Positions 1-62,322 of a stretch of 62,322 bases of DNA are shown one piece after another. Each line of letters opens with the position of its first letter. The stretch's first letter is position 1. The notes under the pieces are model-generated. The model saw only the letters and a program-made list of their open reading frames with translations, had not been told where the DNA came from and made no database searches. Made by a program: the position numbers and the translations under genes. The stretch is from Oscillospiraceae bacterium (GTDB lineage Bacteria > Bacillota > Clostridia > Oscillospirales > CAG-272): assembly GCA_015064745.1 (NCBI GenBank), contig SVRR01000008.1, forward strand, positions 1 to 62,322. Reading direction: 5' to 3'.

Positions 1-37
1 AGGGCTAGGCGTAAGGGAGCGAGGGCGCTGACGGTGT

Positions 38-147
38 AGTTCCCTACTCCGAAGCGCCTGAATCGACCGACAACGACGCCATGTGCGATTTGTGCGAGCG
101 CCGCGCGAAGCAGAAATCGCGCAAGACCAGGCACTCGCGAGGGAACT
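38..147. repeat. Imperfect terminal-inverted-repeat element
   Basis: AGTTCCCT at 38-45 is the exact reverse complement of AGGGAACT at 140-147, and the complementarity continues imperfectly inward for about 20 bases. Inside, a GCGATTT/AAATCGC pair encloses a GC-rich hairpin. The interval has no convincing coding frame; an ATG on the minus strand opens a frame to the window edge but reads as low-complexity Arg/Ser-rich sequence. It looks like a small palindromic or MITE-like repeat. With one copy in view this stays an inference. Confidence 0.45.
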
Positions 148-162
148 GTATAACATACGCTC

Positions 163-282
163 CTTCCTAAAACATAGTCGAAATGCGCGCAGATCGTAGA
201 TCTGCTTCATTCCTCCTTGTTTTAGTTACACACTTCGTGAAAACGATTATTAATCGTTTTCACTCGTTCACCAAGCGAGTAA
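163..282. repeat. Structured intergenic repeat, copy A
   Basis: This block is clearly similar to 5176-5285. Shared segments include ACATaGTCGAAATGCGCGCA, TGCTTCATT and GTTACAC-CTTCG. It can form three hairpins: an outer CTAAAAC (167-173) with GTTTTAG (219-225), an inner GCAGATC (189-195) with GATCTGC (199-205), and GAAAACGATT (239-248) with AATCGTTTTC (252-261). Relative to copy B, every stem differs by paired changes that keep base pairing. It lies directly downstream of infB with no gene in it. No T-run terminator for infB is evident here. Confidence 0.75.
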
Positions 283-311
283 CGAAGTATTGCGCGATTT
301 ATGCGAGCGAG

Positions 312-2786
312 TTATCTTTCGACCTCTTCCATCGTATACACTTCAAGTATATCGCCGACCTTCAAATCGGAATATCTTTCCAGTGTAATACCGCACTCAT
401 AGCCCTCGGCAACCTCGCGGACGGAATCCTTGAAGCGCTGAAGCGAGCCGATGCGGTTGTTATATTGCTCACCCTCGGCAAGCGGCTCTGCCTTGCGGTC
501 GAAGATGACGATACCGTCACGAACGACACGGACGAGAGACTGTCTCGTTACCTTACCGTCAAGGACGTAACAGCCGGCGATATTCATGCCGATACGGGCA
601 ATGTGAATGACCTCACGAACCTCAACACGACCTTGCATGGTCTCCTTGTAATTGGGAGCAAGCATGCCCTTCATAGCTGCTTCGATCTCCTCAATACACT
701 CGTAAATGACACGGTAGGTGCGGATATCGACACCGTTTCTCTCGGCGGAATCGGACGCGCCCTTATCCGGACGGACGTTAAATCCAACGATGATGGCGTT
801 AGAAGCGTTGGCAAGCATGACGTCGCCCTCGTTGATCGCGCCGACACCGGCATGGATAACATTGACGCGCACCTCATCGGTGGACAGCTTTACAAGGTTC
901 GCCTTGACAGCCTCCGCAGAGCCGGCAACGTCTGCCTTCACGATGATATCAAGCTTTTTGAGACCCTCTGCCATCTGTGCAAAGAGGTCGTCAAGATTGG
1001 CGTTCGCACGGCTACCTGCCGCCTCTGCCTTTGCCTTTTCACGGCGTTGCTCCGCCAAAGAGCGTGCCATCTTTTCATCCTCAACAGCGTTAAACTCGTC
1101 ACCCGCCGAGGGAACCTCGGCAAGACCGATGATCTCAACGGGAACGGAGGGACCTGCCTTCTTGATGGTCTTACCGGCATCGTTCACCATAGCACGGACA
1201 CGACCCACGGCGGTGCCTGCGATAACGATATCACCGACCGCAAGCGTACCTTTCTGTACAAGAACGGTCGCGACGGGTCCTCTACCCTTATCCAGACGCG
1301 ACTCGATGATAAGACCTGCGGCACGGCGGTTGGGGTTGGCGCGAAGCTCCTTTACCTCCGCCACAAGAAGGACGTTTTCAAGCAAGTCATCAATGCCAAA
1401 GCCTGTCTTTGCGGAGACAGGAACACAGATCACGTCACCGCCCCATTCCTCGGGAACAAGGTCATACTTGGTGAGCTCTTGCTTGATCTGGTCGGGATTT
1501 GCCTCGGGCTTATCCATTTTATTAATGGCAACGATGATATCAATCCCCGCCGCCTTGGCGTGGTTGATCGCCTCAATGGTCTGGGGCATGATGCCATCGT
1601 CTGCAGCGACAACGAGAATGGCAATATCGGTTGCCATCGCGCCTCTTGCGCGCATTGCGGTGAACGCCTCGTGACCGGGGGTATCAAGGAAGGTGATCTC
1701 CTTACCGCCTACCTCCGCACGGTACGCACCGATGTGCTGGGTAATACCGCCTGCCTCGCCTTGCGTGACGTGGGCGTGACGAATATAGTCGAGAAGCGAG
1801 GTCTTACCGTGGTCAACGTGACCCATGACGCACACGACGGGTGCGCGTTCGATGAGATCCTCTGCCGCATCCTCCGATTCATCGAACAGACGCTCCTCAA
1901 TGGTGACGACGACCTCCTTCGTTACCTTAATGCCCATTTCGTCACAAAGCAGGAAGGCGGTATCGTAATCAACGGTTTGGTTGACGGACGCCATAACGCC
2001 CATCATCATAAGCTTTTTGATGACCTCTGCGGAGGTCTTCTTCATGCGGCTGGCAAGCTCGCCCACCGAGATCTCGTCGGGAAGCGTGATCTCCAACTGC
2101 TTTTTGCGCGCCGCCTCTGCTTCCAGTCTCTTTTGACGCTCTTTTTCCAGGCGCTCACGCTCTTTGCCCTTATCACGCGCACCCTTGGTGCCGGGGCCGG
2201 GCTGGTTGTTTTGCTTTTTCAGCTTCTGCTTGCCCGCATCGCCGCCCTTGCCGTAGGAGGCATAACGGTCGTTGTGGGTGTCATCGTATTTCGAAAGGTC
2301 GACGGCAGCGGTACGGGTATCTACCACGCGGCTCTTCGTCTTGACAATGACGGTCTCGCCCTGTCCCTGTGCCGTGGGCGTTACGCTGCCGAGATCGATG
2401 GTCTTGAGCGTCTGCTTCTGCGGCTTCTTTTCGGGTGCCTTGGGAGCAGGCTTCTCCGCAGGCTTTTCCGCAGGCTTCTCCGCGGTTTTTTCCACGGGTT
2501 TTTGCACCGGCTTCTCCGCGGGCTTCTCCGCGGGCTTCTCCGCAGGCTTTTCTGCGGGCTTCTCCACGGGCTTTTCCACGGGAGCATCGCTCACGATGGT
2601 TGCCTTACCGTCAAGATATTCCTCTAAATTTTCAATTTGATTTTCTAAAGTGAGGCTTTGTAATACGATCTCAAAATCCTCGGACTCTAAGTCCCCCTTT
2701 ATTCCGAACCCTGCCAGCAGAGCCTCGAAATCCTTTTTCTTCATTCCAAGATCGCTCATTACTTGTGCTCGTTTGATTTTCGGCAT
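312..2786 (-). CDS. infB: Translation initiation factor IF-2
   Basis: GTPase that delivers fMet-tRNA to the 30S subunit and promotes subunit joining. The 824 residues hold an N-terminal IF2 helical subdomain (about 1-67), a low-complexity linker of EKPA/EKPV tetrapeptides (about 68-115), a basic charged stretch, then the G domain from about residue 320 with [16 protein letters not shown] and NKMDKPEAN, followed by IF2 domains II to IV. Length is normal for the family. It is the last visible gene of the rimP-nusA-ylxR-ylxQ-infB operon and starts five bases after the ylxQ stop. rbfA, often next, is not present in the 311 bases downstream. Confidence 0.98.
2440..2590 (-). repeat. 12-bp-period coding repeat in infB linker
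   Basis: Tandem units of about 12 bases (GAGAAGCCCGCG-like on the minus strand) encode roughly a dozen xEKP tetrapeptides, E-K-P-A or E-K-P-V. The number of units probably varies between strains through slippage. The array lies between the N-terminal subdomain and the G domain, where IF-2 linkers are usually disordered and variable in length. Confidence 0.85.
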
Positions 2787-2791
2787 ACTGC

Positions 2792-3175
2792 TTACCCATC
2801 ATCTTCGGTTGCCGAAGATGCCTTTCCTATGACGTATAATTTCCGCAATTCCCGTGCAAAGCTCTCATCGGTAACCGCTACGGCGGCGAGAGCACAGGAT
2901 TTCCCCACTGCGCGCGCAAGCCTTTCGGTATCGGCGGCGACGGTGAGAAGCGGGACACGGTAAAACCGACATTTGTCGGTAATTCTTTTGGCGGTTGCCG
3001 CGCTTGCCCCTTCGGAAAGCAGGACAAGACAGGGCGGTTTACGCTTTGCCAAGGCTTCACATACAAGCGGGGTGCCATGAACCGTTTTTCCTGCACGGCG
3101 GCAGAGCCCTAAGAAGGTCAAAAACCTTTCGGTTTCCTCCTTCACCGTTTTATTCGGCAGATTCTGTTCTTGCAA
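2792..3175 (-). CDS. ylxQ: L7Ae-family RNA-binding protein YlxQ
   Basis: A 127-residue protein of the ribosomal L7Ae/L30e/YlxQ family, thought to bind kink-turn RNA. The core [16 protein letters not shown] and the later [18 protein letters not shown] match the family pattern. A TTG start at 3175 is chosen because it has a strong GGAGG six bases upstream. That start lies inside the end of ylxR, giving a 26-base overlap and likely translational coupling. The position between ylxR and infB is the standard Firmicutes arrangement. Its exact cellular role is not settled. Confidence 0.9.
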
Positions 3176-3440
3176 GCTTTTCCTCCAAGCGAAGGTAGAC
3201 CTCTTCCTCTATCTTTGAGGAAAACGCCGCCTCCAGTCGTTTTGTTTTCTTGGCTTTTTGCAGACAAGCTGTATTCTTGCAGAGATATGCACCTCTGCCG
3301 GGAGCACGCCCCGTCACGTCAAGGGAAAACATCCCCTCGGGAGAACGTACAACGCGGATCAGCTCCGCCTTGGCGAAATGCTCCCCGCATCCAACGCAAC
3401 GGCGGGTGGGTATTTTTCTTACCTTAGGTTGGTTTGCCAT
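3150..3440 (-). CDS. ylxR: YlxR (DUF448) nucleic-acid-binding protein
   Basis: Small basic protein of 96 residues in the DUF448/YlxR family. It shows the hallmark RKIPTRRCVGCGEHFAKAEL near the N-terminus and the GRGAYLCKNTACLQKA motif, a conserved Cys-containing fold. The ATG at 3440 is preferred over an upstream in-frame start because AAAGGAG sits eight bases before it. It lies 24 bases downstream of nusA and overlaps the start of ylxQ. YlxR has been described as nucleic-acid-binding and nucleoid- or RNase P-related in other Firmicutes; nothing here refines that. Confidence 0.93.
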   Translation of the reverse strand: MANQPKVRKIPTRRCVGCGEHFAKAELIRVVRSPEGMFSLDVTGRAPGRGAYLCKNTACLQKAKKTKRLEAAFSSKIEEEVYLRLEEKLARTESAE

Positions 3441-3464
3441 GCAAAAACTCCTTTTTTCAAACAA

Positions 3465-4490
3465 TTATGCCTTGATATCGATCTTACAGCCTGTCAGCTT
3501 TGCGGCAAGCTTTGCGTTCTGTCCCTCTCTGCCGATGGCAAGAGAGAGCTGATCCTGCGCGACCTTCACCTGGCAGTTGCGCTCCTCGGTTACCGTAACG
3601 GAAAGAACCGTTGCGGGCGAAAGCGCCGCCTTTACGTAGGTTGCAAGGTCCTCGTCGTAGCGGATGATATCGATCTTTTCATTGCCAAGCTCGGCAAGAA
3701 CGTTCGCAAGACGCATACGGCGATTACCAATGCAAGCGCCGACGGGATCCACGTCCTCATCGGTAGAATACACCGACATTTTGGTGCGTGAGCCCGCGTC
3801 ACGCGAGATGTTCTTAATTACAACGGTGCCATCCTGAATTTCGGGCACCTCAAGCTCAAAGAGACGGCGCACAAGCCCCGGATGGGTGCGGGAAAGGGTT
3901 ACGAGAGGACCGCGATTTTCACCGCCGTGCACCTCGCTGATAAACACCTTCAAGCGATCACCGACAGCGAAATTATCGTCGGAAAGCTGCTCGGCACGAG
4001 GAAGAACGGCTCTGCCGTTGCCCGTATCGAGAACGAGACTGCCGTCCGTATCATCCACCTTGTAAACGACAGCGGTAATGACCTCGCCCTTCTTTTCCTC
4101 GTAGGCGCGCGCTTGGTTTGCGCGCTCTGCCTCTCTTATGATCTGAATGATCTGCTGTCTGCCCGCCTGTGCGGCAAGACGGCTGAACTTATCGGTCTTG
4201 ACCTCAGTCTCTACCACACCGCCAAGCTTGTGACGGCGGCTCAGCGCCTTTGCGTCGGCAAGCGAGATCTCGGTATCGGGATCGGTAACCTCCGAAACGA
4301 CCGTTCTGACGTGATACAGCTTCATTTCCTTCTTATCGGGGTTAACGTGCAAGCGAACGTTTGCCTCGCTTCCGTTTTGCTTTTTGTAGGCACCTGCAAG
4401 AGCCGTCTCAAGCTTTTCGAGCATGTACTCCATTTTGATGCCCTTTTCCTTTTCGAGAAGCATAAGCGCTTCAAAGAATTCCTTATTCAT
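3465..4490 (-). CDS. nusA: Transcription termination/antitermination factor NusA
   Basis: RNA polymerase-binding factor that modulates pausing, termination and antitermination. The 341 residues contain the N-terminal polymerase-binding domain (about 1-125), an S1 domain (about 135-200, GEVITAVVYKVDDTDG) and two KH domains, the second with LAIGREGQNAKLAAKLTG. There is no C-terminal acidic repeat, as usual in Firmicutes. One oddity is that the KH1 loop reads GACIGNRRMR where a GxxG such as GQKG is expected, so the second glycine is replaced by arginine. The start has AAAGGA just upstream. Second gene of the operon. Confidence 0.97.
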   Translation of the reverse strand: MNKEFFEALMLLEKEKGIKMEYMLEKLETALAGAYKKQNGSEANVRLHVNPDKKEMKLYHVRTVVSEVTDPDTEISLADAKALSRRHKLGGVVETEVKTDKFSRLAAQAGRQQIIQIIREAERANQARAYEEKKGEVITAVVYKVDDTDGSLVLDTGNGRAVLPRAEQLSDDNFAVGDRLKVFISEVHGGENRGPLVTLSRTHPGLVRRLFELEVPEIQDGTVVIKNISRDAGSRTKMSVYSTDEDVDPVGACIGNRRMRLANVLAELGNEKIDIIRYDEDLATYVKAALSPATVLSVTVTEERNCQVKVAQDQLSLAIGREGQNAKLAAKLTGCKIDIKA

Positions 4491-4510
4491 GACAAATCCT
4501 TTCTATGAGA

Positions 4511-4978
4511 TCAATCTTCAAAATATACGGTGCGGATGTGGGAAATATCTCGGCGCGCGAAGAGGTGCTCCGCGTCGTCGGGGGTAACGACGGTAACGGT
4601 GTCTGCGTTGTATGCGGCAAGCGCACCGACAAGGGTCTTTGCGCCGTTCTGTGCCGCGAAGAAGCGAAGCTCCACCACAAGCCCGATACAAGCTTCAAGG
4701 TGTGCGTCGGTGCGAAGCTCTCTTTCGATCCCGGGCGAGGAGACTTCAAGGCGATAAGCGTTCTCGATGGGATCCGCCTCATCGAGAATGGGGTCGATGG
4801 CACGGTGGACGGTTTCGCAATCGGTGATGGAGATGCCCTCCTCGGAATCGATGGTGATCTCCAAATGGTACTCCGTGCCTATTTTGGCGTACGAAACGTC
4901 CCAAAGCATGTAGCCGAGCTCCTCTATCTTAGGACGCAAAAGCTCCTCTACGACAGAGGCAATATTCTTTTTTGCCAT
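4511..4978 (-). CDS. rimP: Ribosome maturation factor RimP
   Basis: The 155-residue protein matches RimP, which assists late 30S subunit assembly. The pattern DVSYAKIGTEYHLEITID, then the SITDCETVHRAIDPILDE stretch and YRLEVSSPGIERELR, is diagnostic. It has a clean AAGGAG six bases before the ATG. It is the first gene of the operon; a promoter lies at 5066-5093 and a leader hairpin at 5010-5040. The nusA start follows 20 bases after its stop. Confidence 0.95.
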   Translation of the reverse strand: MAKKNIASVVEELLRPKIEELGYMLWDVSYAKIGTEYHLEITIDSEEGISITDCETVHRAIDPILDEADPIENAYRLEVSSPGIERELRTDAHLEACIGLVVELRFFAAQNGAKTLVGALAAYNADTVTVVTPDDAEHLFARRDISHIRTVYFED

Positions 4979-5009
4979 AAGCCACTCCTTTTCTAAGTTT
5001 CACAAGAAG

Positions 5010-5040
5010 AAAAGAGTGAGGCTTCCTTTCTCACTCTTTC
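5010..5040 (-). promoter_or_regulatory. Leader hairpin, possible attenuator, before rimP
   Basis: On the minus strand GAAAGAGTGAG pairs with CTCACTCTTTTC around a short loop. The 3' arm continues into TTTTCTTCTT, giving a terminator-like hairpin inside the rimP leader, about 20 bases after the predicted transcription start and 32 bases before the ATG. The operon encodes NusA, which acts on such hairpins, so attenuation or autoregulation is plausible but is inference. Confidence 0.5.
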
Positions 5041-5065
5041 CTTCTATTCTTTTATCTTCCTATTT

Positions 5066-5093
5066 ATTATACCACACTTTTTGAAAAATGCAA
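5066..5093 (-). promoter_or_regulatory. Sigma-A promoter of the rimP-infB operon
   Basis: Minus-strand -35 TTGCAT (5088-5093) and perfect -10 TATAAT (5066-5071), spacer 16. It would start transcription about 80 bases before rimP. Confidence 0.75.
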
Positions 5094-5143
5094 GGGGTTT
5101 CGCGAAATTTCTTTCATCTTTTATTTATGGGAGGTATATAAGA

Positions 5144-5298
5144 GGACTCCCTCAGTCATCTGCCTTGACAGCGCTCTTCCTGAAACATGGTCGAAATGCG
5201 CGCAAATCACAGATTTGCTTCATTTTTCCCTGTTTCAGTTACACGCTTCGCGCAAACGGTTGTCACCGTTTGCACTCGCTTACCTCAATGAGGGAGCC
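5144..5298. repeat. Structured intergenic repeat, copy B, with flanking inverted repeats
   Basis: The core resembles 163-282. Hairpins are CTGAAAC (5180-5186) with GTTTCAG (5232-5238), GCAAATC (5202-5208) with GATTTGC (5212-5218), and GCAAACGGT (5252-5260) with ACCGTTTGC (5265-5273). The whole is bounded by GGACTCCCTCA (5144-5154) and TGAGGGAGCC (5289-5298), which are near-perfect inverted repeats, so this copy looks like a complete MITE-like element. It sits between the divergent-side promoter of rimP and the 3' end of the giant secreted protein gene. Confidence 0.75.
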
Positions 5299-5308
5299 TT
5301 ACGAAAAT

Positions 5309-5336
5309 GCGCCCCGACGCATTGGCGTCGGGGCGC
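5309..5336 (-). terminator. Hairpin terminator of the giant beta-helix gene
   Basis: GCGCCCCGACGC and GCGTCGGGGCGC form a 12-bp stem with a 4-base loop, 17 bases after the stop at 5353 on the minus strand. It is followed by ATTTTCG, a weak T-tract. Confidence 0.75.
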
Positions 5337-5352
5337 GGGGGTAACAGAGAGA

Positions 5353-8300
5353 TTAATAGTTGTTGTCTGCGATGTCGTAGGGATCTGCCTTCGCCCATTC
5401 GCAGCCTGCCTCAAAGATGATGTTTTCCGCATCAATAGGCAATCTTGCGGGGTCCTTTACGTAGGTCATGTTCCGAACGTAGTGGAAGCGCACTGCATCA
5501 ATACCATTGCGGAATGCCTCAAAGTGCTGCGATCCCGATTTGGTTCCGACAGTCAACTCCGAGCGTGTATTGATCAGATAGCAATCACGATACGTGATAT
5601 TGTAGGAAAACGCAGATGTATTAGTCTGCTCAAAGTATGCCCAGCAGCTGTTGTGGTCTTTTCTCAAGCGCTCAACATACTCTTCCATCGTGAACTCGGT
5701 ATCAATGTTCTCGAATCTGTCCTCCGTCATGGTCTCCACCGCGGTTTGGTTTCTGTTGCCGTACGCTCCGCCGGGACCGGAAGCGCCAAAGGAACGGGCA
5801 ACAACAACGGTGTTCCAGTTCTCCCAGTTCGAAGAAGAACCGTCATAGTACTGCGCCGCGTGGAAGCGTCCCTGACCGTCACCCGTCTTATTCGTGAAGA
5901 CGAGATAGTTGTCGTGCGTCCAGTTGAAGAGGGTGTGCTCTTCCTTCGACGCGTTACCGCCAAGCGTGTAGATATGACCGCCGTCACCCGTCTGCTGCAT
6001 GACGCTCTCGATGTAGTTGTGGTGGATATCCACGTGCATCAGCCTGACACTCTCACCGTACATGAAGGCAGCCGCACTCCAGCTCCAACCAACCGAATAG
6101 CCCGAATAGGAGGTGTTTCTGATGGTGTTGTAGGAGAGGTCAATGTCCTTCGCGTACTGAACCGTGACCGCAGGAGAGGAGTAGATCTTCACCGCGATGC
6201 GGTCAAAATAGTTGTTGGTAATGGTGCTGTTTTCGGTACCCTCGGTCTTGCTCCAAACAGCGACCGCGGCCGAGCCACCGCCGAAACGGATAGCGCCGGA
6301 GCCAATGTCCGTAAAGCTGGAATCCTTAACGGTGGTGTTTTCAACACGGTTACGGAAGCTGATGCCCTCGCAGGGGAGATCGTGGAAGTTACAGCCGACG
6401 ACATCAAAGCCGCGGATCATCTTACCGTAGACGGGCGCACCGGAGGGGAAGGTATCCGTCTCGCCTACTGCATTGACGTGCGGGTCAGAGCTTGCCTGAC
6501 CACCGCCAAAGCCCTGTCGGCTAATGACGTCATAGTCAAGTCCCGTGAATGCCATGTCCTTTAACGTTACGTTCTTAATGTTGGTGAAATAGAGCATGTT
6601 ATTCATGGTCGGATACTCGAACTTCACGCCGTCAACACCGCTTTCGCTGTAATAGTACAGCGTACCGGTCTCTGCGTTGTAGTAATACTCACCGTTTCTA
6701 TCGAGATAAGCATGGCTCATTTGCAGGGTGACCATACGGTTGTAGAAGTGTTTCTCGTCATGGATTGAGAAGCCCTCGTAATGCGCGGGATCGAAGTAGA
6801 TAGCCACGTGCGTCTTGCCATCTGCCGTAACGATCTTATCGTCGTAGTCTACGCCGATGACCTGACCGACGTTGTAGGTCCACTCACTGGGGAATGCAAG
6901 CTCAAGTCCGCTTCCCTCCAAGGTGTAATTCTCTTCATACTCATCGGAGAGATAGCGTTCGGCAAGCTTCATCTGCGCAAGATAGGACGCATATTCCGTT
7001 TCGAGGGCTGTAAGAAGGTTCTTACGGGTCGTGTTATAGGTGGCTGCCTCAGCCGCCTTGCCTTCTGCAAGCAGATCCTCGTAGGTCTTCTGCGCCTCGG
7101 CAAAGAGGTTGTACGCCGCTTGATACTTCGCCGTAGCATCACTCTTGATCTTTGCGGCAGTGGAAGCAAGCTTTGCGTATCCCTGCTCAATTGCGAACGA
7201 CTGGTTGCCTACAATATCCATGACGAAATACGCCTTGTACTGCTCCATCGAGGGAACGAAGGGAACCTTACCTTCATAAGGTGCGTCTTCTTCCTTTACA
7301 GCAGGCAAATACGCGCTGTAATCGCCAAAATTCTCAAGCGTTCCGCTTGCAACGATCTGTGCGTTGCGGATCTCGTTCAGTACGGTCACATAGCCTGCGG
7401 GAGCATTCTCGTAGGTCGTTTCGTACACGGCGATGGGTGCCTTGTTGTAGGTGGTGACGGCGCCGTTTTCATCGCGGTTGGCAGCATCATCGGTCGCTTC
7501 GGTCAACTCGGCAACCGCCAGCTTCTCATAGAGGAACTGATAGAAGAGTGCCTTATACTGCTCGCTACCGTTTTCCGTAGCAGGTGCCGCATCCAGTTTG
7601 AGCTTATCCTCCGTGAGCGCATTCACCTCATCAAGCGCGAGATATGCATCTCTGTAATAGATGAACTGAAGCTCTTGCGCCAAGCCCGTATAGGCAGCGT
7701 CAGGAAGACTGGTGTGCGTCAGCTCACCTGCCTCGTGCAGTGCAGTTACCTCTGCAAAAACACCGGTAGAGGGAAGATCCTCAAACACGTAGCCTTCGTC
7801 TTCTATTTGAGTATTCGTCGGATACGCGGGCTCCACAAGCTTGTAAGCCGCAGTAGCCAGCGTAATATTCGCCGCAGTGGATTCCTTTACCTCGCTTGAA
7901 ATGCTTGCGAACACCGCAAGATATTCCTCACAAAGCTGTTTCGCATTTGCCTTGGTCTCCTTGCACTTTGCGTCAGCCTTTGCAAGGTTCGCCTTGGCTA
8001 CCTCGTATTGAGGAGTGCCCTCGGCATAGAGGCCTGCGATCCTATCGAAGGTTGCCTTCGCCGCATCATAAATGCTATCCGCCTTCTCTACGATCGTTTC
8101 CTCGGTGTATATGCTCGTGTAGGAGGAAAGCTTTTCTTTGAAGGTTGCCATGCTTTCGCCGCAAGTCTCGGAATTATAGAAGGCTGTCAGCTCAGATACG
8201 ATCACCTTGGTGAAGACAAGCTCCTTGAAGCGCGCGTAGTAGAAGGGCGACGCATTCTCCGCCGTGCTGTAAGATGCCGGGGAAGCTTCGTTTCCAAGAT

Positions 8301-11300
8301 CGAATACGTCGTAATAAGCCAAATACAAGTCACGATAATACGCGAACTGAGTATTCAGTTCTACCTTTTCCTCTGCATAGAAGAGCGTATCGTGCTTCAA
8401 GGTGCCTGCGTTATACATGTTGAGCGCATTCTTCCAAGGACCGACCTCCCAACGGTAGAAGGCAGTCATGTAACGCGGCTCGTTCGCAATGTAGAAGCTA
8501 TTCGCACCGTTACGCGCGATATCGGCGATAGAGCCGTTTACGTAGAGATAACGGAAGAAGGGATACTCACCGTTTGCATCTGCCTCAAACTGATATGCCC
8601 AAATGTTGCCATCAGACTTCACAAAGCCGCTATTATCCAGCGTTTTCGTCGAGGTCAAGGTGCTCTTTCCGTTCTCGGACGTGATAAGAAGACGACAGAA
8701 TTCATAAAGGATTTCCGAGCCGTCAATACTAAGAAGCTCGTGAAGCTCATACATACCGTCCGCCGCCAAGATGGTGACGTAGGTCGGTACGTTCACCAGC
8801 GGAAGCTTGGTCTTTGCCACAGCAAAGGCACTCGCGAAGCTGTTGAAGGGCGCGTCCTTAGAACCGTTTCCGCCCGCCGGAGCAGCCGCATTTAAATAAA
8901 TGTAATCTCTTTCGTAGCACTTCTCGGTAGCATTTACCAAATGGTCGGTAAGCGCGGTGTCTTCGAGAACCGTATCATTCTTCTGCATGTGGTTGTACAC
9001 GCCGAAGAAGGAGTTCGGGGAGTAATTATCCCCCGTCGGCTCAATGTAGAAGATCATCTCCTTGCCTTCCTTGCTCACGAGACGAACGAAACCGAGAACG
9101 TTGATCTCGGACATCATCGCCGTCTTATTCGCGCTTCCCGCTTGCACGGTAAGAGCAAAGGTGTTGCTGTCTGTAAAGAAGCCGGTATTTCTGCCCGCGA
9201 CGCCATCATATGCCACGATCTTGTAATCGTAGTTGCGACCGTCTAAGGAAGGTGCCGCGTTCTGTCCGATGTTTGCGATAGCACCGATCTCAATGGTAAA
9301 GCCCGCGTGAACCATTGCGGTAGCGTTACCCTCGTCAAGGTCAAAGTAGTAACGCAAGCCGTCCGTACGGTCGTTACGGATACCAATGCCGGCAAATCCG
9401 AGCCAAAGCGCGGAAAGACGGGCGTCAAAGATCTCCTGTGCCTGTTCCTTCGGCAGATTGAAGCCAAGCTCCGAAAGACCGCGGTAAACGACCGTGGGAT
9501 CTTCCTCAAAGTAAGGAAGCACCTGATCCAAAAGATCGGTATTAAGATCATAGAAGTAAATGATGTCCGCCGCGTGGTTCTGGATCTTTTCCGCCTCGGT
9601 AAGCATTCTGTCGTACACACGAATGGCGAAGACGCCGCAAGGCATACCGACCATGAACTGGAACGCGTTGTTGGCAGCGTCGTTGGTGATAAGCTTATCC
9701 GCCTCCACTCTAAGGGAGAGCTGCTTTTGCAGGTCGCTGTAAATCACGTACTGACCGCGACCAAGGACCTCATCCACCTCATAATCAATGTTATAGGTAA
9801 TGATATCGTTGATGCCCGTCTTCTTCCAAGCGGTCTCGGTACCGATTTGGTTACGTTTGCCCGGCGACACGTACCAGCATCTGTTGCCATAGTCGTAGCA
9901 CCAGCGGTTTTCAAGTCCCGCACGCTGACCACCGCCGTCGTGTGCCGAGGGGAAGATCAGACAACGGAGCGGACCGATCATGATACCGTTCTCGTAGTGG
10001 ATACCGTAGGTAGAGGTGGAGTCGATGTGACGGGTATAGCTACCGTCCTCGTTCACGTCCACCAAACCCACGGGGTTTACGACCAGTTCGACAGTGTACT
10101 CGTAATCGGGAAGCATGTCGGCAGTCAGATAAATACCGAACTGACGGTCTGCTACCGTCTGCATCTTGGAGTAGTCCTTAATGAGATAGTAACCGCCGTT
10201 CTCTGCGCTCGAGCGACGCACCCACTCGGCGCCTCTCAGGGAGACCTGCTCACCCGTCTTTGCGGCGTTGAACCAAGAAAATCCGCCGCTGCCGGTAGTC
10301 AGCGCACCCGTGTCAAAGCCCGTATAGGCAGTAGTCAAGACACGCAAGCCGTCGGTAACGTAGAGGGCGTCCTCAGCCGTCTTTTGATTGGCGTAAAGAT
10401 CAACGATCCCTTGAAAGGATGCGTTAAACTCCTCGGCATTGGAAGAGAAGCCGAGAGGAACGATGGCGTTTTCAATAAGCACCTTGGTCTCGTCGTCGAG
10501 CGCGTTATACTTGCTCAAATCCGCCTTCACGTATGCCGCCATGTCGACGAACGCGTTATGCTCCATTTCTCTCGCGGTCAAAACGGCAGTGTAAATACGA
10601 AGCGCGTAGAAGTCGGTAGGAAGGGAGGATGAAAGGTAGAAGTTACCCGTGTCATCCTTATCGTAATAGTGCGTGCCGTTAACCCCGTTTGCGGTAGAAA
10701 GTATCGGGGAGGTGTAGTAAGGTGTAGCACCACGCAGCATACCGTAGACTGCCGTTACGGTGCGCGCGTCATTTTCACCTACGGTCAAGGTTTCGTCACG
10801 CGTAAAGACGTAGGTATTTACCTTGCCGTACTCGCGAATGCCCGATGCCCACGTAGAGTTGTTGCCGAGCTTTTTATCGCTCCAAGCATGAGTATTGTTG
10901 TAGTCTTTGTCGCTCAGCTTCCAAGTAACGTCTCCGCGCACAGGCGAGCCGTTGCTGTGCACACCGTCACGCGACGGCGACGTCGAGGAAATAAAGCCGA
11001 TGTAGTCAAAGGGTCTCGTGTACTCAGCAGCGGAAATACCATTGTTACCGTTCGCGACGTAATACTCAATGGGGTTGCCCGCATCGTCCTTAGCGATCTC
11101 ACCGTCGGGGGTTGCGACGTAGATAGGATTGTACTTCGCCACGTACTCGATGGTAAAGTCTTCCTTGGGAAGAAGGGCAAGACCGAGCTGCAAGCGCGTG
11201 TTCGCAAAGCTCGGATCGTTTAAGCCGCCAAGTTTTTTGCCATTCTCTTCAGCATACGAGTTATAAATGTGCGACAAGATGTTATCGGTCGGTAGCTTCT

Positions 11301-12714
11301 TGTCATAGGTGCTGTTTACCAGCTTGCCGTCCACCCACTGACCGTAGAGACCGGTGAAACCGATACTGCCGTCAGCTCTCTTTTCCCATACGGAGCTATT
11401 GTTAAACTTTGCGTGGTTGAGACCGAGCTTGTTGACCCAGGTACCGTCCCAATCCTCAGCCTCGGTATCGATGAGCTCCGTGCTTCCGAAGAGAGCAACG
11501 AGCTTACCGCCGTTTGCGGTGGTCTCGCCGTTCGCGCCGACGTACATCTTCTCGTAGTCGTTCAGGTCTCTCGCGCTTTCGAGCAGCTTTTCTTCTTCTA
11601 CGAGCTTCTGAATGGCATTCTCATAGTCTTCCTTCGTAGCGTCGGCGCCAAGCGCGGGAGCCGTCTCGGTGAAGAATCTCTCAACAAGTCCCTTATACGC
11701 CGTCATTGCGTTGAAGACGTCGAGGTCCACGTCAAGACGGAGAAGCGTATCCACGATGCTGTTGGCAGCAGCATCCGCCGCGCTCAGCACGTCCTTCACG
11801 GAATCGCTGGCATACATGCGAAGGGCGTAGACCACGCCCTGGTCGTTCTTCAAAATGTGAAGACCGCTATCACCGAAATCGGCTTTCATCGCGTTGCTTG
11901 CGCTCGTGGAGACGATATCACCGTGCGTTACGGTGTACTTCGACTCCTCGCCGCTCACGGTTTTCTTCACGAACTCCTTGCGCACGATCAAAGGGGTGAC
12001 CTTACCGTTGTAGTTCACAAAGCTTGACGCAGAGGAAGTCCCGGTGACGTTGATATCAGCGACACCTTTCGTCGTGGACTTCAAGGTCCAAAGAACGGCG
12101 CCCTTGCCGTCATTTTCATCCTCGTGCTGCAAATTGCTCCAGTGCGTTGCCTTTACGGGACCGAAGAGGAAGGCGTCGTCTACAAGCCCGCCCTTTTCGG
12201 CAGCGTCGCGCAGATCCACGCGGACGACCGTCTCGACCGCCCAGTTGGCATAGCGCTGATTCACCGCACCGTCGTTGTATTGAAGCAAGGTTTGGGTATT
12301 GAACGAAATCTGATTCGCGGTAGCCGTAAAGTCGGGATCGGCATAACCGATACCGCTTGCGTACGACTGCCAGCCCGTAGCGTTCGTGTCAGCATCATAG
12401 GCTCCGCCCTTGATCTCGGCGTAGATCGTCTCGCTCTTCTCGAATTGCTTCGTTTCAGCGTTGTAGACTCTCGCGTACCACTTGCCGTTTACAAGGTCAA
12501 CGGTACCGTTCGTCGGATCAAAAGCGTCAAAGAACGCGATCAGCCCATCGGTCTTGTACAGCGAATAATAGTCGCTGATGGGCTTGGTAGCGCTCGTCTC
12601 GCTTCTCGGGACATCCCCATCACCCGTTTCGGCGGCTGCACCTACTGCCATGGTGGGTACCATGGTAACGAGCATCGCCAAGAGCAACAGGAGGCTAAGA
12701 ACTCTCTTTTTCAT
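5353..12714 (-). CDS. Giant secreted beta-helix protein, GH141-like
   Basis: This 2,453-residue protein has a clear signal peptide (MKKRVLSLLLLLAMLVTM, then an AVGA-A cleavage region). Residues about 50-1100 contain three LamG/ConA-like segments, each ending in an ALRxY or AIRVY strand and a short helical tail (near 292, 703 and 1026). From about 1270 a right-handed beta-helix family begins (NGSKDAPFNSFASAF, RYLYVNGSIADIARNG). It is interrupted by about 490 mostly helical residues (about 1425-1918) and resumes with LDRNGEYYYNAETGTLYYY and a parallel beta-helix (about 2040-2330). This order resembles GH141-type fucosidase/xylanase or related enzymes, so a glycan-degrading role is inferred. No sortase signal, SLH or dockerin is seen at the C-terminus. 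AAGGAG lies nine bases before the ATG. The gene is monocistronic, beside a sugar kinase and permease. Confidence 0.8.
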   Translation of the reverse strand: MKKRVLSLLLLLAMLVTMVPTMAVGAAAETGDGDVPRSETSATKPISDYYSLYKTDGLIAFFDAFDPTNGTVDLVNGKWYARVYNAETKQFEKSETIYAEIKGGAYDADTNATGWQSYASGIGYADPDFTATANQISFNTQTLLQYNDGAVNQRYANWAVETVVRVDLRDAAEKGGLVDDAFLFGPVKATHWSNLQHEDENDGKGAVLWTLKSTTKGVADINVTGTSSASSFVNYNGKVTPLIVRKEFVKKTVSGEESKYTVTHGDIVSTSASNAMKADFGDSGLHILKNDQGVVYALRMYASDSVKDVLSAADAAANSIVDTLLRLDVDLDVFNAMTAYKGLVERFFTETAPALGADATKEDYENAIQKLVEEEKLLESARDLNDYEKMYVGANGETTANGGKLVALFGSTELIDTEAEDWDGTWVNKLGLNHAKFNNSSVWEKRADGSIGFTGLYGQWVDGKLVNSTYDKKLPTDNILSHIYNSYAEENGKKLGGLNDPSFANTRLQLGLALLPKEDFTIEYVAKYNPIYVATPDGEIAKDDAGNPIEYYVANGNNGISAAEYTRPFDYIGFISSTSPSRDGVHSNGSPVRGDVTWKLSDKDYNNTHAWSDKKLGNNSTWASGIREYGKVNTYVFTRDETLTVGENDARTVTAVYGMLRGATPYYTSPILSTANGVNGTHYYDKDDTGNFYLSSSLPTDFYALRIYTAVLTAREMEHNAFVDMAAYVKADLSKYNALDDETKVLIENAIVPLGFSSNAEEFNASFQGIVDLYANQKTAEDALYVTDGLRVLTTAYTGFDTGALTTGSGGFSWFNAAKTGEQVSLRGAEWVRRSSAENGGYYLIKDYSKMQTVADRQFGIYLTADMLPDYEYTVELVVNPVGLVDVNEDGSYTRHIDSTSTYGIHYENGIMIGPLRCLIFPSAHDGGGQRAGLENRWCYDYGNRCWYVSPGKRNQIGTETAWKKTGINDIITYNIDYEVDEVLGRGQYVIYSDLQKQLSLRVEADKLITNDAANNAFQFMVGMPCGVFAIRVYDRMLTEAEKIQNHAADIIYFYDLNTDLLDQVLPYFEEDPTVVYRGLSELGFNLPKEQAQEIFDARLSALWLGFAGIGIRNDRTDGLRYYFDLDEGNATAMVHAGFTIEIGAIANIGQNAAPSLDGRNYDYKIVAYDGVAGRNTGFFTDSNTFALTVQAGSANKTAMMSEINVLGFVRLVSKEGKEMIFYIEPTGDNYSPNSFFGVYNHMQKNDTVLEDTALTDHLVNATEKCYERDYIYLNAAAPAGGNGSKDAPFNSFASAFAVAKTKLPLVNVPTYVTILAADGMYELHELLSIDGSEILYEFCRLLITSENGKSTLTSTKTLDNSGFVKSDGNIWAYQFEADANGEYPFFRYLYVNGSIADIARNGANSFYIANEPRYMTAFYRWEVGPWKNALNMYNAGTLKHDTLFYAEEKVELNTQFAYYRDLYLAYYDVFDLGNEASPASYSTAENASPFYYARFKELVFTKVIVSELTAFYNSETCGESMATFKEKLSSYTSIYTEETIVEKADSIYDAAKATFDRIAGLYAEGTPQYEVAKANLAKADAKCKETKANAKQLCEEYLAVFASISSEVKESTAANITLATAAYKLVEPAYPTNTQIEDEGYVFEDLPSTGVFAEVTALHEAGELTHTSLPDAAYTGLAQELQFIYYRDAYLALDEVNALTEDKLKLDAAPATENGSEQYKALFYQFLYEKLAVAELTEATDDAANRDENGAVTTYNKAPIAVYETTYENAPAGYVTVLNEIRNAQIVASGTLENFGDYSAYLPAVKEEDAPYEGKVPFVPSMEQYKAYFVMDIVGNQSFAIEQGYAKLASTAAKIKSDATAKYQAAYNLFAEAQKTYEDLLAEGKAAEAATYNTTRKNLLTALETEYASYLAQMKLAERYLSDEYEENYTLEGSGLELAFPSEWTYNVGQVIGVDYDDKIVTADGKTHVAIYFDPAHYEGFSIHDEKHFYNRMVTLQMSHAYLDRNGEYYYNAETGTLYYYSESGVDGVKFEYPTMNNMLYFTNIKNVTLKDMAFTGLDYDVISRQGFGGGQASSDPHVNAVGETDTFPSGAPVYGKMIRGFDVVGCNFHDLPCEGISFRNRVENTTVKDSSFTDIGSGAIRFGGGSAAVAVWSKTEGTENSTITNNYFDRIAVKIYSSPAVTVQYAKDIDLSYNTIRNTSYSGYSVGWSWSAAAFMYGESVRLMHVDIHHNYIESVMQQTGDGGHIYTLGGNASKEEHTLFNWTHDNYLVFTNKTGDGQGRFHAAQYYDGSSSNWENWNTVVVARSFGASGPGGAYGNRNQTAVETMTEDRFENIDTEFTMEEYVERLRKDHNSCWAYFEQTNTSAFSYNITYRDCYLINTRSELTVGTKSGSQHFEAFRNGIDAVRFHYVRNMTYVKDPARLPIDAENIIFEAGCEWAKADPYDIADNNY

Positions 12715-12789
12715 GATGTTTTCTCCTTGTTTTGGTTTGCATCAAGCCGCCCGAAGCGAGTCGGTTTTCGGGACGGCATTTTTACTTGT

Positions 12790-12820
12790 ATATTGTACAA
12801 TATTTTTCCTCAGTTGTCAA
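12790..12820 (-). promoter_or_regulatory. Promoter with palindromic operator, giant beta-helix gene
   Basis: Minus-strand -35 TTGACA (12815-12820) and -10 TACAAT (12792-12797), spacer 17. The -10 lies inside a perfect 14-bp palindrome ATATTGTACAATAT (12790-12803), which could be a repressor site. The leader to the ATG is about 70 bases. The 12821-13024 stretch is AT-rich and shows no gene. Confidence 0.7.
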
Positions 12821-13024
12821 GGCTTTTTTTATCAAATCCACAAAAAAACGGCAAACATGCACAAACGGTATGTTCAAAACGCAAAAATGTAAACATTCCG
12901 TAAAAAACGAGCGTTTTTGAAGGATTTTTTCACAAAAATGCAATTTTTTCAAGCAAATAGCAGATTTCAGGAAGCATCCTCCTCGTGTTTTTTCGCAAAA
13001 ATTCAAGCAAAAAAATAAAAGAAA

Positions 13025-13047
13025 GGGAGAACCGCATCGGTTCTCCC
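13025..13047 (-). terminator. Intrinsic terminator of the sugar kinase gene
   Basis: GGGAGAACCG and CGGTTCTCCC form a 10-bp stem with a 3-base loop. On the minus strand it is followed by TTTCTTTTATTTTTTTG, 12 bases after the stop at 13060. Confidence 0.9.
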
Positions 13048-13059
13048 ATAAAAGCGCGC

Positions 13060-14538
13060 TTAATTTTTGGCACTTTTGCCAAGATATTTTACATATTCGC
13101 TGTACGCGGAATCCCACGCGGCGCTCTCTTCCGGCTCGTAAACCTTGAGAGGCGTGGAGTCGGTGATGACGCGGCGCGCGTCACGCCAAGAGGAAAGCTC
13201 CCCGAGCGCGATCAGCTGTACGGCAATATTGCCCATGACGGTCGCCTCGGTGGGACCCGCGACGACGCGCACGCCCGTAGCGTTGGCGGTGAGGCGGCAA
13301 AGAAGGGTATCCTTGATACCGCCGCCCAGCATATTGATCTGGGTGAAGGCTTTATCAGAGACCTCGCGCAGCGCGTTAAAGTTCAGCTTATACTTCATGG
13401 CAAGGCTCTCGTAGATACAGCGCATGACCTCGCCTCTCGTCTCGGGAACGTACTGCCCCGTCACGCGGCAGAACTCGCGCACGCGGTTCGGCAGATCGCC
13501 CGCCGTTTCAAATTCGGGCGCATCACAGTCGATAAAGCATTTGAAGGGCTCTGCGGCAAGCGCTTCCCTTTCAAGGTCGGCATACGAGACGTTCTCACCC
13601 TCGCGGATCCACTGACGGCGAGATTCCTGAATGAGCCACAGACCCATGATATTTTTCAAGAAGCGGGTCGTGCCCTCATAGCCGCCCTCGTTCGTATACT
13701 GAATACGCTCACTCTCGGCGTTGATGACGGGTGCGGAAAGCTCGGTGCCGAAGAGAGACCAGGTGCCGCAGGAGATGTAAACAAAATCCCCTTCCGCGGG
13801 CGCCGCGGCAACGGCAGAGGCGGTATCGTGCGTGCAGACGGCAACGACGGGAATGGGGTCGCAGTCAAATTCGCGGCAAAGCTCCTCGGAAAGCATTCCG
13901 TAGGTTTCGCCGGGCTGAATGATTTCGGGGAGAATACGGGTGGGGATGCCGAGCTTTTCGAGAAGCGCGGTGTTAAATTGCTTGGTCTTGGGATCGAGGA
14001 AGTTGGAGGTGGAGGCAATGGTCGCCTCGGCGCGCTTCGCGCCCGTCAGGAAATACGCAAAGAGGTCGGGCATAAAGAGCATCGTATCCGCCTGCGCAAG
14101 AAGCTCGGGACGGTAGTGTGCGAGATAGTACAGCTGATAAAGCGTATTGATACGCATGGTCTGCGTTCCCGTCAAGGCGTAAAGCGCGGAGGGAGAGATG
14201 AATTTTTCGGTCTCCTCCGGCATACCGACCGTGCGCTCGTCGCGGTAGTGGTTCGGATTGGAAAGCAGCTCACCGTGCACGTTCAAAAGACCGAAGTCAA
14301 CGCCCCAGGTATCGATACCGATCGCGTCAATCTTATATTCCTTTACCGCCTTGTTGATAGCGGTTTTGACCTCGAAAAGAAGACGGAGCACGTCCCAATA
14401 CATTCTGCCGCCCGTCACCACCGTGTCGTTCGAGAAGCGGTGGATCTCGGTGACGTTGATGAGCTTTCCGTCATATTCACCGATCATCGCGCGTCCGCTG
14501 GACGCGCCAAAGTCAAACGCAAGTACCTTTTTAGCCAT
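13060..14538 (-). CDS. rhaB: Rhamnulokinase-type FGGY sugar kinase
   Basis: A 492-residue FGGY-family carbohydrate kinase closest in pattern to rhamnulokinase, which phosphorylates L-rhamnulose at O-1 (related fuculokinases are possible). Seen are the N-terminal phosphate-binding FDFGASSGRAMIGEYDG, DAIGIDTWGVDFGLL with the catalytic-region aspartate, HYRDERTVGMPEE, the HDTASAVAAAP loop and the C-terminal INMLGGGIKDTLLCRLTA nucleotide-binding segment. The ATG at 14538 is chosen because AAGGAGA precedes it. It has its own promoter inside the gap after the MFS gene. rhaA and rhaD are not in the window. Confidence 0.88.
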   Translation of the reverse strand: MAKKVLAFDFGASSGRAMIGEYDGKLINVTEIHRFSNDTVVTGGRMYWDVLRLLFEVKTAINKAVKEYKIDAIGIDTWGVDFGLLNVHGELLSNPNHYRDERTVGMPEETEKFISPSALYALTGTQTMRINTLYQLYYLAHYRPELLAQADTMLFMPDLFAYFLTGAKRAEATIASTSNFLDPKTKQFNTALLEKLGIPTRILPEIIQPGETYGMLSEELCREFDCDPIPVVAVCTHDTASAVAAAPAEGDFVYISCGTWSLFGTELSAPVINAESERIQYTNEGGYEGTTRFLKNIMGLWLIQESRRQWIREGENVSYADLEREALAAEPFKCFIDCDAPEFETAGDLPNRVREFCRVTGQYVPETRGEVMRCIYESLAMKYKLNFNALREVSDKAFTQINMLGGGIKDTLLCRLTANATGVRVVAGPTEATVMGNIAVQLIALGELSSWRDARRVITDSTPLKVYEPEESAAWDSAYSEYVKYLGKSAKN

Positions 14539-14589
14539 GGCTGTCTCCTTATCATCAAAAGGGCAAATGCCCATTTTTTTACAAATTCG

Positions 14590-14618
14590 ATTATATCATC
14601 TTTTTTGCGTTTTGTCTA
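14590..14618 (-). promoter_or_regulatory. Promoter of the sugar kinase gene
   Basis: Minus-strand -35 TAGACA (14613-14618) and -10 TATAAT (14590-14595), spacer 17, about 50 bases before the ATG. It allows rhaB expression independent of the upstream MFS gene. Confidence 0.65.
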
Positions 14619-14626
14619 CCGTTTTT

Positions 14627-15871
14627 TCAAGATTTCGGAAAAAGTTTTTCCTGCTTGGCGTAATATCGCTTCATATAAGACAGCAAAAGCACACCCGCAA
14701 GCGGAAAAAGCGCAGCGATCAGCATTGCCGTCTTCATGCCGAGCTGCTCGGGCGAAAGCGAAAGGCGGGAGGCAAGAGAAATCGCCCATTCATTTGTCAA
14801 AAAGCCGTCCACCACAGCCCCCACCATCTGCGGACCGAGGGAAGCGCCCGCGTCGCCGCCTGCCGCCATCAGGGCAAAGGGAACGACGCCGGGATTCGGA
14901 TATTTCTCTTCCATGTATATGAGCGTACCGGGCCAAAGCATCGCCGAAAAGAAGCCCGTCAGAACGCACGCGACGAGGCTAAGAACGGGAATGGGAGAGA
15001 GGGCGGCAACGAGATAACAAAGGAAGGCGCCTAGGACGCCCCGCCGCAACGTACCGAATATGTTTTTCCCCCGCCTTGCGTAAAGCGTCCTTCCCACTCC
15101 CATAAAAAATGCAAAAAGCGCAAGCCCCAGAATGTCGCCGAGCACCTTGGGAAGCCCGACGGCACATTCGAGAAAGCTTGAGCACCACTGCGTCATGGTC
15201 AGCTCGGTGGCTCCGCCGATAAAGATAAAAAGAGCGCAAAGCAGCATTCCTCGCGAGGCACCGCTTCCCTTGCGTGCCGTGCCGTTGGGGATCTCGGGAA
15301 AGCTTGCCGTCGCGAAGAGAATAAAATCAACGAGCGGCAAAATCATCCAAAGACCCGCCATCAGATACCATCTTTCGGGACCGAAAAGCTTTAAAAGAAG
15401 GGTGCTGACGGTGACAACGCCGACCACGCCCCAAGCATACGCGGAATGAAGCTTGCTCATTTCATGCTCGGGGTTATCGGCAGGAATAGCGGCAATGACA
15501 GGACTGAGAAGCACCTCGCACAGCCCCGCCGCAACGGAGGAGGCAAGCGTTCCCACTACGAGCCAAAAATAAGCTTGCTCCGGAAAAAGAACGGGACACA
15601 CCGCATAAACCAAAATGCCGAAAACCGCGAAAAGCGGCGTTAGCCGCACCGTTTTACACACGTCAAAGTGTGAGGCAAAGAAGCTGAAAACAAGATCGAC
15701 GGAAAGCTGGATCCCGTAAAAGAAGACGGCAAGAAGACCAAGCAACGTATAAGAGATCCCATAAGTGTCATGAAAGGTAAGAAACAAAAGGGGAGAAAGG
15801 CAAGATACGGCAGCCAAGGTAATACCGCCAAGGTAGCACGCGGACCTTGTGCGGCGATAAGAATGTTCCAT
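14627..15871 (-). CDS. MFS permease, probably sugar (FHS-like)
   Basis: Polytopic membrane protein of 414 residues with about 12 hydrophobic segments, a major facilitator. The overall pattern, with FIFIGGATELTMTQW opening the second half and LWPGTLIYMEEKYP late, resembles the fucose/galactose/hexuronate (FHS) branch rather than drug exporters. The substrate cannot be read directly; the neighbouring rhamnulokinase-like gene and beta-helix glycan enzyme suggest a deoxyhexose such as rhamnose or fucose. AAAGGAAA precedes the ATG. Its stop lies 88 bases upstream of rhaB, with a second promoter in between. Confidence 0.78.
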   Translation of the reverse strand: MEHSYRRTRSACYLGGITLAAVSCLSPLLFLTFHDTYGISYTLLGLLAVFFYGIQLSVDLVFSFFASHFDVCKTVRLTPLFAVFGILVYAVCPVLFPEQAYFWLVVGTLASSVAAGLCEVLLSPVIAAIPADNPEHEMSKLHSAYAWGVVGVVTVSTLLLKLFGPERWYLMAGLWMILPLVDFILFATASFPEIPNGTARKGSGASRGMLLCALFIFIGGATELTMTQWCSSFLECAVGLPKVLGDILGLALFAFFMGVGRTLYARRGKNIFGTLRRGVLGAFLCYLVAALSPIPVLSLVACVLTGFFSAMLWPGTLIYMEEKYPNPGVVPFALMAAGGDAGASLGPQMVGAVVDGFLTNEWAISLASRLSLSPEQLGMKTAMLIAALFPLAGVLLLSYMKRYYAKQEKLFPKS

Positions 15872-15901
15872 TGCGTTTCCTTTACGAAAAGAATTTCTAC
15901 C

Positions 15902-15930
15902 ATTATAGCAAAGCCGACCCGAAAAAGCAA
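15902..15930 (-). promoter_or_regulatory. Promoter of the MFS gene
   Basis: Minus-strand -35 TTGCTT (15925-15930) and -10 TATAAT (15902-15907), spacer 17, about 30 bases before the ATG. Confidence 0.65.
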
Positions 15931-15976
15931 GCGGTTTTCACCATCTATTCGGGGAAGTTTTTCGCAAGCCCCCGTC

Positions 15977-16005
15977 TTGACAAGCGAAAAAAAAGAATGT
16001 ATAAT
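15977..16005 (+). promoter_or_regulatory. Sigma-A promoter of ruvAB
   Basis: Perfect consensus -35 TTGACA (15977-15982) and -10 TATAAT (16000-16005), spacer 17, about 32 bases before the ruvA ATG. No LexA-type operator was recognised. Confidence 0.85.
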
Positions 16006-16037
16006 AGAAAAAGCAACGAAGAAAGCGAGAGATAGAT

Positions 16038-16661
16038 ATGCTGTATCATGTCAAAGGTGAGCTGATGGCTTGCGAGGGCGGGCTTGCCGTCGTCGATTGC
16101 GGCGGCGTCGGCTACGCGCTCACCGTCAGCACGACCACATCGGAGAAGCTTGCCCCGATGCTCGGCAACGAGGTACTTCTTTTCACCCATTTGCAGGTCA
16201 GAGAGGACGGCATTGAGCTGTACGGCTTTGGCGGTCGCGAGGAGCTTTCCGTCTTTCGCCTCTTGATCACCGTTTCGGGCGTCGGTCCCAAGGCGGCGAT
16301 GTCGATTCTTTCCACAATGACGCCCGACCGCTTTGCCTACGCTGTTTGCACCGAGGATGCCAAGGCGCTCTCCCGTGCCCCCGGCATCGGCGGAAAAACG
16401 GCGGCGCGCATCGTACTCGAATTGAAGGACAAAATTTCGAAGGATCAAATGTCGGGTGACCTTGCCTCCATAAAGGATTCCGTACCCACGCGCGCCCCCC
16501 TGAGTGCCGCTTCGGGAAAGATCAAGGAAGCGGAGGACGCGCTCGGCGTTTTGGGCTACACCCGCGCGGAGATCGCCTCTGTGCTTCGCGAGGTCGATAC
16601 GGCATCTCTTTCTCTGGAAGACATCATCAAGGCGGCGCTTCGCCGCTTTAGCGAAAAATAA
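16038..16661 (+). CDS. ruvA: Holliday junction branch migration protein RuvA
   Basis: The 207-residue protein binds Holliday junctions as a tetramer and loads RuvB rings. Seen are the OB-fold N-terminus ([20 protein letters not shown]), the tandem helix-hairpin-helix region with [12 protein letters not shown] and [19 protein letters not shown], an acidic linker, and the C-terminal three-helix RuvB-binding domain ([16 protein letters not shown]). The ribosome binding site is weak (AGAGAT). ruvB follows after 17 bases. ruvC is not in the window. Confidence 0.97.
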
Positions 16662-16678
16662 GAAAGGAGGGATCTCCC

Positions 16679-17734
16679 TTGGCAATCGCGGAAGAAGAAT
16701 TTGACTTTGAAAGCCGTATCGTAGGCACGGAAAGCGTTCCCTCCGACTACGAGGTGGAGAATTCCTTGCGTCCCAAGTCGCTTGACGACTATACGGGGCA
16801 GGAAAAGGTCAAGGAAAACCTCAAAATTTATATCGAAGCCGCAAAAGCACGCAAGGAAGCGCTTGACCACGTTTTGCTTTGGGGTCCTCCCGGTCTCGGA
16901 AAGACCACCCTTGCGGGCATCATTGCCAACGAGCTTGGCGTAAATCTGCGTACCACGTCGGGTCCTGCCATTGAAAAGCAGGGAGACCTTGCCGCCATTC
17001 TCACCAATCTCGCGGAGGGCGACGTTCTTTTTATCGACGAGATCCACCGTCTTTCCCGCGCAGTTGAGGAAATTCTTTACCCCGCGATGGAGGACTACGC
17101 GCTTGACATTATCATCGGAAAGGGACCGTCGGCAAGAAGCATTCGTCTTCCCATCCCCCGCTTCACCTTGATCGGTGCAACCACACGCGCGGGTCAGCTG
17201 ACGACACCTCTTCGTGACCGCTTTGGCGTTCTTTTGAAATTAGAGCTTTACACGCCCGAGGAGCTTGCCGTGATCGTGCGCCGTTCGGCGGATATTCTCG
17301 GCGTCGGCATTGACGAAAAAGGCGCGCTTGAAATCGCCTCCCGCTCACGCGGAACGCCGCGTATTGCCAATCGCCTTTTAAAACGCATCCGCGACTTTGC
17401 CATCGTTAAGGGCGACGGCACCATCACCGAGGAGATCGCCAAATACGGTCTTGAGCGTCTTGAAATCGACGCCTTGGGGCTGGACAACACCGACCGAAAG
17501 ATGCTCACCGCCATCATCAAGTTTTACGGCGGCGGTCCTGTGGGGCTTGATACCCTTGCCGCCACCATCGGCGAAGAAGCCATCACCATTGAGGACGTGT
17601 ACGAGCCTTATCTTTTGCAGCTCGGCTTCCTCTCCCGCACCCCACGCGGCAGATGCGTCACCCCGCTTGCCTACGCCCACCTCGGTATTCCTTACACGGG
17701 AAGCGCGGCAGGCCAGGCATCTATGTTCGAATAA
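16679..17734 (+). CDS. ruvB: Holliday junction helicase motor RuvB
   Basis: AAA+ ATPase ring that drives branch migration with RuvA. The 351 residues show Walker A GPPGLGKT (69-76), Walker [10 protein letters not shown] (about 117), sensor 1 in [13 protein letters not shown], the arginine-finger region TTPLRDRFG and the C-terminal winged helix ([25 protein letters not shown]). The start is TTG, supported by AAAGGAGGG eight bases upstream; no nearby ATG has a comparable site. It forms an operon with ruvA and ends at a bidirectional terminator. Confidence 0.98.
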
Positions 17735-17738
17735 AAGA

Positions 17739-17788
17739 AAAGCGTTGTTTACATTTCCGAAAAGATTTGCAAACAACGCTTTGTTTTT
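17739..17788. terminator. Bidirectional terminator, ruvB and ATP-grasp genes
   Basis: AAAGCGTTGTTT (17739-17750) pairs with AAACAACGCTTT (17771-17782), followed by GTTTTTAT on the plus strand and by an A/T-rich TTTTCTTTT on the minus strand. It separates convergent genes. Confidence 0.85.
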
Positions 17789-18650
17789 ATATGTTATTCA
17801 AAATGTGTTCGAAGATAGGCACGGCAAGGTTTATTCCCGTCGCTTTGTAGGTGCCTGTAAAGTGAGGATTGGAATTGACCTCACAAACGAGAGGACCGTT
17901 TTCCCCGAAAAGAAGATCGACACCCGCAAAATCCGCGCCCACGGCACGCGCGGCGGCAACCGCTACGGCTTCCTCATCGGCACTGAGCGTGTATGGCTCA
18001 CCCGTACCGCCGTGCGCGATGTTGGAGCGAAAATCTCCGGGTCTTCCCGTGCGCTTCATGGCGCAAACGGCACGGTCTCCCACGACATTCACGCGAACGT
18101 CTGTGCCGAAGGACCGAGAGATAAATTCTTGGAACAAAAGCGGCTTTGCGCCGATGCGCTTCACCGTCTCCTTTGCCTCTTCAAGCGAGGAAGCAAGGTA
18201 AACCTGCTCACCGAAAGAGCCGTAGCACTCCTTAATGACAAGTGGGAAGCCAAGCACCGATGCGCCACGCGCAATAAAATCATCCTTGGTATATCCCACA
18301 GTTTCATAGGTCATGGGTGCAACGAGGGTACGCGGTGTGGGAAGTGACGCCGAAAGGAGCGCCTCTGCCGTTTCACTCTTGCTGTCGCAAATACGAATGG
18401 CATCGGGAGAATTAAAAACGGGTATCCCATGTCTTAGAATGCGCCGCGCCGCGGCAACATCCTTATCCCAAAAAACGACGAAATCCGCACCGCGCGCGGG
18501 GTGTTCGTCAAAGGATGCGACGGCTTCGCCGCCCGTCACACGAGAAAGCGTCACACCGCAAGTCTGTGCAGCGGCATCAAACAACGAATAAAGGGCGTCA
18601 AAGCTCCCCGACGCAAGAAAATGGTTGACAAATAGCAGTCCGTGTTTCAT
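17787..18650 (-). CDS. RimK-like ATP-grasp ligase
   Basis: A 287-residue ATP-grasp protein in the RimK/carboxylate-amine ligase family. The N-terminal half has a PreATP-grasp fold (GIPVFNSPDAIRICDSKSET), then FPLVIKECYGSFGEQVYL (ATP-binding lysine and glycine loop), LFQEFISRSFGTDVRVNVVG and the metal-binding GVDLLFGENGPLVCEVNSNP near the C-terminus. Such enzymes join an acid to an amine, often a glutamate or short peptide; the substrate here is unknown. The ATG overlaps the stop of the upstream lipoprotein gene by four bases, so the two are translationally coupled. Confidence 0.85.
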   Translation of the reverse strand: MKHGLLFVNHFLASGSFDALYSLFDAAAQTCGVTLSRVTGGEAVASFDEHPARGADFVVFWDKDVAAARRILRHGIPVFNSPDAIRICDSKSETAEALLSASLPTPRTLVAPMTYETVGYTKDDFIARGASVLGFPLVIKECYGSFGEQVYLASSLEEAKETVKRIGAKPLLFQEFISRSFGTDVRVNVVGDRAVCAMKRTGRPGDFRSNIAHGGTGEPYTLSADEEAVAVAAARAVGADFAGVDLLFGENGPLVCEVNSNPHFTGTYKATGINLAVPIFEHILNNI

Positions 18651-19408
18651 CCTGCAATATCGTAGTCGCGAAGGTCCACCTTTCCCTCTGTCGTAAACGT
18701 AAGAAGCGCCTCTCCGGTGGCATAGGTGTAAAGGCGGTTGTTTTCGCTCACGTTGTAACTTGTGGTAAAGCTGCCCGTTTCGCCGCGCATCACTGCTGTA
18801 AAGCCTTGCAAATGCAAATAAAGATTTGCATTTCCAATAATAGAGGTGAAGTCAAGGTCTCCTACGGTAGCACTTTTAAGATTAAGATTTCCTTTTTCCG
18901 TCTCGACCGTTACCTTGGTCATTGACCCCTCTATGCTCACATTACCGTCCTGTGCGACCACAGAAACCTCGGCTGCATTTACCATTTGGAGATTAACCTT
19001 CGTGTCTTCCACTGCACAGATTTTAACAGAGCTCAAGCTGTTCATTATTTCGACGGGAATGTCGACGAACAATGTTTTCGCAAGTTTGCCGACACGTTTG
19101 CCCGAGGCGCATGGATAGATTTTAAGCACGCCGTCCTCCACGGCGCAACGCATCGCCTTGCCGTTGGATTTCTCATAATCCTCAACAGCGGTGATCTTGT
19201 CCGTAAAGGCGGCACTCACCGAAACGCCTCTGCCATCCCAATAGATCTCCACCGCGCGAATTTTCTCATCCGACGCAAAAGCACCCACGGAATACATTTC
19301 CTCGTTTTCGTAGCTCACGCGACGGGAGCAGCCCGAAAGCATAAGCATGCTGCCCAGCAACAAGCATGGCACAAGAATGAGTGCAAGCAACTTTTTCATA
19401 CGTATCAT
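18647..19408 (-). CDS. Putative lipoprotein, DUF4097-like beta-strand repeats
   Basis: The N-terminus is a lipoprotein signal (MKKLLALILVPCLLLGSML followed by LSGC), so the mature protein should be lipid-anchored outside the membrane. The rest is a repetitive beta-strand region (VNLQMVNAAEVSVVAQDGN, TVETEKGNLNLKSATVGDLD) typical of DUF4097/putative adhesin proteins. Two ATGs are possible, at 19408 and 19399; the AGGAG is 3 and 12 bases away respectively, so neither is ideal. It is coupled to the downstream ATP-grasp gene. Function is not recognised. Confidence 0.75.
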   Translation of the reverse strand: MIRMKKLLALILVPCLLLGSMLMLSGCSRRVSYENEEMYSVGAFASDEKIRAVEIYWDGRGVSVSAAFTDKITAVEDYEKSNGKAMRCAVEDGVLKIYPCASGKRVGKLAKTLFVDIPVEIMNSLSSVKICAVEDTKVNLQMVNAAEVSVVAQDGNVSIEGSMTKVTVETEKGNLNLKSATVGDLDFTSIIGNANLYLHLQGFTAVMRGETGSFTTSYNVSENNRLYTYATGEALLTFTTEGKVDLRDYDIAG

Positions 19409-19458
19409 TTTCTCCTTATTTTTAAGAGCCCTCAAAAGAGGCTGTCATTTACAAAACT

Positions 19459-19487
19459 ATTATAATTTTTTTGTCGTGTGCTGTCAA
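19459..19487 (-). promoter_or_regulatory. Promoter of the lipoprotein/ATP-grasp operon
   Basis: Minus-strand TTGACA (19482-19487) and TATAAT (19459-19464), spacer 17, both perfect consensus. Confidence 0.85.
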
Positions 19488-19576
19488 GTGTTCGCACGGT
19501 TTTTCCAAAAATTCCTCTGTCCTTGTGCGAAAAACAAAAAATTTCGCTCCCGCGCTGACAATTTTTGCTTTTTCGG

Positions 19577-19605
19577 TTGACAACCGCATTTTTTCGTGAT
19601 ATAAT
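19577..19605 (+). promoter_or_regulatory. Promoter of tRNA-Gln
   Basis: Perfect TTGACA (19577-19582) and TATAAT (19600-19605), spacer 17, ending 15 bases before the tRNA. Confidence 0.85.
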
Positions 19606-19620
19606 ACTTCTGTTTGAAAT

Positions 19621-19695
19621 TGGGGTATCGCCAAGCGGTAAGGCACAGGACTTTGACTCCTGCATGCGCTGGTTCGAATCCAGCTACCCCAGCCA
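19621..19695 (+). tRNA. tRNA-Gln (anticodon TTG)
   Basis: A full cloverleaf is readable: acceptor TGGGGTA with TACCCCA, D-arm GCCAAGCGGTAAGGC, anticodon stem CAGGA/TCCTG with loop CTTTGAC (anticodon TTG), and T-arm GCTGG-TTCGAAT-CCAGC. Discriminator G and an encoded CCA complete 75 bases. The U1-A72 pair is typical of glutamine tRNAs. It has its own promoter and terminator. Confidence 0.97.
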
Positions 19696-19760
19696 GCAAG
19701 CAGCCGTCCTTCGGGACGGCTGTTTTGCTTGCTGGCTGGGGTAGCTGCCCGAATCGGACC
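19671..19760. repeat. Inverted copy of the tRNA-Gln 3' end
   Basis: The tRNA 3' part and its trailer (19671-19709) face an inverted copy at 19714-19760. The core GCTGGCTGGGGTAGCTG (19731-19747) is the exact reverse complement of tRNA sequence reaching from the T-stem through the CCA end and just beyond, and the match continues with mismatches through the T-loop (GAATC). The central hairpin AGCCGTCC-TTCG-GGACGGCT joins the arms. This is far longer than a normal terminator. Confidence 0.85.
19702..19726 (+). terminator. Terminator of tRNA-Gln
   Basis: AGCCGTCC (19702-19709), UUCG tetraloop and GGACGGCT (19714-19721), followed by GTTTT. It is the centre of the larger inverted repeat. Confidence 0.8.
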
Positions 19761-20137
19761 GGTCGCCGAAGGCGAGCTGGTCCGATTGCCCCGCGCAGAG
19801 CGACGCCCGCTTGCGAGGCGGCGGCAAGCGAGGGCAACTTCGAGCGAAGCGAGAGCCTCCGGCGCCGCAAACGAGCCACCCTTAGAGATGGCTTTTTTGT
19901 TTTGGTGGGGGATGGCAGGACGAGGGTATCAAACGCGTGAACGCGCCGATGCAAACGTTTTACACTACTTGACTGTTATTTTGAAAAAGCAATCCGCACT
20001 TTCGGTGTCGGTATGATTTCAATAATGACGAGACAATATTGCCCCAAAGCACATATTGTCTATCAAAACAAAAATTTAATGAAAGCACCGCAGACCCAAT
20101 ATCTCAAGAAGGCATCTAAATCGGACACACATCACAG
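19761..20137. other. Hairpin-rich non-coding stretch
   Basis: No supported gene. It contains AATCGGACC/GGTCCGATT (19752-19789), a GC-rich segment with the CGAGCGAAGCGAGAG motif, a weak AGCCA/TGGCT hairpin followed by six Ts near 19880, and GACAATAT/ATATTGTC (20032-20060). It reads as decayed intergenic repeats. Confidence 0.5.
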
Positions 20138-20168
20138 AAAAAAGCACTTGCCGAGGCAAGTGCTTTTT
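20138..20168. terminator. Bidirectional terminator-like hairpin
   Basis: AAAAAAGCACTTGCC and GGCAAGTGCTTTTTT are perfectly complementary around a tiny loop, with A and T runs on both sides. No gene is attached on either side, so it may be a relic or end an unannotated transcript. Confidence 0.7.
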
Positions 20169-20197
20169 TCAATCAAGCGCGCTGACGCGCATGAAAA

Positions 20198-20330
20198 ATG
20201 AAGCAGGGCTTCGCCCTATGAAGCGTGCCTTCGGCACACGGAGAGATAACATGCGCGCTTCGCTTCATGGCGCATCGTGCCGCTTCATATGAGCGTAGCG
20301 AGTGCTTCATATCGCCTAGCGATGCTTCAT
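20198..20330. repeat. ATGAAGC/GCTTCAT array with mini-hairpins
   Basis: ATGAAGC occurs at 20198 and 20218; its reverse complement GCTTCAT occurs at 20262, 20282, 20304 and 20324. Neighbouring copies are 20 or 22 bases apart. The bases between them are themselves small hairpins with different sequences, such as AGGGC-TTC-GCCCT and ATCGC-CTA-GCGAT. The two orientations face each other around 20225-20261. The same 7-mer appears in the intergenic repeats at 204-210 and 5217-5223. Confidence 0.7.
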
Positions 20331-20393
20331 TTGTCTTTCACCGCACAAAATCGGTGATCATGAGCAGCTTTACGCAAAGCGAGAGGCTCCGAC

Positions 20394-20424
20394 AAAGACC
20401 AAGCCATTTGGTTTGGTCTTTTTA
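20394..20424 (+). terminator. Terminator-like hairpin before glgB
   Basis: AAGACCAAGCC (20395-20405) pairs with GGTTTGGTCTT (20410-20420), followed by TTTATTTG. It lies 74 bases before glgB; no clear promoter was found between it and glgB. Confidence 0.65.
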
Positions 20425-20497
20425 TTTGTTCTCCCGCACCGTATAAACGATTGGTAGACAGGAAAAACTTTAAAGCAGTTTATCAAGGAGGATGCCT

Positions 20498-22402
20498 ATG
20501 ACCATAACCGAGCGAAATGATCTGCTCGCGAAGTACAGTTCAGGCTACACGACCGACGCGTATAAGCTTCTCGGCACACACGAAGAACCCGACGGTACAA
20601 CCTCTTTCCGCGTTTGGGCACCCAACGCGAAGGGCGTGTCCGTCGTGGGCGATTTCAACGGCTGGGACCCGTCACGCGGTACGATGTTCCATATCGGCGG
20701 CGGCGTTTGGGAGGGCATTCACCACGGCGTTTCGCGCTTTGACTGCTACAAATACCGTATTATACGAAGTGACGGTGCCGTTCTTGAAAAGAGCGACCCA
20801 TACGCTACACATGCCGCTCTCCGTCCCGACACGGCAAGCAAGGTCTTCACGATCGACGGCTTTGCCTGGACGGACGGCGAATATCTTACCGAGCGAGAAA
20901 AAAAAGACCATTTCTCCGCTCCTATCAACATCTACGAAATGCACCTCGGCTCGTGGCGGCGTCACGGCGACGGAAGCTTTCTTTCCTACCGCGAAATTGC
21001 CGACGAGCTTGTGCCTTATCTTCTTGGAATGCACTACACCCACGTCGAGCTTCTTCCCGTCACGGAGCATCCCTACGACCCTTCCTGGGGCTATCAGGCT
21101 ACGGGCTATTTTGCCCCCACGTCACGCTTTGGTACGCCGCACGACTTTATGTATTTGATCAACAAGTGCCACGAAAACGGGATCGGCGTGATCTTAGATT
21201 GGGTGGGCGCGCATTTTCCCAAGGATGCAAGCGGACTTGCGGAATTTGACGGAAGCTTTTGCTACGAATCCCCCGACACGGTGATGAACGAGCACCCCGA
21301 TTGGGGCACGCGCATCTTCAATTACGACCGCAACGAGGTGCGCTCCTTCCTGATATCAAGCGTTTGCTATTGGTTGAAGGAATATCACGTCGACGGCATT
21401 CGCGTGGACGCCGTGGCAAGCATGCTTTATCTTGATTACGGCAGGGCGGAGCGCGAATGGCACCCAAATCAGTTTGGCGGCAACCATAACCTTGCCGCGA
21501 TTGAATTTTTAAAGGCGATGAACCACGCCGCCTTTTCGGTATGCCCATCCGCATTGATGATCGCCGAGGAATCGACTGCCTTCCCCGGGGTGACGGCTCC
21601 CTCCTATGCGGGCGGTCTCGGCTTTAATTTTAAATGGAACATGGGTTGGATGCATGATACCCTTCGCTATATGTCGTTGGACCCTATCTTCCGCAAGCAT
21701 CACCACGGAACACTTCTCTTTCCCTTTCATTACACCTTAAAGGAAAACTACGTGCTTCCCCTCTCGCACGATGAGGTGGTGCATCTCAAGGGCTCCATGA
21801 TCGAAAAAATGCCCGGGGATTATGAGCAAAAATTCGCAAATTTACGTGTTCTTTACGCCTATATGTTTGCTTTTCCCGGCAAAAAGCTAAACTTTATGGG
21901 CAACGATCTCGCGCAATTCGCGGAGTGGAACGAAAGTGCTGAGTTGGATTGGTTTTTAAAGCTCCACGAAAAGCACGACCGAATGAGCGCCTTTTTTTCG
22001 GCGCTCGGCAAGCTTTATCTTGAAACGCCCGCGCTCCATGAGCAAGATTTCTCGCCTGACGGCTTTGCTCTCACCGTGGCGGACGACACCGAGCAAGGCG
22101 TGCTCGTTTTCCGACGCATAGCGCAGGCTGGTGACGAGGTGATCGTCGTTTGTAACTTTTGTCCCGTTTTGCGTGAAGATTACCGTATCGGCGTTTCCGC
22201 CTCGGGAATGCTCGTCCCTATTTTTTCAAGCGACGAGGCACGCTTTGGCGGACGCGGGACGGCAGTGCCGCCCTCCGATACAAGGGATGCTCCATCACAC
22301 GGGCTTCCTTTCTCGGCATCTCTTGTGCTTCCGCCCTTGTCGGTTACCTTTTACGCGCTTCAAAAGACTATAAAATCGGAGAACGCGCACTGCGAAAAGT
22401 AA
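20498..22402 (+). CDS. glgB: 1,4-alpha-glucan branching enzyme
   Basis: GH13 enzyme that makes alpha-1,6 branches in glycogen. The 634 residues start with a CBM48 domain (FRVWAPNAKGVSVVGDFNGW) and continue into the catalytic barrel: HPYDPSWGYQATGYFAPTSR, VILDWVGAHFP, GIRVDAVASMLYLDYGR (nucleophile Asp near 300), MIAEESTAFPGV (acid/base Glu near 354) and LSHDEVVHLKGSM (near 423). It lacks the extra N-terminal module of long GlgB forms. The ATG at 20498 is chosen because AAGGAGG is six bases upstream; the ATG at 20492 abuts the site. glgP follows after 13 bases. glgC, glgD and glgA are not in the window. Confidence 0.95.
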   Translation: MTITERNDLLAKYSSGYTTDAYKLLGTHEEPDGTTSFRVWAPNAKGVSVVGDFNGWDPSRGTMFHIGGGVWEGIHHGVSRFDCYKYRIIRSDGAVLEKSDPYATHAALRPDTASKVFTIDGFAWTDGEYLTEREKKDHFSAPINIYEMHLGSWRRHGDGSFLSYREIADELVPYLLGMHYTHVELLPVTEHPYDPSWGYQATGYFAPTSRFGTPHDFMYLINKCHENGIGVILDWVGAHFPKDASGLAEFDGSFCYESPDTVMNEHPDWGTRIFNYDRNEVRSFLISSVCYWLKEYHVDGIRVDAVASMLYLDYGRAEREWHPNQFGGNHNLAAIEFLKAMNHAAFSVCPSALMIAEESTAFPGVTAPSYAGGLGFNFKWNMGWMHDTLRYMSLDPIFRKHHHGTLLFPFHYTLKENYVLPLSHDEVVHLKGSMIEKMPGDYEQKFANLRVLYAYMFAFPGKKLNFMGNDLAQFAEWNESAELDWFLKLHEKHDRMSAFFSALGKLYLETPALHEQDFSPDGFALTVADDTEQGVLVFRRIAQAGDEVIVVCNFCPVLREDYRIGVSASGMLVPIFSSDEARFGGRGTAVPPSDTRDAPSHGLPFSASLVLPPLSVTFYALQKTIKSENAHCEK

Positions 22403-22415
22403 AAAAGGAGAACAC

Positions 22416-24833
22416 ATGGAACTTACCCAAAAGAAAATTTTAGAGCTGCTTGAAAGCGAATCCGAGAAAAGCTTCGGTTGTTCCTTGAAGGAAAGCTCAA
22501 AGCTTCAAATCTACAAGGCGCTTTGCGCCGTGATCCGCGACCTTCTTTCAAAGCAGAGAAAATCCTTCCGCGACGAATTTACAGCCAAGGAAAAAAAACA
22601 GGTCTACTATATGTCAATGGAGTTTCTCGTCGGCACGTCTTTGAGAAACAATCTTTTCAACCTCGGTCTCGAAGACACGGTTAGCGCTCTTTTAAAGAGC
22701 ATTGGCGTTTCGCTGTCCGAGCTGTATGAAATGGAGCCCGACGCAGGGCTTGGCAACGGCGGTCTTGGACGCCTTGCCTCTTGCTATATGGACGCCATGA
22801 CCACATTAGGTCTTCCCGGCACAGGCTTTTCCATTCGTTATGAGTTCGGTATTTTCCGTCAAAGGATCGTCGACGGCTGGCAGATGGAGCTCCCCGACGA
22901 CTGGCTTACGCTGGGCGACGTTTGGTTGCGCGCGAGAGAAGACGAGGCGGTTGAGATCAAGTTTGGCGGTGAAATCACGCAGTGGAAGGAGGGGGACAGG
23001 CTTTGCTTCCGCCATGAGAACTATAACAGCGTCATGGCGGTCCCCTACGATATGTTCATTTCGGGCTACCGAACGACCGCCGTCAACAAGCTTGTGCTTT
23101 GGAGCGCGAGATCCCCCGCGAAAAACTCCATTGATCTCAGATACTTCGTACGGGGTGAGCATTTAAAGGCGCTGGAAGAAAACACCATGGCAGAGGTCAT
23201 CTCCAAGGTGCTCTATCCCACCGACGACCATACCGAGGGAAAGCGCTTGCGTCTCAAACAGCAATATCTTCTTGTGTCGGCTTCCTTGCAAAGCATCGTC
23301 AGACTGCACGTGAAAAAGTACGGTGACATTCTCTCCCTCAAAGACAAGGTCGCCGTCCACATCAACGACACCCACCCTGCCTTGTGCGTCCCGGAGCTTA
23401 TGCGTATTTTGCTCGACGAGTACGCGCTTGCATGGGAAGAGGCATGGGATATCACCTGCCGCACCCTGTCCTATACCAACCACACCGTAATGAGCGAAGC
23501 ACTTGAAAAATGGAATGAGGGACTTTTCCGTGAGCTTTTGCCGCGCATTCATCAGCTGGTCACCGAGATCAACCGCCGCCTTGTTTTAGAGCTCGGCGAG
23601 AAGCACGCCCTTGACACCGAAAGGATTGACCGCATGGCGATCGTTGCAAACGGTGAAGTTAAGATGGCAAACCTCTGTCTTGCCGCCTGTCATAAGATCA
23701 ACGGTGTTTCAAAGCTTCACAGTCAAATTCTGACAAGCAATCTTTTTCAAGATTATCACAGTATTGACAACAATCGGTTTACAAATGTCACAAACGGTAT
23801 TGCTTATCGCCGCTGGCTCTGCCAAGCAAACCCAACTCTTACAAGTCTCATAAAAGAGCTCATCGGTGAAGAATTTCTTGCCGATGCCATGGCGCTGGAA
23901 GCTCTGCTGAAATACAAAAACGACAGCGCGGTGATCGAGCGTCTTGCCGCCGTCAAGCGTGCAAACAAGGAGCGGCTTGCATCCTATATTTCTGCCGTCA
24001 ACGGCATCAACGTCGACCCCGCTTCTATCTTCGACGTACAGATCAAGCGATTGCACGAATACAAGAGACAGCTTTTAAACGCTTTGGAGATCATTCATAT
24101 GTACAATCTCATCAAGGAAAATCCGGACATCGATATTCCGCCTCGCACCTTTATATTTGCCGCCAAGGCATCCTCAGGCTATTTTATGGCAAAGCAGATC
24201 ATCCGCCTTATCTGCGGCATTGGGGAGACTGTAAACGCCGATCCCACGGTGCGTGAAAAGCTGAAAGTCGTCTTTATCGAGGACTACAAGGTCTCCCTTG
24301 CCGAGATCATCATTCCCGCCGCCGAGATTTCCGAGCAAATATCGATCGCGGGCAAGGAAGCATCGGGCACGGGAAATATGAAGCTGATGCTCAACGGCGC
24401 CGTGACGCTCGGGACGCTTGACGGAGCAAACGTCGAGATCCACGAGCAGGTCGGCGACGAAAACATGTTCCTTTTCGGGATGCGTACCGAAGAGGTGGAG
24501 GCACTTTGGCATTCGGGCTACGATCCGCTTGCGTACGTGCGGCGCAGTCCCGCGCTCGCCGACGTCTTACGCACCCTGCGCTCGGGTGTTTTCGGCGGAA
24601 GCTACGACGACATTTACAATTCTCTTCTGACCCACGCCTACGGAACGGCAGATGCTTATATGATACTTGCGGATTTTGACAGCTACAAGGAAGCGCAAGA
24701 GCGCGTTTCCCGCACCTATCGCGACGCTTACAAATTCGGAAGCATGTCGCTCGTCAACATTGCCAAGGCAGGCGTTTTTTCCGCAGACCGCGCGATCATG
24801 GAATACGCAAAAAACATTTGGTATATGGATTAA
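22416..24833 (+). CDS. glgP: Glycogen/starch phosphorylase
   Basis: PLP-dependent phosphorylase releasing glucose-1-phosphate from alpha-1,4-glucan. The 805 residues cover the whole family: GLGNGGLGRLASCYMDA and IRYEFGIFRQ near the N-terminus, VHINDTHPALCVPELMR, and the PLP segment EASGTGNMKLMLNGA with the cofactor lysine near 655, then LGTLDGANVEI. The start has AAGGAG seven bases upstream. It is co-oriented and closely spaced with glgB, so branching and breakdown enzymes are probably co-transcribed. Confidence 0.97.
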   Translation: MELTQKKILELLESESEKSFGCSLKESSKLQIYKALCAVIRDLLSKQRKSFRDEFTAKEKKQVYYMSMEFLVGTSLRNNLFNLGLEDTVSALLKSIGVSLSELYEMEPDAGLGNGGLGRLASCYMDAMTTLGLPGTGFSIRYEFGIFRQRIVDGWQMELPDDWLTLGDVWLRAREDEAVEIKFGGEITQWKEGDRLCFRHENYNSVMAVPYDMFISGYRTTAVNKLVLWSARSPAKNSIDLRYFVRGEHLKALEENTMAEVISKVLYPTDDHTEGKRLRLKQQYLLVSASLQSIVRLHVKKYGDILSLKDKVAVHINDTHPALCVPELMRILLDEYALAWEEAWDITCRTLSYTNHTVMSEALEKWNEGLFRELLPRIHQLVTEINRRLVLELGEKHALDTERIDRMAIVANGEVKMANLCLAACHKINGVSKLHSQILTSNLFQDYHSIDNNRFTNVTNGIAYRRWLCQANPTLTSLIKELIGEEFLADAMALEALLKYKNDSAVIERLAAVKRANKERLASYISAVNGINVDPASIFDVQIKRLHEYKRQLLNALEIIHMYNLIKENPDIDIPPRTFIFAAKASSGYFMAKQIIRLICGIGETVNADPTVREKLKVVFIEDYKVSLAEIIIPAAEISEQISIAGKEASGTGNMKLMLNGAVTLGTLDGANVEIHEQVGDENMFLFGMRTEEVEALWHSGYDPLAYVRRSPALADVLRTLRSGVFGGSYDDIYNSLLTHAYGTADAYMILADFDSYKEAQERVSRTYRDAYKFGSMSLVNIAKAGVFSADRAIMEYAKNIWYMD

Positions 24834-24843
24834 AATTATTTTC

Positions 24844-24875
24844 GTGCGAGGTCGTTTGCCTCGCACGGCATTTTT
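24844..24875 (+). terminator. Hairpin between glgP and GH13 gene
   Basis: GTGCGAGG (24844-24851) pairs with CCTCGCAC (24859-24866), followed by GGCATTTTT. The T-run is four bases from the stem, so it may be a partial terminator that reduces readthrough into the next gene. Confidence 0.45.
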
Positions 24876-24892
24876 AGGAGTGCTGATAGCCT

Positions 24893-26701
24893 ATGCAAAT
24901 TCTGTTCGACAGCAAAAAGAAAGAACACAAAACGCCCTTCGGCTGTCTTCGCGTGGGGGAGGTCTGCACGCTTGCCGTGCACATTCCCGACTGCTGTGAC
25001 TGCCGACGGGCACAGCTCATCGTGGAGGATGACGGCGGCGTCGTGCTCACCGTCTTGCTTCACAAGGAAAGCGTCGTCCCTCCCTACACCGTTTACAAGA
25101 CCGCCTTTGCTCTGCCGCGCACGGGGCTGTACTTCTACTACTTCAAGATAGAAACGAACGAAAGCGGCTTTTCCCTTTACAAAAGGGGGGACGGCACCAA
25201 CATGGAAGAGGGCGGAAAATGGCAGATCTCCTGCATTCCCGCAGAGTTTCACACCCCAGAATTTTTCCGCGGTGCCGTTTTTTATCAAATTTTCCCCGAC
25301 CGCTTTTACAAATCGTCCGTCGTGGGTGCCGACGAAAAAAAGACGGATTTCGTTCTGCATACGGACGAACGTGACACCCCCGTTTATCTGCCCGACGAGC
25401 AAGGTGAAATCTTAAACCGTGACTTCTTCGGGGGCAATCTGCGCGGTATCACGGCAAAGCTTCGCTATCTTGCCTCCCTTTCGGTATCCGCCATCTATTT
25501 AAATCCCATTTTTGAAGCCTATTCCAACCACCGCTACGACACGGCAGATTACCTTCGTATTGACCCCCTGCTCGGCACGGAGGAGGATTTTCGCGCGCTG
25601 TGCGACGAAGCGCATGCGCTCGGTATCAAGGTGGTGCTTGACGGCGTTTTCTCCCACACGGGGTCTGACAGCCGCTATTTTGACAAAAAGAACCGCTACG
25701 GTGGCGGCGCATATCACGACCCCGCTTCTCCTTACAGAGAATGGTATCAGTTTGAGGAATATCCCCACAAATACATTTCTTGGTGGGGTATCGACACCTT
25801 GCCCGCAACAAACGAGCTTTGCCCGTCCTATCTCGACTTTATCATCGAGGGGGAGGACAGCGTGATCGCCCACTGGCTCCGCGCGGGCGCCGACGGCTTT
25901 CGTCTTGACGTTGCCGACGAGCTTCCCGATGAATTTATTGCCCGTCTTCGCCGCCGCGTGAAGCAGATAAAGCCCGATGCCATCGTCATTGGTGAGGTGT
26001 GGGAGGATGCTTCAAGCAAGATAAGCTACGGCGTACGTCGCAAATACTTTACGGACAGCGAGTTGGATTCGGTCATGAATTATCCCTTTCGCGACGCCAT
26101 TATCTCATTTTTACACGAGGACTGTACCGCATACGATTTTGAAAACAGCATCATGACCGTTTGCGAGAATTATCCGCAAGAGGTGCTTCCCTGCCTGCTC
26201 AACAGCCTGTCAACGCACGATACGGCGAGAATTTTAACGCTTCTGTCCCATGTGCCTACGCCGCAAACACGAAAAGAGCGCGCCGAATACCGTCTTTCGG
26301 ACGAATCGCGGCGTGAAACGCTCCCTCGCCTCTGTGCCGCTTTTGCCTTACAGTTCGCGCTTCCCGGCGCGCCTTGCATCTATTACGGCGATGAAGCGGG
26401 ATGCGAAGGATACGAAGACCCCTTTAACCGCCGCTTTTATCCTTGGGGTGAGGAAGATAAAGCGCTCATCGCCCTACACCGCGCGCTTGGCGCTCTGCGC
26501 AAGGAGCACGCGGCATTGCGTCTCGGAGATTGTACCGTGACCGCAATTTCGGACGATGCGCTTATTATTAAGCGCACGTATAAGGAGGAAACCGTCTGTT
26601 TCGCGCTTGCGCGCAAGGAGGGAGTGTCGGCGGACGCAAAAGAAGTTCTCTTCCAAAAGAAACCCGAAGAAGCCTTCGGATTTATGTTCTACAAGCAATA
26701 A
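24893..26701 (+). CDS. GH13 alpha-glucan hydrolase (neopullulanase-like)
   Basis: A 602-residue alpha-amylase-family enzyme without a signal peptide, so it acts in the cytoplasm on glycogen or maltodextrins. An N-terminal beta-sandwich (about 1-125) precedes the barrel (VFYQIFPDRF). Catalytic regions are seen: LDGVFSHTG, GFRLDVADELP (nucleophile Asp near 337), IVIGEVWEDAS (Glu near 367) and SLSTHDTARIL (near 441). The architecture fits neopullulanase/cyclomaltodextrinase or the GH13_39 type. Cleavage specificity cannot be read. It follows glgP by 59 bases and ends at a strong terminator; the AGGAG is 12 bases before the ATG, longer than usual. Confidence 0.88.
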   Translation: MQILFDSKKKEHKTPFGCLRVGEVCTLAVHIPDCCDCRRAQLIVEDDGGVVLTVLLHKESVVPPYTVYKTAFALPRTGLYFYYFKIETNESGFSLYKRGDGTNMEEGGKWQISCIPAEFHTPEFFRGAVFYQIFPDRFYKSSVVGADEKKTDFVLHTDERDTPVYLPDEQGEILNRDFFGGNLRGITAKLRYLASLSVSAIYLNPIFEAYSNHRYDTADYLRIDPLLGTEEDFRALCDEAHALGIKVVLDGVFSHTGSDSRYFDKKNRYGGGAYHDPASPYREWYQFEEYPHKYISWWGIDTLPATNELCPSYLDFIIEGEDSVIAHWLRAGADGFRLDVADELPDEFIARLRRRVKQIKPDAIVIGEVWEDASSKISYGVRRKYFTDSELDSVMNYPFRDAIISFLHEDCTAYDFENSIMTVCENYPQEVLPCLLNSLSTHDTARILTLLSHVPTPQTRKERAEYRLSDESRRETLPRLCAAFALQFALPGAPCIYYGDEAGCEGYEDPFNRRFYPWGEEDKALIALHRALGALRKEHAALRLGDCTVTAISDDALIIKRTYKEETVCFALARKEGVSADAKEVLFQKKPEEAFGFMFYKQ

Positions 26702-26736
26702 AAAAACGGCGGTGCCATACGGCACCGCCGTTTTTA
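26702..26736. terminator. Bidirectional terminator after GH13 gene
   Basis: AAAACGGCGGTGCC and GGCACCGCCGTTTTT form a 14-bp stem with loop ATAC. It serves the GH13 gene on plus and the phosphatase gene on minus. Confidence 0.92.
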
Positions 26737-26739
26737 AGC

Positions 26740-27393
26740 TTAATATTTGAGCGCGTGATCCACGTCAACCGCATCCTTCATAAATTCATCAAAGGAATAG
26801 CAGATCGGGAAAAGACGCTCTCCGTCAAAGCGATAGACCGAAAGAGATGCGTTGGAGGGCCACGGCACTTCACACATTAAGTCTGCCGATTTTCCGCGCG
26901 CGTAGGTTTCCACCGCGCGGATAGGCGTCGCATGCGTGCCGATAAAAACCGTTTTGCCCTCGTTTTCCTTGGCAATCGTCAAGACGGTCGACACCACTCT
27001 GCCATAAAGCTCTGCCACCGATTCTCCGCCGACGGGACAGGCGTGTCCCACGTCCTCGCGCCACAAGCGGCGCTCTTCCGGATATTCCTCGTCAAGGGCA
27101 TCAAAGTTTTTGCCCTCCCACTCGCCCGCATAGATCTCGCGAAGACCGTCAAGCAGAGTGGGCGCGGGAGCGTCGCAAAGGGAAAGCGCCAACAGCGTCG
27201 TTTTATGGGCACGGCAAAGCGGACTTGCGTAAACCGCATCGGGCGCAAAGCCGATGGAGGCAAGATGCTTCGCCGCCGAGAGCGCCTGCTTTTCCCCCTT
27301 TTCGGTAATGGGAAGATCGGTATGTCCCAAAAAATCGCGTTTTTGGTTTCCTACACTCTCTCCATGCCTTATCATGTAAATCAATGTTTGCAT
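26740..27393 (-). CDS. Histidine phosphatase family protein
   Basis: A 217-residue protein of the phosphoglycerate mutase-like histidine phosphatase superfamily. The catalytic IRHGESVGNQ is at the N-terminus, followed by GHTDLPITEKGEKQALSAAK, YASPLCRAHKTTLL, LREIYAGEWEGK and FIGTHATPIRAVE with the second catalytic histidine. The substrate is not predictable; close relatives include cofactor-dependent mutases and small-phosphate phosphatases. A GGAGG lies upstream. It is transcribed alone, divergently from mutY. Confidence 0.87.
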   Translation of the reverse strand: MQTLIYMIRHGESVGNQKRDFLGHTDLPITEKGEKQALSAAKHLASIGFAPDAVYASPLCRAHKTTLLALSLCDAPAPTLLDGLREIYAGEWEGKNFDALDEEYPEERRLWREDVGHACPVGGESVAELYGRVVSTVLTIAKENEGKTVFIGTHATPIRAVETYARGKSADLMCEVPWPSNASLSVYRFDGERLFPICYSFDEFMKDAVDVDHALKY

Positions 27394-27424
27394 TTTTGCC
27401 TCCGTGATACTGTTATTCTATATA

Positions 27425-27453
27425 ATTGTACCATGTTTCATTCAAAAAAGCAA
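27425..27453 (-). promoter_or_regulatory. Promoter of the histidine phosphatase gene
   Basis: Minus-strand TTGCTT (27448-27453) and TACAAT (27425-27430), spacer 17. Confidence 0.6.
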
Positions 27454-27495
27454 GAAACAAAAAGAGAAAACGAAAAATGTTTACCTTTTTTCCAT

Positions 27496-27522
27496 TTGTT
27501 CTATCGGATAATTTGATATAAT
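27496..27522 (+). promoter_or_regulatory. Promoter of mutY
   Basis: TATAAT at 27517-27522 with a possible TTGTTC at 27496-27501; the spacer is only 15. The -10 overlaps an upstream in-frame ATG at 27521, which supports the GTG start of mutY further on. Confidence 0.5.
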
Positions 27523-27550
27523 GAAAAAAACGCAGGAAGGGAGATCTACC

Positions 27551-28615
27551 GTGGATAAAAGAGAAGCACTTACGACAGCACTCGGCTTAATGGCAGACTT
27601 TTACCGTAAAAACGGACGTTCCCTGCCTTGGCGGCGCGACCGCGAGCCGTATCACGTCTTTCTTTCCGAGATCATGCTCCAACAAACGAGAGTCGAGGCA
27701 GTCATTCCCTATTACGAAAGATTTTTAACATTGTTTCCCACGGTAGAAGCACTTGCCGCGGCATCGGACGACCTTCTTTTCAAGGCTTGGGAGGGGCTTG
27801 GGTATTACAGCCGTGCGCGCAACCTCAAACGAGCCGCGGAGAGGATCGTTTCGGTATACGGCGGTCGCTTTCCCGACACCCCCGAAGCGCTTTTGACCCT
27901 ACCCGGCGTGGGAAAATATACCGCGGGAGCCATTTCCTCTATCTGCTTCGGATTGCCAAAAAGCGCGGTGGACGGCAACGCCCTACGCATCTATTCCCGT
28001 CTGTTTGCCGACGGCACGTGCATCACGGACGAAGCATTCAAGAGCCGCCTTGCTTCGGAGCTTGACGCAGTCTACCCCCGGGGGAACGACGCCGCCGATA
28101 CGACCCAAGGCTTTATGGAGGTGGGACAGCGCTTTTGTCTGCCAAACGGCGCACCGAAATGCGTGGATTGTCCCTTGTCCTCCCTTTGTGCGGTGGGAAG
28201 GGGCGACGCAGACTATACCCTATATCCGCACAAGGAGAAAAAGAAGCCGCGCCGTATTCTCCCGAGAACGGTTCTTCTCTTAACCGACGGCGAGGGCTTT
28301 TATCTCCGTCAGCGTCCCAAAACGGGGCTTCTCGCAGGGCTTTGGGAGTTTCCCTCCGCCGACGGGCACCTTTCGAAGGACGAAGCTGTGCGCGCGGCAA
28401 GCGAGCTTGGCTTTTCCGTCGCGGGCGCGCTGGAGGCCGCCGTGGGAAAGCATATTTTCACCCATCTGGAATGGCACATGAAAAGCTACCTCATTTCCTG
28501 CAAAAAAGCCGACGTCTCAAGCTTTGTGCTTGCTTCACCGAGGGAGATGGAGGAAACATACGCCATCCCCTCCGCCTTTCGCGCCTTTTTAAATTATATC
28601 AACGAACAGAAGTAA
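27551..28615 (+). CDS. mutY: Adenine DNA glycosylase MutY
   Basis: Removes adenine mispaired with 8-oxoguanine. The 354 residues show SEIMLQQTRVEAVIPYYERF with the catalytic Glu near 39, the helix-hairpin-helix LPGVGKYTAGAI, the VDGNALR catalytic Asp near 140, a [4Fe-4S] cluster loop (Cys near 196 to 214) and a C-terminal NUDIX-like recognition domain (FYLRQRPKTGLLAGLWEFPS, FTHLEWHM). The cluster spacing is C-X7-C-X2-C-X5-C, one residue longer than the E. coli C-X6-C. The GTG start has GGGAG about eight bases upstream; the earlier ATG overlaps the promoter. Confidence 0.94.
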   Translation: MDKREALTTALGLMADFYRKNGRSLPWRRDREPYHVFLSEIMLQQTRVEAVIPYYERFLTLFPTVEALAAASDDLLFKAWEGLGYYSRARNLKRAAERIVSVYGGRFPDTPEALLTLPGVGKYTAGAISSICFGLPKSAVDGNALRIYSRLFADGTCITDEAFKSRLASELDAVYPRGNDAADTTQGFMEVGQRFCLPNGAPKCVDCPLSSLCAVGRGDADYTLYPHKEKKKPRRILPRTVLLLTDGEGFYLRQRPKTGLLAGLWEFPSADGHLSKDEAVRAASELGFSVAGALEAAVGKHIFTHLEWHMKSYLISCKKADVSSFVLASPREMEETYAIPSAFRAFLNYINEQK

Positions 28616-28620
28616 ACGAA

Positions 28621-28650
28621 AAAGGAAGCCGTGAGGCTTCCTTTTTTTAC
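28621..28650. terminator. Bidirectional terminator, mutY and PTS EIIC
   Basis: AAAGGAAGCC (28621-28630) pairs with GGCTTCCTTT (28635-28644), followed by TTTT on plus and TTTCG on minus. Confidence 0.85.
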
Positions 28651-28657
28651 AAGACTT

Positions 28658-29767
28658 TTATTGCGGAAGAAGAAGATCGTTTTCCTTGATCCATCCGATC
28701 TTGCGAAGGATCTGCGCAAAGATCAGAGAAAGCACAGCGGGAAGGATAAAGCAGATGAGGGCGAGACCGATCCAATCAAATGCACCGATCGCCGTAGGAT
28801 ATTCACCGCCGAACCAACCGAGAACAATGCCAATCGGACCGAGAAGACCGCAGGTACCCATACCCGAATTGATCGCGGCACCGTACATTTTCAGCTCGAA
28901 AACGCAGGTAGCAAGAGGACCCGTGATAGCGGAAGCTAATGTCGCCGGAATCCAAATGCGCGGATTTTTGATGATGTTCGGCATTTGGAGCATGCTGGTA
29001 CCGATGCCTTGTGAAACAAGTCCGCCTACGCCGTTTTCACGGAAGGAGATGACGGCAAAGCCGACCATCTGCGCGCAACAGCCTGCCACGGCAGCACCGC
29101 CCGCAAGAGCAAGACCTTCCCCGCCTGCGCTGACGATATTCCCCGCCGTTCCGAGAACAACGGCACCCGAAAGCTGAAGCGCGGCGCAAATAGCGGCAGA
29201 GGAAATGGGGAGAGTGAGCGCAACACCGATCACGACCGAAACGATGATACCCATCAAAAGGGGCATCAACGTCATGGAAAAATCAATGAAGTCGGTGATT
29301 TTTGAGGTAACGAAGCCGATCGCGGGAGCAACGGGAATGGAAAGACCGCATCCTGCAACGAGCGTAACGAAGGGGGTGACGAGGATATCCACCTTGGTCT
29401 CCTTGGAAACCAGCTTACCGAGCTCCACGGCAACGATAGCAATCAAAAGCACCGAGATAGGACCGCCCGCACCGCCAAGCATATTTGCGGCATAACCAAC
29501 GCCTGCCGCGGAAAAAAGAACGAGGGGCGGCGCTTTGAGCGCGTAGGCAATAGCGATCGCCATAGCAGGACCGCTGACCGAGGTGCAATAGCCGCCAATG
29601 GTGGCAAAGAAGCCAAGATAGGGGATCATGCCGACTGTCTTTAAAATAGTACCGATAAGAAGCGAAGCAAAAAGACCCTGTGCCATGGCACCCATAGCTT
29701 CAATGCCGTAGCGCTTGGCAGAGAACACGACGTCCTTGCGCTTCAAAAATTCCTTTGCCTTGTTCAT
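28658..29767 (-). CDS. PTS transporter subunit EIIC (PTS_EIIC_2-like)
   Basis: A 369-residue, highly hydrophobic protein with about ten membrane segments and repeated glycine-rich motifs (VLFSAAGVGYAANMLGGAGG, SGAVVLGTAGNIVSAGGEGL). This matches the EIIC-type sugar permease group of the PTS_EIIC_2 kind. No EIIA, EIIB, HPr or sugar-metabolism gene lies beside it, so either it recruits components encoded elsewhere or it does not act as a classical PTS channel. The substrate is unknown. AAGGAAGGCG precedes the ATG. It is monocistronic with its own promoter. Confidence 0.82.
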   Translation of the reverse strand: MNKAKEFLKRKDVVFSAKRYGIEAMGAMAQGLFASLLIGTILKTVGMIPYLGFFATIGGYCTSVSGPAMAIAIAYALKAPPLVLFSAAGVGYAANMLGGAGGPISVLLIAIVAVELGKLVSKETKVDILVTPFVTLVAGCGLSIPVAPAIGFVTSKITDFIDFSMTLMPLLMGIIVSVVIGVALTLPISSAAICAALQLSGAVVLGTAGNIVSAGGEGLALAGGAAVAGCCAQMVGFAVISFRENGVGGLVSQGIGTSMLQMPNIIKNPRIWIPATLASAITGPLATCVFELKMYGAAINSGMGTCGLLGPIGIVLGWFGGEYPTAIGAFDWIGLALICFILPAVLSLIFAQILRKIGWIKENDLLLPQ

Positions 29768-29821
29768 AATTTCGCCTTCCTTTTCTTCAATGTTATAAAT
29801 ATTTTTTAAATATTGTCAAAT

Positions 29822-29850
29822 ATTTTAGCACTTTTTTTTGTACTTGTCAA
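29822..29850 (-). promoter_or_regulatory. Promoter of the PTS EIIC gene
   Basis: Minus-strand TTGACA (29845-29850) and TAAAAT (29822-29827), spacer 17. A second TTGACA lies just downstream in the same AT-rich leader. Confidence 0.7.
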
Positions 29851-29898
29851 GAGCAAACAGACTTTTTTTATTTTTTTCGTACTCTTTTCCGTCAAAAA

Positions 29899-29944
29899 GA
29901 AAAGCACCCGAAAACACAAACAAATGTTTACGTTTCGGGGTGCT
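29899..29944 (-). terminator. Terminator overlapping the thioesterase stop codon
   Basis: On the minus strand GAGCACCCCGAAACG, the last codons of the thioesterase, pairs with GTTTTCGGGTGCTTTTC, followed by a T-rich tract. The 5' arm of the terminator is therefore coding sequence. Confidence 0.75.
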
Positions 29945-30665
29945 CGACCCATAAGGTCACAATAGCGCAAAGAGTGCTTTCCGTCTCAATAAATACAGCA
30001 TAGCCCTCTTCCGTCTCGGCGCATTTTGCCTTTACGGCTTCCGTTTTGCAAATAGGCTTGACGTAATCGATATGAAAGGCACGCACGGCGTGCGCGTTAT
30101 AGACCGCCTTCGGAATCGCCTCAAAGGCGTAATCCAAATACACAAGGTTGTGCACGTGCTCGTGCAAATCGAAATCGCTTCGGCGCAAGGGAATATTTTT
30201 CTCACTCTCAAAGCGGTGAATGCTGTGGCGCATGGGGATGGGGATCTTATCGAACACAGAGCGATCAAGCGCACCGTAACGCGCAAGCGTCTGTTGGTCC
30301 ACCCGCAGTATTTTTTTATCCGCTATACGAACCCTTGCCCATTTGGAGGTCGAAAGGGCAATAAGATTTCCCATCTCGTCGCGCATGCGAAATTCTCGGC
30401 AAAGTCCCACCGAGCGCTCACACCTTCGGCAAAAGGTCTCAACGCGCACACGAAGTCCCATGGGAATGCGAGTATAAATTTCTACGTACCAATCGGTTAA
30501 ATACCACGCCTCGCCTCGCTTAAAGCAATCCTCTACCGAATCTCCCACAGCGGAGGCGTGACGGGTCGCCGCGTTTTCAAATATCTTTAAAATTCCCGAA
30601 GGAGAAAGCTTCATGTCCTTGCCATACTCCTCTAACATCGGGGTGACCGTCATGCGATAAATCAT
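29928..30665 (-). CDS. Acyl-ACP thioesterase
   Basis: The 245-residue protein fits the bacterial FatA/FatB-like acyl-ACP thioesterase family, which releases fatty acids from acyl carrier protein. It has two hot-dog halves: the first from MIYRMTVTPMLEEYGKDMKL through GEAWYLTDWYVEIYTRIPMG, the second with RRSDFDLHEHVHNLVYLDYA, the His/Asn region expected at the active site. The ATG at 30665 is chosen because AAAGGAAA precedes it. It is the last gene of an operon after thiN, 11 bases downstream. Confidence 0.85.
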   Translation of the reverse strand: MIYRMTVTPMLEEYGKDMKLSPSGILKIFENAATRHASAVGDSVEDCFKRGEAWYLTDWYVEIYTRIPMGLRVRVETFCRRCERSVGLCREFRMRDEMGNLIALSTSKWARVRIADKKILRVDQQTLARYGALDRSVFDKIPIPMRHSIHRFESEKNIPLRRSDFDLHEHVHNLVYLDYAFEAIPKAVYNAHAVRAFHIDYVKPICKTEAVKAKCAETEEGYAVFIETESTLCAIVTLWVEHPET

Positions 30666-30676
30666 ACGTTTCCTTT

Positions 30677-31291
30677 CTAAAGCGGAAGCGTATCCGCTTG
30701 CCAAAGAAGATAGAGGGCGCCCTCTTTCACCGAAACGGTTGCTTCCCTTCCGTTTCCTTCATTGGAGACGCCAAGCGGAAAAGCATTTGTGAGGGTAGCG
30801 TCCCGAAGAGGATATTTGAGCCCCGTCAGCGTGACACCGCGCGCCTTCTCCGAAAGCGAAAGCACGGAAACCGTGCCGTCCGGAAAGAAGCGAAAGCATT
30901 CATTAAGAAGAACCGTACCCACCATTCCTTCGCCGACAACGAAAACACGACATCCCGCTTGCGCCGCACCAAGCGCCGTTTGCACGGCGGCAAGAGCGTG
31001 ATCGGGTCTTCCTCCCGTGCAGCCGTAGAGCGCAAAGGTGCGGAAGCCGCGGGCAGCCCCCTCGCGGACAGCTAACGCCGTATCGGTATCGTCCTTCTCG
31101 ACGGGATGCCGGATAATCGGTGTGCCGCACGGTACATCCGAAGAATCAAAATCGCCAACAATGAGATGAGGGGTGACACCCATCGCGGCAAGTGCCCTTT
31201 GTCCGCCGTCTGCGGCAATGACGAGATCGCCCATTGCGGGTGAAAAGGGGGTACAAGTGGGAGAAGCACCAACGATATAACAAACCGCCAT
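30677..31291 (-). CDS. thiN: Thiamine pyrophosphokinase
   Basis: Transfers pyrophosphate from ATP to thiamine, giving TPP. The 204 residues show the family core: LVIAADGGQRALAAMG, PHLIVGDFDSSD, DTDTALAVREGAARGF and ALYGCTGGRPDHALAAVQ, then a C-terminal thiamine-binding beta domain (GVTLTGLKYPLRDATLTN). Its ATG shares one base with the stop of the TIM-barrel gene, so translation is coupled. No TPP riboswitch was recognised at the operon start. Confidence 0.93.
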   Translation of the reverse strand: MAVCYIVGASPTCTPFSPAMGDLVIAADGGQRALAAMGVTPHLIVGDFDSSDVPCGTPIIRHPVEKDDTDTALAVREGAARGFRTFALYGCTGGRPDHALAAVQTALGAAQAGCRVFVVGEGMVGTVLLNECFRFFPDGTVSVLSLSEKARGVTLTGLKYPLRDATLTNAFPLGVSNEGNGREATVSVKEGALYLLWQADTLPL

Positions 31292-32145
31292 CAGACAACC
31301 CCCTCCTCGTTTTTCAAAAGGCGCAAAAGCAAGGAAAGCCGATCATACGCGCGAGAGGCGAGGGCAAAATAGTCAAGCTCACGATAGATGGGAAGATCGG
31401 GGTTGGGGGAAACGGCAAGCGTACCGCGAAAATGCAGGGACGCCACGGATTTTGCGAGGGGACGAAAATCGGTATCGCCGTCCAAAGGAAGGTAGCCGGG
31501 CTCGCCATCCTTTCCGTCGTCAAGGGACAAGCGCATAAGATGATTTGCGGCATACGCGGGGATCGCCGACGTGCCAAAGCAACGGAAGGCAATCGCAGGC
31601 GAAAAGCTGACGCCATGGAAGCCGTCCTCGCAGCATACGCGAACGACTGCCTCAAAGTGAGACGAGCTCTCGCCGTTCTCCACAAGCAGTCGAATGCCCT
31701 TTTCCTTGGCACACTTCGCAAGCATTCGAAAGCGCGAAAGTGCCTCTTGATTGACGGGAGCGAGATTTTTCCCGTGTGAGGGCGTGAAGATAACGCGCTC
31801 TATCCCCACTCCCGCGGCAAAGGAAAAATAAGAGGTATAGAGCGCAAGAAGCATCTCCCACGTAGCATCGTTCCGTGCGGGTGTATCACTGGGAAGTGCG
31901 TCCTCATTTTTTTCCTTGTACGGTGAGGGCTCCCAAAGCAGATTGACACCGTCCGAGGGCAAGCGCAAGGCTTCTACATCAAGCCCCGCACAGCGCGCGG
32001 CGGCAAGCGTCTCGGGGCGGATGGCACTGTCCGCAAGGGAAAAGGCGGTCTGTGAAAAGCCTGCCGAAAAGGTATAAGCGAACCGGCGTTCCGCAGTCAG
32101 CGACTCGCCCCGCTCTCTGTACGCAATACTGTAATGCTTTTTCAT
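31291..32145 (-). CDS. TIM-barrel sugar isomerase/epimerase-like protein
   Basis: A 284-residue protein resembling the AP-endonuclease-2/xylose isomerase-like TIM-barrel superfamily. The clues are GLDVEALRLPSDGVN, a beta-strand/helix alternation, IERVIFTPSHGKNL and GIRLLVENGESSSHFEAV, where family metal ligands normally sit. The substrate is not predictable. It is the first gene of the operon with thiN and the thioesterase, and starts close to a promoter at 32210-32238. A CG-rich hairpin (near 32178-32196) lies in its leader. Confidence 0.7.
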   Translation of the reverse strand: MKKHYSIAYRERGESLTAERRFAYTFSAGFSQTAFSLADSAIRPETLAAARCAGLDVEALRLPSDGVNLLWEPSPYKEKNEDALPSDTPARNDATWEMLLALYTSYFSFAAGVGIERVIFTPSHGKNLAPVNQEALSRFRMLAKCAKEKGIRLLVENGESSSHFEAVVRVCCEDGFHGVSFSPAIAFRCFGTSAIPAYAANHLMRLSLDDGKDGEPGYLPLDGDTDFRPLAKSVASLHFRGTLAVSPNPDLPIYRELDYFALASRAYDRLSLLLRLLKNEEGVV

Positions 32146-32209
32146 TTTGAAAAGAACCTGCTTTTTCAGTCTTTTTCACGCGCCCTTGGCGCGCGTCTTT
32201 CTTTCTCTC

Positions 32210-32238
32210 ATTATATCAAATTTCCGTCAAAAAAGCAA
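32210..32238 (-). promoter_or_regulatory. Promoter of the TIM-barrel/thiN operon
   Basis: Minus-strand TTGCTT (32233-32238) and TATAAT (32210-32215), spacer 17. Confidence 0.7.
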
Positions 32239-32296
32239 GAAGTTTTTGTTTTTTCGAAGAAGGAAGGGGAAATATTGTTTTTTTCGGTCAAAAACC

Positions 32297-32326
32297 TTGA
32301 TTTTTCAACTCTTTCTATGTTATAAT
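32297..32326 (+). promoter_or_regulatory. Promoter of typA
   Basis: TTGATT (32297-32302) and TATAAT (32321-32326), spacer 18. Transcription would start near 32333, which excludes the longer upstream reading frame as the typA start. Confidence 0.7.
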
Positions 32327-32362
32327 ATTACGGTAAAATACGTAAAAAAAGAGGTAATTACT

Positions 32363-34204
32363 TTGGTTCGCAACGATTTGAGAAACATCGCTATTATTGC
32401 TCACGTTGACCACGGCAAGACCACGCTCGTGGATGAAATGCTCCGTCAGGGCGGCATTTACCGTGAAAACCAGACAGCAGAGGAACGCGTGATGGACTCG
32501 GGCGACCTTGAAAAGGAGCGCGGCATTACCATTCTTGCGAAAAACACTGCCATCCATTACAAGGACGTCAAGATTAATGTGATCGATACCCCCGGGCATG
32601 CCGATTTCGGCGGCGAGGTGGAGCGCATCCTGAAGATGGTAAACGGCGTTATCCTGCTCGTAGACGCGGCAGAGGGTCCCATGCCCCAGACCCGCTTCGT
32701 GCTGGAGCGTGCGCTTTCGCTCGGTCACCGCGTCATCGTTGTCGTCAATAAGATCGACAAGCCCGACGCCCGTATTTACGAGGTCATCGACGAGGTGCTT
32801 GAACTTCTCATCGACCTTGACGCGACCGATGAGCAGCTCGATTCTCCTATGCTCTTCTGTTCGGGCAGAGCAGGTACAGCGTCCGTTTCCCCCGACGAGG
32901 CGGGCAAGGATCTCGTTCCTCTGCTTGACACCATTCTCGAATACATTCCCGCCCCCGAGGGCGAAGCGGAGCAGCCGCTTCAGATGCTCGTCTCCTCTAT
33001 CGACTACAACGAGTACGTGGGACGCATCGGTATTGGGCGCATTGAGCGCGGTGTTTTAAAGCAAAACGCCGAAATCGCCATCTGCAACTACCATCACCCC
33101 GAGGAAGCCCCGAGACGCGCCCGTGTAGTCTCCATTTATCAGTTTGACGGACTTACGCGCGTTCCCGTAACCGAGGCAAAGATGGGCGACATCGTGTGCT
33201 TCTCCGGTGCTGAGGACATCACCATCGGTGACACCGTTTGCACTACCGCTTGCGTCGAGCCGCTTGAATTCGTCAAGGTCTCCGAGCCGACGCTTGAGAT
33301 GACCTTCTCGGTCAACGATTCCCCCTTTGCGGGCACTGAGGGAAAATACGTGACCTCGCGTCATCTGCGCGACCGCCTTTATAAGGAGCTTCTGCGCGAT
33401 GTTTCCCTCCGCGTATCGGACGGCGAAACGACCGACTCCTTCAAGGTCGCGGGCAGAGGCGAGATGCACCTTTCCATTCTTGTGGAAAACATGCGCCGCG
33501 AGGGCTACGAGCTTTCCTGCTCCACCCCCCGTGTGCTTTACAAGGAGATCGACGGTGTGAAGCAGGAGCCGATGGAGCGTGTAGAGATCGACGTCCCTGA
33601 GGAATATATGGGTACCGTCATGGAAAAGCTCGGCTCGCGCAAGGGTGAGCTTCTCGATATGCAGCTACGCGGCTCGCGTCAACGACTTACCTATATCATT
33701 CCCTCTCGCTGTCTTTTCGGCTATCGCTCCGAGTTTATGACCGCGACACGCGGCGAGGGCATCATGAACACCGTTTTTGACGGATATCAGCCCTTCAAGG
33801 GCGAGATCGCCGTTCGCTTTACCGGCTCTCTCGTTGCCAGTGAGCAGGGCAAAACGACCTCCTACGGTCTTTACTATTCGCAAGACAGAGGTCCGCTTTT
33901 CATCGGTCCCGCCACACCCGTATACGAGGGTATGATCGTGGGTGAAAACCCCAAGCCCGGTGACATTGAGGTCAACGTCTGCAAGGAAAAGCATCTGACC
34001 GCCGTCCGTTCCAAGGGCGCGGACGAGGCACTCACCCTCATCACCCCCATCCAAATGTCGCTTGAAGAGGCGATCGAATTTATTGCCGAGGACGAGCTGA
34101 TCGAGGTCACGCCCAAAAGCATCCGTCTTCGCAAGCAGATCCTCGATACGCCCACCCGCAAAAAGGCACAGGCGGCGAAGAGAGCCGCGCTCAAAAATCA
34201 ATAA
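32363..34204 (+). CDS. typA: Ribosome-associated GTPase TypA/BipA
   Basis: Translational GTPase acting on the ribosome in 50S assembly and stress adaptation. The 613 residues begin [21 protein letters not shown] (G1), then [17 protein letters not shown] (G2), [16 protein letters not shown] (G3) and [11 protein letters not shown] (G4), followed by domain II, EF-G-like domain III and V, and the BipA C-terminal domain ([15 protein letters not shown]). The start is TTG at 32363 with AGAGG about eight bases upstream. The gene heads a plus-strand group with a membrane protein and rlmH. Confidence 0.97.
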
Positions 34205-34216
34205 AAGAGGTTCCCT

Positions 34217-34645
34217 ATGGCACGATTCCCCTCAAACGAGGGCACGCCCTCCCGTCCCATCCCGTGGCGGCTCGTTCTCATCGTTTTATGCAACACCGTT
34301 CTCTTCTTCGGCATCTACGCATATTTCGTCATGGCACGCGGCGTCAATTTTCTGTTTTGGGTCTATTTGGGGATACTCTTGGCGGCGGCTCTTGGATATG
34401 TTCTGTATAATCGCGCCTTTTCGGATGCCTCATGCACCTACGAAACGCTCCCCTACGATTGGTCGCACGAGAAGAAAACAGAGTTTCTTTTGGCACGTGA
34501 CACGCGAAAGCAAAAGTCAAGGTGGCTCTTAGTTTTCATCTTTCCCCTCTCGCTTACTTTGATGTTTGACGTCATCTTTCTCTTTTTTGGCGACGCGCTT
34601 AACGCCCTCTTCACATCAATCGGCAAGGGGCTTGGCATATGGTAA
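34217..34645 (+). CDS. Small membrane protein next to rlmH
   Basis: A 142-residue protein with three predicted membrane segments: WRLVLIVLCNTVLFFGIYAY, FLFWVYLGILLAAALGYVLY and a C-terminal one around WLLVFIFPLSLTLMFDVIFL. A charged loop (SHEKKTEFLLARDTRKQKSR) separates the second and third. No family was recognised. AGAGG lies nine bases before the ATG. It starts 12 bases after typA and overlaps rlmH by seven bases, so it is expressed with them. Confidence 0.8.
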   Translation: MARFPSNEGTPSRPIPWRLVLIVLCNTVLFFGIYAYFVMARGVNFLFWVYLGILLAAALGYVLYNRAFSDASCTYETLPYDWSHEKKTEFLLARDTRKQKSRWLLVFIFPLSLTLMFDVIFLFFGDALNALFTSIGKGLGIW

Positions 34646-35115
34646 AATGTACGCTTATCACCCTCGGCGCTTTGAAGGAAGAATATCTTTCCCGCGCGGT
34701 CGAGGAGTATAAAAAAAGAATCTCGGGCTTTGCCGAGGTGACGGAGATCAATTTAAAGGACGAAAAACTCATCACCGAATCCCCTGCTGAGGTTGCGTCC
34801 GCGCTGGAAGCGGAGGCGGACAAGATCCTCGCAAAGATTCCCGAAGGCGCCTATACCGTCGCGCTCTGCGTGGAGGGAAAGGAGCATTCCTCGGAAGCCT
34901 TTGCCGAGCTGATCGGAGCCGCCTGCGACACGCAAGGCAAGCTTTGCTTTATCATCGGCTCGTCCTACGGGCTCTCTCCCCGCGTCAAGCAAAAAGCCGA
35001 CGCACGCATTTCCTTCTCCAAAATGACGTTTCCCCACGGGCTGATGCGCGCGATCCTCACCGAGCAGATCTATCGCGCCTTTACCATTTTGAAGGGAAAG
35101 AAATACCACAAATAA
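34639..35115 (+). CDS. rlmH: 23S rRNA pseudouridine-1915 N3-methyltransferase RlmH
   Basis: SPOUT-family methyltransferase modifying helix 69 of 23S rRNA. The 158 residues are full length. The SAM-binding trefoil knot is seen in CFIIGSSYGLSPRVKQKADA and SFSKMTFPHGLMRAILTEQI-YRAFTILKGKKYHK, the characteristic C-terminus. Its start overlaps the end of the upstream membrane-protein gene. Confidence 0.96.
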   Translation: MVKCTLITLGALKEEYLSRAVEEYKKRISGFAEVTEINLKDEKLITESPAEVASALEAEADKILAKIPEGAYTVALCVEGKEHSSEAFAELIGAACDTQGKLCFIIGSSYGLSPRVKQKADARISFSKMTFPHGLMRAILTEQIYRAFTILKGKKYHK

Positions 35116-35120
35116 ATCGA

Positions 35121-35153
35121 ACACCGCAGGAGAATATCCTGCGGTGTTTTTTG
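35121..35153 (+). terminator. Terminator of rlmH
   Basis: ACACCGCAGGA pairs with TCCTGCGGTGT, followed by TTTTTTG. It sits 6 bases after the rlmH stop; on the minus strand the T-run is poor. Confidence 0.9.
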
Positions 35154-35185
35154 CAAATAACTATTTACTTTCCGGCGGTTAAGCT

Positions 35186-38100
35186 TTATTCTGTACGCAA
35201 AGCTACAACAGGATCCTTCTTTGCCGCGCTCCGTGAGGGGATCAGACCCGAGAAGAGAGTCAGAACGACGCTGATGGCGATTAAAATGAGCGCCGCGGGA
35301 ACAGGGAGGATCGCTTTCAGGTTAGCAATATCTGTCAGCGCATACAAGATCAAATTGATCGGGATGCAAAGCAGATAGGTCACAAGAACGCCGAGCAGAC
35401 CCGACGCAAAGCCGATAATGACCGTCTCCGCGTTAAAGAGCTCCGAAACGTCTCTCTTCGAGGCGCCGATCGCACGCAAAATACCGATCTCCTTGGTGCG
35501 CTCCTGCACCGAGATGAGGGTAATGACACCGATCATGATGGAGGAAACGATAAGCGAGATCGCCACGAACGCAATCAAAACGTAGGTGATGGCGTTGATG
35601 ATGGTGGTGATGGAAGACATCATAATGCCGAGAAAATCGGTATAGGAGATCTTCTGTTCTTCTTTGACAGCCTCGTTGTAGCGCGCGATGGTCTCAACGA
35701 TAATATCCTTGTTTTCAAAGGAGGAGGCGTACAAATTGATTGTGGCGGGGCTATCAAGGTCAACGCTGCCGATCAAGCGCAGGTTTTCCTCATAGCTTGC
35801 CCCGGAAAATTCCGTGACCTCGTCGTAATAGAGGGCGCACTCCTCGGTGGTATAGCTCGGGGATTCCGCATCCAGCATCGCCGCAAGCTGTTCCGCGCTG
35901 AAGGCGGCGTAGCCGGCCTCGACCTGTTTCGCGATGGCATCCTTGATCTGCTCCTCTACGAGAGGACGAAGCATCTCGCGCAGCTCTTCAATGGTAAGCT
36001 CGGAAAGCTGTGCCGCAACCACGGCAGGATCAATATCCATCTGCTCGGCGATCGCCTCGCTGATCTGGGAAATGACCATATCCTTATCTTGCATTTGCGA
36101 GAGCACCATATTCACCTGCACGTCCAGCCCTCGCACGGGATCCGCCTGGGCTTTGAGCGCTTGGATCTTTAAATAGGCGCTTGCCTTTTCCTCGGTGTTA
36201 AGGTCTGCAAGATAGGCGCGCAATACGACTTCCTTTTCCGCATCGGAAAGCATGCCCATGCTGGATTTGAAGGGGAGTCCCGTCAAAACGTCTACCGTGG
36301 GGTTTGCGAGCTGTGCCTTGACTACGGGCGCATTTTTCGCCCCCTCAACGATATGCTCGGTCAAAAGATGGGTGTATCCGATCGCGCCCGACAGCATATT
36401 GACCTCCGCATCGGGATTCGGGCGGACAATGCCGACAACACGAAGCTCCATCGCACTCTCGTAGAGCATCTTCATCATGTTTTCGTTTCCGCTGATATCC
36501 ACGTAGAGCCCGTTGCTTTCGGTGTAGCGATCGTAGGGCATCACCGCGCGGAAGGTCATGGCGCAGATCTCCTCATACGTCCATTTTTTGCTGTCCGTAG
36601 CAACCTCTTTCCCCGAAGCCGCGGCATCGATAATGGCGTCGATCTCGGCACGGCTTAAAAGTCCGAGAGCGTATAGGGTCAGATCGTCCAGCTCGTTTTT
36701 CTCGTTCACCACAAGAACGATCTCGTTTTTGTCGTTCGGCCATGCGCCGTAGATAACGTCGTACTGCTCCTCCAGCATATCGTTGATGGGGTCGCCCGTG
36801 TCAAGTCCGGGAAGGAGCTCTTGCCACATCTGCATTCCCATCATAGAGCCCATCATCGCCGAGCTCATGGAGGATTGGGCACCGGACGCACCACCCTCGC
36901 TGCTGCCACTCATGCCGCCGCCCGCCTTGATCATAAAGTCACCGATCATTTCCATCATCAATTCGCCGGTATCGGATTTTATGATCTCGCCGTCTTGATT
37001 TTTAGTGTATATGATGGGGTTTATACCGTAGGTGTACTGAATGCCGCTGATGGCTTCCTTTAAAGGAGAATCCTCCTTCGCCATCTCCTCGGAAAGGTAC
37101 TGCTTGAAGGCGGCAAGATCGTTTTTGCTCATCTCAAGCTTTGCGAGCGCGTTGACCATCTCCGCAATCACGGGATCCTTGTATACGGCATCGGTATCGT
37201 GCTCGACGTCGCTTCCATGACTCATAAAGCTTTCCAGCATCGCCGACATATCAAGCGTTTGCGATTCCAGCGTCAAGGGATAGGCGGAAAGCGTGGTCTC
37301 CTGCACGTGACCGATATACGCGGTCGTTCCCTGCGAAACGGCAAGGATGAGCGCGATACCGATAATGCCGATGCTTCCTGCGAACGCCGTCAGCGTGGTA
37401 CGCCCCTTCTTGGTGAAAAGATTTTTGAGGGAAAGCATAAAGGAGGTGCCGAAGGACATGGAGGGCTTTTTCGTCTTTTTCGTTGCCTTCGTCTGTTGAA
37501 GAGCAGTGGTGTGCGCCTCCTCTTTCGCCGTTTCCTCCTCGGAAAGCGGGGCGGAATCCTCGACGAGCTTGCCGTCGATCATTCGAATGATGCGAGAGGA
37601 ATATTGTTCCGCCAGCTCGGGGTTATGCGTGACCATCACCACAAGGCGCTCCTCGGAGACCTTTTTGAGGATCTCCATGACCTGCACGCTGGTCTCGGTG
37701 TCAAGAGCACCCGTGGGTTCATCCGCAAGAATGATCTCCGGCTCGTTGACAAGGGCGCGCGCGATCGCCACGCGCTGCATTTGACCGCCCGACATTTCGC
37801 CGGGGCGCTTATTTAACTGATCGCCGAGTCCAACAGACTCTAACGCACGGATCGCCCGTTCACGGCGCTCCGCCTTGGACACGCCCGAAAGCGTAAGGGC
37901 AAGCTCCACGTTCTGCAAAACCGATTGGTGCGGAATGAGATTGTAGCTTTGGAAAACGAAGCCGACCGAATGATTACGGTAAGCGTCCCAATCTCTGTCC
38001 TTATATTCCTTGGTCGAGATGCCGTTGATGACAAGATCTCCCTCGGTGTAAGCATCAAGGCCGCCGATGATATTTAAAAGCGTCGTTTTACCGCATCCCG

Positions 38101-38218
38101 ATGGGCCGAGGATCGAAACGAATTCCGACCTGCGGAAGGAGAGATCGATGCCGCGAAGAGCGTGCACGAGTCCTGCTCCTGCCGGATAATCCTTTTTGAT
38201 GTTGATGAGTCTTAGCAT
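35186..38218 (-). CDS. Fused MacB-like ABC ATPase/permease
   Basis: A 1,010-residue single-chain ABC protein. Residues 1-230 are an ATPase: Walker A GPSGCGKT (38-45), signature MSGGQMQRVAIARAL, Walker B IILADEPTGALD. A membrane segment near 295 (TAFAGSIGIIGIALILAVSQ) leads to a very large extracytoplasmic domain (about 320-870), then three membrane segments and an FtsX/MacB-type end (VLTLFSGLIPSRSAAKKDP). This is the type VII ABC (mechanotransmission) topology. Inside the outer domain near residue 455 is a Gly/Ser/Met-rich stretch (SSMSSAMMGSMMGMQMW). No two-component system or other transporter gene is adjacent. The substrate is unknown; peptide or antimicrobial export is common in the family. 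The ATG at 38218 follows GAAGGG. Confidence 0.88.
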   Translation of the reverse strand: MLRLINIKKDYPAGAGLVHALRGIDLSFRRSEFVSILGPSGCGKTTLLNIIGGLDAYTEGDLVINGISTKEYKDRDWDAYRNHSVGFVFQSYNLIPHQSVLQNVELALTLSGVSKAERRERAIRALESVGLGDQLNKRPGEMSGGQMQRVAIARALVNEPEIILADEPTGALDTETSVQVMEILKKVSEERLVVMVTHNPELAEQYSSRIIRMIDGKLVEDSAPLSEEETAKEEAHTTALQQTKATKKTKKPSMSFGTSFMLSLKNLFTKKGRTTLTAFAGSIGIIGIALILAVSQGTTAYIGHVQETTLSAYPLTLESQTLDMSAMLESFMSHGSDVEHDTDAVYKDPVIAEMVNALAKLEMSKNDLAAFKQYLSEEMAKEDSPLKEAISGIQYTYGINPIIYTKNQDGEIIKSDTGELMMEMIGDFMIKAGGGMSGSSEGGASGAQSSMSSAMMGSMMGMQMWQELLPGLDTGDPINDMLEEQYDVIYGAWPNDKNEIVLVVNEKNELDDLTLYALGLLSRAEIDAIIDAAASGKEVATDSKKWTYEEICAMTFRAVMPYDRYTESNGLYVDISGNENMMKMLYESAMELRVVGIVRPNPDAEVNMLSGAIGYTHLLTEHIVEGAKNAPVVKAQLANPTVDVLTGLPFKSSMGMLSDAEKEVVLRAYLADLNTEEKASAYLKIQALKAQADPVRGLDVQVNMVLSQMQDKDMVISQISEAIAEQMDIDPAVVAAQLSELTIEELREMLRPLVEEQIKDAIAKQVEAGYAAFSAEQLAAMLDAESPSYTTEECALYYDEVTEFSGASYEENLRLIGSVDLDSPATINLYASSFENKDIIVETIARYNEAVKEEQKISYTDFLGIMMSSITTIINAITYVLIAFVAISLIVSSIMIGVITLISVQERTKEIGILRAIGASKRDVSELFNAETVIIGFASGLLGVLVTYLLCIPINLILYALTDIANLKAILPVPAALILIAISVVLTLFSGLIPSRSAAKKDPVVALRTE

Positions 38219-38310
38219 GGTTTTCCCTTCTTCTTTTTGCACTTGTTTTACCTTATGATTATATAGCATATAAGTGCAAATATAATGGTTCTTATGTGAA
38301 AATTTTGTGG

Positions 38311-38850
38311 TTAATATGCTTTGTGCGCCTTCTTGTACGATTTAATGTAACGGAAGGTTTCCTTTTCGCCCTTTTCCGACAGCATGCGGAGCCATTCTTC
38401 CAAAAGATCGGAGGTGGCGGGGTGAATGCTTCTTCTGTCCTTGCCGCGCATAAAATATTCGATGGGATGGGTGTCCTTATAATTCTTTCCTTGGTAGATC
38501 TTGCTCGCCGCCACACGGTCACAAAACATTTCAATGACGAAGCGAAGAGGCATCTTCACAGGCTCATAACGCTTGGAGACGGGATTGATGTCCACCCAAT
38601 ATTCAAAATGATGGCGATTTCTGCCCTTGTGATGCATCCAAGCGAGGGAATAGCCGTTTTTCTCTCTTTCTCCTTCATTGGGACTGCGCGTACCGAGATA
38701 GTATTTCGCGCCGGCAAAAAATTCGGTCGGCGTGTATTTGGAAAGATCGTGAAAAAGCCCCTGCCATCCGATACCCGCGCGGAAGCAATGGGCAATAACG
38801 CGGTGGCGGTGTCGGGTAATGGTGATAAAATGGCGAATCGGATGTGGCAT
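38311..38850 (-). CDS. DUF5662 family protein
   Basis: A 179-residue soluble protein matching the DUF5662 pattern: HRHRVIAHCFRAGIGWQGLF then HDLSKYTPTEF, SLAWMHHKGRNRHHFEYW and a late MCR/FCDRVAASKIYQ region. The many ordered histidines and HD suggest metal-dependent phosphohydrolase-like chemistry, but no activity is established to my knowledge. It starts three bases after the stop of the YgjP-like gene, so the two are an operon. Confidence 0.8.
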   Translation of the reverse strand: MPHPIRHFITITRHRHRVIAHCFRAGIGWQGLFHDLSKYTPTEFFAGAKYYLGTRSPNEGEREKNGYSLAWMHHKGRNRHHFEYWVDINPVSKRYEPVKMPLRFVIEMFCDRVAASKIYQGKNYKDTHPIEYFMRGKDRRSIHPATSDLLEEWLRMLSEKGEKETFRYIKSYKKAHKAY

Positions 38851-38853
38851 GCT

Positions 38854-39582
38854 TTATCCCTTTCTTTGGTGTCTTTTCATTAGGTGCTCGCGCTTTAAGC
38901 GTGAAAGCGCACCGAGCTCCTCTCGGTGCTTCGGATAGAGGTTGTCAAGCGTCTTATAAAAATCCTTGCCGTGCCCGTGCACAAAAAAATGCACGTATTC
39001 ATGCGCGACAATACCGTCAACGGTTTCGATGGGCATTTCCGCAAGGGTCGCAGAGAAGGTCAGGCGTCTTCGCCGCCAGTTGCAGGTCGCCCATACAGAT
39101 TTCAAAGGGCGCACACAGATGCTTTCGGCACATCCCGCATAATAGGGATTTTGCTTTTCGAATGCAGCGCATCGTTCCGCGATAACGGGGTAAAACGAAA
39201 GTGCGGACGCGCGCAAAAATGCATCCGTCACATCCATATCATCGGACGGACGGAACAGCGTCGCCGTGTCCTCGGAAAAGGAGAGCGACAGGGTGCCGGG
39301 AGCAAGCGACAGACGATAGGGCTTTCCAAGGAAAAAGACGGTGTCTCCTTCGGCGATCGGCATAGCTTCAAGCTCTTCTTTGATCTTTTCCTGCGCCGCA
39401 CGAATGCGAGGGGCATGGGCGGCAACAAAATCGCTGATCCGCTTCGCGGGGGTATGCGGCGGTGCCGAAACACAGACGCTACCATCGCGACACACGCGCA
39501 GATTGATGTTTTTCACCTTTTTTTCTTCAAAAAAGTAAGAAAGCCGCTCTCCGTCTCTTAAAATATATCTGCTTTGTACCAT
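38854..39582 (-). CDS. YgjP-like (DUF45) zinc metallopeptidase
   Basis: A 242-residue protein of the YgjP/SprT-like M48-type family. The zinc site appears as GIVAHEYVHFFVHGHGKDFY, giving HEYVH and a downstream His in the spacing used by the family, followed by YPKHREELGALSRLKR. The N-terminal half is the family beta domain (INLRVCRDGSVCVSAPP). AGGAGG lies eight bases before the ATG. Expressed from its own promoter ahead of DUF5662. Physiological substrate is unknown. Confidence 0.85.
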   Translation of the reverse strand: MVQSRYILRDGERLSYFFEEKKVKNINLRVCRDGSVCVSAPPHTPAKRISDFVAAHAPRIRAAQEKIKEELEAMPIAEGDTVFFLGKPYRLSLAPGTLSLSFSEDTATLFRPSDDMDVTDAFLRASALSFYPVIAERCAAFEKQNPYYAGCAESICVRPLKSVWATCNWRRRRLTFSATLAEMPIETVDGIVAHEYVHFFVHGHGKDFYKTLDNLYPKHREELGALSRLKREHLMKRHQRKG

Positions 39583-39613
39583 AAAGTCGCCTCCTCACTT
39601 TTTATTGCACTCT

Positions 39614-39642
39614 ATTATAGCCTTTTTTTGTTCTTTTTTCAA
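39614..39642 (-). promoter_or_regulatory. Promoter of the YgjP-like/DUF5662 operon
   Basis: Minus-strand TTGAAA (39637-39642) and TATAAT (39614-39619), spacer 17. Confidence 0.7.
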
Positions 39643-39682
39643 TAGAAAAACGTCGCTTTTTATATTTTTTTCATTTTTTATA

Positions 39683-39711
39683 TTGACAAAGCCCCAACTG
39701 TGTGCTATAAT
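39683..39711 (+). promoter_or_regulatory. Promoter of the glycine riboswitch transcript
   Basis: TTGACA (39683-39688) and TATAAT (39706-39711), spacer 17, both consensus. Start of transcription near 39718. Confidence 0.85.
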
Positions 39712-39724
39712 GTTCGAGTATTGA

Positions 39725-39870
39725 AAAAGTCAACCTCGTTGAGGTCGTCGGAAGGACTTGCGGTGTCCGACCGAGGCGTAGAGGTCTTTGGAGAATCCCG
39801 CGATGAACGGGTGCCGAAGGTGCAAGGCGAATTCGCCGAATCTCTCAGGCAAAAGGACAAAGGAAGCTTT
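39725..39870 (+). promoter_or_regulatory. Glycine riboswitch, single aptamer
   Basis: The conserved glycine-aptamer core is present: CTTTGGAGAATCCCG at 39786, GTGCCGAAGGTGCAAG at 39811, and CTCTCAGGCAAAAGGACAAA at 39842, with P1 formed by CTTTG (39786-39790) and CAAAG (39858-39862). Only one core is found. The 60 bases before it hold two hairpins (ACCTC/GAGGT and GTCGGA/TCCGAC) and no second core, so this may be a singlet with a partial 'ghost' partner. It precedes a terminator and an AGCS symporter, a known target of this riboswitch class. Confidence 0.93.
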
Positions 39871-39901
39871 TTTTCACCTCTTTGTACCTTTTTCTTTAAA
39901 G

Positions 39902-39930
39902 CCACCGATTTTTTCGGTGGTTTTTGTTTT
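39902..39930 (+). terminator. Riboswitch-controlled terminator
   Basis: CCACCGA (39902-39908) pairs with TCGGTGG (39914-39920), followed by TTTTTGTTTT. It is positioned between aptamer and gene, so glycine probably switches readthrough. Confidence 0.88.
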
Positions 39931-39991
39931 GGAATACGCAAATATTTTCTCCGCGTTATCCCTCTTTTTCAAAACAGAAAGGAAAAAAATC

Positions 39992-41425
39992 ATGGAACAG
40001 TTTCTTCTCAACATTGTAGCGACCGCAAACAGCTACATCTCGAACTACGTTTTGCTCGTTCTTCTCGTCGGCGTCGGTGTTTTCTACTCCGTAAAGACCC
40101 GCTTCGTGCAGGTGCGCTGCTTCGGCGAGGGCTGGCGCCGCGTGTTCGCCAAGAACAAAAAGGGCGGCAACGGTCTTTCCACCTTCCAAGCACTCACCAC
40201 GGCAATTGCCGCACAGGTCGGTACGGGTAACATTGTCGGTGCCTGCGGTGCCATTCTGCTCGGCGGTCCCGGTGCTATTTTCTGGATGTGGATCATCGCA
40301 TTCCTCGGTATGGCAACCATCTACGCTGAGGCTGTCCTCGCGCAAGAAACTCGCCAAATCGACGGCGACGGCAACATTCACGGCGGTCCCGTTTACTACA
40401 TCAAGCGTGCTTTCAAAGGCAAGCTCGGCAAGTTTTTAGCCGGCTTCTTTGCCGTTGCCGCAATCATCGCGCTCGGCTTTATCGGATCGATGGTACAGTC
40501 GAACTCCATCGCGGAATCCATCAGCAGCATCACGGGCGCGCCCGAATACGGCTGGATCGTCGGCATCGTGCTCGTGCTTCTCGCGGGCTTTATCTTCCTC
40601 GGCGGTATCAAGAGAATTGCCGCCGTGACCGAAAAGATGGTTCCCTTTATGGCGATCCTTTATCTCCTTGGCGGTCTCTTCGTTATCTGTGTGAACATCA
40701 CCAATCTCCCCACGGCATTCGGCGCCATCTTTAAGTACGCCTTTATGCCCCAAGCCATCATCGGCGGCTCGATCGGCTATGCCCTTAAGGAAGCCATCAG
40801 CCAGGGTGCAAAGAGAGGTCTCTTCTCCAACGAAGCAGGTATGGGTTCTACCCCCCACGCACACGCCATGGCTGACGTTGAGAAGCCCCACGATCAGGGT
40901 GTTGCCGCAATGGTAGGTGTGTTCATCGATACCTTCGTCGTGCTCACCATGACCGCACTTGTCGTTATCATTTCTCTCTACTGCGGCGACGGTCCTCTTG
41001 CCAACGCATACGACCCCTCGGTCAAGCAATTCTTTGGTGATATTGCCATTGCAAAGACCAACATGGCACAGCTTTCCTTCGCTGCCGCCTTTGCCAAGAT
41101 CTTCGGTGAAGCAGGCTATACCATCGGTAACATCTTCGTTGCCGTTTGCCTCTTCTTCTTCGCCTTCTCCACCGTCATCGGCTGGAACTTCTTTGGTAAG
41201 GTCAACGTTGAATACCTCTTCGGCAAGATCGGCGTAAAGATCTACTCCGTCATCGCTCTGGTCTTTATCTTCCTCGGCACGCTCACCTCGAACGACCTCG
41301 TTTGGGAGCTGACCGACTTCGTCAACTACCTGATGGTTCTTCCCAACGCCTTGGCGCTCCTCGCGCTTTCCGCAATGGTCGTTTCGGCTGTGAAGACAGC
41401 AAAGAAGAACAATCCGCTTAAGTAA
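39992..41425 (+). CDS. Alanine/glycine:cation symporter (AGCS family)
   Basis: Sodium-coupled small amino acid transporter, 477 residues with about eleven membrane segments. Family signatures include GNGLSTFQALTTAIAAQVGT-GNIVGACGAI, FWMWIIAFLGMATIYAEAVL, GLFSNEAGMGSTPHAHA and the late NFFGKVNVEYLFG. The ATG at 39992 has AAAGGA about nine bases before it; longer frames run into the riboswitch. Glycine is the likely regulatory ligand and probably a substrate, used either for uptake as nutrient or to relieve excess. Confidence 0.93.
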   Translation: MEQFLLNIVATANSYISNYVLLVLLVGVGVFYSVKTRFVQVRCFGEGWRRVFAKNKKGGNGLSTFQALTTAIAAQVGTGNIVGACGAILLGGPGAIFWMWIIAFLGMATIYAEAVLAQETRQIDGDGNIHGGPVYYIKRAFKGKLGKFLAGFFAVAAIIALGFIGSMVQSNSIAESISSITGAPEYGWIVGIVLVLLAGFIFLGGIKRIAAVTEKMVPFMAILYLLGGLFVICVNITNLPTAFGAIFKYAFMPQAIIGGSIGYALKEAISQGAKRGLFSNEAGMGSTPHAHAMADVEKPHDQGVAAMVGVFIDTFVVLTMTALVVIISLYCGDGPLANAYDPSVKQFFGDIAIAKTNMAQLSFAAAFAKIFGEAGYTIGNIFVAVCLFFFAFSTVIGWNFFGKVNVEYLFGKIGVKIYSVIALVFIFLGTLTSNDLVWELTDFVNYLMVLPNALALLALSAMVVSAVKTAKKNNPLK

Positions 41426-41438
41426 TTTATCCGTTTAA

Positions 41439-41473
41439 AAAGCACCCGACAGCCATGCTGTCGGGTGCTTTGC
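41439..41473. terminator. Bidirectional terminator, AGCS and dnaJ
   Basis: AAAGCACCCGACAGC (41439-41453) and GCTGTCGGGTGCTTT (41457-41471) are perfectly complementary, followed by T-rich sequence. It separates the convergent AGCS gene and heat-shock operon. Confidence 0.92.
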
Positions 41474-41475
41474 TT

Positions 41476-42618
41476 TTACTTTTTGAAGATCTTTTTGAGA
41501 AAGCCCGATTTCTTTTCGTTGTTCTTCTCGCCGCAGGACTCGGCAAACTCGCGAAGCTCTTGCTTTTGCTTGTCGCTTAAATTCTTCGGCACTTCGATCG
41601 TCACGGTAATGATGAGGTCGCCTCTGCGCTTGGTATTGACGTTGGGCATACCCTTGCCGCGCAGGGTGAAGGAGGTGCCGTACTGCGTTCCCTCGGGAAT
41701 GGTGTACTTTTGCTTGCCTTCCAGCGTAGGAATGTCGATCTCGGCACCAAGTGCCGCCTCGGTGAAGGTGACGGGCACCTCGCAGAAGATATGATCGCCC
41801 TCGCGCTCAAAGAAGGCGTGACGGCGTACCGTAACCTCAACCACGAGGTCACCGTTCTGACCGCCGTTTCTGCCGACGTCACCCTTGCCGCGAAGCACGA
41901 TGCGGTTGCCGCTGTCCACGCCTGCGGGGATAGAAACGGAAAGCTTCTTCTCCACACGCACGTAACCCTTGCCGCTGCAATTGTCGCAGGGGGTTTTCAC
42001 CGTTTTGCCGCGTCCGCGGCAGCCGGGACAGGTCGTTGTCGACTGCATCATACCGAAGGGCGTACGCTGATTCACGGTCACCTGACCCGAGCCGTGACAC
42101 TGCGAGCAGGTCTCAGCCTCCGTGCCCTTTGCCGCCCCCGAGCCGTGACAGTCGGGGCATTCCTCGATCACACGGTAGGTAATATCGCGCTTAACGCCCT
42201 CAACCGCCTCTTCAAAGGCAAGCGTCACGCGGGTATAAATATCGTCGCCGTCCACGGCACGGGAACGTCTGCCGCCCCCACCGCCAAAGCCGCCAAAGCC
42301 ACCGCCGCCTCCGCCGAAAAAGGAGGAGAAGATGTCGCCGAAATCAAAGCCCGCGCCGCCGAAGCCACCTCCGCCCGCTCCCATGGAGGGATCGAATGCC
42401 GCGTGACCGAATTGGTCGTACTTTGCGCGCTTTTCACTGTTTGAGAGCACCTCGTGTGCCTCGTTGATCTCCTTGAACTTTTCCTCGGCTTCCTTATTGT
42501 CGGGGTTGACGTCGGGGTGATATTTTCTCGCAAGTGCTCGGTACGCCTTTTTAATATCGGCAGTCGTCGCGTCACGCGCGACGCCCAGCACCTCGTAATA
42601 ATCTCGTTTTTCCGCCAT
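41476..42618 (-). CDS. dnaJ: Chaperone DnaJ (Hsp40)
   Basis: Class A J-protein that stimulates DnaK and binds unfolded clients. The 380 residues have a J domain with HPD at 34-36, a Gly/Phe-rich linker ([20 protein letters not shown]), four CxxCxGxG zinc motifs ([32 protein letters not shown]) and the C-terminal substrate domains. AAAGGAAAC lies upstream of the ATG. It is the last gene of the operon; 196 bases separate it from dnaK. Confidence 0.98.
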
Positions 42619-42814
42619 GGTTGTCTCGTTTCCTTTTTAGCCAAGCATAACCTGGATCAAACCCATATCAGGGGGGAGAGCCGTGATATGCTTCGCTTAA
42701 AATTCTTGTAAAAAATATCGAGAAACAGGGAGCGTCCTTCCCCTTTTGGAAAGAGGAAGGAAAACCGCACCCTGCTTTTAGCGTATGCACGCCCCTTTTG
42801 GGAGTCTATGCATC
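42619..42814 (-). other. dnaK-dnaJ intergenic region with hairpins
   Basis: No gene. On the minus strand, GCAGGGTGCGG...CTTCC faces GGAAGGACGC...CCCTGT, a bulged hairpin followed by TTTCTC, possibly a partial terminator. Nearer dnaJ, AAGCATATCA could pair either with TGATATG or with TATGCTT, two mutually exclusive structures just before the dnaJ ribosome binding site. Confidence 0.45.
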
Positions 42815-44650
42815 TTATTTGTCGGTTTTGTCCTCGTAGTCGGCGTCGTAGAAGGTACCGTCCTGTGCGCCGCCTTGAGCTCCGCCCATATCGGGGCCTG
42901 CGCCGCCCTGCTGTGCGTACAGCTTCTCGGAGATGGCGTAGAAGGACTTTTCCAGTGCCTCGGTGTCCGCCTTGATGGCATCGGTATCGGTGCCCTTCAA
43001 GGTCTCCTTCAGCTTTTCAATGGCAGCAAGCACGGGAGCCTTATCCGCCTCCGTGACCTTGTCGCCGAGATCGCCGAGCATCTTTTCGCTCTGCGAAACA
43101 AGCGACTCTGCGTGGTTGCGCGTCTCAACAGCCTCTTTGAGCTTCTTATCCTCTTCCGCAAACTTCTCTGCATCCTTCACGGCACGCTCAATATCTTCCT
43201 TGGACATGTTGGTCGAGGAGGTGATGGTGATGTGCTGCTCCTTGCCCGTGCCCTTATCGGTTGCCGAAACGGTTACGATACCGTTCGCGTCGATATCAAA
43301 GGTAACCTCGATCTGGGGCACACCGCGAGGTGCGGGTGCGATACCGTCGAGATTAAAGTGACCGAGCGTTTGGTTGCCCGCCGCCATCTCGCGCTCGCCC
43401 TGCAAAATATGAATGTCCACCGCGGGCTGATTGTCGGATGCCGTCGAGAAAATCTGAGACTTCTTTACGGGAATGGTGGTGTTTCTGTCGATAAGACGTG
43501 TAAACACGCCGCCCATTGTTTCAATACCGAGAGAAAGAGGGGTAACGTCAAGGAGAAGGATATCCTTTGCGCCCTCACCGAGAACACCTGCCTGCGCGCC
43601 TGCACCGAGTGCCACGCACTCGTCAGGGTTGATGCCCTTGAAGGGCTCCTTGCCGGTAAACTCCTTGACAGCCTCCTGCACGGCGGGGATACGGGACGAG
43701 CCGCCGACGAGCAGGACCTTGCCGATATCGGAAACGGAAATGCCCGCATCGGAAATTGCCTGACGGACGGGCTTCATGGTTGCTTCCACAAGGTCGCGGG
43801 TCAGCTCGTTGAACTTCGCGCGGGTGAGCGTGCCCTCAAAGTGCTTGGGACCCGTTGCGTCTGCCGTAATGAAGGGGAGGTTGATCACGGTGCTCATCGT
43901 GCCCGAAAGCTCGATCTTCGCCTTCTCTGCCGCTTCCTTCAAGCGCTGAAGCGCCATCTTATCCTTGCGCAGATCAATGCCTGCATTTTCCTTCATAAAG
44001 CTCTCTGCGATCCAATCGATCACACGAGCGTCGAAGTCATCACCGCCGAGACGGTTGTTACCTGCCGTAGCAAGCACCTCGATCACGAGGTCGGGATCGG
44101 TCGCGATCTCCAGAATGGATACGTCGAAGGTACCGCCGCCAAGGTCGAAGACCATGATGGTCTGTGCCTGCTCCTTATCCATACCGTAAGCAAGCGCCGC
44201 GGCAGTGGGCTCGTTGACGATACGCTTGACCTCAAGACCTGCGATCGTGCCGGCGTCCTTGGTTGCCTGACGCTGTGCGTCGGTGAAATATGCGGGAACG
44301 GTAATAACTGCCTCTGTCACGGGCTGACCGAGGTATGCCTCGGCATCCGCCTTCAGCTTCTGCAGGATCATCGCGGAGATCTCTTGGGGCGTGTACTTCT
44401 TGCCGCCGATCTCTACCTTATAATCGCTGCCCATCTCGCGCTTAATGCTGGCAACGGTGCCGTCGGGATTGGTGATTGCCTGACGCTTTGCCGCCTGACC
44501 GACAAGACGCTCGCCGTTCTTTGTAAATGCTACGACCGAGGGCGTGGTTCTCGCGCCTTCGGGATTGGGGATGACGACGACCTCGCCGCCCTCGTAAACT
44601 GCCACACAGGAGTTGGTGGTACCCAAGTCAATTCCGATAATTTTTCCCAT
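42815..44650 (-). CDS. dnaK: Chaperone DnaK (Hsp70)
   Basis: ATP-dependent chaperone, 611 residues. It begins [20 protein letters not shown], and contains [44 protein letters not shown] and [19 protein letters not shown] of the nucleotide domain, then the substrate domain with [16 protein letters not shown] and a Gly/Ala-rich tail ([17 protein letters not shown]). The family's Gram-positive deletion in the N-terminal domain explains the shorter length than E. coli DnaK. Third gene of the CIRCE-controlled operon. Confidence 0.99.
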
Positions 44651-44698
44651 TGTATTTTTCCTCCAAGTAATTGTATTTGTAAATAATTATTTGCAATT

Positions 44699-45283
44699 TC
44701 AGTTTGCAACCTTGACCATTGCGAAGCGAATGATCTTGTCACCGCGCTTGTAGCCGACCTGATATACGTCGGTGATCTCATTTTCGCCAAACGCCTCGTT
44801 TTCCTCGTGCATCACGGCGTTGTGAATGTTGGCGTCAAACTGTTCGCCGGCCTTGCCAAAGCGCTCAACGCCCAGCTTTGCAAGCACCTCGTCGGACATT
44901 TTCGCGATCAAAGCGAGCCCCTCCGAGACCTTTTCCGCGTCACCGCCGAACTGTCCCGCCCGCTCAAGGTTATCAAAGAGGGGAAGGATCTCCTTAATGG
45001 CGTCCGCAATCGCGTCCCCGTAGATGCCTTCCTTTTCCTTTTGACTGCGGCGGCGGAAGTTGTCGTATTCGGCAGCGAGGTAAAGACGGTTTTTCTTTTC
45101 CTCCTCAAGGGCGGCTGTCGCCGCTTCCAGCTCTTCCTTTAATTTTAGAAGCTCTGCCTTTGCCTTTTTGTCTCCCTTTTTCTTAGCGTCCTTTTCGACA
45201 GGCTCAGTCTCTTGCGCCTCTTCGGTCGCAGCGGCAGCTTCCGTCACCGCTTCTTCGTTCTTTATATCCTTTTCGTTTTCCAT
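44699..45283 (-). CDS. grpE: Nucleotide exchange factor GrpE
   Basis: Exchanges ADP on DnaK. The 194 residues have an acidic, low-complexity N-terminus, a long coiled coil (KLKEELEAATAALEEEKKN, YLAAEYDNFRRRSQKEKEGI) and the C-terminal beta domain (NAVMHEENEAFGENEITDVY-QVGYKRGDKIIRFAMVKVAN). Placed between hrcA and dnaK as in most Clostridia and Bacilli. Confidence 0.97.
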   Translation of the reverse strand: MENEKDIKNEEAVTEAAAATEEAQETEPVEKDAKKKGDKKAKAELLKLKEELEAATAALEEEKKNRLYLAAEYDNFRRRSQKEKEGIYGDAIADAIKEILPLFDNLERAGQFGGDAEKVSEGLALIAKMSDEVLAKLGVERFGKAGEQFDANIHNAVMHEENEAFGENEITDVYQVGYKRGDKIIRFAMVKVAN

Positions 45284-45310
45284 CTCGTTTTCCTTTCTTT
45301 ACCGCAAGGG

Positions 45311-46357
45311 CTAGAAGTCTTCTTTTTCCTCAAAGGCATCGGTGATGCCCTCGGAAAGATGATTGAGTATCGCAATGACACGCGAGTAATCCATGCGCGT
45401 CGGTCCTATAACACCAACGGCACCTACGACCTCGCCGCCGCGCCGCACCGTCCGGTAAATAAACGCCGAATTGCTCATGGCGCCGATGGCGTTCTCCGAG
45501 CCGATATGCACCTGCAAATCCTTGCCCTCCTCACCGTTCGAAACAAGCTTTAAGATGTTCTCCTTATCCTCAAAGAGGTCAAGCATTTCTTTCAGTTGTT
45601 TTGGCTCGGAATACTCGGGATATTCTAATAGGTGGTTTACACCGTCGATCTTCAAGTCGCCGCTGCCTGCCTCGTTCATCACCTCATACATCGCCTTAAC
45701 GGAGGGGTTGACCAAGGGCGCAAGATCACCGAGCAGCTTTTCCGCCTCTACGATACGCGGAAGGGTGATCTCCTCGCTTGTGAGTCCCGCAAACGCGAGG
45801 TTCAAGACCTGCATAAAGGTCGAAAATTCCTCAGGACTTACCGAAAGCGGCGTGTAGATGTTCCGCGTCTTGATCTCTCCGCCGGCGAACACAAAGACAA
45901 GCACAAAGGAATGCTCAGAGAGATACGCCGACTCAAAGCGACTGATGGTGTTGCTTTTGGTTCGCGGACGAATGGCTACCGCCGTATAGTTCGTAAAGGA
46001 GGACACAAGGCGCGACGCGCTTTCGAGAATCCCGTCCAGCTCACCGATACGTTGACGGAGCGTGCGGTTGATCTGCTCGATCTCCATTGCCGTCATGCGA
46101 TATTTTTGCGCCAAGGTATCTACGTAAAAGCGATAGCCAAGCTCGGTCGGCACCCGCCCCGCCGAAGCGTGGGGCTGTTCAAGGAAGCCAAGCGTCTCAA
46201 GCTCCGCCATTTCATTTCGGATGGTAGCAGAGGAGCATGTCAATTGCTGATTTTCCGTCAAGGTCTTCGACCCTACGGGCTCACCGTAACGGATATGAGA
46301 TTCTACGATTGCTTGTAGAATAAGCCTTTTTCTTTCGCTAAGCTCGTATTCATGCAA
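45311..46357 (-). CDS. hrcA: Heat-inducible transcription repressor HrcA
   Basis: Binds the CIRCE operator and represses class I heat-shock genes; its folding depends on GroEL. The 348 residues have an N-terminal winged helix (LTCSSATIRNEMAELETLGF, LEQPHASAGRVPTELGYRFY), the dimerisation region and the C-terminal VGVIGPTRMDYSRVIAILNH motif. The start is TTG at 46357, with GGGAGG about ten bases upstream. First gene of the operon, so it represses itself together with grpE, dnaK and dnaJ. Confidence 0.97.
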   Translation of the reverse strand: MHEYELSERKRLILQAIVESHIRYGEPVGSKTLTENQQLTCSSATIRNEMAELETLGFLEQPHASAGRVPTELGYRFYVDTLAQKYRMTAMEIEQINRTLRQRIGELDGILESASRLVSSFTNYTAVAIRPRTKSNTISRFESAYLSEHSFVLVFVFAGGEIKTRNIYTPLSVSPEEFSTFMQVLNLAFAGLTSEEITLPRIVEAEKLLGDLAPLVNPSVKAMYEVMNEAGSGDLKIDGVNHLLEYPEYSEPKQLKEMLDLFEDKENILKLVSNGEEGKDLQVHIGSENAIGAMSNSAFIYRTVRRGGEVVGAVGVIGPTRMDYSRVIAILNHLSEGITDAFEEKEDF

Positions 46358-46390
46358 AAGGATGCGCCTCCCTTTCTCTGAAATCGAATT

Positions 46391-46417
46391 TTAGCACTCT
46401 TGCTATGTGAGTGCTAA
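46391..46417. promoter_or_regulatory. CIRCE operator
   Basis: Exact TTAGCACTC (46391-46399), nine bases, GAGTGCTAA (46409-46417). It lies just downstream of the operon's -10 element, the usual place for HrcA repression. Confidence 0.98.
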
Positions 46418-46428
46418 CTTTCGTTATT

Positions 46429-46457
46429 AGAGTACCACTTCACAAGAAAAAAGTCAA
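46429..46457 (-). promoter_or_regulatory. Promoter of the hrcA-grpE-dnaK-dnaJ operon
   Basis: Minus-strand TTGACT (46452-46457) and TACTCT (46429-46434), spacer 17, directly upstream of CIRCE. Confidence 0.75.
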
Positions 46458-46550
46458 GAGATACCCACACATTTTTTATGAATTTTTTGTTAATTCAAAA
46501 AGATTTGCTTTTTTTTGCTGCTTTTCGCAAAAAACTTGCCCCAAAATGTC

Positions 46551-46579
46551 TTGACAGCCAAGGTGGATTGTTATATAAT
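46551..46579 (+). promoter_or_regulatory. Promoter of rny
   Basis: Perfect TTGACA (46551-46556) and TATAAT (46574-46579), spacer 17. It implies a leader of about 200 bases before rny. Confidence 0.85.
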
Positions 46580-46585
46580 ATAGAT

Positions 46586-46783
46586 ATGTAGTAATATATT
46601 TAGGATATATCCCGTACGTTTTCTCGCAGTCACGGGCTTTTGTCTGCAAAAAAGGCGGCACGGCACAAGGGGCGAAGCTTCTCCTCCTGCCTGTCCGTTC
46701 CGTACGGTAACCTGTTTATACTATTATGACACAACCCTCCGACGAATTATGTCGGAACAGAAAAAAGAAAAGGAGGAATTCTT
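46586..46783 (+). other. Long structured leader of rny
   Basis: The leader has a long-range pair, CCGTACG (46612-46618) with CGTACGG (46701-46707), enclosing GCAG/CTGC and GC-rich sequence, and a separate CCGAC/GTCGG hairpin just before the ribosome binding site. No known riboswitch core was recognised. Autoregulation of RNase Y through its own leader is a reasonable but unproven idea. Confidence 0.5.
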
Positions 46784-48322
46784 ATGCAATGGATTTTTTT
46801 AGCCGTCGGCATCGCTTGCGGTGTGCTTGTATCCCTGTCGGTCGTCCTTATTCACAGAGCTTCCAATAAAAAGAAGCTGGCATACGCACAGCAGGAAGCC
46901 AAGCGCATTCTCTCCGAAGCCATTCAATCCGCCGCCGCAACCAAAAAGGAAGCCATCCTTGAAACCAAGGAAGCAGTGCTTGCGATGAAGAACGAAGCAG
47001 AAGAAGAGTTGAAGGAACGCCGCAAGGAAGTATCCAGGCAAGAACGCAGAATTGCGCAAAAGGAAGAAGCACTTGACCATAAGACCGAGTCACTGGAGCA
47101 AAAGCACGCCGCCCTGCAAAAAAAGCACGAGGAGGCGGAAGCCTTAAAGGAACAGATCAGCGAAACCTTGGCAAAGCAGCTTGAGAGCCTTGAAAAATAT
47201 TCGGGACTCACCGCCGAGGAGGCAAAGGACGAGCTGCTCCGCCGCGTGGAGGGCGAGATCGAGCACGAGACTGCCCTGCGCATCGCAGAATACGACGCGC
47301 GCTTCCGCGATGAATCGACAGAGCGTGCACGCGATATTCTTTCGCAAGCCATTCAACGCTGCGCCGCAGACCACGTAAGCGAGGTCGCCATTTCGGTCGT
47401 CCCCCTGCCCAGCGAGGAAATGAAGGGACGCATCATCGGTCGTGAAGGCCGTAACATCCGCACCATCGAGCAGCTGATCGGCGTTGAGCTGATCATTGAC
47501 GATACGCCCGAGGTCATTACCGTCTCCGGCTTCGACCCCATCCGTCGCGAAACCGCCCGCATTGCACTGGAACGTCTCATCTCCGATGGCCGTATCCACC
47601 CCGCCCGTATTGAGGAAATGGTGGAAAAGGCACGCAAGGAGGTTGATAACGCCATCAAGCAGGCAGGCGAAAAGGCTATTTTCGAAACGGGCGTTCACGG
47701 ACTGAACCCCGACCTTATTCGTTTGCTCGGCAGACTCAAATACCGCACGAGCTACGGTCAAAACGTTCTTCGCCATTCGGTTGAGGTCGCTCTGCTTTCG
47801 GGCATGATCGCAGACGAGATCGGTGTTGACAGCACGATGGCAAAGCGCGCAGGTCTCTTGCACGACATCGGTAAGGCGCTCACCCAAGAGGCGGAGGGCT
47901 CTCATATTCAGCTTGGCGTCGAGGTCGCAAAGAAGTACCGTGAGAGCCGTGACATCATTCACGCCATCGAAGCACACCACGGCGACGTGGAGCCCAAAAC
48001 ACCGCTTGCCTTCATCATTCAAGCCGCCGATGCTATTTCCGCCGCCCGCCCCGGTGCCCGCCGCGAGGACGTCGAGAACTACATCAAGCGTCTGCAAAAG
48101 CTGGAAGAGATTGCAGGGGAGTTTGAGGGTGTAGAAAAGACCTTCGCCATCCAAGCGGGACGCGAGGTCCGCATTATGGTCAAGCCCGACGTCATCACCG
48201 ATGACAAAATGCAGATTCTTGCCCGCGATATTGCTAAAAAGATCGAAACCGAGATGGAATATCCCGGCCAGATTAAGGTCAACATCATTCGCGAAAGCCG
48301 CGTATCCGACTACGCAAAATAA
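46784..48322 (+). CDS. rny: Ribonuclease Y
   Basis: Membrane-anchored endoribonuclease that starts mRNA decay in Firmicutes. The 512 residues show an N-terminal membrane segment ([20 protein letters not shown]), a long coiled coil (about 25-190), a KH domain ([20 protein letters not shown]) and an HD domain with LLHDIGKAL near 360 and [21 protein letters not shown] lies just before the ATG. It forms a unit with ymdB, as in Bacillus. Confidence 0.98.
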
Positions 48323-48328
48323 TTTTTC

Positions 48329-48356
48329 AAAGGGCAGCCGAGGCTGCCCTTTTTCT
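48329..48356 (+). terminator. Terminator between rny and ymdB
   Basis: AAAGGGCAGCC (48329-48339) pairs with GGCTGCCCTTT (48342-48352), followed by TTC. It probably reduces but does not block readthrough to ymdB, which shows no clear promoter of its own. Confidence 0.8.
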
Positions 48357-48391
48357 TGGAATTTATTTTTCAGAGACAGAAAGGAGCTTTT

Positions 48392-49192
48392 ATGCTTCGC
48401 TACATGGCAATCGGAGACGTGACCTCCGCAAAAGCAGCACAGGCACTCGCAAAGGCGCTTTGGGACATTCGCAAGCAATACCGCATTGATTTTGTCGCCG
48501 TGAACGCAGAAAATGCCGGCTTTATCGTAGGTCCTTCGCGTGAAACGGCAGAAGCGTTGCTTGCCGGTGGCGCGGACGTTCTGACAGGCGGCAACCATAC
48601 TCTGCAAAGCACCTCTCTTTACGCAATGCTCGATAACGACACGCGCCTTTTGCGCCCCGCAAACTATCCCGATACAGCGCCCGGACAAGGCTACGCTATA
48701 CTTGATGCCAAGGGATATCGCGTTTTGGTCGCAAGCCTTCTCGGTCGTGTGCACATAGAGCCTCCGCTCGACTCTCCCTTCACTGCCGCCGACCGTATTC
48801 TTTCCCGCGAGGCAGGCAAATATGACCTTGCCTTTTTCGATCTTCACGCGGAGGCAACGGGGGAAAAGACCGCTTTTGCCGCCTATCTTGACGGACGGGT
48901 GAGCGCCGTCTACGGCACGCACACCCACGTTCCGACCGCCGACACCTGTGTTCTCCCCGCAGGAACAGGCTATGTCACCGATCTCGGTATGTGCGGCGCG
49001 GACGGCGGTATACTCGGCGTATCACGGGAATCTGTGCTTGAACGCTATATTTCGGGGCTTCCGACCCGTTTTGCCCCTGCGGACGGAAATTATTATGCGG
49101 ACGCCGTGATCTTTTCCGCAGACGAATCGACGGGAAAATGCGCGTCAGTCGAGCGTGTACGGCTCGCTCTTCCCACCCCCATAGCCAAATAA
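48392..49192 (+). CDS. ymdB: YmdB-family metallophosphoesterase
   Basis: A 266-residue dinuclear-metal phosphodiesterase of the YmdB/TIGR00282 family, reported to hydrolyse 2',3'-cyclic mononucleotides and to affect sporulation and biofilm decisions in Bacillus. Metal and catalytic positions are seen: MAIGDVTS, AVNAENAG, TGGNHTLQ, FFDLHAEATGEK and VYGTHTHVPTAD, plus the C-terminal TDLGMCGADGGILGV. The ATG at 48392 has AAGGAG six bases upstream. Follows rny and precedes the sporulation peptide genes. Confidence 0.94.
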   Translation: MLRYMAIGDVTSAKAAQALAKALWDIRKQYRIDFVAVNAENAGFIVGPSRETAEALLAGGADVLTGGNHTLQSTSLYAMLDNDTRLLRPANYPDTAPGQGYAILDAKGYRVLVASLLGRVHIEPPLDSPFTAADRILSREAGKYDLAFFDLHAEATGEKTAFAAYLDGRVSAVYGTHTHVPTADTCVLPAGTGYVTDLGMCGADGGILGVSRESVLERYISGLPTRFAPADGNYYADAVIFSADESTGKCASVERVRLALPTPIAK

Positions 49193-49198
49193 TTTTCA

Positions 49199-49226
49199 AG
49201 CGCTCCTCTTTCGGAGCGCTCTTTTA
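49199..49226 (+). terminator. Terminator of ymdB
   Basis: AGCGCTCC (49199-49206) pairs with GGAGCGCT (49213-49220), followed by CTTTTATTC. Confidence 0.85.
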
Positions 49227-49272
49227 TTCATATTTTTCCCTCTCGCGCATATATATGATAACAGCGAGCATA

Positions 49273-49336
49273 GAAGATTTGCCTTTTCTTTCAATGTCAC
49301 CACCGTGTCAGAGCGACGTAAAACACGCAAATCTTC
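49273..49336 (+). other. Stem in leader of the small sporulation genes
   Basis: GAAGATTTGC (49273-49282) is an exact reverse complement of GCAAATCTTC (49327-49336), forming a 10-bp stem around 44 bases, 33 bases before the next small gene. Upstream, CGCATATATATGATAAC could be a sporulation-type promoter -10, but that is a guess. Confidence 0.45.
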
Positions 49337-49369
49337 TCCATCGCGTTAGAAAGCAAAAGGGGGCAACTT

Positions 49370-49531
49370 ATGAAAATCGTCACGCTTTGGAAGCTGATCG
49401 GGATCTCAGTCTTCGCCTTTGGGCTTGGCATTTTGGTTTCCTTTTTTCTTCCCGACCGCGCTCTTGCGGTGATCGAGACCGTCATTATCGTTGCCATCGG
49501 CTTGCTTTTTCTTCTGCGTCCGAGGTGCTAA
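49370..49531 (+). CDS. Small membrane protein upstream of spoVM
   Basis: A 53-residue peptide with two hydrophobic helices: LIGISVFAFGLGILVSFFLP and ALAVIETVIIVAIGLLFLLR, separated by PDR. The N-terminus (MKIVTLWK) is basic, the C-terminus ends in RPRC. AAAGGGGGC lies five bases before the ATG. No family was recognised. It is 33 bases upstream of spoVM and shares its terminator, so a sporulation role is inferred from position alone. Confidence 0.75.
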   Translation: MKIVTLWKLIGISVFAFGLGILVSFFLPDRALAVIETVIIVAIGLLFLLRPRC

Positions 49532-49564
49532 GCGTAAAATTTGTCCCATCAAGGAGGTCGTGCC

Positions 49565-49642
49565 GTGAAGATCATGGTGTTTCGCCCGCCGAAGCTCTTA
49601 AAGCCGCTTTTCCGCCGATTGTTTTGCGGAAAGAAGGCATAG
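49565..49642 (+). CDS. spoVM: Stage V sporulation peptide SpoVM
   Basis: A 25-residue peptide starting from GTG (MKIMVFRPPKLLKPLFRRLF, then CGKKA). It has the SpoVM layout: a short beta-like start, the PPKLL/PKFL turn and an amphipathic basic helix that reads membrane curvature on the forespore and anchors SpoIVA for coat assembly. AAGGAGG lies seven bases upstream. A strong terminator follows. Being so short, family assignment rests on pattern and on the rny-ymdB neighbourhood, which often carries sporulation genes in Firmicutes. Confidence 0.8.
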   Translation: MKIMVFRPPKLLKPLFRRLFCGKKA

Positions 49643-49648
49643 TACATG

Positions 49649-49683
49649 AAATGGGGTGTCGTTACACGGACACCCCATTTTTT
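49649..49683 (+). terminator. Terminator of spoVM
   Basis: AAATGGGGTGTC (49649-49660) pairs with GACACCCCATTT (49669-49680), followed by TTT. Confidence 0.92.
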
Positions 49684-49686
49684 CTG

Positions 49687-49715
49687 TTGACAAACATCAA
49701 AAAAAGGAGTATAAT
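49687..49715 (+). promoter_or_regulatory. Promoter of the PAP2-like gene
   Basis: Perfect TTGACA (49687-49692) and TATAAT (49710-49715), spacer 17, directly after the spoVM terminator. Confidence 0.85.
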
Positions 49716-49743
49716 GTAACAAATACTCCGAAGGAGGAGCAAC

Positions 49744-50463
49744 ATGTCAAAGGAAGCACGCATACAGCGAAGCATCGGTGCTTTTTACAATCGCACGCTC
49801 GGCAAACGGTTACCGAGGCAGCACTTCTTCGCCATGCTCTTTTTACCGCTGCTTAACACTTTTTTCTATTATATTTCCTCCGCGATCGTGGGAGACAGCG
49901 CGCGCGGCTCTCTTGCTCTGCCAATTGACGCGCAAATTCCTCTGATTGAGGAATTTATTATCGTTTATTTCGGTTGTTACCTCTTTTGGTTCGGCGGTCT
50001 CTTTTTCATGGCGTGTCAAAGCACCGAACGCTTCTTCGGCTTCTTCGCCCGTGTGCTCGTATGTCTTATCATCGCCTTTTCTTGTTTTGTTTTTCTTCCG
50101 CTTGAAATTGCTCGAGCCACCGTCATAGACGAGGGGTTCTTCGGAGACGCCGTTCGCTTTCTCTACCGTATTGATAAGCCGTATAACCTCTTCCCCTCCC
50201 TGCATTGCTTCTTCAACTGGATCATTTACGTGCAGATACGCGGCAAAAAGGAATATCCCCTCGCTTTGCGTCTCTTTTCTTGTATTTTTTCTCTCGCTGT
50301 TTTTGCTTCTACACTTTTCACCCGCCAGCATTTTATACTCGACGTCTTGGCAGGCTTCGTCCTCGCGGAAGCGTCGGCTCTTCTTTTAAAAACACCGCTT
50401 CCGCGTCTTTCGCGTAAGTTTTTCGAAAAGATAGACCTTTACATATTTACCAAACAAAAATAA
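49744..50463 (+). CDS. PAP2-superfamily membrane phosphatase
   Basis: A 239-residue protein with about six membrane helices. The acid-phosphatase motifs are FPSLHCFFNW (near 150) and TRQHFILDVLAGFVLAE (near 193), which match the PSxH and SRxxxxxHxxxD signatures in reduced form. This suggests a lipid phosphatase or phosphotransferase acting at the outer face, on phosphatidate or undecaprenyl-type lipids. Substrate is not determinable. AAGGAGG precedes the ATG. Transcribed from its own promoter. Confidence 0.82.
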   Translation: MSKEARIQRSIGAFYNRTLGKRLPRQHFFAMLFLPLLNTFFYYISSAIVGDSARGSLALPIDAQIPLIEEFIIVYFGCYLFWFGGLFFMACQSTERFFGFFARVLVCLIIAFSCFVFLPLEIARATVIDEGFFGDAVRFLYRIDKPYNLFPSLHCFFNWIIYVQIRGKKEYPLALRLFSCIFSLAVFASTLFTRQHFILDVLAGFVLAEASALLLKTPLPRLSRKFFEKIDLYIFTKQK

Positions 50464-50466
50464 TAA

Positions 50467-50697
50467 AAAGGGCTGATGCATTTAGGCATAACCGCAAACA
50501 AAAAGGAATATATAAACCGCAGAGCAGGGGTTTGCTCCTGCCGTAACCCGTGCCTTGTGAAAATTTAGGTTGAAAACCTGCGGTTTTCTCCATTGAAGTC
50601 AATTTTTGTTTGCTATTTCCGTTTTCTCGCTCGACGTATATATATACGCCTCACGCTCGAAAACGAAAATTTCTGCTCTAAATCCATCTAGCCCTTT
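50467..50697. repeat. Nested-palindrome intergenic element, 231 bp
   Basis: The ends are inverted repeats: AAAGGGCTGATGCATTTAG (50467-50485) against CTAAATCCATCTAGCCCTTT (50678-50697). Inside are GCAAACAAAAA with TTTTTGTTTGC, AAACCGCAG with CTGCGGTTT, GCAGG with CCTGC, a CGTATATATATACG palindrome, and CGTTTTC with GAAAACG. It starts four bases after the PAP2 stop. No coding frame is convincing. It looks like a mobile or structured RNA element. Confidence 0.65.
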
Positions 50698-50711
50698 CTT
50701 TAAAAACACAC

Positions 50712-50796
50712 GAATTCAGTAAAAAATCTCCGATTTTGTTTCAAAATCGGAGATTTTGCGTTTTTTGTTCAAAAAAACGCCCAAATTACTGAATTC
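50712..50796. repeat. Three-way-junction palindrome bounded by GAATTCAGTAA
   Basis: GAATTCAGTAA (50712-50722) and TTACTGAATTC (50786-50796) are perfect inverted repeats. Between them are two further perfect hairpins: AATCTCCGATTTTG/CAAAATCGGAGATT and GCGTTTTTTG/CAAAAAAACGC. On the minus strand the first is followed by six Ts, so it may also terminate pepF. The arrangement is a cruciform with two arms. Confidence 0.7.
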
Positions 50797-50824
50797 TAAA
50801 TGACTCAGCCTCTTCCCTTTTAAG

Positions 50825-52621
50825 TTACCCCTCGTAAAGCTCTTTAAACTGCCGAATTGTATCGGCAAAGTCCGCAATCGCATTCTCAACGACCTCGGGC
50901 TTCGTCATATCTACGCCCGCAACGAGAAGGCTATCGAGCGGTGCCTTTGCGCCGCCGCATTTGAGAAAATCGATATACTGCTTTACATATGTCTCCCCCT
51001 CCGTCTCAATGCGCTTGACGATGGTACAGGCGGCGGAAATACAAGTCGCATATTTGTAAACGTAGAAGCAGTTGTAAAAATGAGGGATGCGCTCCCACTC
51101 GTAAGAAATTGCCTCATCACACACAACGCCATCGCCGAAATAGCGTTGATTGAGAGCGTAATAATGTCCGCAAAGGAAATCGGCAGTCAACGGTTCGCCG
51201 CGCTCCGAGGCGGCGTGCATATCTCTCTCAAACTCGGCAAACATAGTCTGTCTGTAAAGCGTACCCCTGTACGTCTCCATCAGCTTGTTGAGAATAAAGA
51301 GGCGCTCCTCGCGGCTCTTGCTTTCTCTAAGCTTGCGACGGGCGAAAAGGAGCTCGTTGACCGTAGAGGCGACCTCTGCCACGAAGATAGTGGGGTGCAT
51401 ATACTGGCTGGGATTTGCGTTTTTGGAATACCACGAATGCATCGAATGTCCCGCCTCATGCGCGAGGGTAGAAACATCGTTATACATGCCGTTGAAATTC
51501 AAAAGGATATACGGCTCGGTAAGCGGTGAGCTCGACGAAAAAGCACCGCCCCTCTTGCCGCGGCTCGGATAAACGTCCGCCCAGCCACGGGAAAGAAGCC
51601 CCTCTCGCAAAGCCTGCTCGTACTCCTCGCCGAAAACGCGAACGGTAGCTAAGACCTCGTCTATTGCTTCCTCGTAGGTGTAGCTCTTTTGCAACGACCC
51701 GACCAGAGGCGCATACACGTCATAAAGATGAAGCTTAGGCACTTTTAGGATCTTGCGCTTCATTTCATAATAGTCGTGAAGCACGGGGAGCCCCTTATGC
51801 ACCGTTTCGATAAGATTATTATAGATAGCCGGGGTCACCTCATCGCCGTCGGTAGACGCGGTGATCGCATCGGGGTATTTACGGAGCTTTGCTTTCACAG
51901 CCGCTTCCTTCACACGCGCGGCATACACGGCGCCAACCGTACCCTTAAACTGTGCGTACGCCTTGTAAAGCGCCGTAAAGGCGGCGCGGCGCACACGGCG
52001 GTCTTGGCTCATGATAAAAAGCGAATAATTGGTATCGCTCAGCTCGGTACGCTCCCCGTTCTCCGCGCGGATAAAGCCAAAGCGCATATCCGAATCGGTT
52101 AAAAGCGAGTAGATCTCCGAATGTGAGCCGAGCGCGTCGCTCATTTGCGCGCGAAGCTTCTCGCATTCATCGGAAAGAACGTGCGGACGCCAACGCATAT
52201 ACTCCGAAAGCACACGGCGAAATTCGCCTAAGGGAGAATATTCCTTCATCCACGTCTCTAACGTTTCGTCGCTGAGCGAAAGGATACGCGGCGACAGGAA
52301 CCACGCTGTCTCTCCAAAGAGGGTATAAAGATTTCTCACCCGCGTTTGTCTGCCCTGCAAAGCGGAATCAGAAAGATCCACACAGGCGTTTAACGAGGCG
52401 TATTGCCAAAGCTTTCCCAAGCGGTCACCGAGGACGCATTCCTCCTTCAACGCATTAAAAAGCGCTTCGGGGCTTTTGTTCATCTCGCTCTCGTGCGCGG
52501 CAAAGGCACGGATCGATTTCTCCACTGCCGTATAGTCCTTTTCAAATGCCTCTTCATCGGGATAGATCACCGAAAGATCCCATTTGTATTTCGGATCAAT
52601 ATCTTTTCTCTCTTGTATCAT
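50825..52621 (-). CDS. pepF: Oligoendopeptidase F
   Basis: Cytoplasmic M3-family zinc metallopeptidase cutting short peptides. The 598 residues show IDPKYKWDLSVIYPDEEAF near the start, and the zinc motif STLAHEAGHSMHSWYSK (HEAGH near 392), with the downstream Glu in FVAEVASTVNELLF. The C-terminal YYALNQRYFGDGVVCDEAIS and HFYNCFYVYKYATCISAA are typical of PepF. The ATG at 52621 has GGAG six bases upstream; the ORF's first ATG contains that site. It follows lysA after a terminator; no clear promoter of its own was found. Confidence 0.96.
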   Translation of the reverse strand: MIQERKDIDPKYKWDLSVIYPDEEAFEKDYTAVEKSIRAFAAHESEMNKSPEALFNALKEECVLGDRLGKLWQYASLNACVDLSDSALQGRQTRVRNLYTLFGETAWFLSPRILSLSDETLETWMKEYSPLGEFRRVLSEYMRWRPHVLSDECEKLRAQMSDALGSHSEIYSLLTDSDMRFGFIRAENGERTELSDTNYSLFIMSQDRRVRRAAFTALYKAYAQFKGTVGAVYAARVKEAAVKAKLRKYPDAITASTDGDEVTPAIYNNLIETVHKGLPVLHDYYEMKRKILKVPKLHLYDVYAPLVGSLQKSYTYEEAIDEVLATVRVFGEEYEQALREGLLSRGWADVYPSRGKRGGAFSSSSPLTEPYILLNFNGMYNDVSTLAHEAGHSMHSWYSKNANPSQYMHPTIFVAEVASTVNELLFARRKLRESKSREERLFILNKLMETYRGTLYRQTMFAEFERDMHAASERGEPLTADFLCGHYYALNQRYFGDGVVCDEAISYEWERIPHFYNCFYVYKYATCISAACTIVKRIETEGETYVKQYIDFLKCGGAKAPLDSLLVAGVDMTKPEVVENAIADFADTIRQFKELYEG

Positions 52622-52637
52622 AGCACTCTCCAAAAGC

Positions 52638-52665
52638 GCCCTTGCTCACAAAAGAGAGCAAGGGC
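52638..52665 (-). terminator. Terminator of the dapA-dapB-lysA operon
   Basis: GCCCTTGCTC (52638-52647) pairs with GAGCAAGGGC (52656-52665); on the minus strand GCTTTTGG follows. It lies between lysA and pepF. Confidence 0.75.
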
Positions 52666-52701
52666 ATTTTATCATTTGTAAACAATTAGTTGCATGACAG
52701 C

Positions 52702-53997
52702 TTAAACGTCAAGGCGATAAAGGTCCTCATAGCTTTCTCCCGCAACGCCGATGCGGTCCGTGCCTTCCGAAAGAAGCACGAGAGGCGCTCTCGGAATACG
52801 GTTATAGTTTGACGCCATGGAGAAATTATATGCACCCGTAACAAGCACGGCAAGAATATCGCCGCGCGAGGGACGTGCCATAGTCATATCCTCACCGATG
52901 AGGTCACCGCTTTCACAGCATCTTCCCGCTACGGTAGCGACAAAATCACGCGGAGCGTGCATATTGGAAGCAAGCTCTACCGTATAACGTGAAGCGTAGA
53001 GGGCGTAGCGCGGATTATCGGGCATACCGCCGTCCACAGACACGTAGCTCTTATAGCCTGTAATGGTTTTGACACTGCCAACCGTATATAGGGTAACACC
53101 CGCGTCTGCCACGATACTGCGCCCCGGCTCCATAAGAACCTCCGGCATAGGGAAATCATATTCGGCGCATCTTGCCTTTACGTGCTCCGCGACAAGACGA
53201 ATGTTCGCCCTGTAATCGATCACGGGATCGCTTTCGGTATAACGCACACCAAAGCCGCCGCCAAGATTGAGAACACTCGCCGTGAAGCCGTATTTATCAC
53301 GCATACACGCCATAAAGGCGAGCATGATATCGGCGGCGTCGGTGAAGGGGGTCTCCTCAAAGATCTGAGACCCGACGTGGCAGTGGAAGCCGAGAAGCGA
53401 GACATGAGGAAGCGAAAGCGCTTCCTTCGTCAATTCTTCCGCCTGTCCCGTTTCGATTGCCGTGCCGAACTTGGAATCCACCTTGCCCGTCGATATCTTC
53501 TCTTGGGTATGCGGATCAATGCCGGGCGAAAGACGCAAAAGGATATTTTGACGAATGCCGCGGCGCGCGGCGATCTCTTCGATGGCGTACAGCTCCTCAC
53601 GGTTGTCTACCGCGAAGGTGCCGACACCGTATTCCATCGCCGTTTCGATGTCGCGATCCGTTTTGTTGTTGCCGTGAAAATAGGCGCGGTCGAGGGGGAA
53701 GCCTGCGGCGTGCGCGGTAAACATCTCGCCAAGGGAAACGAGGTCGGTACGCATACCTTCCTCCTTCGCGATACGGTAGATGCCCTTAAAGGACAGCGCC
53801 TTGCTCGCAAGCAGAGGCCCCGATCCACCGCCGAAGTATTCCTTCATAGCGGTAAGATAAGTGCGGCAGTTCTCACGCACGCGATCCTCGTCGAGAAGAT
53901 AGAGAGGCGTACCGTACTTCTCTGCCATTTTTACCGTGTCGACACCGCCAAGGGTCAAGTGTCCCGCTTCGTTGATAGATAGATTGTCGTGTAGCAT
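52702..53997 (-). CDS. lysA: Diaminopimelate decarboxylase
   Basis: PLP enzyme converting meso-diaminopimelate to L-lysine. The 431 residues show YGTPLYLLDEDRVREN, the PLP lysine in LLASKALSFKGI, SLLGFHCHVGSQI, NLGGGFGVRY, LMEPGRSIVADAG and GRCCESGDLI. The ATG at 53997 is chosen: the frame extends upstream into the dapB end, but the protein family begins here and a weak AAAGAG precedes it. Last gene of the riboswitch-controlled lysine operon. Confidence 0.97.
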   Translation of the reverse strand: MLHDNLSINEAGHLTLGGVDTVKMAEKYGTPLYLLDEDRVRENCRTYLTAMKEYFGGGSGPLLASKALSFKGIYRIAKEEGMRTDLVSLGEMFTAHAAGFPLDRAYFHGNNKTDRDIETAMEYGVGTFAVDNREELYAIEEIAARRGIRQNILLRLSPGIDPHTQEKISTGKVDSKFGTAIETGQAEELTKEALSLPHVSLLGFHCHVGSQIFEETPFTDAADIMLAFMACMRDKYGFTASVLNLGGGFGVRYTESDPVIDYRANIRLVAEHVKARCAEYDFPMPEVLMEPGRSIVADAGVTLYTVGSVKTITGYKSYVSVDGGMPDNPRYALYASRYTVELASNMHAPRDFVATVAGRCCESGDLIGEDMTMARPSRGDILAVLVTGAYNFSMASNYNRIPRAPLVLLSEGTDRIGVAGESYEDLYRLDV

Positions 53998-54019
53998 AGT
54001 TGTGACTCTTTCAAGAAAA

Positions 54020-54754
54020 TTAGCCGAGCATATCGCGCATACCGTAAAGTCCTGCGCTCTGCCCGATAAGATAGCGCGCGGCAACGATTGCCCCCTCCGC
54101 AAAGAGAGAACGGTCGTGCGCCTCGTGCTTTAAGGTGATGGTCTCGGTGTCCGTACCGATACGCACCTCGTGCTCACCCACCACGTTACCCATGCGGACG
54201 GCGTGAATACCGATCTCGCGCGGCTCTCTCTTTTCGTGCCCCGCGCGGCCGAGCTTATAGACAGCCTCCGGACGCTCCTCGCGAATGCGATCGGCAATCA
54301 TAAGAGCAGTACCGCTGGGCGCGTCAAGCTTTCTGTTATGATGGGTCTCTACGATCTCTACGTCCGCATCGGGATAGAGCGCCGCCGCCTGCCTTGCAAG
54401 CTCGCAAAGAAGCGCGACACCGAGCGACATATTGGCGGAATGGAATACGGGAACATTTTTTGCCGTCTCATGGATAACGGCAAGCTCCTCCTCCGTGTGA
54501 CCCGTCGTACAAACGACGATGGGCGTATTCGTCTTTGCCGCGTAGGCGCAAATGTCCCCCGTAGCAAGATGAGAAGAAAAATCAATGATAACGTCACCCG
54601 TCACCGTCAGTGCGTCGGGCGTCTTAACGATAGCAGTGTCGTCGGAAAAAGCGTCGATGCCGCCCGCGTACGAGGCACCTCGATAGCCCTCGGAGAGCAG
54701 ACGAAGCACGACCTTGCCCATTCTGCCACACGCGCCGTTTACGATAACCTTCAT
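54020..54754 (-). CDS. dapB: 4-Hydroxy-tetrahydrodipicolinate reductase
   Basis: Second enzyme of the DAP branch. The 244 residues start MKVIVNGACGRMGKVVLRLL (dinucleotide-binding), with VVCTTGHTEEELA, and the catalytic segment VEIVETHHNRKLDAPSGTAL, then GTDTETITLKHEAHDRSLFA. It is 11 bases after dapA and 22 before lysA, in a lysine operon. Confidence 0.97.
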   Translation of the reverse strand: MKVIVNGACGRMGKVVLRLLSEGYRGASYAGGIDAFSDDTAIVKTPDALTVTGDVIIDFSSHLATGDICAYAAKTNTPIVVCTTGHTEEELAVIHETAKNVPVFHSANMSLGVALLCELARQAAALYPDADVEIVETHHNRKLDAPSGTALMIADRIREERPEAVYKLGRAGHEKREPREIGIHAVRMGNVVGEHEVRIGTDTETITLKHEAHDRSLFAEGAIVAARYLIGQSAGLYGMRDMLG

Positions 54755-54765
54755 GGCTTCACTCC

Positions 54766-55656
54766 TTACACGCGGATACCGACTTCACGCATAGCGTCAA
54801 GCAGATTGGCACGGGTATCGTCCTCCATCGTGGTGAGGGGCAAGCGCAAATAATCCTCGCAATAGCCCATCGCTGCCATCGCCGCCTTAACGGGGATGGG
54901 GTTTACCTCGGAGAAGAGGGCGTCAATAAGACGGTGGTAACGGCACTGCATCTCTGCCGCACCCGCGATATCACCGCGGAAGAAGCGGTCGCAAAGCTCT
55001 ACCGTTTCGCGCGGAAGAACGTTCGAGAGTACCGAAATAACACCCTTGCCGCCGAGTGCCATCAAGGGAACGATCTGGTCGTCGTTGCCCGAATACAGAT
55101 CAAGTCTGCCGCGCACACGCGCCATAGTCTCAACGATCTTGGAGATGTCACCGTTGGCTTCCTTAATGCCGACGATGTTGGGATGCTCGGCAAGCGCCTC
55201 ATAGGTCTTGGGAGCGATATTCACACCGGTGCGGGAGGGAACGTTATACAGAATAACGGGCACGGTGCTCTCGTCCGCGATGCGGGTGTACATCTGATAA
55301 AGACCCTTTTGGGTCGCCTTGTTATAGTAGGGGGTAACCGACAAAACCGCGTCTGCCCCTGCCTCGCAGGCACAGCGGGTCAAATCAAGCGCATACTCGG
55401 TATCGTTCGAGCCTGTACCCGCGATCACGGGAACTCTGCCGGCAACGATCTTCGAAGCAAAGGCGATCGCGTCTCTGTGCTCGTCGTCGGAAAGAGTGGA
55501 TGCCTCACCCGTCGTTCCCGCAACCACAAGGGCGTTGATACCCTCGGCGATCTGCCAATTGATAAGCTTTTCAAAAGCAACGTAGTCGATGCCGTCCTCG
55601 GTAAGCGGCGTGATCAGTGCGGTGGCGGCACCGGTAAATACAGTCTTCTTTTCCAT
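54766..55656 (-). CDS. dapA: 4-Hydroxy-tetrahydrodipicolinate synthase
   Basis: Condenses pyruvate with aspartate semialdehyde. The 296 residues form the (beta/alpha)8 barrel with VVAGTTGEASTLSDDEH, VTPYYNKATQKGLYQMY, VILYNVPSRTGVNI, the Schiff-base lysine in PNIVGIKEANGDI (near 162) and DDQIVPLMALGGKGVIS. AAAAGGAG lies seven bases before the ATG. First gene of the operon, after a lysine riboswitch. Confidence 0.98.
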   Translation of the reverse strand: MEKKTVFTGAATALITPLTEDGIDYVAFEKLINWQIAEGINALVVAGTTGEASTLSDDEHRDAIAFASKIVAGRVPVIAGTGSNDTEYALDLTRCACEAGADAVLSVTPYYNKATQKGLYQMYTRIADESTVPVILYNVPSRTGVNIAPKTYEALAEHPNIVGIKEANGDISKIVETMARVRGRLDLYSGNDDQIVPLMALGGKGVISVLSNVLPRETVELCDRFFRGDIAGAAEMQCRYHRLIDALFSEVNPIPVKAAMAAMGYCEDYLRLPLTTMEDDTRANLLDAMREVGIRV

Positions 55657-55683
55657 GGTGTTCTCCTTTTTATTCCCTTTAAA

Positions 55684-55712
55684 TTAACAAAAGCCGACAC
55701 ATACGGTCGGCT
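55684..55712 (-). terminator. Riboswitch-controlled terminator before dapA
   Basis: On the minus strand AGCCGAC and GTCGGCT form a stem around loop CGTATGT, followed by TTTTGTTAATTT. The loop with adjacent bases (CCGTATGT) is complementary to ACATACGG at the 5' end of the same leader, a possible antiterminator contact. Confidence 0.85.
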
Positions 55713-55739
55713 ACGGGCTTCTACCTTTCTTTGCCCGCA

Positions 55740-55918
55740 ACGGGGCAAGGAAACATTGATAGCTCTCCGCAAAAGCGACAATCCGACAGATCTTATTCTC
55801 TCGGACCAGCGCGAAGACACGCCTGTCCCCGCCTTCGGCATCCGCCCCTTTCCACCGACAACGGTTCGCGTGACCTATTCCGTCGGGTTACTCTTGGCAA
55901 AATGCGCCTCTACCGTAT
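55740..55918 (-). promoter_or_regulatory. Lysine riboswitch (L-box)
   Basis: The minus strand shows the class's conserved elements in order: GGTAGAGGCGCATTTTG, CAAGAGTAA, GGAAAGGGGCGGATGCCGAAGG, and near the 3' end TTGTCGCTTTTGCGGAGAGC-TATC. P1 pairs GGTAG near the 5' end with CTATC (55758-55762). It is followed by a terminator and then dapA, so lysine represses its own synthesis. A small GCCCCG/CGGGGC-type hairpin lies between aptamer and terminator. Confidence 0.92.
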
Positions 55919-55926
55919 GTATTTTT

Positions 55927-55955
55927 ATGATAACATATCACAAGAGCTTTGTCAA
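55927..55955 (-). promoter_or_regulatory. Promoter of the lysine operon
   Basis: Minus-strand TTGACA (55950-55955) and TATCAT (55927-55932), spacer 17, placing the start of transcription at the riboswitch 5' end. Confidence 0.8.
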
Positions 55956-55984
55956 GGGCTTTTCCCTTATTTATTTTAGAAAAC

Positions 55985-56791
55985 CTATCCCGATTTTGGA
56001 ATGCGGATGATAAGGCAGGTAGCGCCCGCCTCCTCTCTTTTTTCCGTCTGCACCCTAACACCGCACCGTCTCACCATCTCTACCGCGCGGTCAACGGAAT
56101 TGTAAAACACCTTTACGTCACGAAGTACGCCTTTCGCTCGCGTTCGCTGGGTCTTTCGGGGAATTTCCCCCTTGGATAGGATCTCTTCTATCATCCGCTC
56201 CGCCGTTTCGACATTTGCATGGCGGGCGATTATTTTATCTGCCGTTTCTTCCCAAAGCGCGGGTGGCAACCGTAAAAGCGCACGGGCGTGCCTTTCTGTC
56301 AAGCCGGACGAAAGCAGCTTTTCTCGCATAGTGGCGTCAAAGCGTAAAAGGCGCACCTTGTTGGCAACATAGGACTGGCTGACCGAAAGTCGTTCCGCTA
56401 CTTCCTCTTGTGTGAGTCCATGCTCACGGCAAAGCTTGTCCATCGCCACCGCCGTTTCAAACATATTCAGATCCTCGCGCAATAAATTTTCCACCACGGC
56501 GAGAAAAGCACCCTTTTCCCCATCAACCGCGTAAACGATACACGGCACGTGTGAGAGCCCTGCCATTTTCGCGGCGCGGAAGCGCCGTTCTCCCGCGATG
56601 ATCTCATAACCGTCCTCCGCCGCCCTGACCGAGATGGGCTGTAAAACACCGTAACGGCGGATGCTCTCGGCAAGACTCGAAAGTGCCCCCTCCTCAAAAA
56701 AAGCTCTGGGCTGCTCACGGTTGGGTCGGATATCTTTCAAGGGAATACGCAACACCTCGGACGCACTTTGCTTTTTCTTTAAAAGCCCCAT
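55985..56791 (-). CDS. noc: ParB/Noc-family DNA-binding protein
   Basis: A 268-residue ParB/Spo0J/Noc protein. The CTPase/ParB domain has IRPNREQPRAFFEEGALSSL, GYEIIAGERRFRAAKMAG and VVENLLREDLNMFETAVAMD; the helix-turn-helix is LTQEEVAERLSVSQSYVANK, and a C-terminal dimerisation part follows. No parA lies nearby, which favours Noc (nucleoid occlusion) over a segregation ParB, but the two cannot be separated with certainty. GAAGGAG precedes the ATG. Confidence 0.88.
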   Translation of the reverse strand: MGLLKKKQSASEVLRIPLKDIRPNREQPRAFFEEGALSSLAESIRRYGVLQPISVRAAEDGYEIIAGERRFRAAKMAGLSHVPCIVYAVDGEKGAFLAVVENLLREDLNMFETAVAMDKLCREHGLTQEEVAERLSVSQSYVANKVRLLRFDATMREKLLSSGLTERHARALLRLPPALWEETADKIIARHANVETAERMIEEILSKGEIPRKTQRTRAKGVLRDVKVFYNSVDRAVEMVRRCGVRVQTEKREEAGATCLIIRIPKSG

Positions 56792-56955
56792 CGCATTTCT
56801 CCTTCGTTTTTTTGTTTATCTTACCATGCTTTGCTGGCAAAAAAAGACGAATATTGCAAGAAACGTCAATCTTTTTCTCGCGTTTTTCACCAAGATGCCC
56901 TTTCTTTCTCTGTGCCTCCCCCGAAAGCGATCTCTTTTTTCTTTTTCCTTCACCA

Positions 56956-56984
56956 TTGACAACCAAAGAAAGAAAAGATATAAT
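56956..56984 (+). promoter_or_regulatory. Promoter of the winged-helix/addB operon
   Basis: Perfect TTGACA (56956-56961) and TATAAT (56979-56984), spacer 17. Confidence 0.85.
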
Positions 56985-57013
56985 AAGAGTGAAAAATGTG
57001 AAAGGAGACCCCC

Positions 57014-57478
57014 GTGGCAGAAATTTTACTTTTGACCGAGGACACGCGGCTTCACCGCCTGCTTTTTCTGCTTTGTACGGAAGCGGGGCATACGGTTGGC
57101 AGCACAGCCCCCTCTCTCATCATCACGGACACGAAGCAAATTCCCACGCGTTTCGCCGCGCTCCCTATTCTATTCATCGGAGAGGGCGGTGTTCCGCGCC
57201 CTTTTTCGCACGATCGCATAAAGGCTGACATCGCGTCTCTCCTTTCCAAAGAAGCATCTCCCCTTCTTTCTCCCACCGAAGAAAAGCTTTACCGCGTCCT
57301 AAAAGACGCTTCTCCCGATTTCGTGACGAGAGAATGCTTGATCCGCGCCGTTTTCGGCTGTGAGACGGACGACGGAAGGCTCAATCTTTATATCCACTAT
57401 TTACGCAAAAAAATCGAGACAGACGGCAAAAAGCATATCGTCGCCTGTCGCGGGAAAGGATATGCCCTATCGTGCTGA
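57014..57478 (+). CDS. Winged-helix regulator with truncated receiver-like domain
   Basis: A 154-residue protein. The C-terminal half is an OmpR/PhoB-type winged helix (LYRVLKDASPDFVTRECLIR, DGRLNLYIHYLRKKIETDG, RGKGYALSC). The N-terminal half (about 1-80) resembles a shortened response-regulator receiver: EILLLTEDTRL supplies an acidic pair and LIITD a possible phospho-aspartate, but the later strands and helices are missing. No histidine kinase is nearby. It overlaps addB by seven bases. Role unknown; it could regulate addB. Confidence 0.8.
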   Translation: MAEILLLTEDTRLHRLLFLLCTEAGHTVGSTAPSLIITDTKQIPTRFAALPILFIGEGGVPRPFSHDRIKADIASLLSKEASPLLSPTEEKLYRVLKDASPDFVTRECLIRAVFGCETDDGRLNLYIHYLRKKIETDGKKHIVACRGKGYALSC

Positions 57479-60400
57479 CCCTACTTGCGGATGATTTTTC
57501 TCCCTTCCCATTCAAGGAAAGATTGCTTTCGGCAGTAGAAGACCGCCGAAGCTGTATTCTGCTCGTTCCCGAGCAGTTGGCACTCTCTACCGAAAAGCAG
57601 GTCGCCGAGGCTTTTCCGCCCTATGCGCCGCTGTGCTTTGAGGTCAGCAATTTTTCAAGGCTCGCCGACCGTGTATTTCGCACCGAAGGCGGTATTTCCT
57701 ACCGTTACGCAGATCATGCGGCAGAGGTCATTTTGATGTGGAAGACGCTCGATGCCGTCGCGCCCTTTCTCGCCTCGCACCGTCGCGCTACCGCCGACGC
57801 CGTTAAAGAACAGCTTTCGGCACAAGCGGAGCTTTCCGCGTCGGGGGTTCGCCCCTCTGCGCTTCGGCGCGCCGCCGCCATAGCGGGCGACACCGCTCTC
57901 GGCGGAAAGCTTTTAGATCTCGCGTTGATCAGTGAGACCTACGAGGGCGAACGAAGGGAGATCTACGGCTCTCTTTCGGATGACCTTGAAAAGCTTCTCG
58001 CTATTTTAAAGGAAAAGCCTCTGTTTGCCGACACAGAGATCTACGTTTTCGGCTTTACGAGCTTTACGGCAGGTGAGCTTGCCATTCTTGGGGAGCTGAT
58101 GCGCGCGGGCGATCTTTACGTGGCGCTTTCCCTCCCTGACACCGGCATCCCCTCCTTAGCCTACGAAGAGGTGCTTGCTACGCACAGGACACTTTTGTCA
58201 CTTGCGGAGCGCGTCGGCAGTCGGGTAAAGATACTTCCCACTCTTACATGCCCACGCCCCGATATGCTCACGTACGCCAAAGAACAGCTTTTCCGCGCTG
58301 ACGGAGAAGTTGAACCCTACGAGAGGGAATGCGACGCCGCTTTCGCCACCGTTTTGGCAAAAGACCCGTACGATGGCTGCGCGCATATTGCCGCGGAGAT
58401 CGCCGCCTCGGTGCGCCGGGGCGCGAGATACCGTGATTTTACCGTCGTCACGCGCGCCCCCGAAAAATATGAAGGTATTCTTGACGAGGCGCTTGCCGCG
58501 CACGGGATCCCCTTCTTTTTCTCGGTGCACACCGACCTTACAGAGCTTTCGCTCTCTAAAATGATCCTTTCCGCCTACGCCTGTCTTGAACGCGGCTTTC
58601 AGCGCAACGACCTCATCACTTATTTAAAATGCGGCTACACGGGCGTCTCGCCCGACGACTGTGATCTTTTTGAGCTTTATGCGGAGGCATGGCGCATCAA
58701 AGGCAAAATGCTTACCGAAAACCGCCCCTTTGATATGCATCCGCGCGGTTACGTGGATCACTTTACGGAAGCCGATGCCGAGCGCCTTCGCCGTATCAAC
58801 CGTGTGCGCGAGCAAATTATACCGCCGCTCCTCGCCCTCGGCAACGCTACATCAGGGGAAAGAACGGCAAAGGAGCATGCCACGGCACTTTATAACTTTC
58901 TCACGGCACTCGGCACAGAGCGCCGACTTTACGAGCGTGCAAAGGAGGAACGGCTTTCGGGACGCGTGGCGGAAAGCGAGCGTCTTGCAAGGCTGTCTTC
59001 CGTGCTGTACGACCTCCTCGACCGCATCCATGAGATCATGGCTGACCTTCCCCTCACGCGCGGGCGTTTTTCGGAGCTTCTTTCTCTCATTTTCTCCTCC
59101 GTCTCGCTCGGTACGCTGCCCTCCTCGGGGGATGCCGTGACGGTTGCCAATGCCGATACCTACCGTCCCTCCACCGCTACCACCGTTTTTCTTCTTGGTG
59201 TTACGGAAGGCGAGTTCCCTGCCGCCGTGGGACTTAGCGGGGTCTTTCCCGAAAACGAAAGGCTTGCGCTTGCGGAAATGGGCATTTCGGTAGGTAAACC
59301 GCCTGAGGTGCGCGCCTCGCGCGAGCAATTCTCCTTCCTTCGCGCCATAGCCTCGGCAAGCCGCCGCGCCGTTTGCGTCTCCTTTGAGGCAAGCGCGCTG
59401 GGAGAAGCCGTGCGCCCATCAACAGCACTCCGTCGTCTTGCGCGTCTTTTCCCCAAAGCAACCGTGATACAAGGGCTTCCCGACGCCTTCACACCGCACG
59501 CGGCTCTCGACGGCTATTTTGAACGCCGTGACACCCCAGAGGGACAAGTGATCGCGTCGCTTCTTAAAAAGGATACGTCGCTTTCCCGTATCGAGGACGT
59601 AGCTTCCACTCCCGTTTTTGATCCGCGCGCCGCGGTGGACGAAAAAACGGCGTCCCGTCTGTTTCCCGACGAAATGCGTGCCTCACAGAGCAAGCTTGAA
59701 GACTTTATGAACTGCCCCTTCGCATATTATTTGAAGCGCGGTGTGTTCATTGAAGCAGACGAGTCTATTGCCCTTCGCCCTGTCGACGTGGGCAATATGA
59801 TCCATTCCATTCTCGAATGCTTTTTCTCCCTGCTTAGACGTGACGGCACCGATATTCACACGGTTGATCCCGCACGCATTCCCTCGCTTGTGGACGAGGC
59901 GTGCCGCGAATATCTTGCCCGTATCTGTCCCGAAAGCATGCATGCTTCTCCCCGTCTTTCCCACCTGTTCGCGCGCGTGCGACGCGCCGCCGTGCTCGTG
60001 ACCGAGGACATCTACGATGAATTTTCGCACAGCCGCTTTACCCCCGCCTTTTGCGAGCTTGCTCTGGAAGGCAAGGACTGTCCCGGCGCACTCGTTTTCC
60101 GCGACACGGACGGAAAAAGCATTGCCATCGGCGGCCGCATCGACCGTGTGGACACCTACCGTTCCGAAAGCGGTGAGGTTTTCGTACGCGTCGTGGATTA
60201 CAAAACAGGCGCGCGCTCCTTTTCTCGTGATGAACTGAAAAAAGGGCGAAATTTGCAAATGTTTGTTTACCTATGCGCCATTTGGAAAACAGAAAACGAG
60301 GCGTTTCTCAACCGTCTTTCCCTAAAACGGGGAGAAGCGCCCCTTCCCGCGGGTATTGTTTACAACACCGTCGATCCTAAGGCCGTCGCGCTTTCCTCTC

Positions 60401-60747
60401 CCACCGACGAAGCCACCCTCGCTGAGAAGATTCGCAAGGACAATCTTGCGCGCCGTGGATTTTTTCTTGCCGAAGAAGAAGTCGTGCGCGCCATGGACGA
60501 CGATCTTTCTCATTTTGCCTTCTCGGAAAAGGATGGCACCTTGAAGCTTGACAAGAAAAGCACGTTCGGATCTCTCGTGGAATTTGGTGAAATGCTCGAC
60601 GACACAGAGGAGGCCGTGCTTGATATTGCGCGCAAAATGCGTTCGGGATGCGCCGATGCCACGCCCGACGAAAAGGTAAATCCCTGCGCCTATTGCCCCT
60701 ACGTCGCCATATGCCGCAGAGAGGGCATCAAGAAAAACACTTGGTAA
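57472..60747 (+). CDS. addB: AddB-like helicase/nuclease subunit
   Basis: A 1,091-residue AddB/RexB-type protein, part of recombinational repair of double-strand ends. The C-terminal PD-(D/E)XK nuclease is seen in GGRIDRVDTYR and VRVVDYKTGARS (near 906), with the iron-sulfur cysteines in EDFMNCPFAYYLKRG (near 746) and CAYCPYVAIC (near 1072). The N-terminus has LLVPEQLALSTEKQVAEAF but no GRxGSGKT P-loop before it. Start is GTG, overlapping the regulator gene. addA is not adjacent; a terminator follows instead. Confidence 0.87.
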   Translation: MLTLLADDFSPFPFKERLLSAVEDRRSCILLVPEQLALSTEKQVAEAFPPYAPLCFEVSNFSRLADRVFRTEGGISYRYADHAAEVILMWKTLDAVAPFLASHRRATADAVKEQLSAQAELSASGVRPSALRRAAAIAGDTALGGKLLDLALISETYEGERREIYGSLSDDLEKLLAILKEKPLFADTEIYVFGFTSFTAGELAILGELMRAGDLYVALSLPDTGIPSLAYEEVLATHRTLLSLAERVGSRVKILPTLTCPRPDMLTYAKEQLFRADGEVEPYERECDAAFATVLAKDPYDGCAHIAAEIAASVRRGARYRDFTVVTRAPEKYEGILDEALAAHGIPFFFSVHTDLTELSLSKMILSAYACLERGFQRNDLITYLKCGYTGVSPDDCDLFELYAEAWRIKGKMLTENRPFDMHPRGYVDHFTEADAERLRRINRVREQIIPPLLALGNATSGERTAKEHATALYNFLTALGTERRLYERAKEERLSGRVAESERLARLSSVLYDLLDRIHEIMADLPLTRGRFSELLSLIFSSVSLGTLPSSGDAVTVANADTYRPSTATTVFLLGVTEGEFPAAVGLSGVFPENERLALAEMGISVGKPPEVRASREQFSFLRAIASASRRAVCVSFEASALGEAVRPSTALRRLARLFPKATVIQGLPDAFTPHAALDGYFERRDTPEGQVIASLLKKDTSLSRIEDVASTPVFDPRAAVDEKTASRLFPDEMRASQSKLEDFMNCPFAYYLKRGVFIEADESIALRPVDVGNMIHSILECFFSLLRRDGTDIHTVDPARIPSLVDEACREYLARICPESMHASPRLSHLFARVRRAAVLVTEDIYDEFSHSRFTPAFCELALEGKDCPGALVFRDTDGKSIAIGGRIDRVDTYRSESGEVFVRVVDYKTGARSFSRDELKKGRNLQMFVYLCAIWKTENEAFLNRLSLKRGEAPLPAGIVYNTVDPKAVALSSPTDEATLAEKIRKDNLARRGFFLAEEEVVRAMDDDLSHFAFSEKDGTLKLDKKSTFGSLVEFGEMLDDTEEAVLDIARKMRSGCADATPDEKVNPCAYCPYVAICRREGIKKNTW

Positions 60748-60756
60748 AATTACAAC

Positions 60757-60792
60757 CCCCCACGGTGCAAAAGCATCGCAGGGGGTTCTTTG
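60757..60792. terminator. Bidirectional terminator, addB and yebC
   Basis: ACCCCCCACGGTGC and GCATCGCAGGGGGT form an imperfect stem with loop AAAA, followed by TCTTTG on plus. It lies between convergent genes. Confidence 0.75.
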
Positions 60793-60797
60793 TTTGT

Positions 60798-61520
60798 TTA
60801 GTTTTCCCAGTTATGATAAACTGCAGTAACGTCCTCGCACTCATCGAAATAGTCGAGCATTTTTTCCATATTGGCAAGTGCCGTCTCGTCCTCGATGGTA
60901 ACGTAGGAGGAGGGGATCTTGGTGGGCTCTGCGGTGGTCACAGGGAATCCTGCCGCGCGGAGAGCCTCAGCGATCGCCTCAAGGTCGGAGAGCTCGGTAG
61001 TGATCTCGAAAACGCCCTCTTCGCCGCTGAAATCAGCCGCCCCTGCTTCGAGTGCCGCCTCCATCAAAGCTTCTTCATCGATTTCGCCGTCCTCGTCCTC
61101 AATGGTGATAAGACCCATATCGGTGAACATGAAGCTCACGCATCCGCCAACGCCGAGATTTCCGCCGCACTTATCAAAGTAGTGACGGATATCGCCTGCG
61201 GTACGGTTGCGGGAATCGGTCGCGGTCTCTACGATAACGGCAACACCCGCAGGACCGTAGCCCTCGTAGGTGATCTCCTCGTACACGACGTCGGAATCGC
61301 GGAACTTTTTGATGGCACGCTCGATGTTATCGTTCGGCACGTTGTTCGCCTTTGCCTTGGCAATCAGCTCACGAAGCTTGCTGTTGGAGGCAGGGTTCGG
61401 GCCGCCTGCACGGATGGCAACTGCCATTTCCTTGCCGATCTTGGTAAAGATCTTGGCGCGCGCGGCGTCCGTCTTTTCCTTTTTACGCTTGATATTATTC
61501 CATTTGCTATGTCCGGACAT
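60798..61520 (-). CDS. yebC: YebC/PmpR-family protein
   Basis: A 240-residue YebC-family protein, long described as a transcriptional regulator and more recently linked to translation of proline-rich or stalling sequences. It begins MSGHSKWNNIKRKKEKTDAA, with the strictly conserved NVPNDNIERAIKKF and EEITYEGYGPAGVAVIVET, then GNLGVGGCVSFMF. AAAGGAATA precedes the ATG. It is 21 bases after argS, so they are probably co-transcribed. Confidence 0.95.
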   Translation of the reverse strand: MSGHSKWNNIKRKKEKTDAARAKIFTKIGKEMAVAIRAGGPNPASNSKLRELIAKAKANNVPNDNIERAIKKFRDSDVVYEEITYEGYGPAGVAVIVETATDSRNRTAGDIRHYFDKCGGNLGVGGCVSFMFTDMGLITIEDEDGEIDEEALMEAALEAGAADFSGEEGVFEITTELSDLEAIAEALRAAGFPVTTAEPTKIPSSYVTIEDETALANMEKMLDYFDECEDVTAVYHNWEN

Positions 61521-61541
61521 ACTATAATATTCCTTTCGTAA

Positions 61542-62322
61542 TTAAATCTTTTCGGGGGTCGGCATACAGATGAGTGAGAGTGCGCGTCCGAGCACTGCTT
61601 TGGTTGCGCGGGTGAAGGCGAGACGGTTTTCTCTTACAGCAAGATCCTCTGCCGAAAGGATCTGGCACTCGTGATAGAAGCGGTTGAACGCCGCGCAAAG
61701 ATCGAGAATATAGCGGGTGATGACCGAAGGCTCGTATTCCGTGATCGCGCTCTCTACCGTTTCGGGGAAAAGTGCCAGCACACGTGAGAGCTCGGCTTCC
61801 TCCGACGTCATAACGAGAGGCTCTGCCTTTTTGCCCGCATCGCCTGCCTTTTCAAGCAGTGAGCAGGTGCGCGCGTAGGTGTACTGCGCGTAAGGACCCG
61901 TGTTTCCGTCAAAGGAAAGAGCGTCCTCCATCACAAAATTGATGTCGCGCATACGGTTGTTGGAGAGATAATAGAAAATAATAGCACCGACACCGACCTG
62001 CTCTGCAACATCGTCGCCTGCGGTGGTATTCTTTTCCTTCATAATGCCCTTGACCTTCTCGATCGCTTGGGCAAACAAGTCCTTCAAGAGGATAACGTTG
62101 CCCGTACGGGTAGCAAGCTTTTCACCGCCGATGCTGACAGTTCCGTAGGGTACATGAACGAGTCCCTCGTACCAATCATAGCCCATCATTTCAAGCACCT
62201 TGAACCATTGCGCGAAGTGCAAGCACTGTCCCGCCGAGGTAACGTAGATGCATTTTTCAAAATCGTAGGTATTCTTGCGGTAAACGGCAGCGGCGATATC
62301 ACGAGTGGGATAGAGGGTGGAG
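61542..62322 (-). CDS. argS: Arginine-tRNA ligase, C-terminal part
   Basis: Class I aminoacyl-tRNA synthetase, cut by the window edge; about 259 C-terminal residues are visible. The frame reads on from the edge as STLYPTRDIAAAVYRKNTYD, matching the ArgS catalytic domain. It continues with GTVSIGGEKLATRTGNVILL, the segment that takes the place of KMSKS in many ArgS proteins, then the anticodon-binding DALR domain (SFDGNTGPYAQYTYARTCSL, FYHECQIL). The N-terminus and start lie beyond 62322. Confidence 0.95.
   Translation of the reverse strand, partial: STLYPTRDIAAAVYRKNTYDFEKCIYVTSAGQCLHFAQWFKVLEMMGYDWYEGLVHVPYGTVSIGGEKLATRTGNVILLKDLFAQAIEKVKGIMKEKNTTAGDDVAEQVGVGAIIFYYLSNNRMRDINFVMEDALSFDGNTGPYAQYTYARTCSLLEKAGDAGKKAEPLVMTSEEAELSRVLALFPETVESAITEYEPSVITRYILDLCAAFNRFYHECQILSAEDLAVRENRLAFTRATKAVLGRALSLICMPTPEKI

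Follow-up and report, generated by a model that had tools for sequence, protein, structure and literature searches.

A dispersed family of short intergenic repeats with three covarying hairpins, possibly recognised as folded DNA

The hairpins of REP and BIME sequences lie at the ends of transcription units, and their stems are maintained by covarying changes. The 178-bp repeats at tyrT of E. coli (rtT) are tandem units each carrying a piece of the tRNA end, while the attC sites of integrons are single-strand recombination sites that act in folded form, with conserved unpaired bases and the boxes RYYYAAC and GTTRRRY. For the small mobile repeats of bacteria we take two accounts as comparison (PMC2229807; PMC2759123). 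The window considered here is a whole stretch of 62,322 nt, contig SVRR01000008.1 of an Oscillospiraceae bacterium of the gut, in which two copies of an intergenic repeat had been predicted, from the sequence alone, near both ends of the rimP-infB operon. This repeat, called E hereafter, belongs to a scattered family with a core of about 110 nt, in which three hairpins are kept while the letters change.

The two copies in the window and their relatives

Re-reading the window sequence confirmed the places of the two copies and the three stem pairs as originally written, and the stems that we predict for both, all given here on the + strand, reach beyond those reported earlier. Copy A has a core of 110 nt (163..272; positions 1-110 of model R1, 120.9 bits) lying about 40 nt past the 3' end of infB, the gene for IF-2 on the - strand (312..2786). 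Its outer stem P1 pairs 167-174 with 218-225 (span 167..225) and encloses an internal loop, ATAGTC opposite CTCCTT, together with hairpin P2, whose inner arms are 189-195 and 199-205; hairpin P3 pairs 237-248 with 252-263 (span 237..263). Copy B, with a core of 109 nt (5176..5284, 113.7 bits), lies upstream of the operon and adjoins its first gene, rimP (4511..4978, - strand); P1 pairs 5180-5187 with 5231-5238 (span 5180..5238) around P2 (5202-5208 with 5212-5218), and P3 pairs 5252-5260 with 5265-5273 (span 5252..5273). Judged by eye, copy B looks to be upstream of the apparent rimP-infB promoter; the promoter-like reading of TATAGT and the ribosome-site-like reading of AAGGAG on the other strand, both made by eye only, were set aside. 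Compared with dinucleotide shuffles, the + strands of the two copies fold with z values of -6.28 and -5.48, and none of 200 shuffles folded as well.

A search of the genome and its relatives recovered many more copies with conserved stems: 17 model matches in the draft genome of the window itself, matches in 54 of the 69 genomes of its genus, and matches in 11 of 295 genomes drawn from the order, two of these 11 being of the same genus. The new structured repeat family that had been raised as a possibility exists as a dispersed family with covarying stems and without an Rfam match; neither window copy had a match at gathering level, and a permissive search of 1-5400 returned six matches (best E-value 0.39), none overlapping a core. 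No match was obtained in IMG/VR with one strict gapped pattern, nor in phage and plasmid collections searched in distant mode, and a literature search with thin coverage of subscription journals did not find the family described. Several species carry E at the ends of the same tRNA and ribosomal-protein genes. When 52 copies taken from five genomes are placed on a tree, the copies of three species at the tRNA-Pro(TGG) site lie apart, that of genome G000 grouping with other G000 copies. The tree, built on about 110 columns, clusters the copies only weakly by genome: it needs 23 changes, where shuffles average 28 and 18 of 1000 are as low.

Among the 30 rimP and 30 infB loci examined, a strong match to E was found in G000 only. 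The closest relative found, G019, whose RimP is 90% identical, is without E at both orthologous places, and upstream of its rimP an uninterrupted site can be read, an empty site of the kind that the original prediction had proposed to look for. The stretch missing in G019 is a lineage-specific insertion (5129..5299, + strand, edges placed by eye); about six other bases stand there between the matching flanks, with no clean target-site duplication to be seen. On this comparison of sequences, E behaves like an insertion. Copy B is contained in a composite (5144..5298, + strand) bounded by the inverted repeats GGACTCCCTCA (5144-5154) and TGAGGGAGCC (5289-5298), and positions 5146-5299 are 91% identical to 7191-7345 of contig C19, which carries two copies of the same composite type with both ends and one more in which just the left end is found. 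The inverted repeats, which had been likened to the ends of MITE or ERIC elements, are real as the bounds of copy B, but as a general feature of the family they do not stand, for among the copies printed only copy B and its C19 kin have them, copy A being without. One strict pattern gave no match to an empty copy of the CTCCCTCA composite. Copy B may have moved as this larger composite, with its GGACTCCCTCA and TGAGGGAGCC ends.

Gene-end copies at the junctions of E

Outside the window, the 3' end of E, which is constant and mostly reads ..ACC, adjoins in 38 of 94 copies a short stretch that repeats nearby sequence in direct orientation, whereas of 282 control points 5 have such a repeat beside them. 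The junction is exact in these 38, and the copied sequence is mostly the end of a tRNA, rpsI or rplQ gene, with some fragments not deriving from tRNA genes and some partners being other units of an array. By the direct-repeat test the other 56 copies have no adjoining repeat, and neither window copy shows one. When the partner copy is read towards the boundary, C stands at the second-last letter in 20 of 22 distinct contexts and at the last letter in 15 of 22; a misread row and 7 contexts formed by the ends of further E units were left out of this count.

The typical order is whole gene, spacer, E and gene fragment, an anatomy that underlies most of the 38 cases. From gene to E the spacer measures 18-252 nt (in copies whose repeat starts at the end of E), and the boundaries, judged by eye, fall in the T arm, in the anticodon loop or between the D and anticodon stems of the tRNA. 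The orientation of E varies, downstream of tRNA-Leu and upstream and antisense at tRNA-Ser and tRNA-Pro. Tandem 205-230 bp arrays occur at L058, L154 and L149. A simple long target duplication (S-E-S), considered for the rpsI loci L066 and L118, was rejected, as the identity ends after 69 bases, beyond which the sequence differs.

As possible movers we considered reverse transcriptase and the IS110 and Y1 transposases, and none of these is common to the three E-rich genomes. These are incomplete metagenome-assembled drafts, 75-93% complete, in which neither reverse transcriptase nor IS110 transposase gave a match; Y1 transposase (PF01797) rose above cut-off in one of 11 genomes, G004, and had no match in the incomplete drafts of G000 and G019. 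A tyrosine recombinase was matched once in G004 and once in G019, and its length is the only ground for calling it Xer-like. Two phage-type integrase genes by tRNA-Pro on contig C23 of G000 were not taken as the mover, because the tRNA stands between them and E and because G004, with as many copies, has a single match that lies elsewhere.

Covariation and what could produce it

In a first set of 26 copies, 19 of the 31 predicted pairs were changed on both sides somewhere. With 73 distinct copies, in an alignment that had been fitted to the same structure it tests, 30 of the 31 pairs were so changed, 94.2% of 2087 cells were paired as against 74% after shuffling, and the covariation score reached 0.474, far above the shuffles (0.150) and the slid partners (at most 0.075). 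The covariation of three stems that had been proposed from two copies is, by this test, beyond chance. Across the 73 rows all letters of ATAGTC and five of the six of CTCCTT are conserved at 90% or more; outside the genus, ATAGTC is exact in 7 and CTCCTT in 4 of 15 copies. The loop words are conserved within the genus set and are not universal. As for the pairs themselves, G-U occupies 44 and A-C 34 of the 2087 cells; since G-U hardly exceeds A-C, the pairing resembles that of DNA. The tolerance of G-U on the transcribed strand that is typical of RNA is not seen, for G-U makes up 2.1% of E cells and 83 of 940 marked pairs (8.8%) in tRNA stems of the same loci. The question whether the fold is selected in RNA or as single-stranded DNA leans to DNA.

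The explanation that we prefer, with a probability of about 0.5, makes E the conserved core of a family of small, non-autonomous mobile repeats, which are recognised in their folded DNA form. Its fold would consist of a long imperfect hairpin (P1 and P2) with the internal loop, followed by P3 and the constant 3' end, and some recombinase or transposase would bind the folded strand. Insertion would take place at C-rich steps, often CC, close to where strongly transcribed genes end. Such insertions, or those that survived, would bring a tandem duplicate of the gene's end, and the gene would therefore stay whole. Against this mobile reading we count the lack of an enzyme among those considered and of a clean target duplication, the 56 of 94 copies without a repeat, the loop words that are not universal and the weak clustering. 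We regard as decidedly unlikely a new class of mini-islands, in which gene-less units of about 130-360 bp, with the folded-DNA end E as their attachment site, would enter C-rich steps in the ends of tRNA and ribosomal-protein genes, restore the split gene, stack in tandem and owe their movement to a resident recombinase acting in trans, for which the single tyrosine recombinase of G004 and of G019 would be the first candidate.

A possible, if not a probable, source of the same pattern is template switching between inverted arms, which copies one arm onto the other and so gives perfect Watson-Crick covariation, the same process making the inverted and direct gene-end copies beside E; it is described in PMC8794818 and, in the case of small inverted triplications, in PMC13334657. 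Because template switching can also keep inverted repeats matched, we leave covariation qualified as proof that the fold is selected, and part of that seen in E could be produced without selection. The scant surplus of G-U over A-C agrees with this process, as does the variation of the loop words outside the genus. So do the terminator and spacer hairpins beside E: when L085 and L091, loci of tRNA-Leu(GAG), are compared by eye, these hairpins too have changed on both sides. Direct-inverted-direct arrangements, above shuffle level at L085 and L032 and seen by eye at L026, L007 and L091, point the same way, together with inverted copies of the rpsI end following rpsI in 10 of 30 loci (score at least 10, no shuffle control). 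Template switching nevertheless leaves the dispersal of one family unexplained, and it does not account for ATAGTC opposite CTCCTT, which are imperfectly paired yet well conserved in the 73 rows.

The anatomy of gene, spacer, E and fragment, with its boundaries inside the tRNA, would suit the terminus of a mini genomic island of the tRNA type that splits its target and restores the gene with an incoming piece while the displaced fragment stays beside E, as islands of tyrosine integrases do; the same signature is given for Islander (PMC4383910), and the rpsI loci L118, with a unit, and L134 and L138, without one, have common sequence after the fragment. We hold this to be unlikely, since the spacer of 18-252 nt has no room for an integrase gene, and none lies within the element, the target sequence changes from locus to locus and the E-rich G004 and G019 have just the one tyrosine-recombinase match each. 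Strong covariation with conserved loop words is also the usual mark of a structured RNA, here a small regulatory RNA or a 3'-end element whose covariation would reflect selection on RNA, and many copies do lie downstream of transcribed genes; yet the low share of G-U relative to tRNA, the occurrence of E on either strand relative to the gene and the lack of an Rfam family make this very unlikely.

Because E pairs in what looks like the manner of DNA and template switching is a serious alternative, the family is a natural case, open to counting, in which to ask if a fold must be under selection whenever its stems covary strongly. It bears also on how short gene-less DNA can settle in genes for tRNAs and ribosomal proteins and leave them intact. 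Since the junctions are exact and the copies differ between sister species, a direct search for the enzyme behind them would be feasible.

E among known repeats and islands

E resembles MITE, ERIC, RUP and RU-1/2/3 in its size of about 100-200 bp, its intergenic position, its multiple copies, the absence of a gene of its own and, for copy B, the inverted ends. It is short, dispersed and insertional in the manner of a MITE, being multi-copy and missing from the corresponding loci of G019; unlike these elements, it generally lacks terminal inverted repeats, and has no visible target duplication and no parent transposase that we found, while having two separate hairpin domains and an internal loop. 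With REP and BIME it shares hairpins at the ends of transcription units and covarying stems, but it differs from them in its three stems over 110 nt, in the adjoining gene-end copies and in that no Y1 (RAYT-type) transposase was matched in G000 or G019, which bear E. As a folded single-strand site with conserved unpaired bases E recalls the attC of integrons, an identity that we rejected, as the RYYYAAC and GTTRRRY boxes are lacking and the conserved columns of E are ATAGTCG and CTCCTT. The arrays at L058, L154 and L149, tandem units with a piece of the tRNA end, are like rtT of E. coli, whereas E arrays occur also 5' of tRNA genes and at protein genes, and the window copies have no Rfam match. 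Finally, E is like the genomic islands targeted to tRNA genes in having a whole gene on one side and a fragment on the other, with boundaries in the T arm and anticodon, an arrangement that underlies most of the direct repeats at 38 of 94 copies (5 of 282 at control points) and is not seen at the window copies; unlike such islands, its unit is far smaller and without an integrase, it is found also at rpsI and rplQ, and E itself stays at the junction.

Structure and Covariation of the Repeat

The repeat analyzed here, E, has a core of about 110 nt that is present twice in the window: copy A at 163-272, 3' of infB, and copy B at 5176-5284, upstream of rimP, with infB, an L7Ae-family gene, a YlxR gene, nusA and rimP lying between them. 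Both cores and their stems, as well as the inverted repeat flanking copy B, were confirmed as the original prediction had described them, and the family model, run across the window at E-values up to 0.01, found these two copies and no further place. Folded as RNA, copy A reaches -35.7 kcal/mol (z -6.28) and copy B -37.2 kcal/mol (z -5.48), with 0 of 200 shuffles folding as well in each case. On the minus strand next to copy B, positions 5353-12714 form an open frame of very large size, 2453 aa, whose start is signal-like; the window also carries a glycine riboswitch (39778-39870, plus strand) and a lysine riboswitch (55752-55920, minus strand).

The fold consists of an outer stem, P1, with the internal-loop words ATAGTC and CTCCTT, an inner hairpin, P2, and a separate hairpin, P3. 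That these stems covary, as first claimed from two copies, holds statistically in a multicopy alignment: among 73 distinct copies aligned to the E model, an alignment biased towards the structure tested, 94.2% of cells pair, both sides have changed in 30 of 31 pairs, and the covariation score is 0.474 versus a shuffled mean of 0.150 (0/500 as high), slid partners scoring at most 0.075. The more cautious figure comes from 26 copies that MAFFT aligned without structural input: here 19 of the 31 predicted pairs are changed on both sides in at least one copy. Each letter of ATAGTC, and five of the six of CTCCTT, are conserved in at least 90% of the 73 rows; outside the genus the words are looser (exact ATAGTC in 7 and exact CTCCTT in 4 of 15 copies). 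The 2087 stem cells hold 44 G-U versus 34 A-C, hence scarcely more G-U, which favors pairing of the stems as DNA, or a process writing perfect complements; tRNAs at the same loci have 83 G-U in 940 pairs, a control taken from ARAGORN brackets that comprises standard pairs only and yields no A-C count. At two places (L050 142-427 and contig C19 of the window's own genome, 4557-4817), the P1/P2 part is repeated in tandem without P3, with periods of 86 and 109, and the last unit bears P3.

Dispersal and an Empty Site

In the window's own draft genome (1.70 Mb in 41 contigs, the window being contig C5), BLAST with copy A finds 13 places, counting the query itself and partial matches, and a covariance model built from 26 copies finds 17. 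With this model E proves to be a dispersed family: of 69 genus genomes, 54 (own genome counted) have at least one match, and the relatives G004 and G019 have 16 each. A sample of 295 genomes from the order yields 11 with a match; they fall in 7 of 148 genera and include two families besides the window's own. A strict pattern found 11 stretches in the named collection, all in metagenome-assembled genomes titled Clostridia or Oscillospiraceae bacterium, with water buffalo, roe deer and dairy cattle as the hosts named. Because many matches listed in the genus search lie, by eye, near contig starts, true copy numbers probably exceed those counted.

An empty site was found upstream of rimP in G019, the relative whose RimP (90% identical) and InfB end (96%) are both closest to the window's. 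Window bases 5129-5299 are missing there, with about six other bases instead, and the flanks match the window, one being the terminator of the neighboring gene and the other the promoter region of rimP; the gap edges were read by eye, MAFFT placing the gap poorly. Downstream of infB, neither G019 nor G004 has E, in a stretch that does not align with the window. A survey of 30 rimP and 30 infB loci, fetched from among 60 and 59 matching genomes and some ending soon after the gene, gave strong matches only at the window's own loci. The two remaining matches, neither of them strong, are one of 23.5 bits in L226, which lies about 1.1 kb away from the infB match there, and one, partial and in reverse orientation, within copy A.

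When 52 copies from five genomes are placed on a tree, those at the tRNA-Pro(TGG) site in the own genome, G024 and G004 stand apart, the own genome's clustering with its rplQ-type copies; the tRNA was called in the first two genomes, and in G004 the site was assigned by a fragment and neighboring genes. This suggests that E arrived repeatedly at, or was replaced within, fixed sites. No enzyme moving E was identified among the phage-integrase, transposase and reverse transcriptase families searched. Each of 12 genus genomes has phage-integrase-type matches, G004 and G019 a single one apiece; among 11 genomes, a Y1 transposase is above cut-off in G004 only, a reverse transcriptase in G077 only, and IS110 transposase in none. 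E had no match in a phage collection, a plasmid collection and one viral scan. In the own genome (C23, 1-2900), two tandem phage-type integrase genes lie 3' of tRNA-Pro(TGG), with E on the tRNA's other side.

Junctions with Copied Gene Ends

We collected 99 copies, 85 via the genus search and named collection and 14 via the order search, as a choice of loci rather than all hits. In 48 of them the bases right of E recur as a direct repeat within 1.5 kb (score at least 14), and 34 of these repeats begin no more than 3 nt from the 3' end of E, 63 offsets having been tried. A tighter test (score at least 12, start within 3 nt, partner within 400 nt), leaving out five copies at contig edges, was positive for 38 of 94 copies versus 5 of 282 control points of the same loci, a count in which copies that share a gene are not independent and an array copy may have another unit as its partner; 56 of the 94 have no such junction. 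It is also absent from both window copies, where the best repeat scores 13 at offset 18 (A) and 10 (B).

The copied piece is mostly a gene end, as named from tRNA calls and by eye: 3' parts of tRNA-Leu and tRNA-Lys, 5' parts of tRNA-Ser and tRNA-Pro, rpsI (69/69 bases identical at L066) and, after an rpoA-like frame at L090, a gene reading as rplQ. At four tRNA-Ser loci (L148, L149, L151, L152) the same gene also supplies the bases directly to E's left, and E therefore interrupts a partial second copy. Of the two letters ahead of the boundary in the partner copy, the first is C in 20 and the second C in 15 of 22 distinct contexts, and the first letter past it is C in 13; seven further contexts, being ends of other E units, are excluded. 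Tandem units with a period of about 205-230 bp occur at L058, L149 and L154.

Downstream of rpsI, one insertion spot is common to several element families. Small hairpin elements differing from E (L123, L127, L129, L130) end, as E does, next to a direct copy of the last 15-18 rpsI bases, some mismatched. Another repeat family (L126, L132, L138, L142-L145, L147), read by eye, forms hairpin arrays with AATGAAGC, ATGAAATC or AACTATGA spacer words that begin directly after the 3' end of rpsI repeated in inverted form.

Nature of the Repeat

The best account, with a probability of about 0.5, is that E is a small nonautonomous mobile repeat whose folded DNA would be what is recognized. The dispersal, the structure, the empty site and the exact joining to copied neighboring sequence are demonstrated; an enzyme, the strand used and the order of insertion versus duplication we infer. 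It is held back because the window copies and many others have no gene-end junction, and because the loop words are not universal. The hairpins could instead be kept matched by template switching between inverted arms rather than by a selected fold, a process that can create and repair hairpins (PMC8794818); replication errors are also known to give rise to small direct-inverted-direct triplications (PMC13334657). This would fit the hairpins adjoining E, which by eye also vary in both arms (L085 vs. L091), and the inverted rpsI-end copies (score at least 10) that 10 of 30 loci carry downstream of rpsI. The loop is well conserved within the genus, which argues for selection there on that part at least. 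We consider template switching less likely than the mobile-repeat account.

As a mobile repeat, E works in a manner similar to MITE-type or REP-type repeats, and its junctions resemble those of tRNA islands (PMC4383910). Since E lacks a tested defining feature of each of these three kinds, we class it as a separate form of small mobile repeat and not under any one of them.
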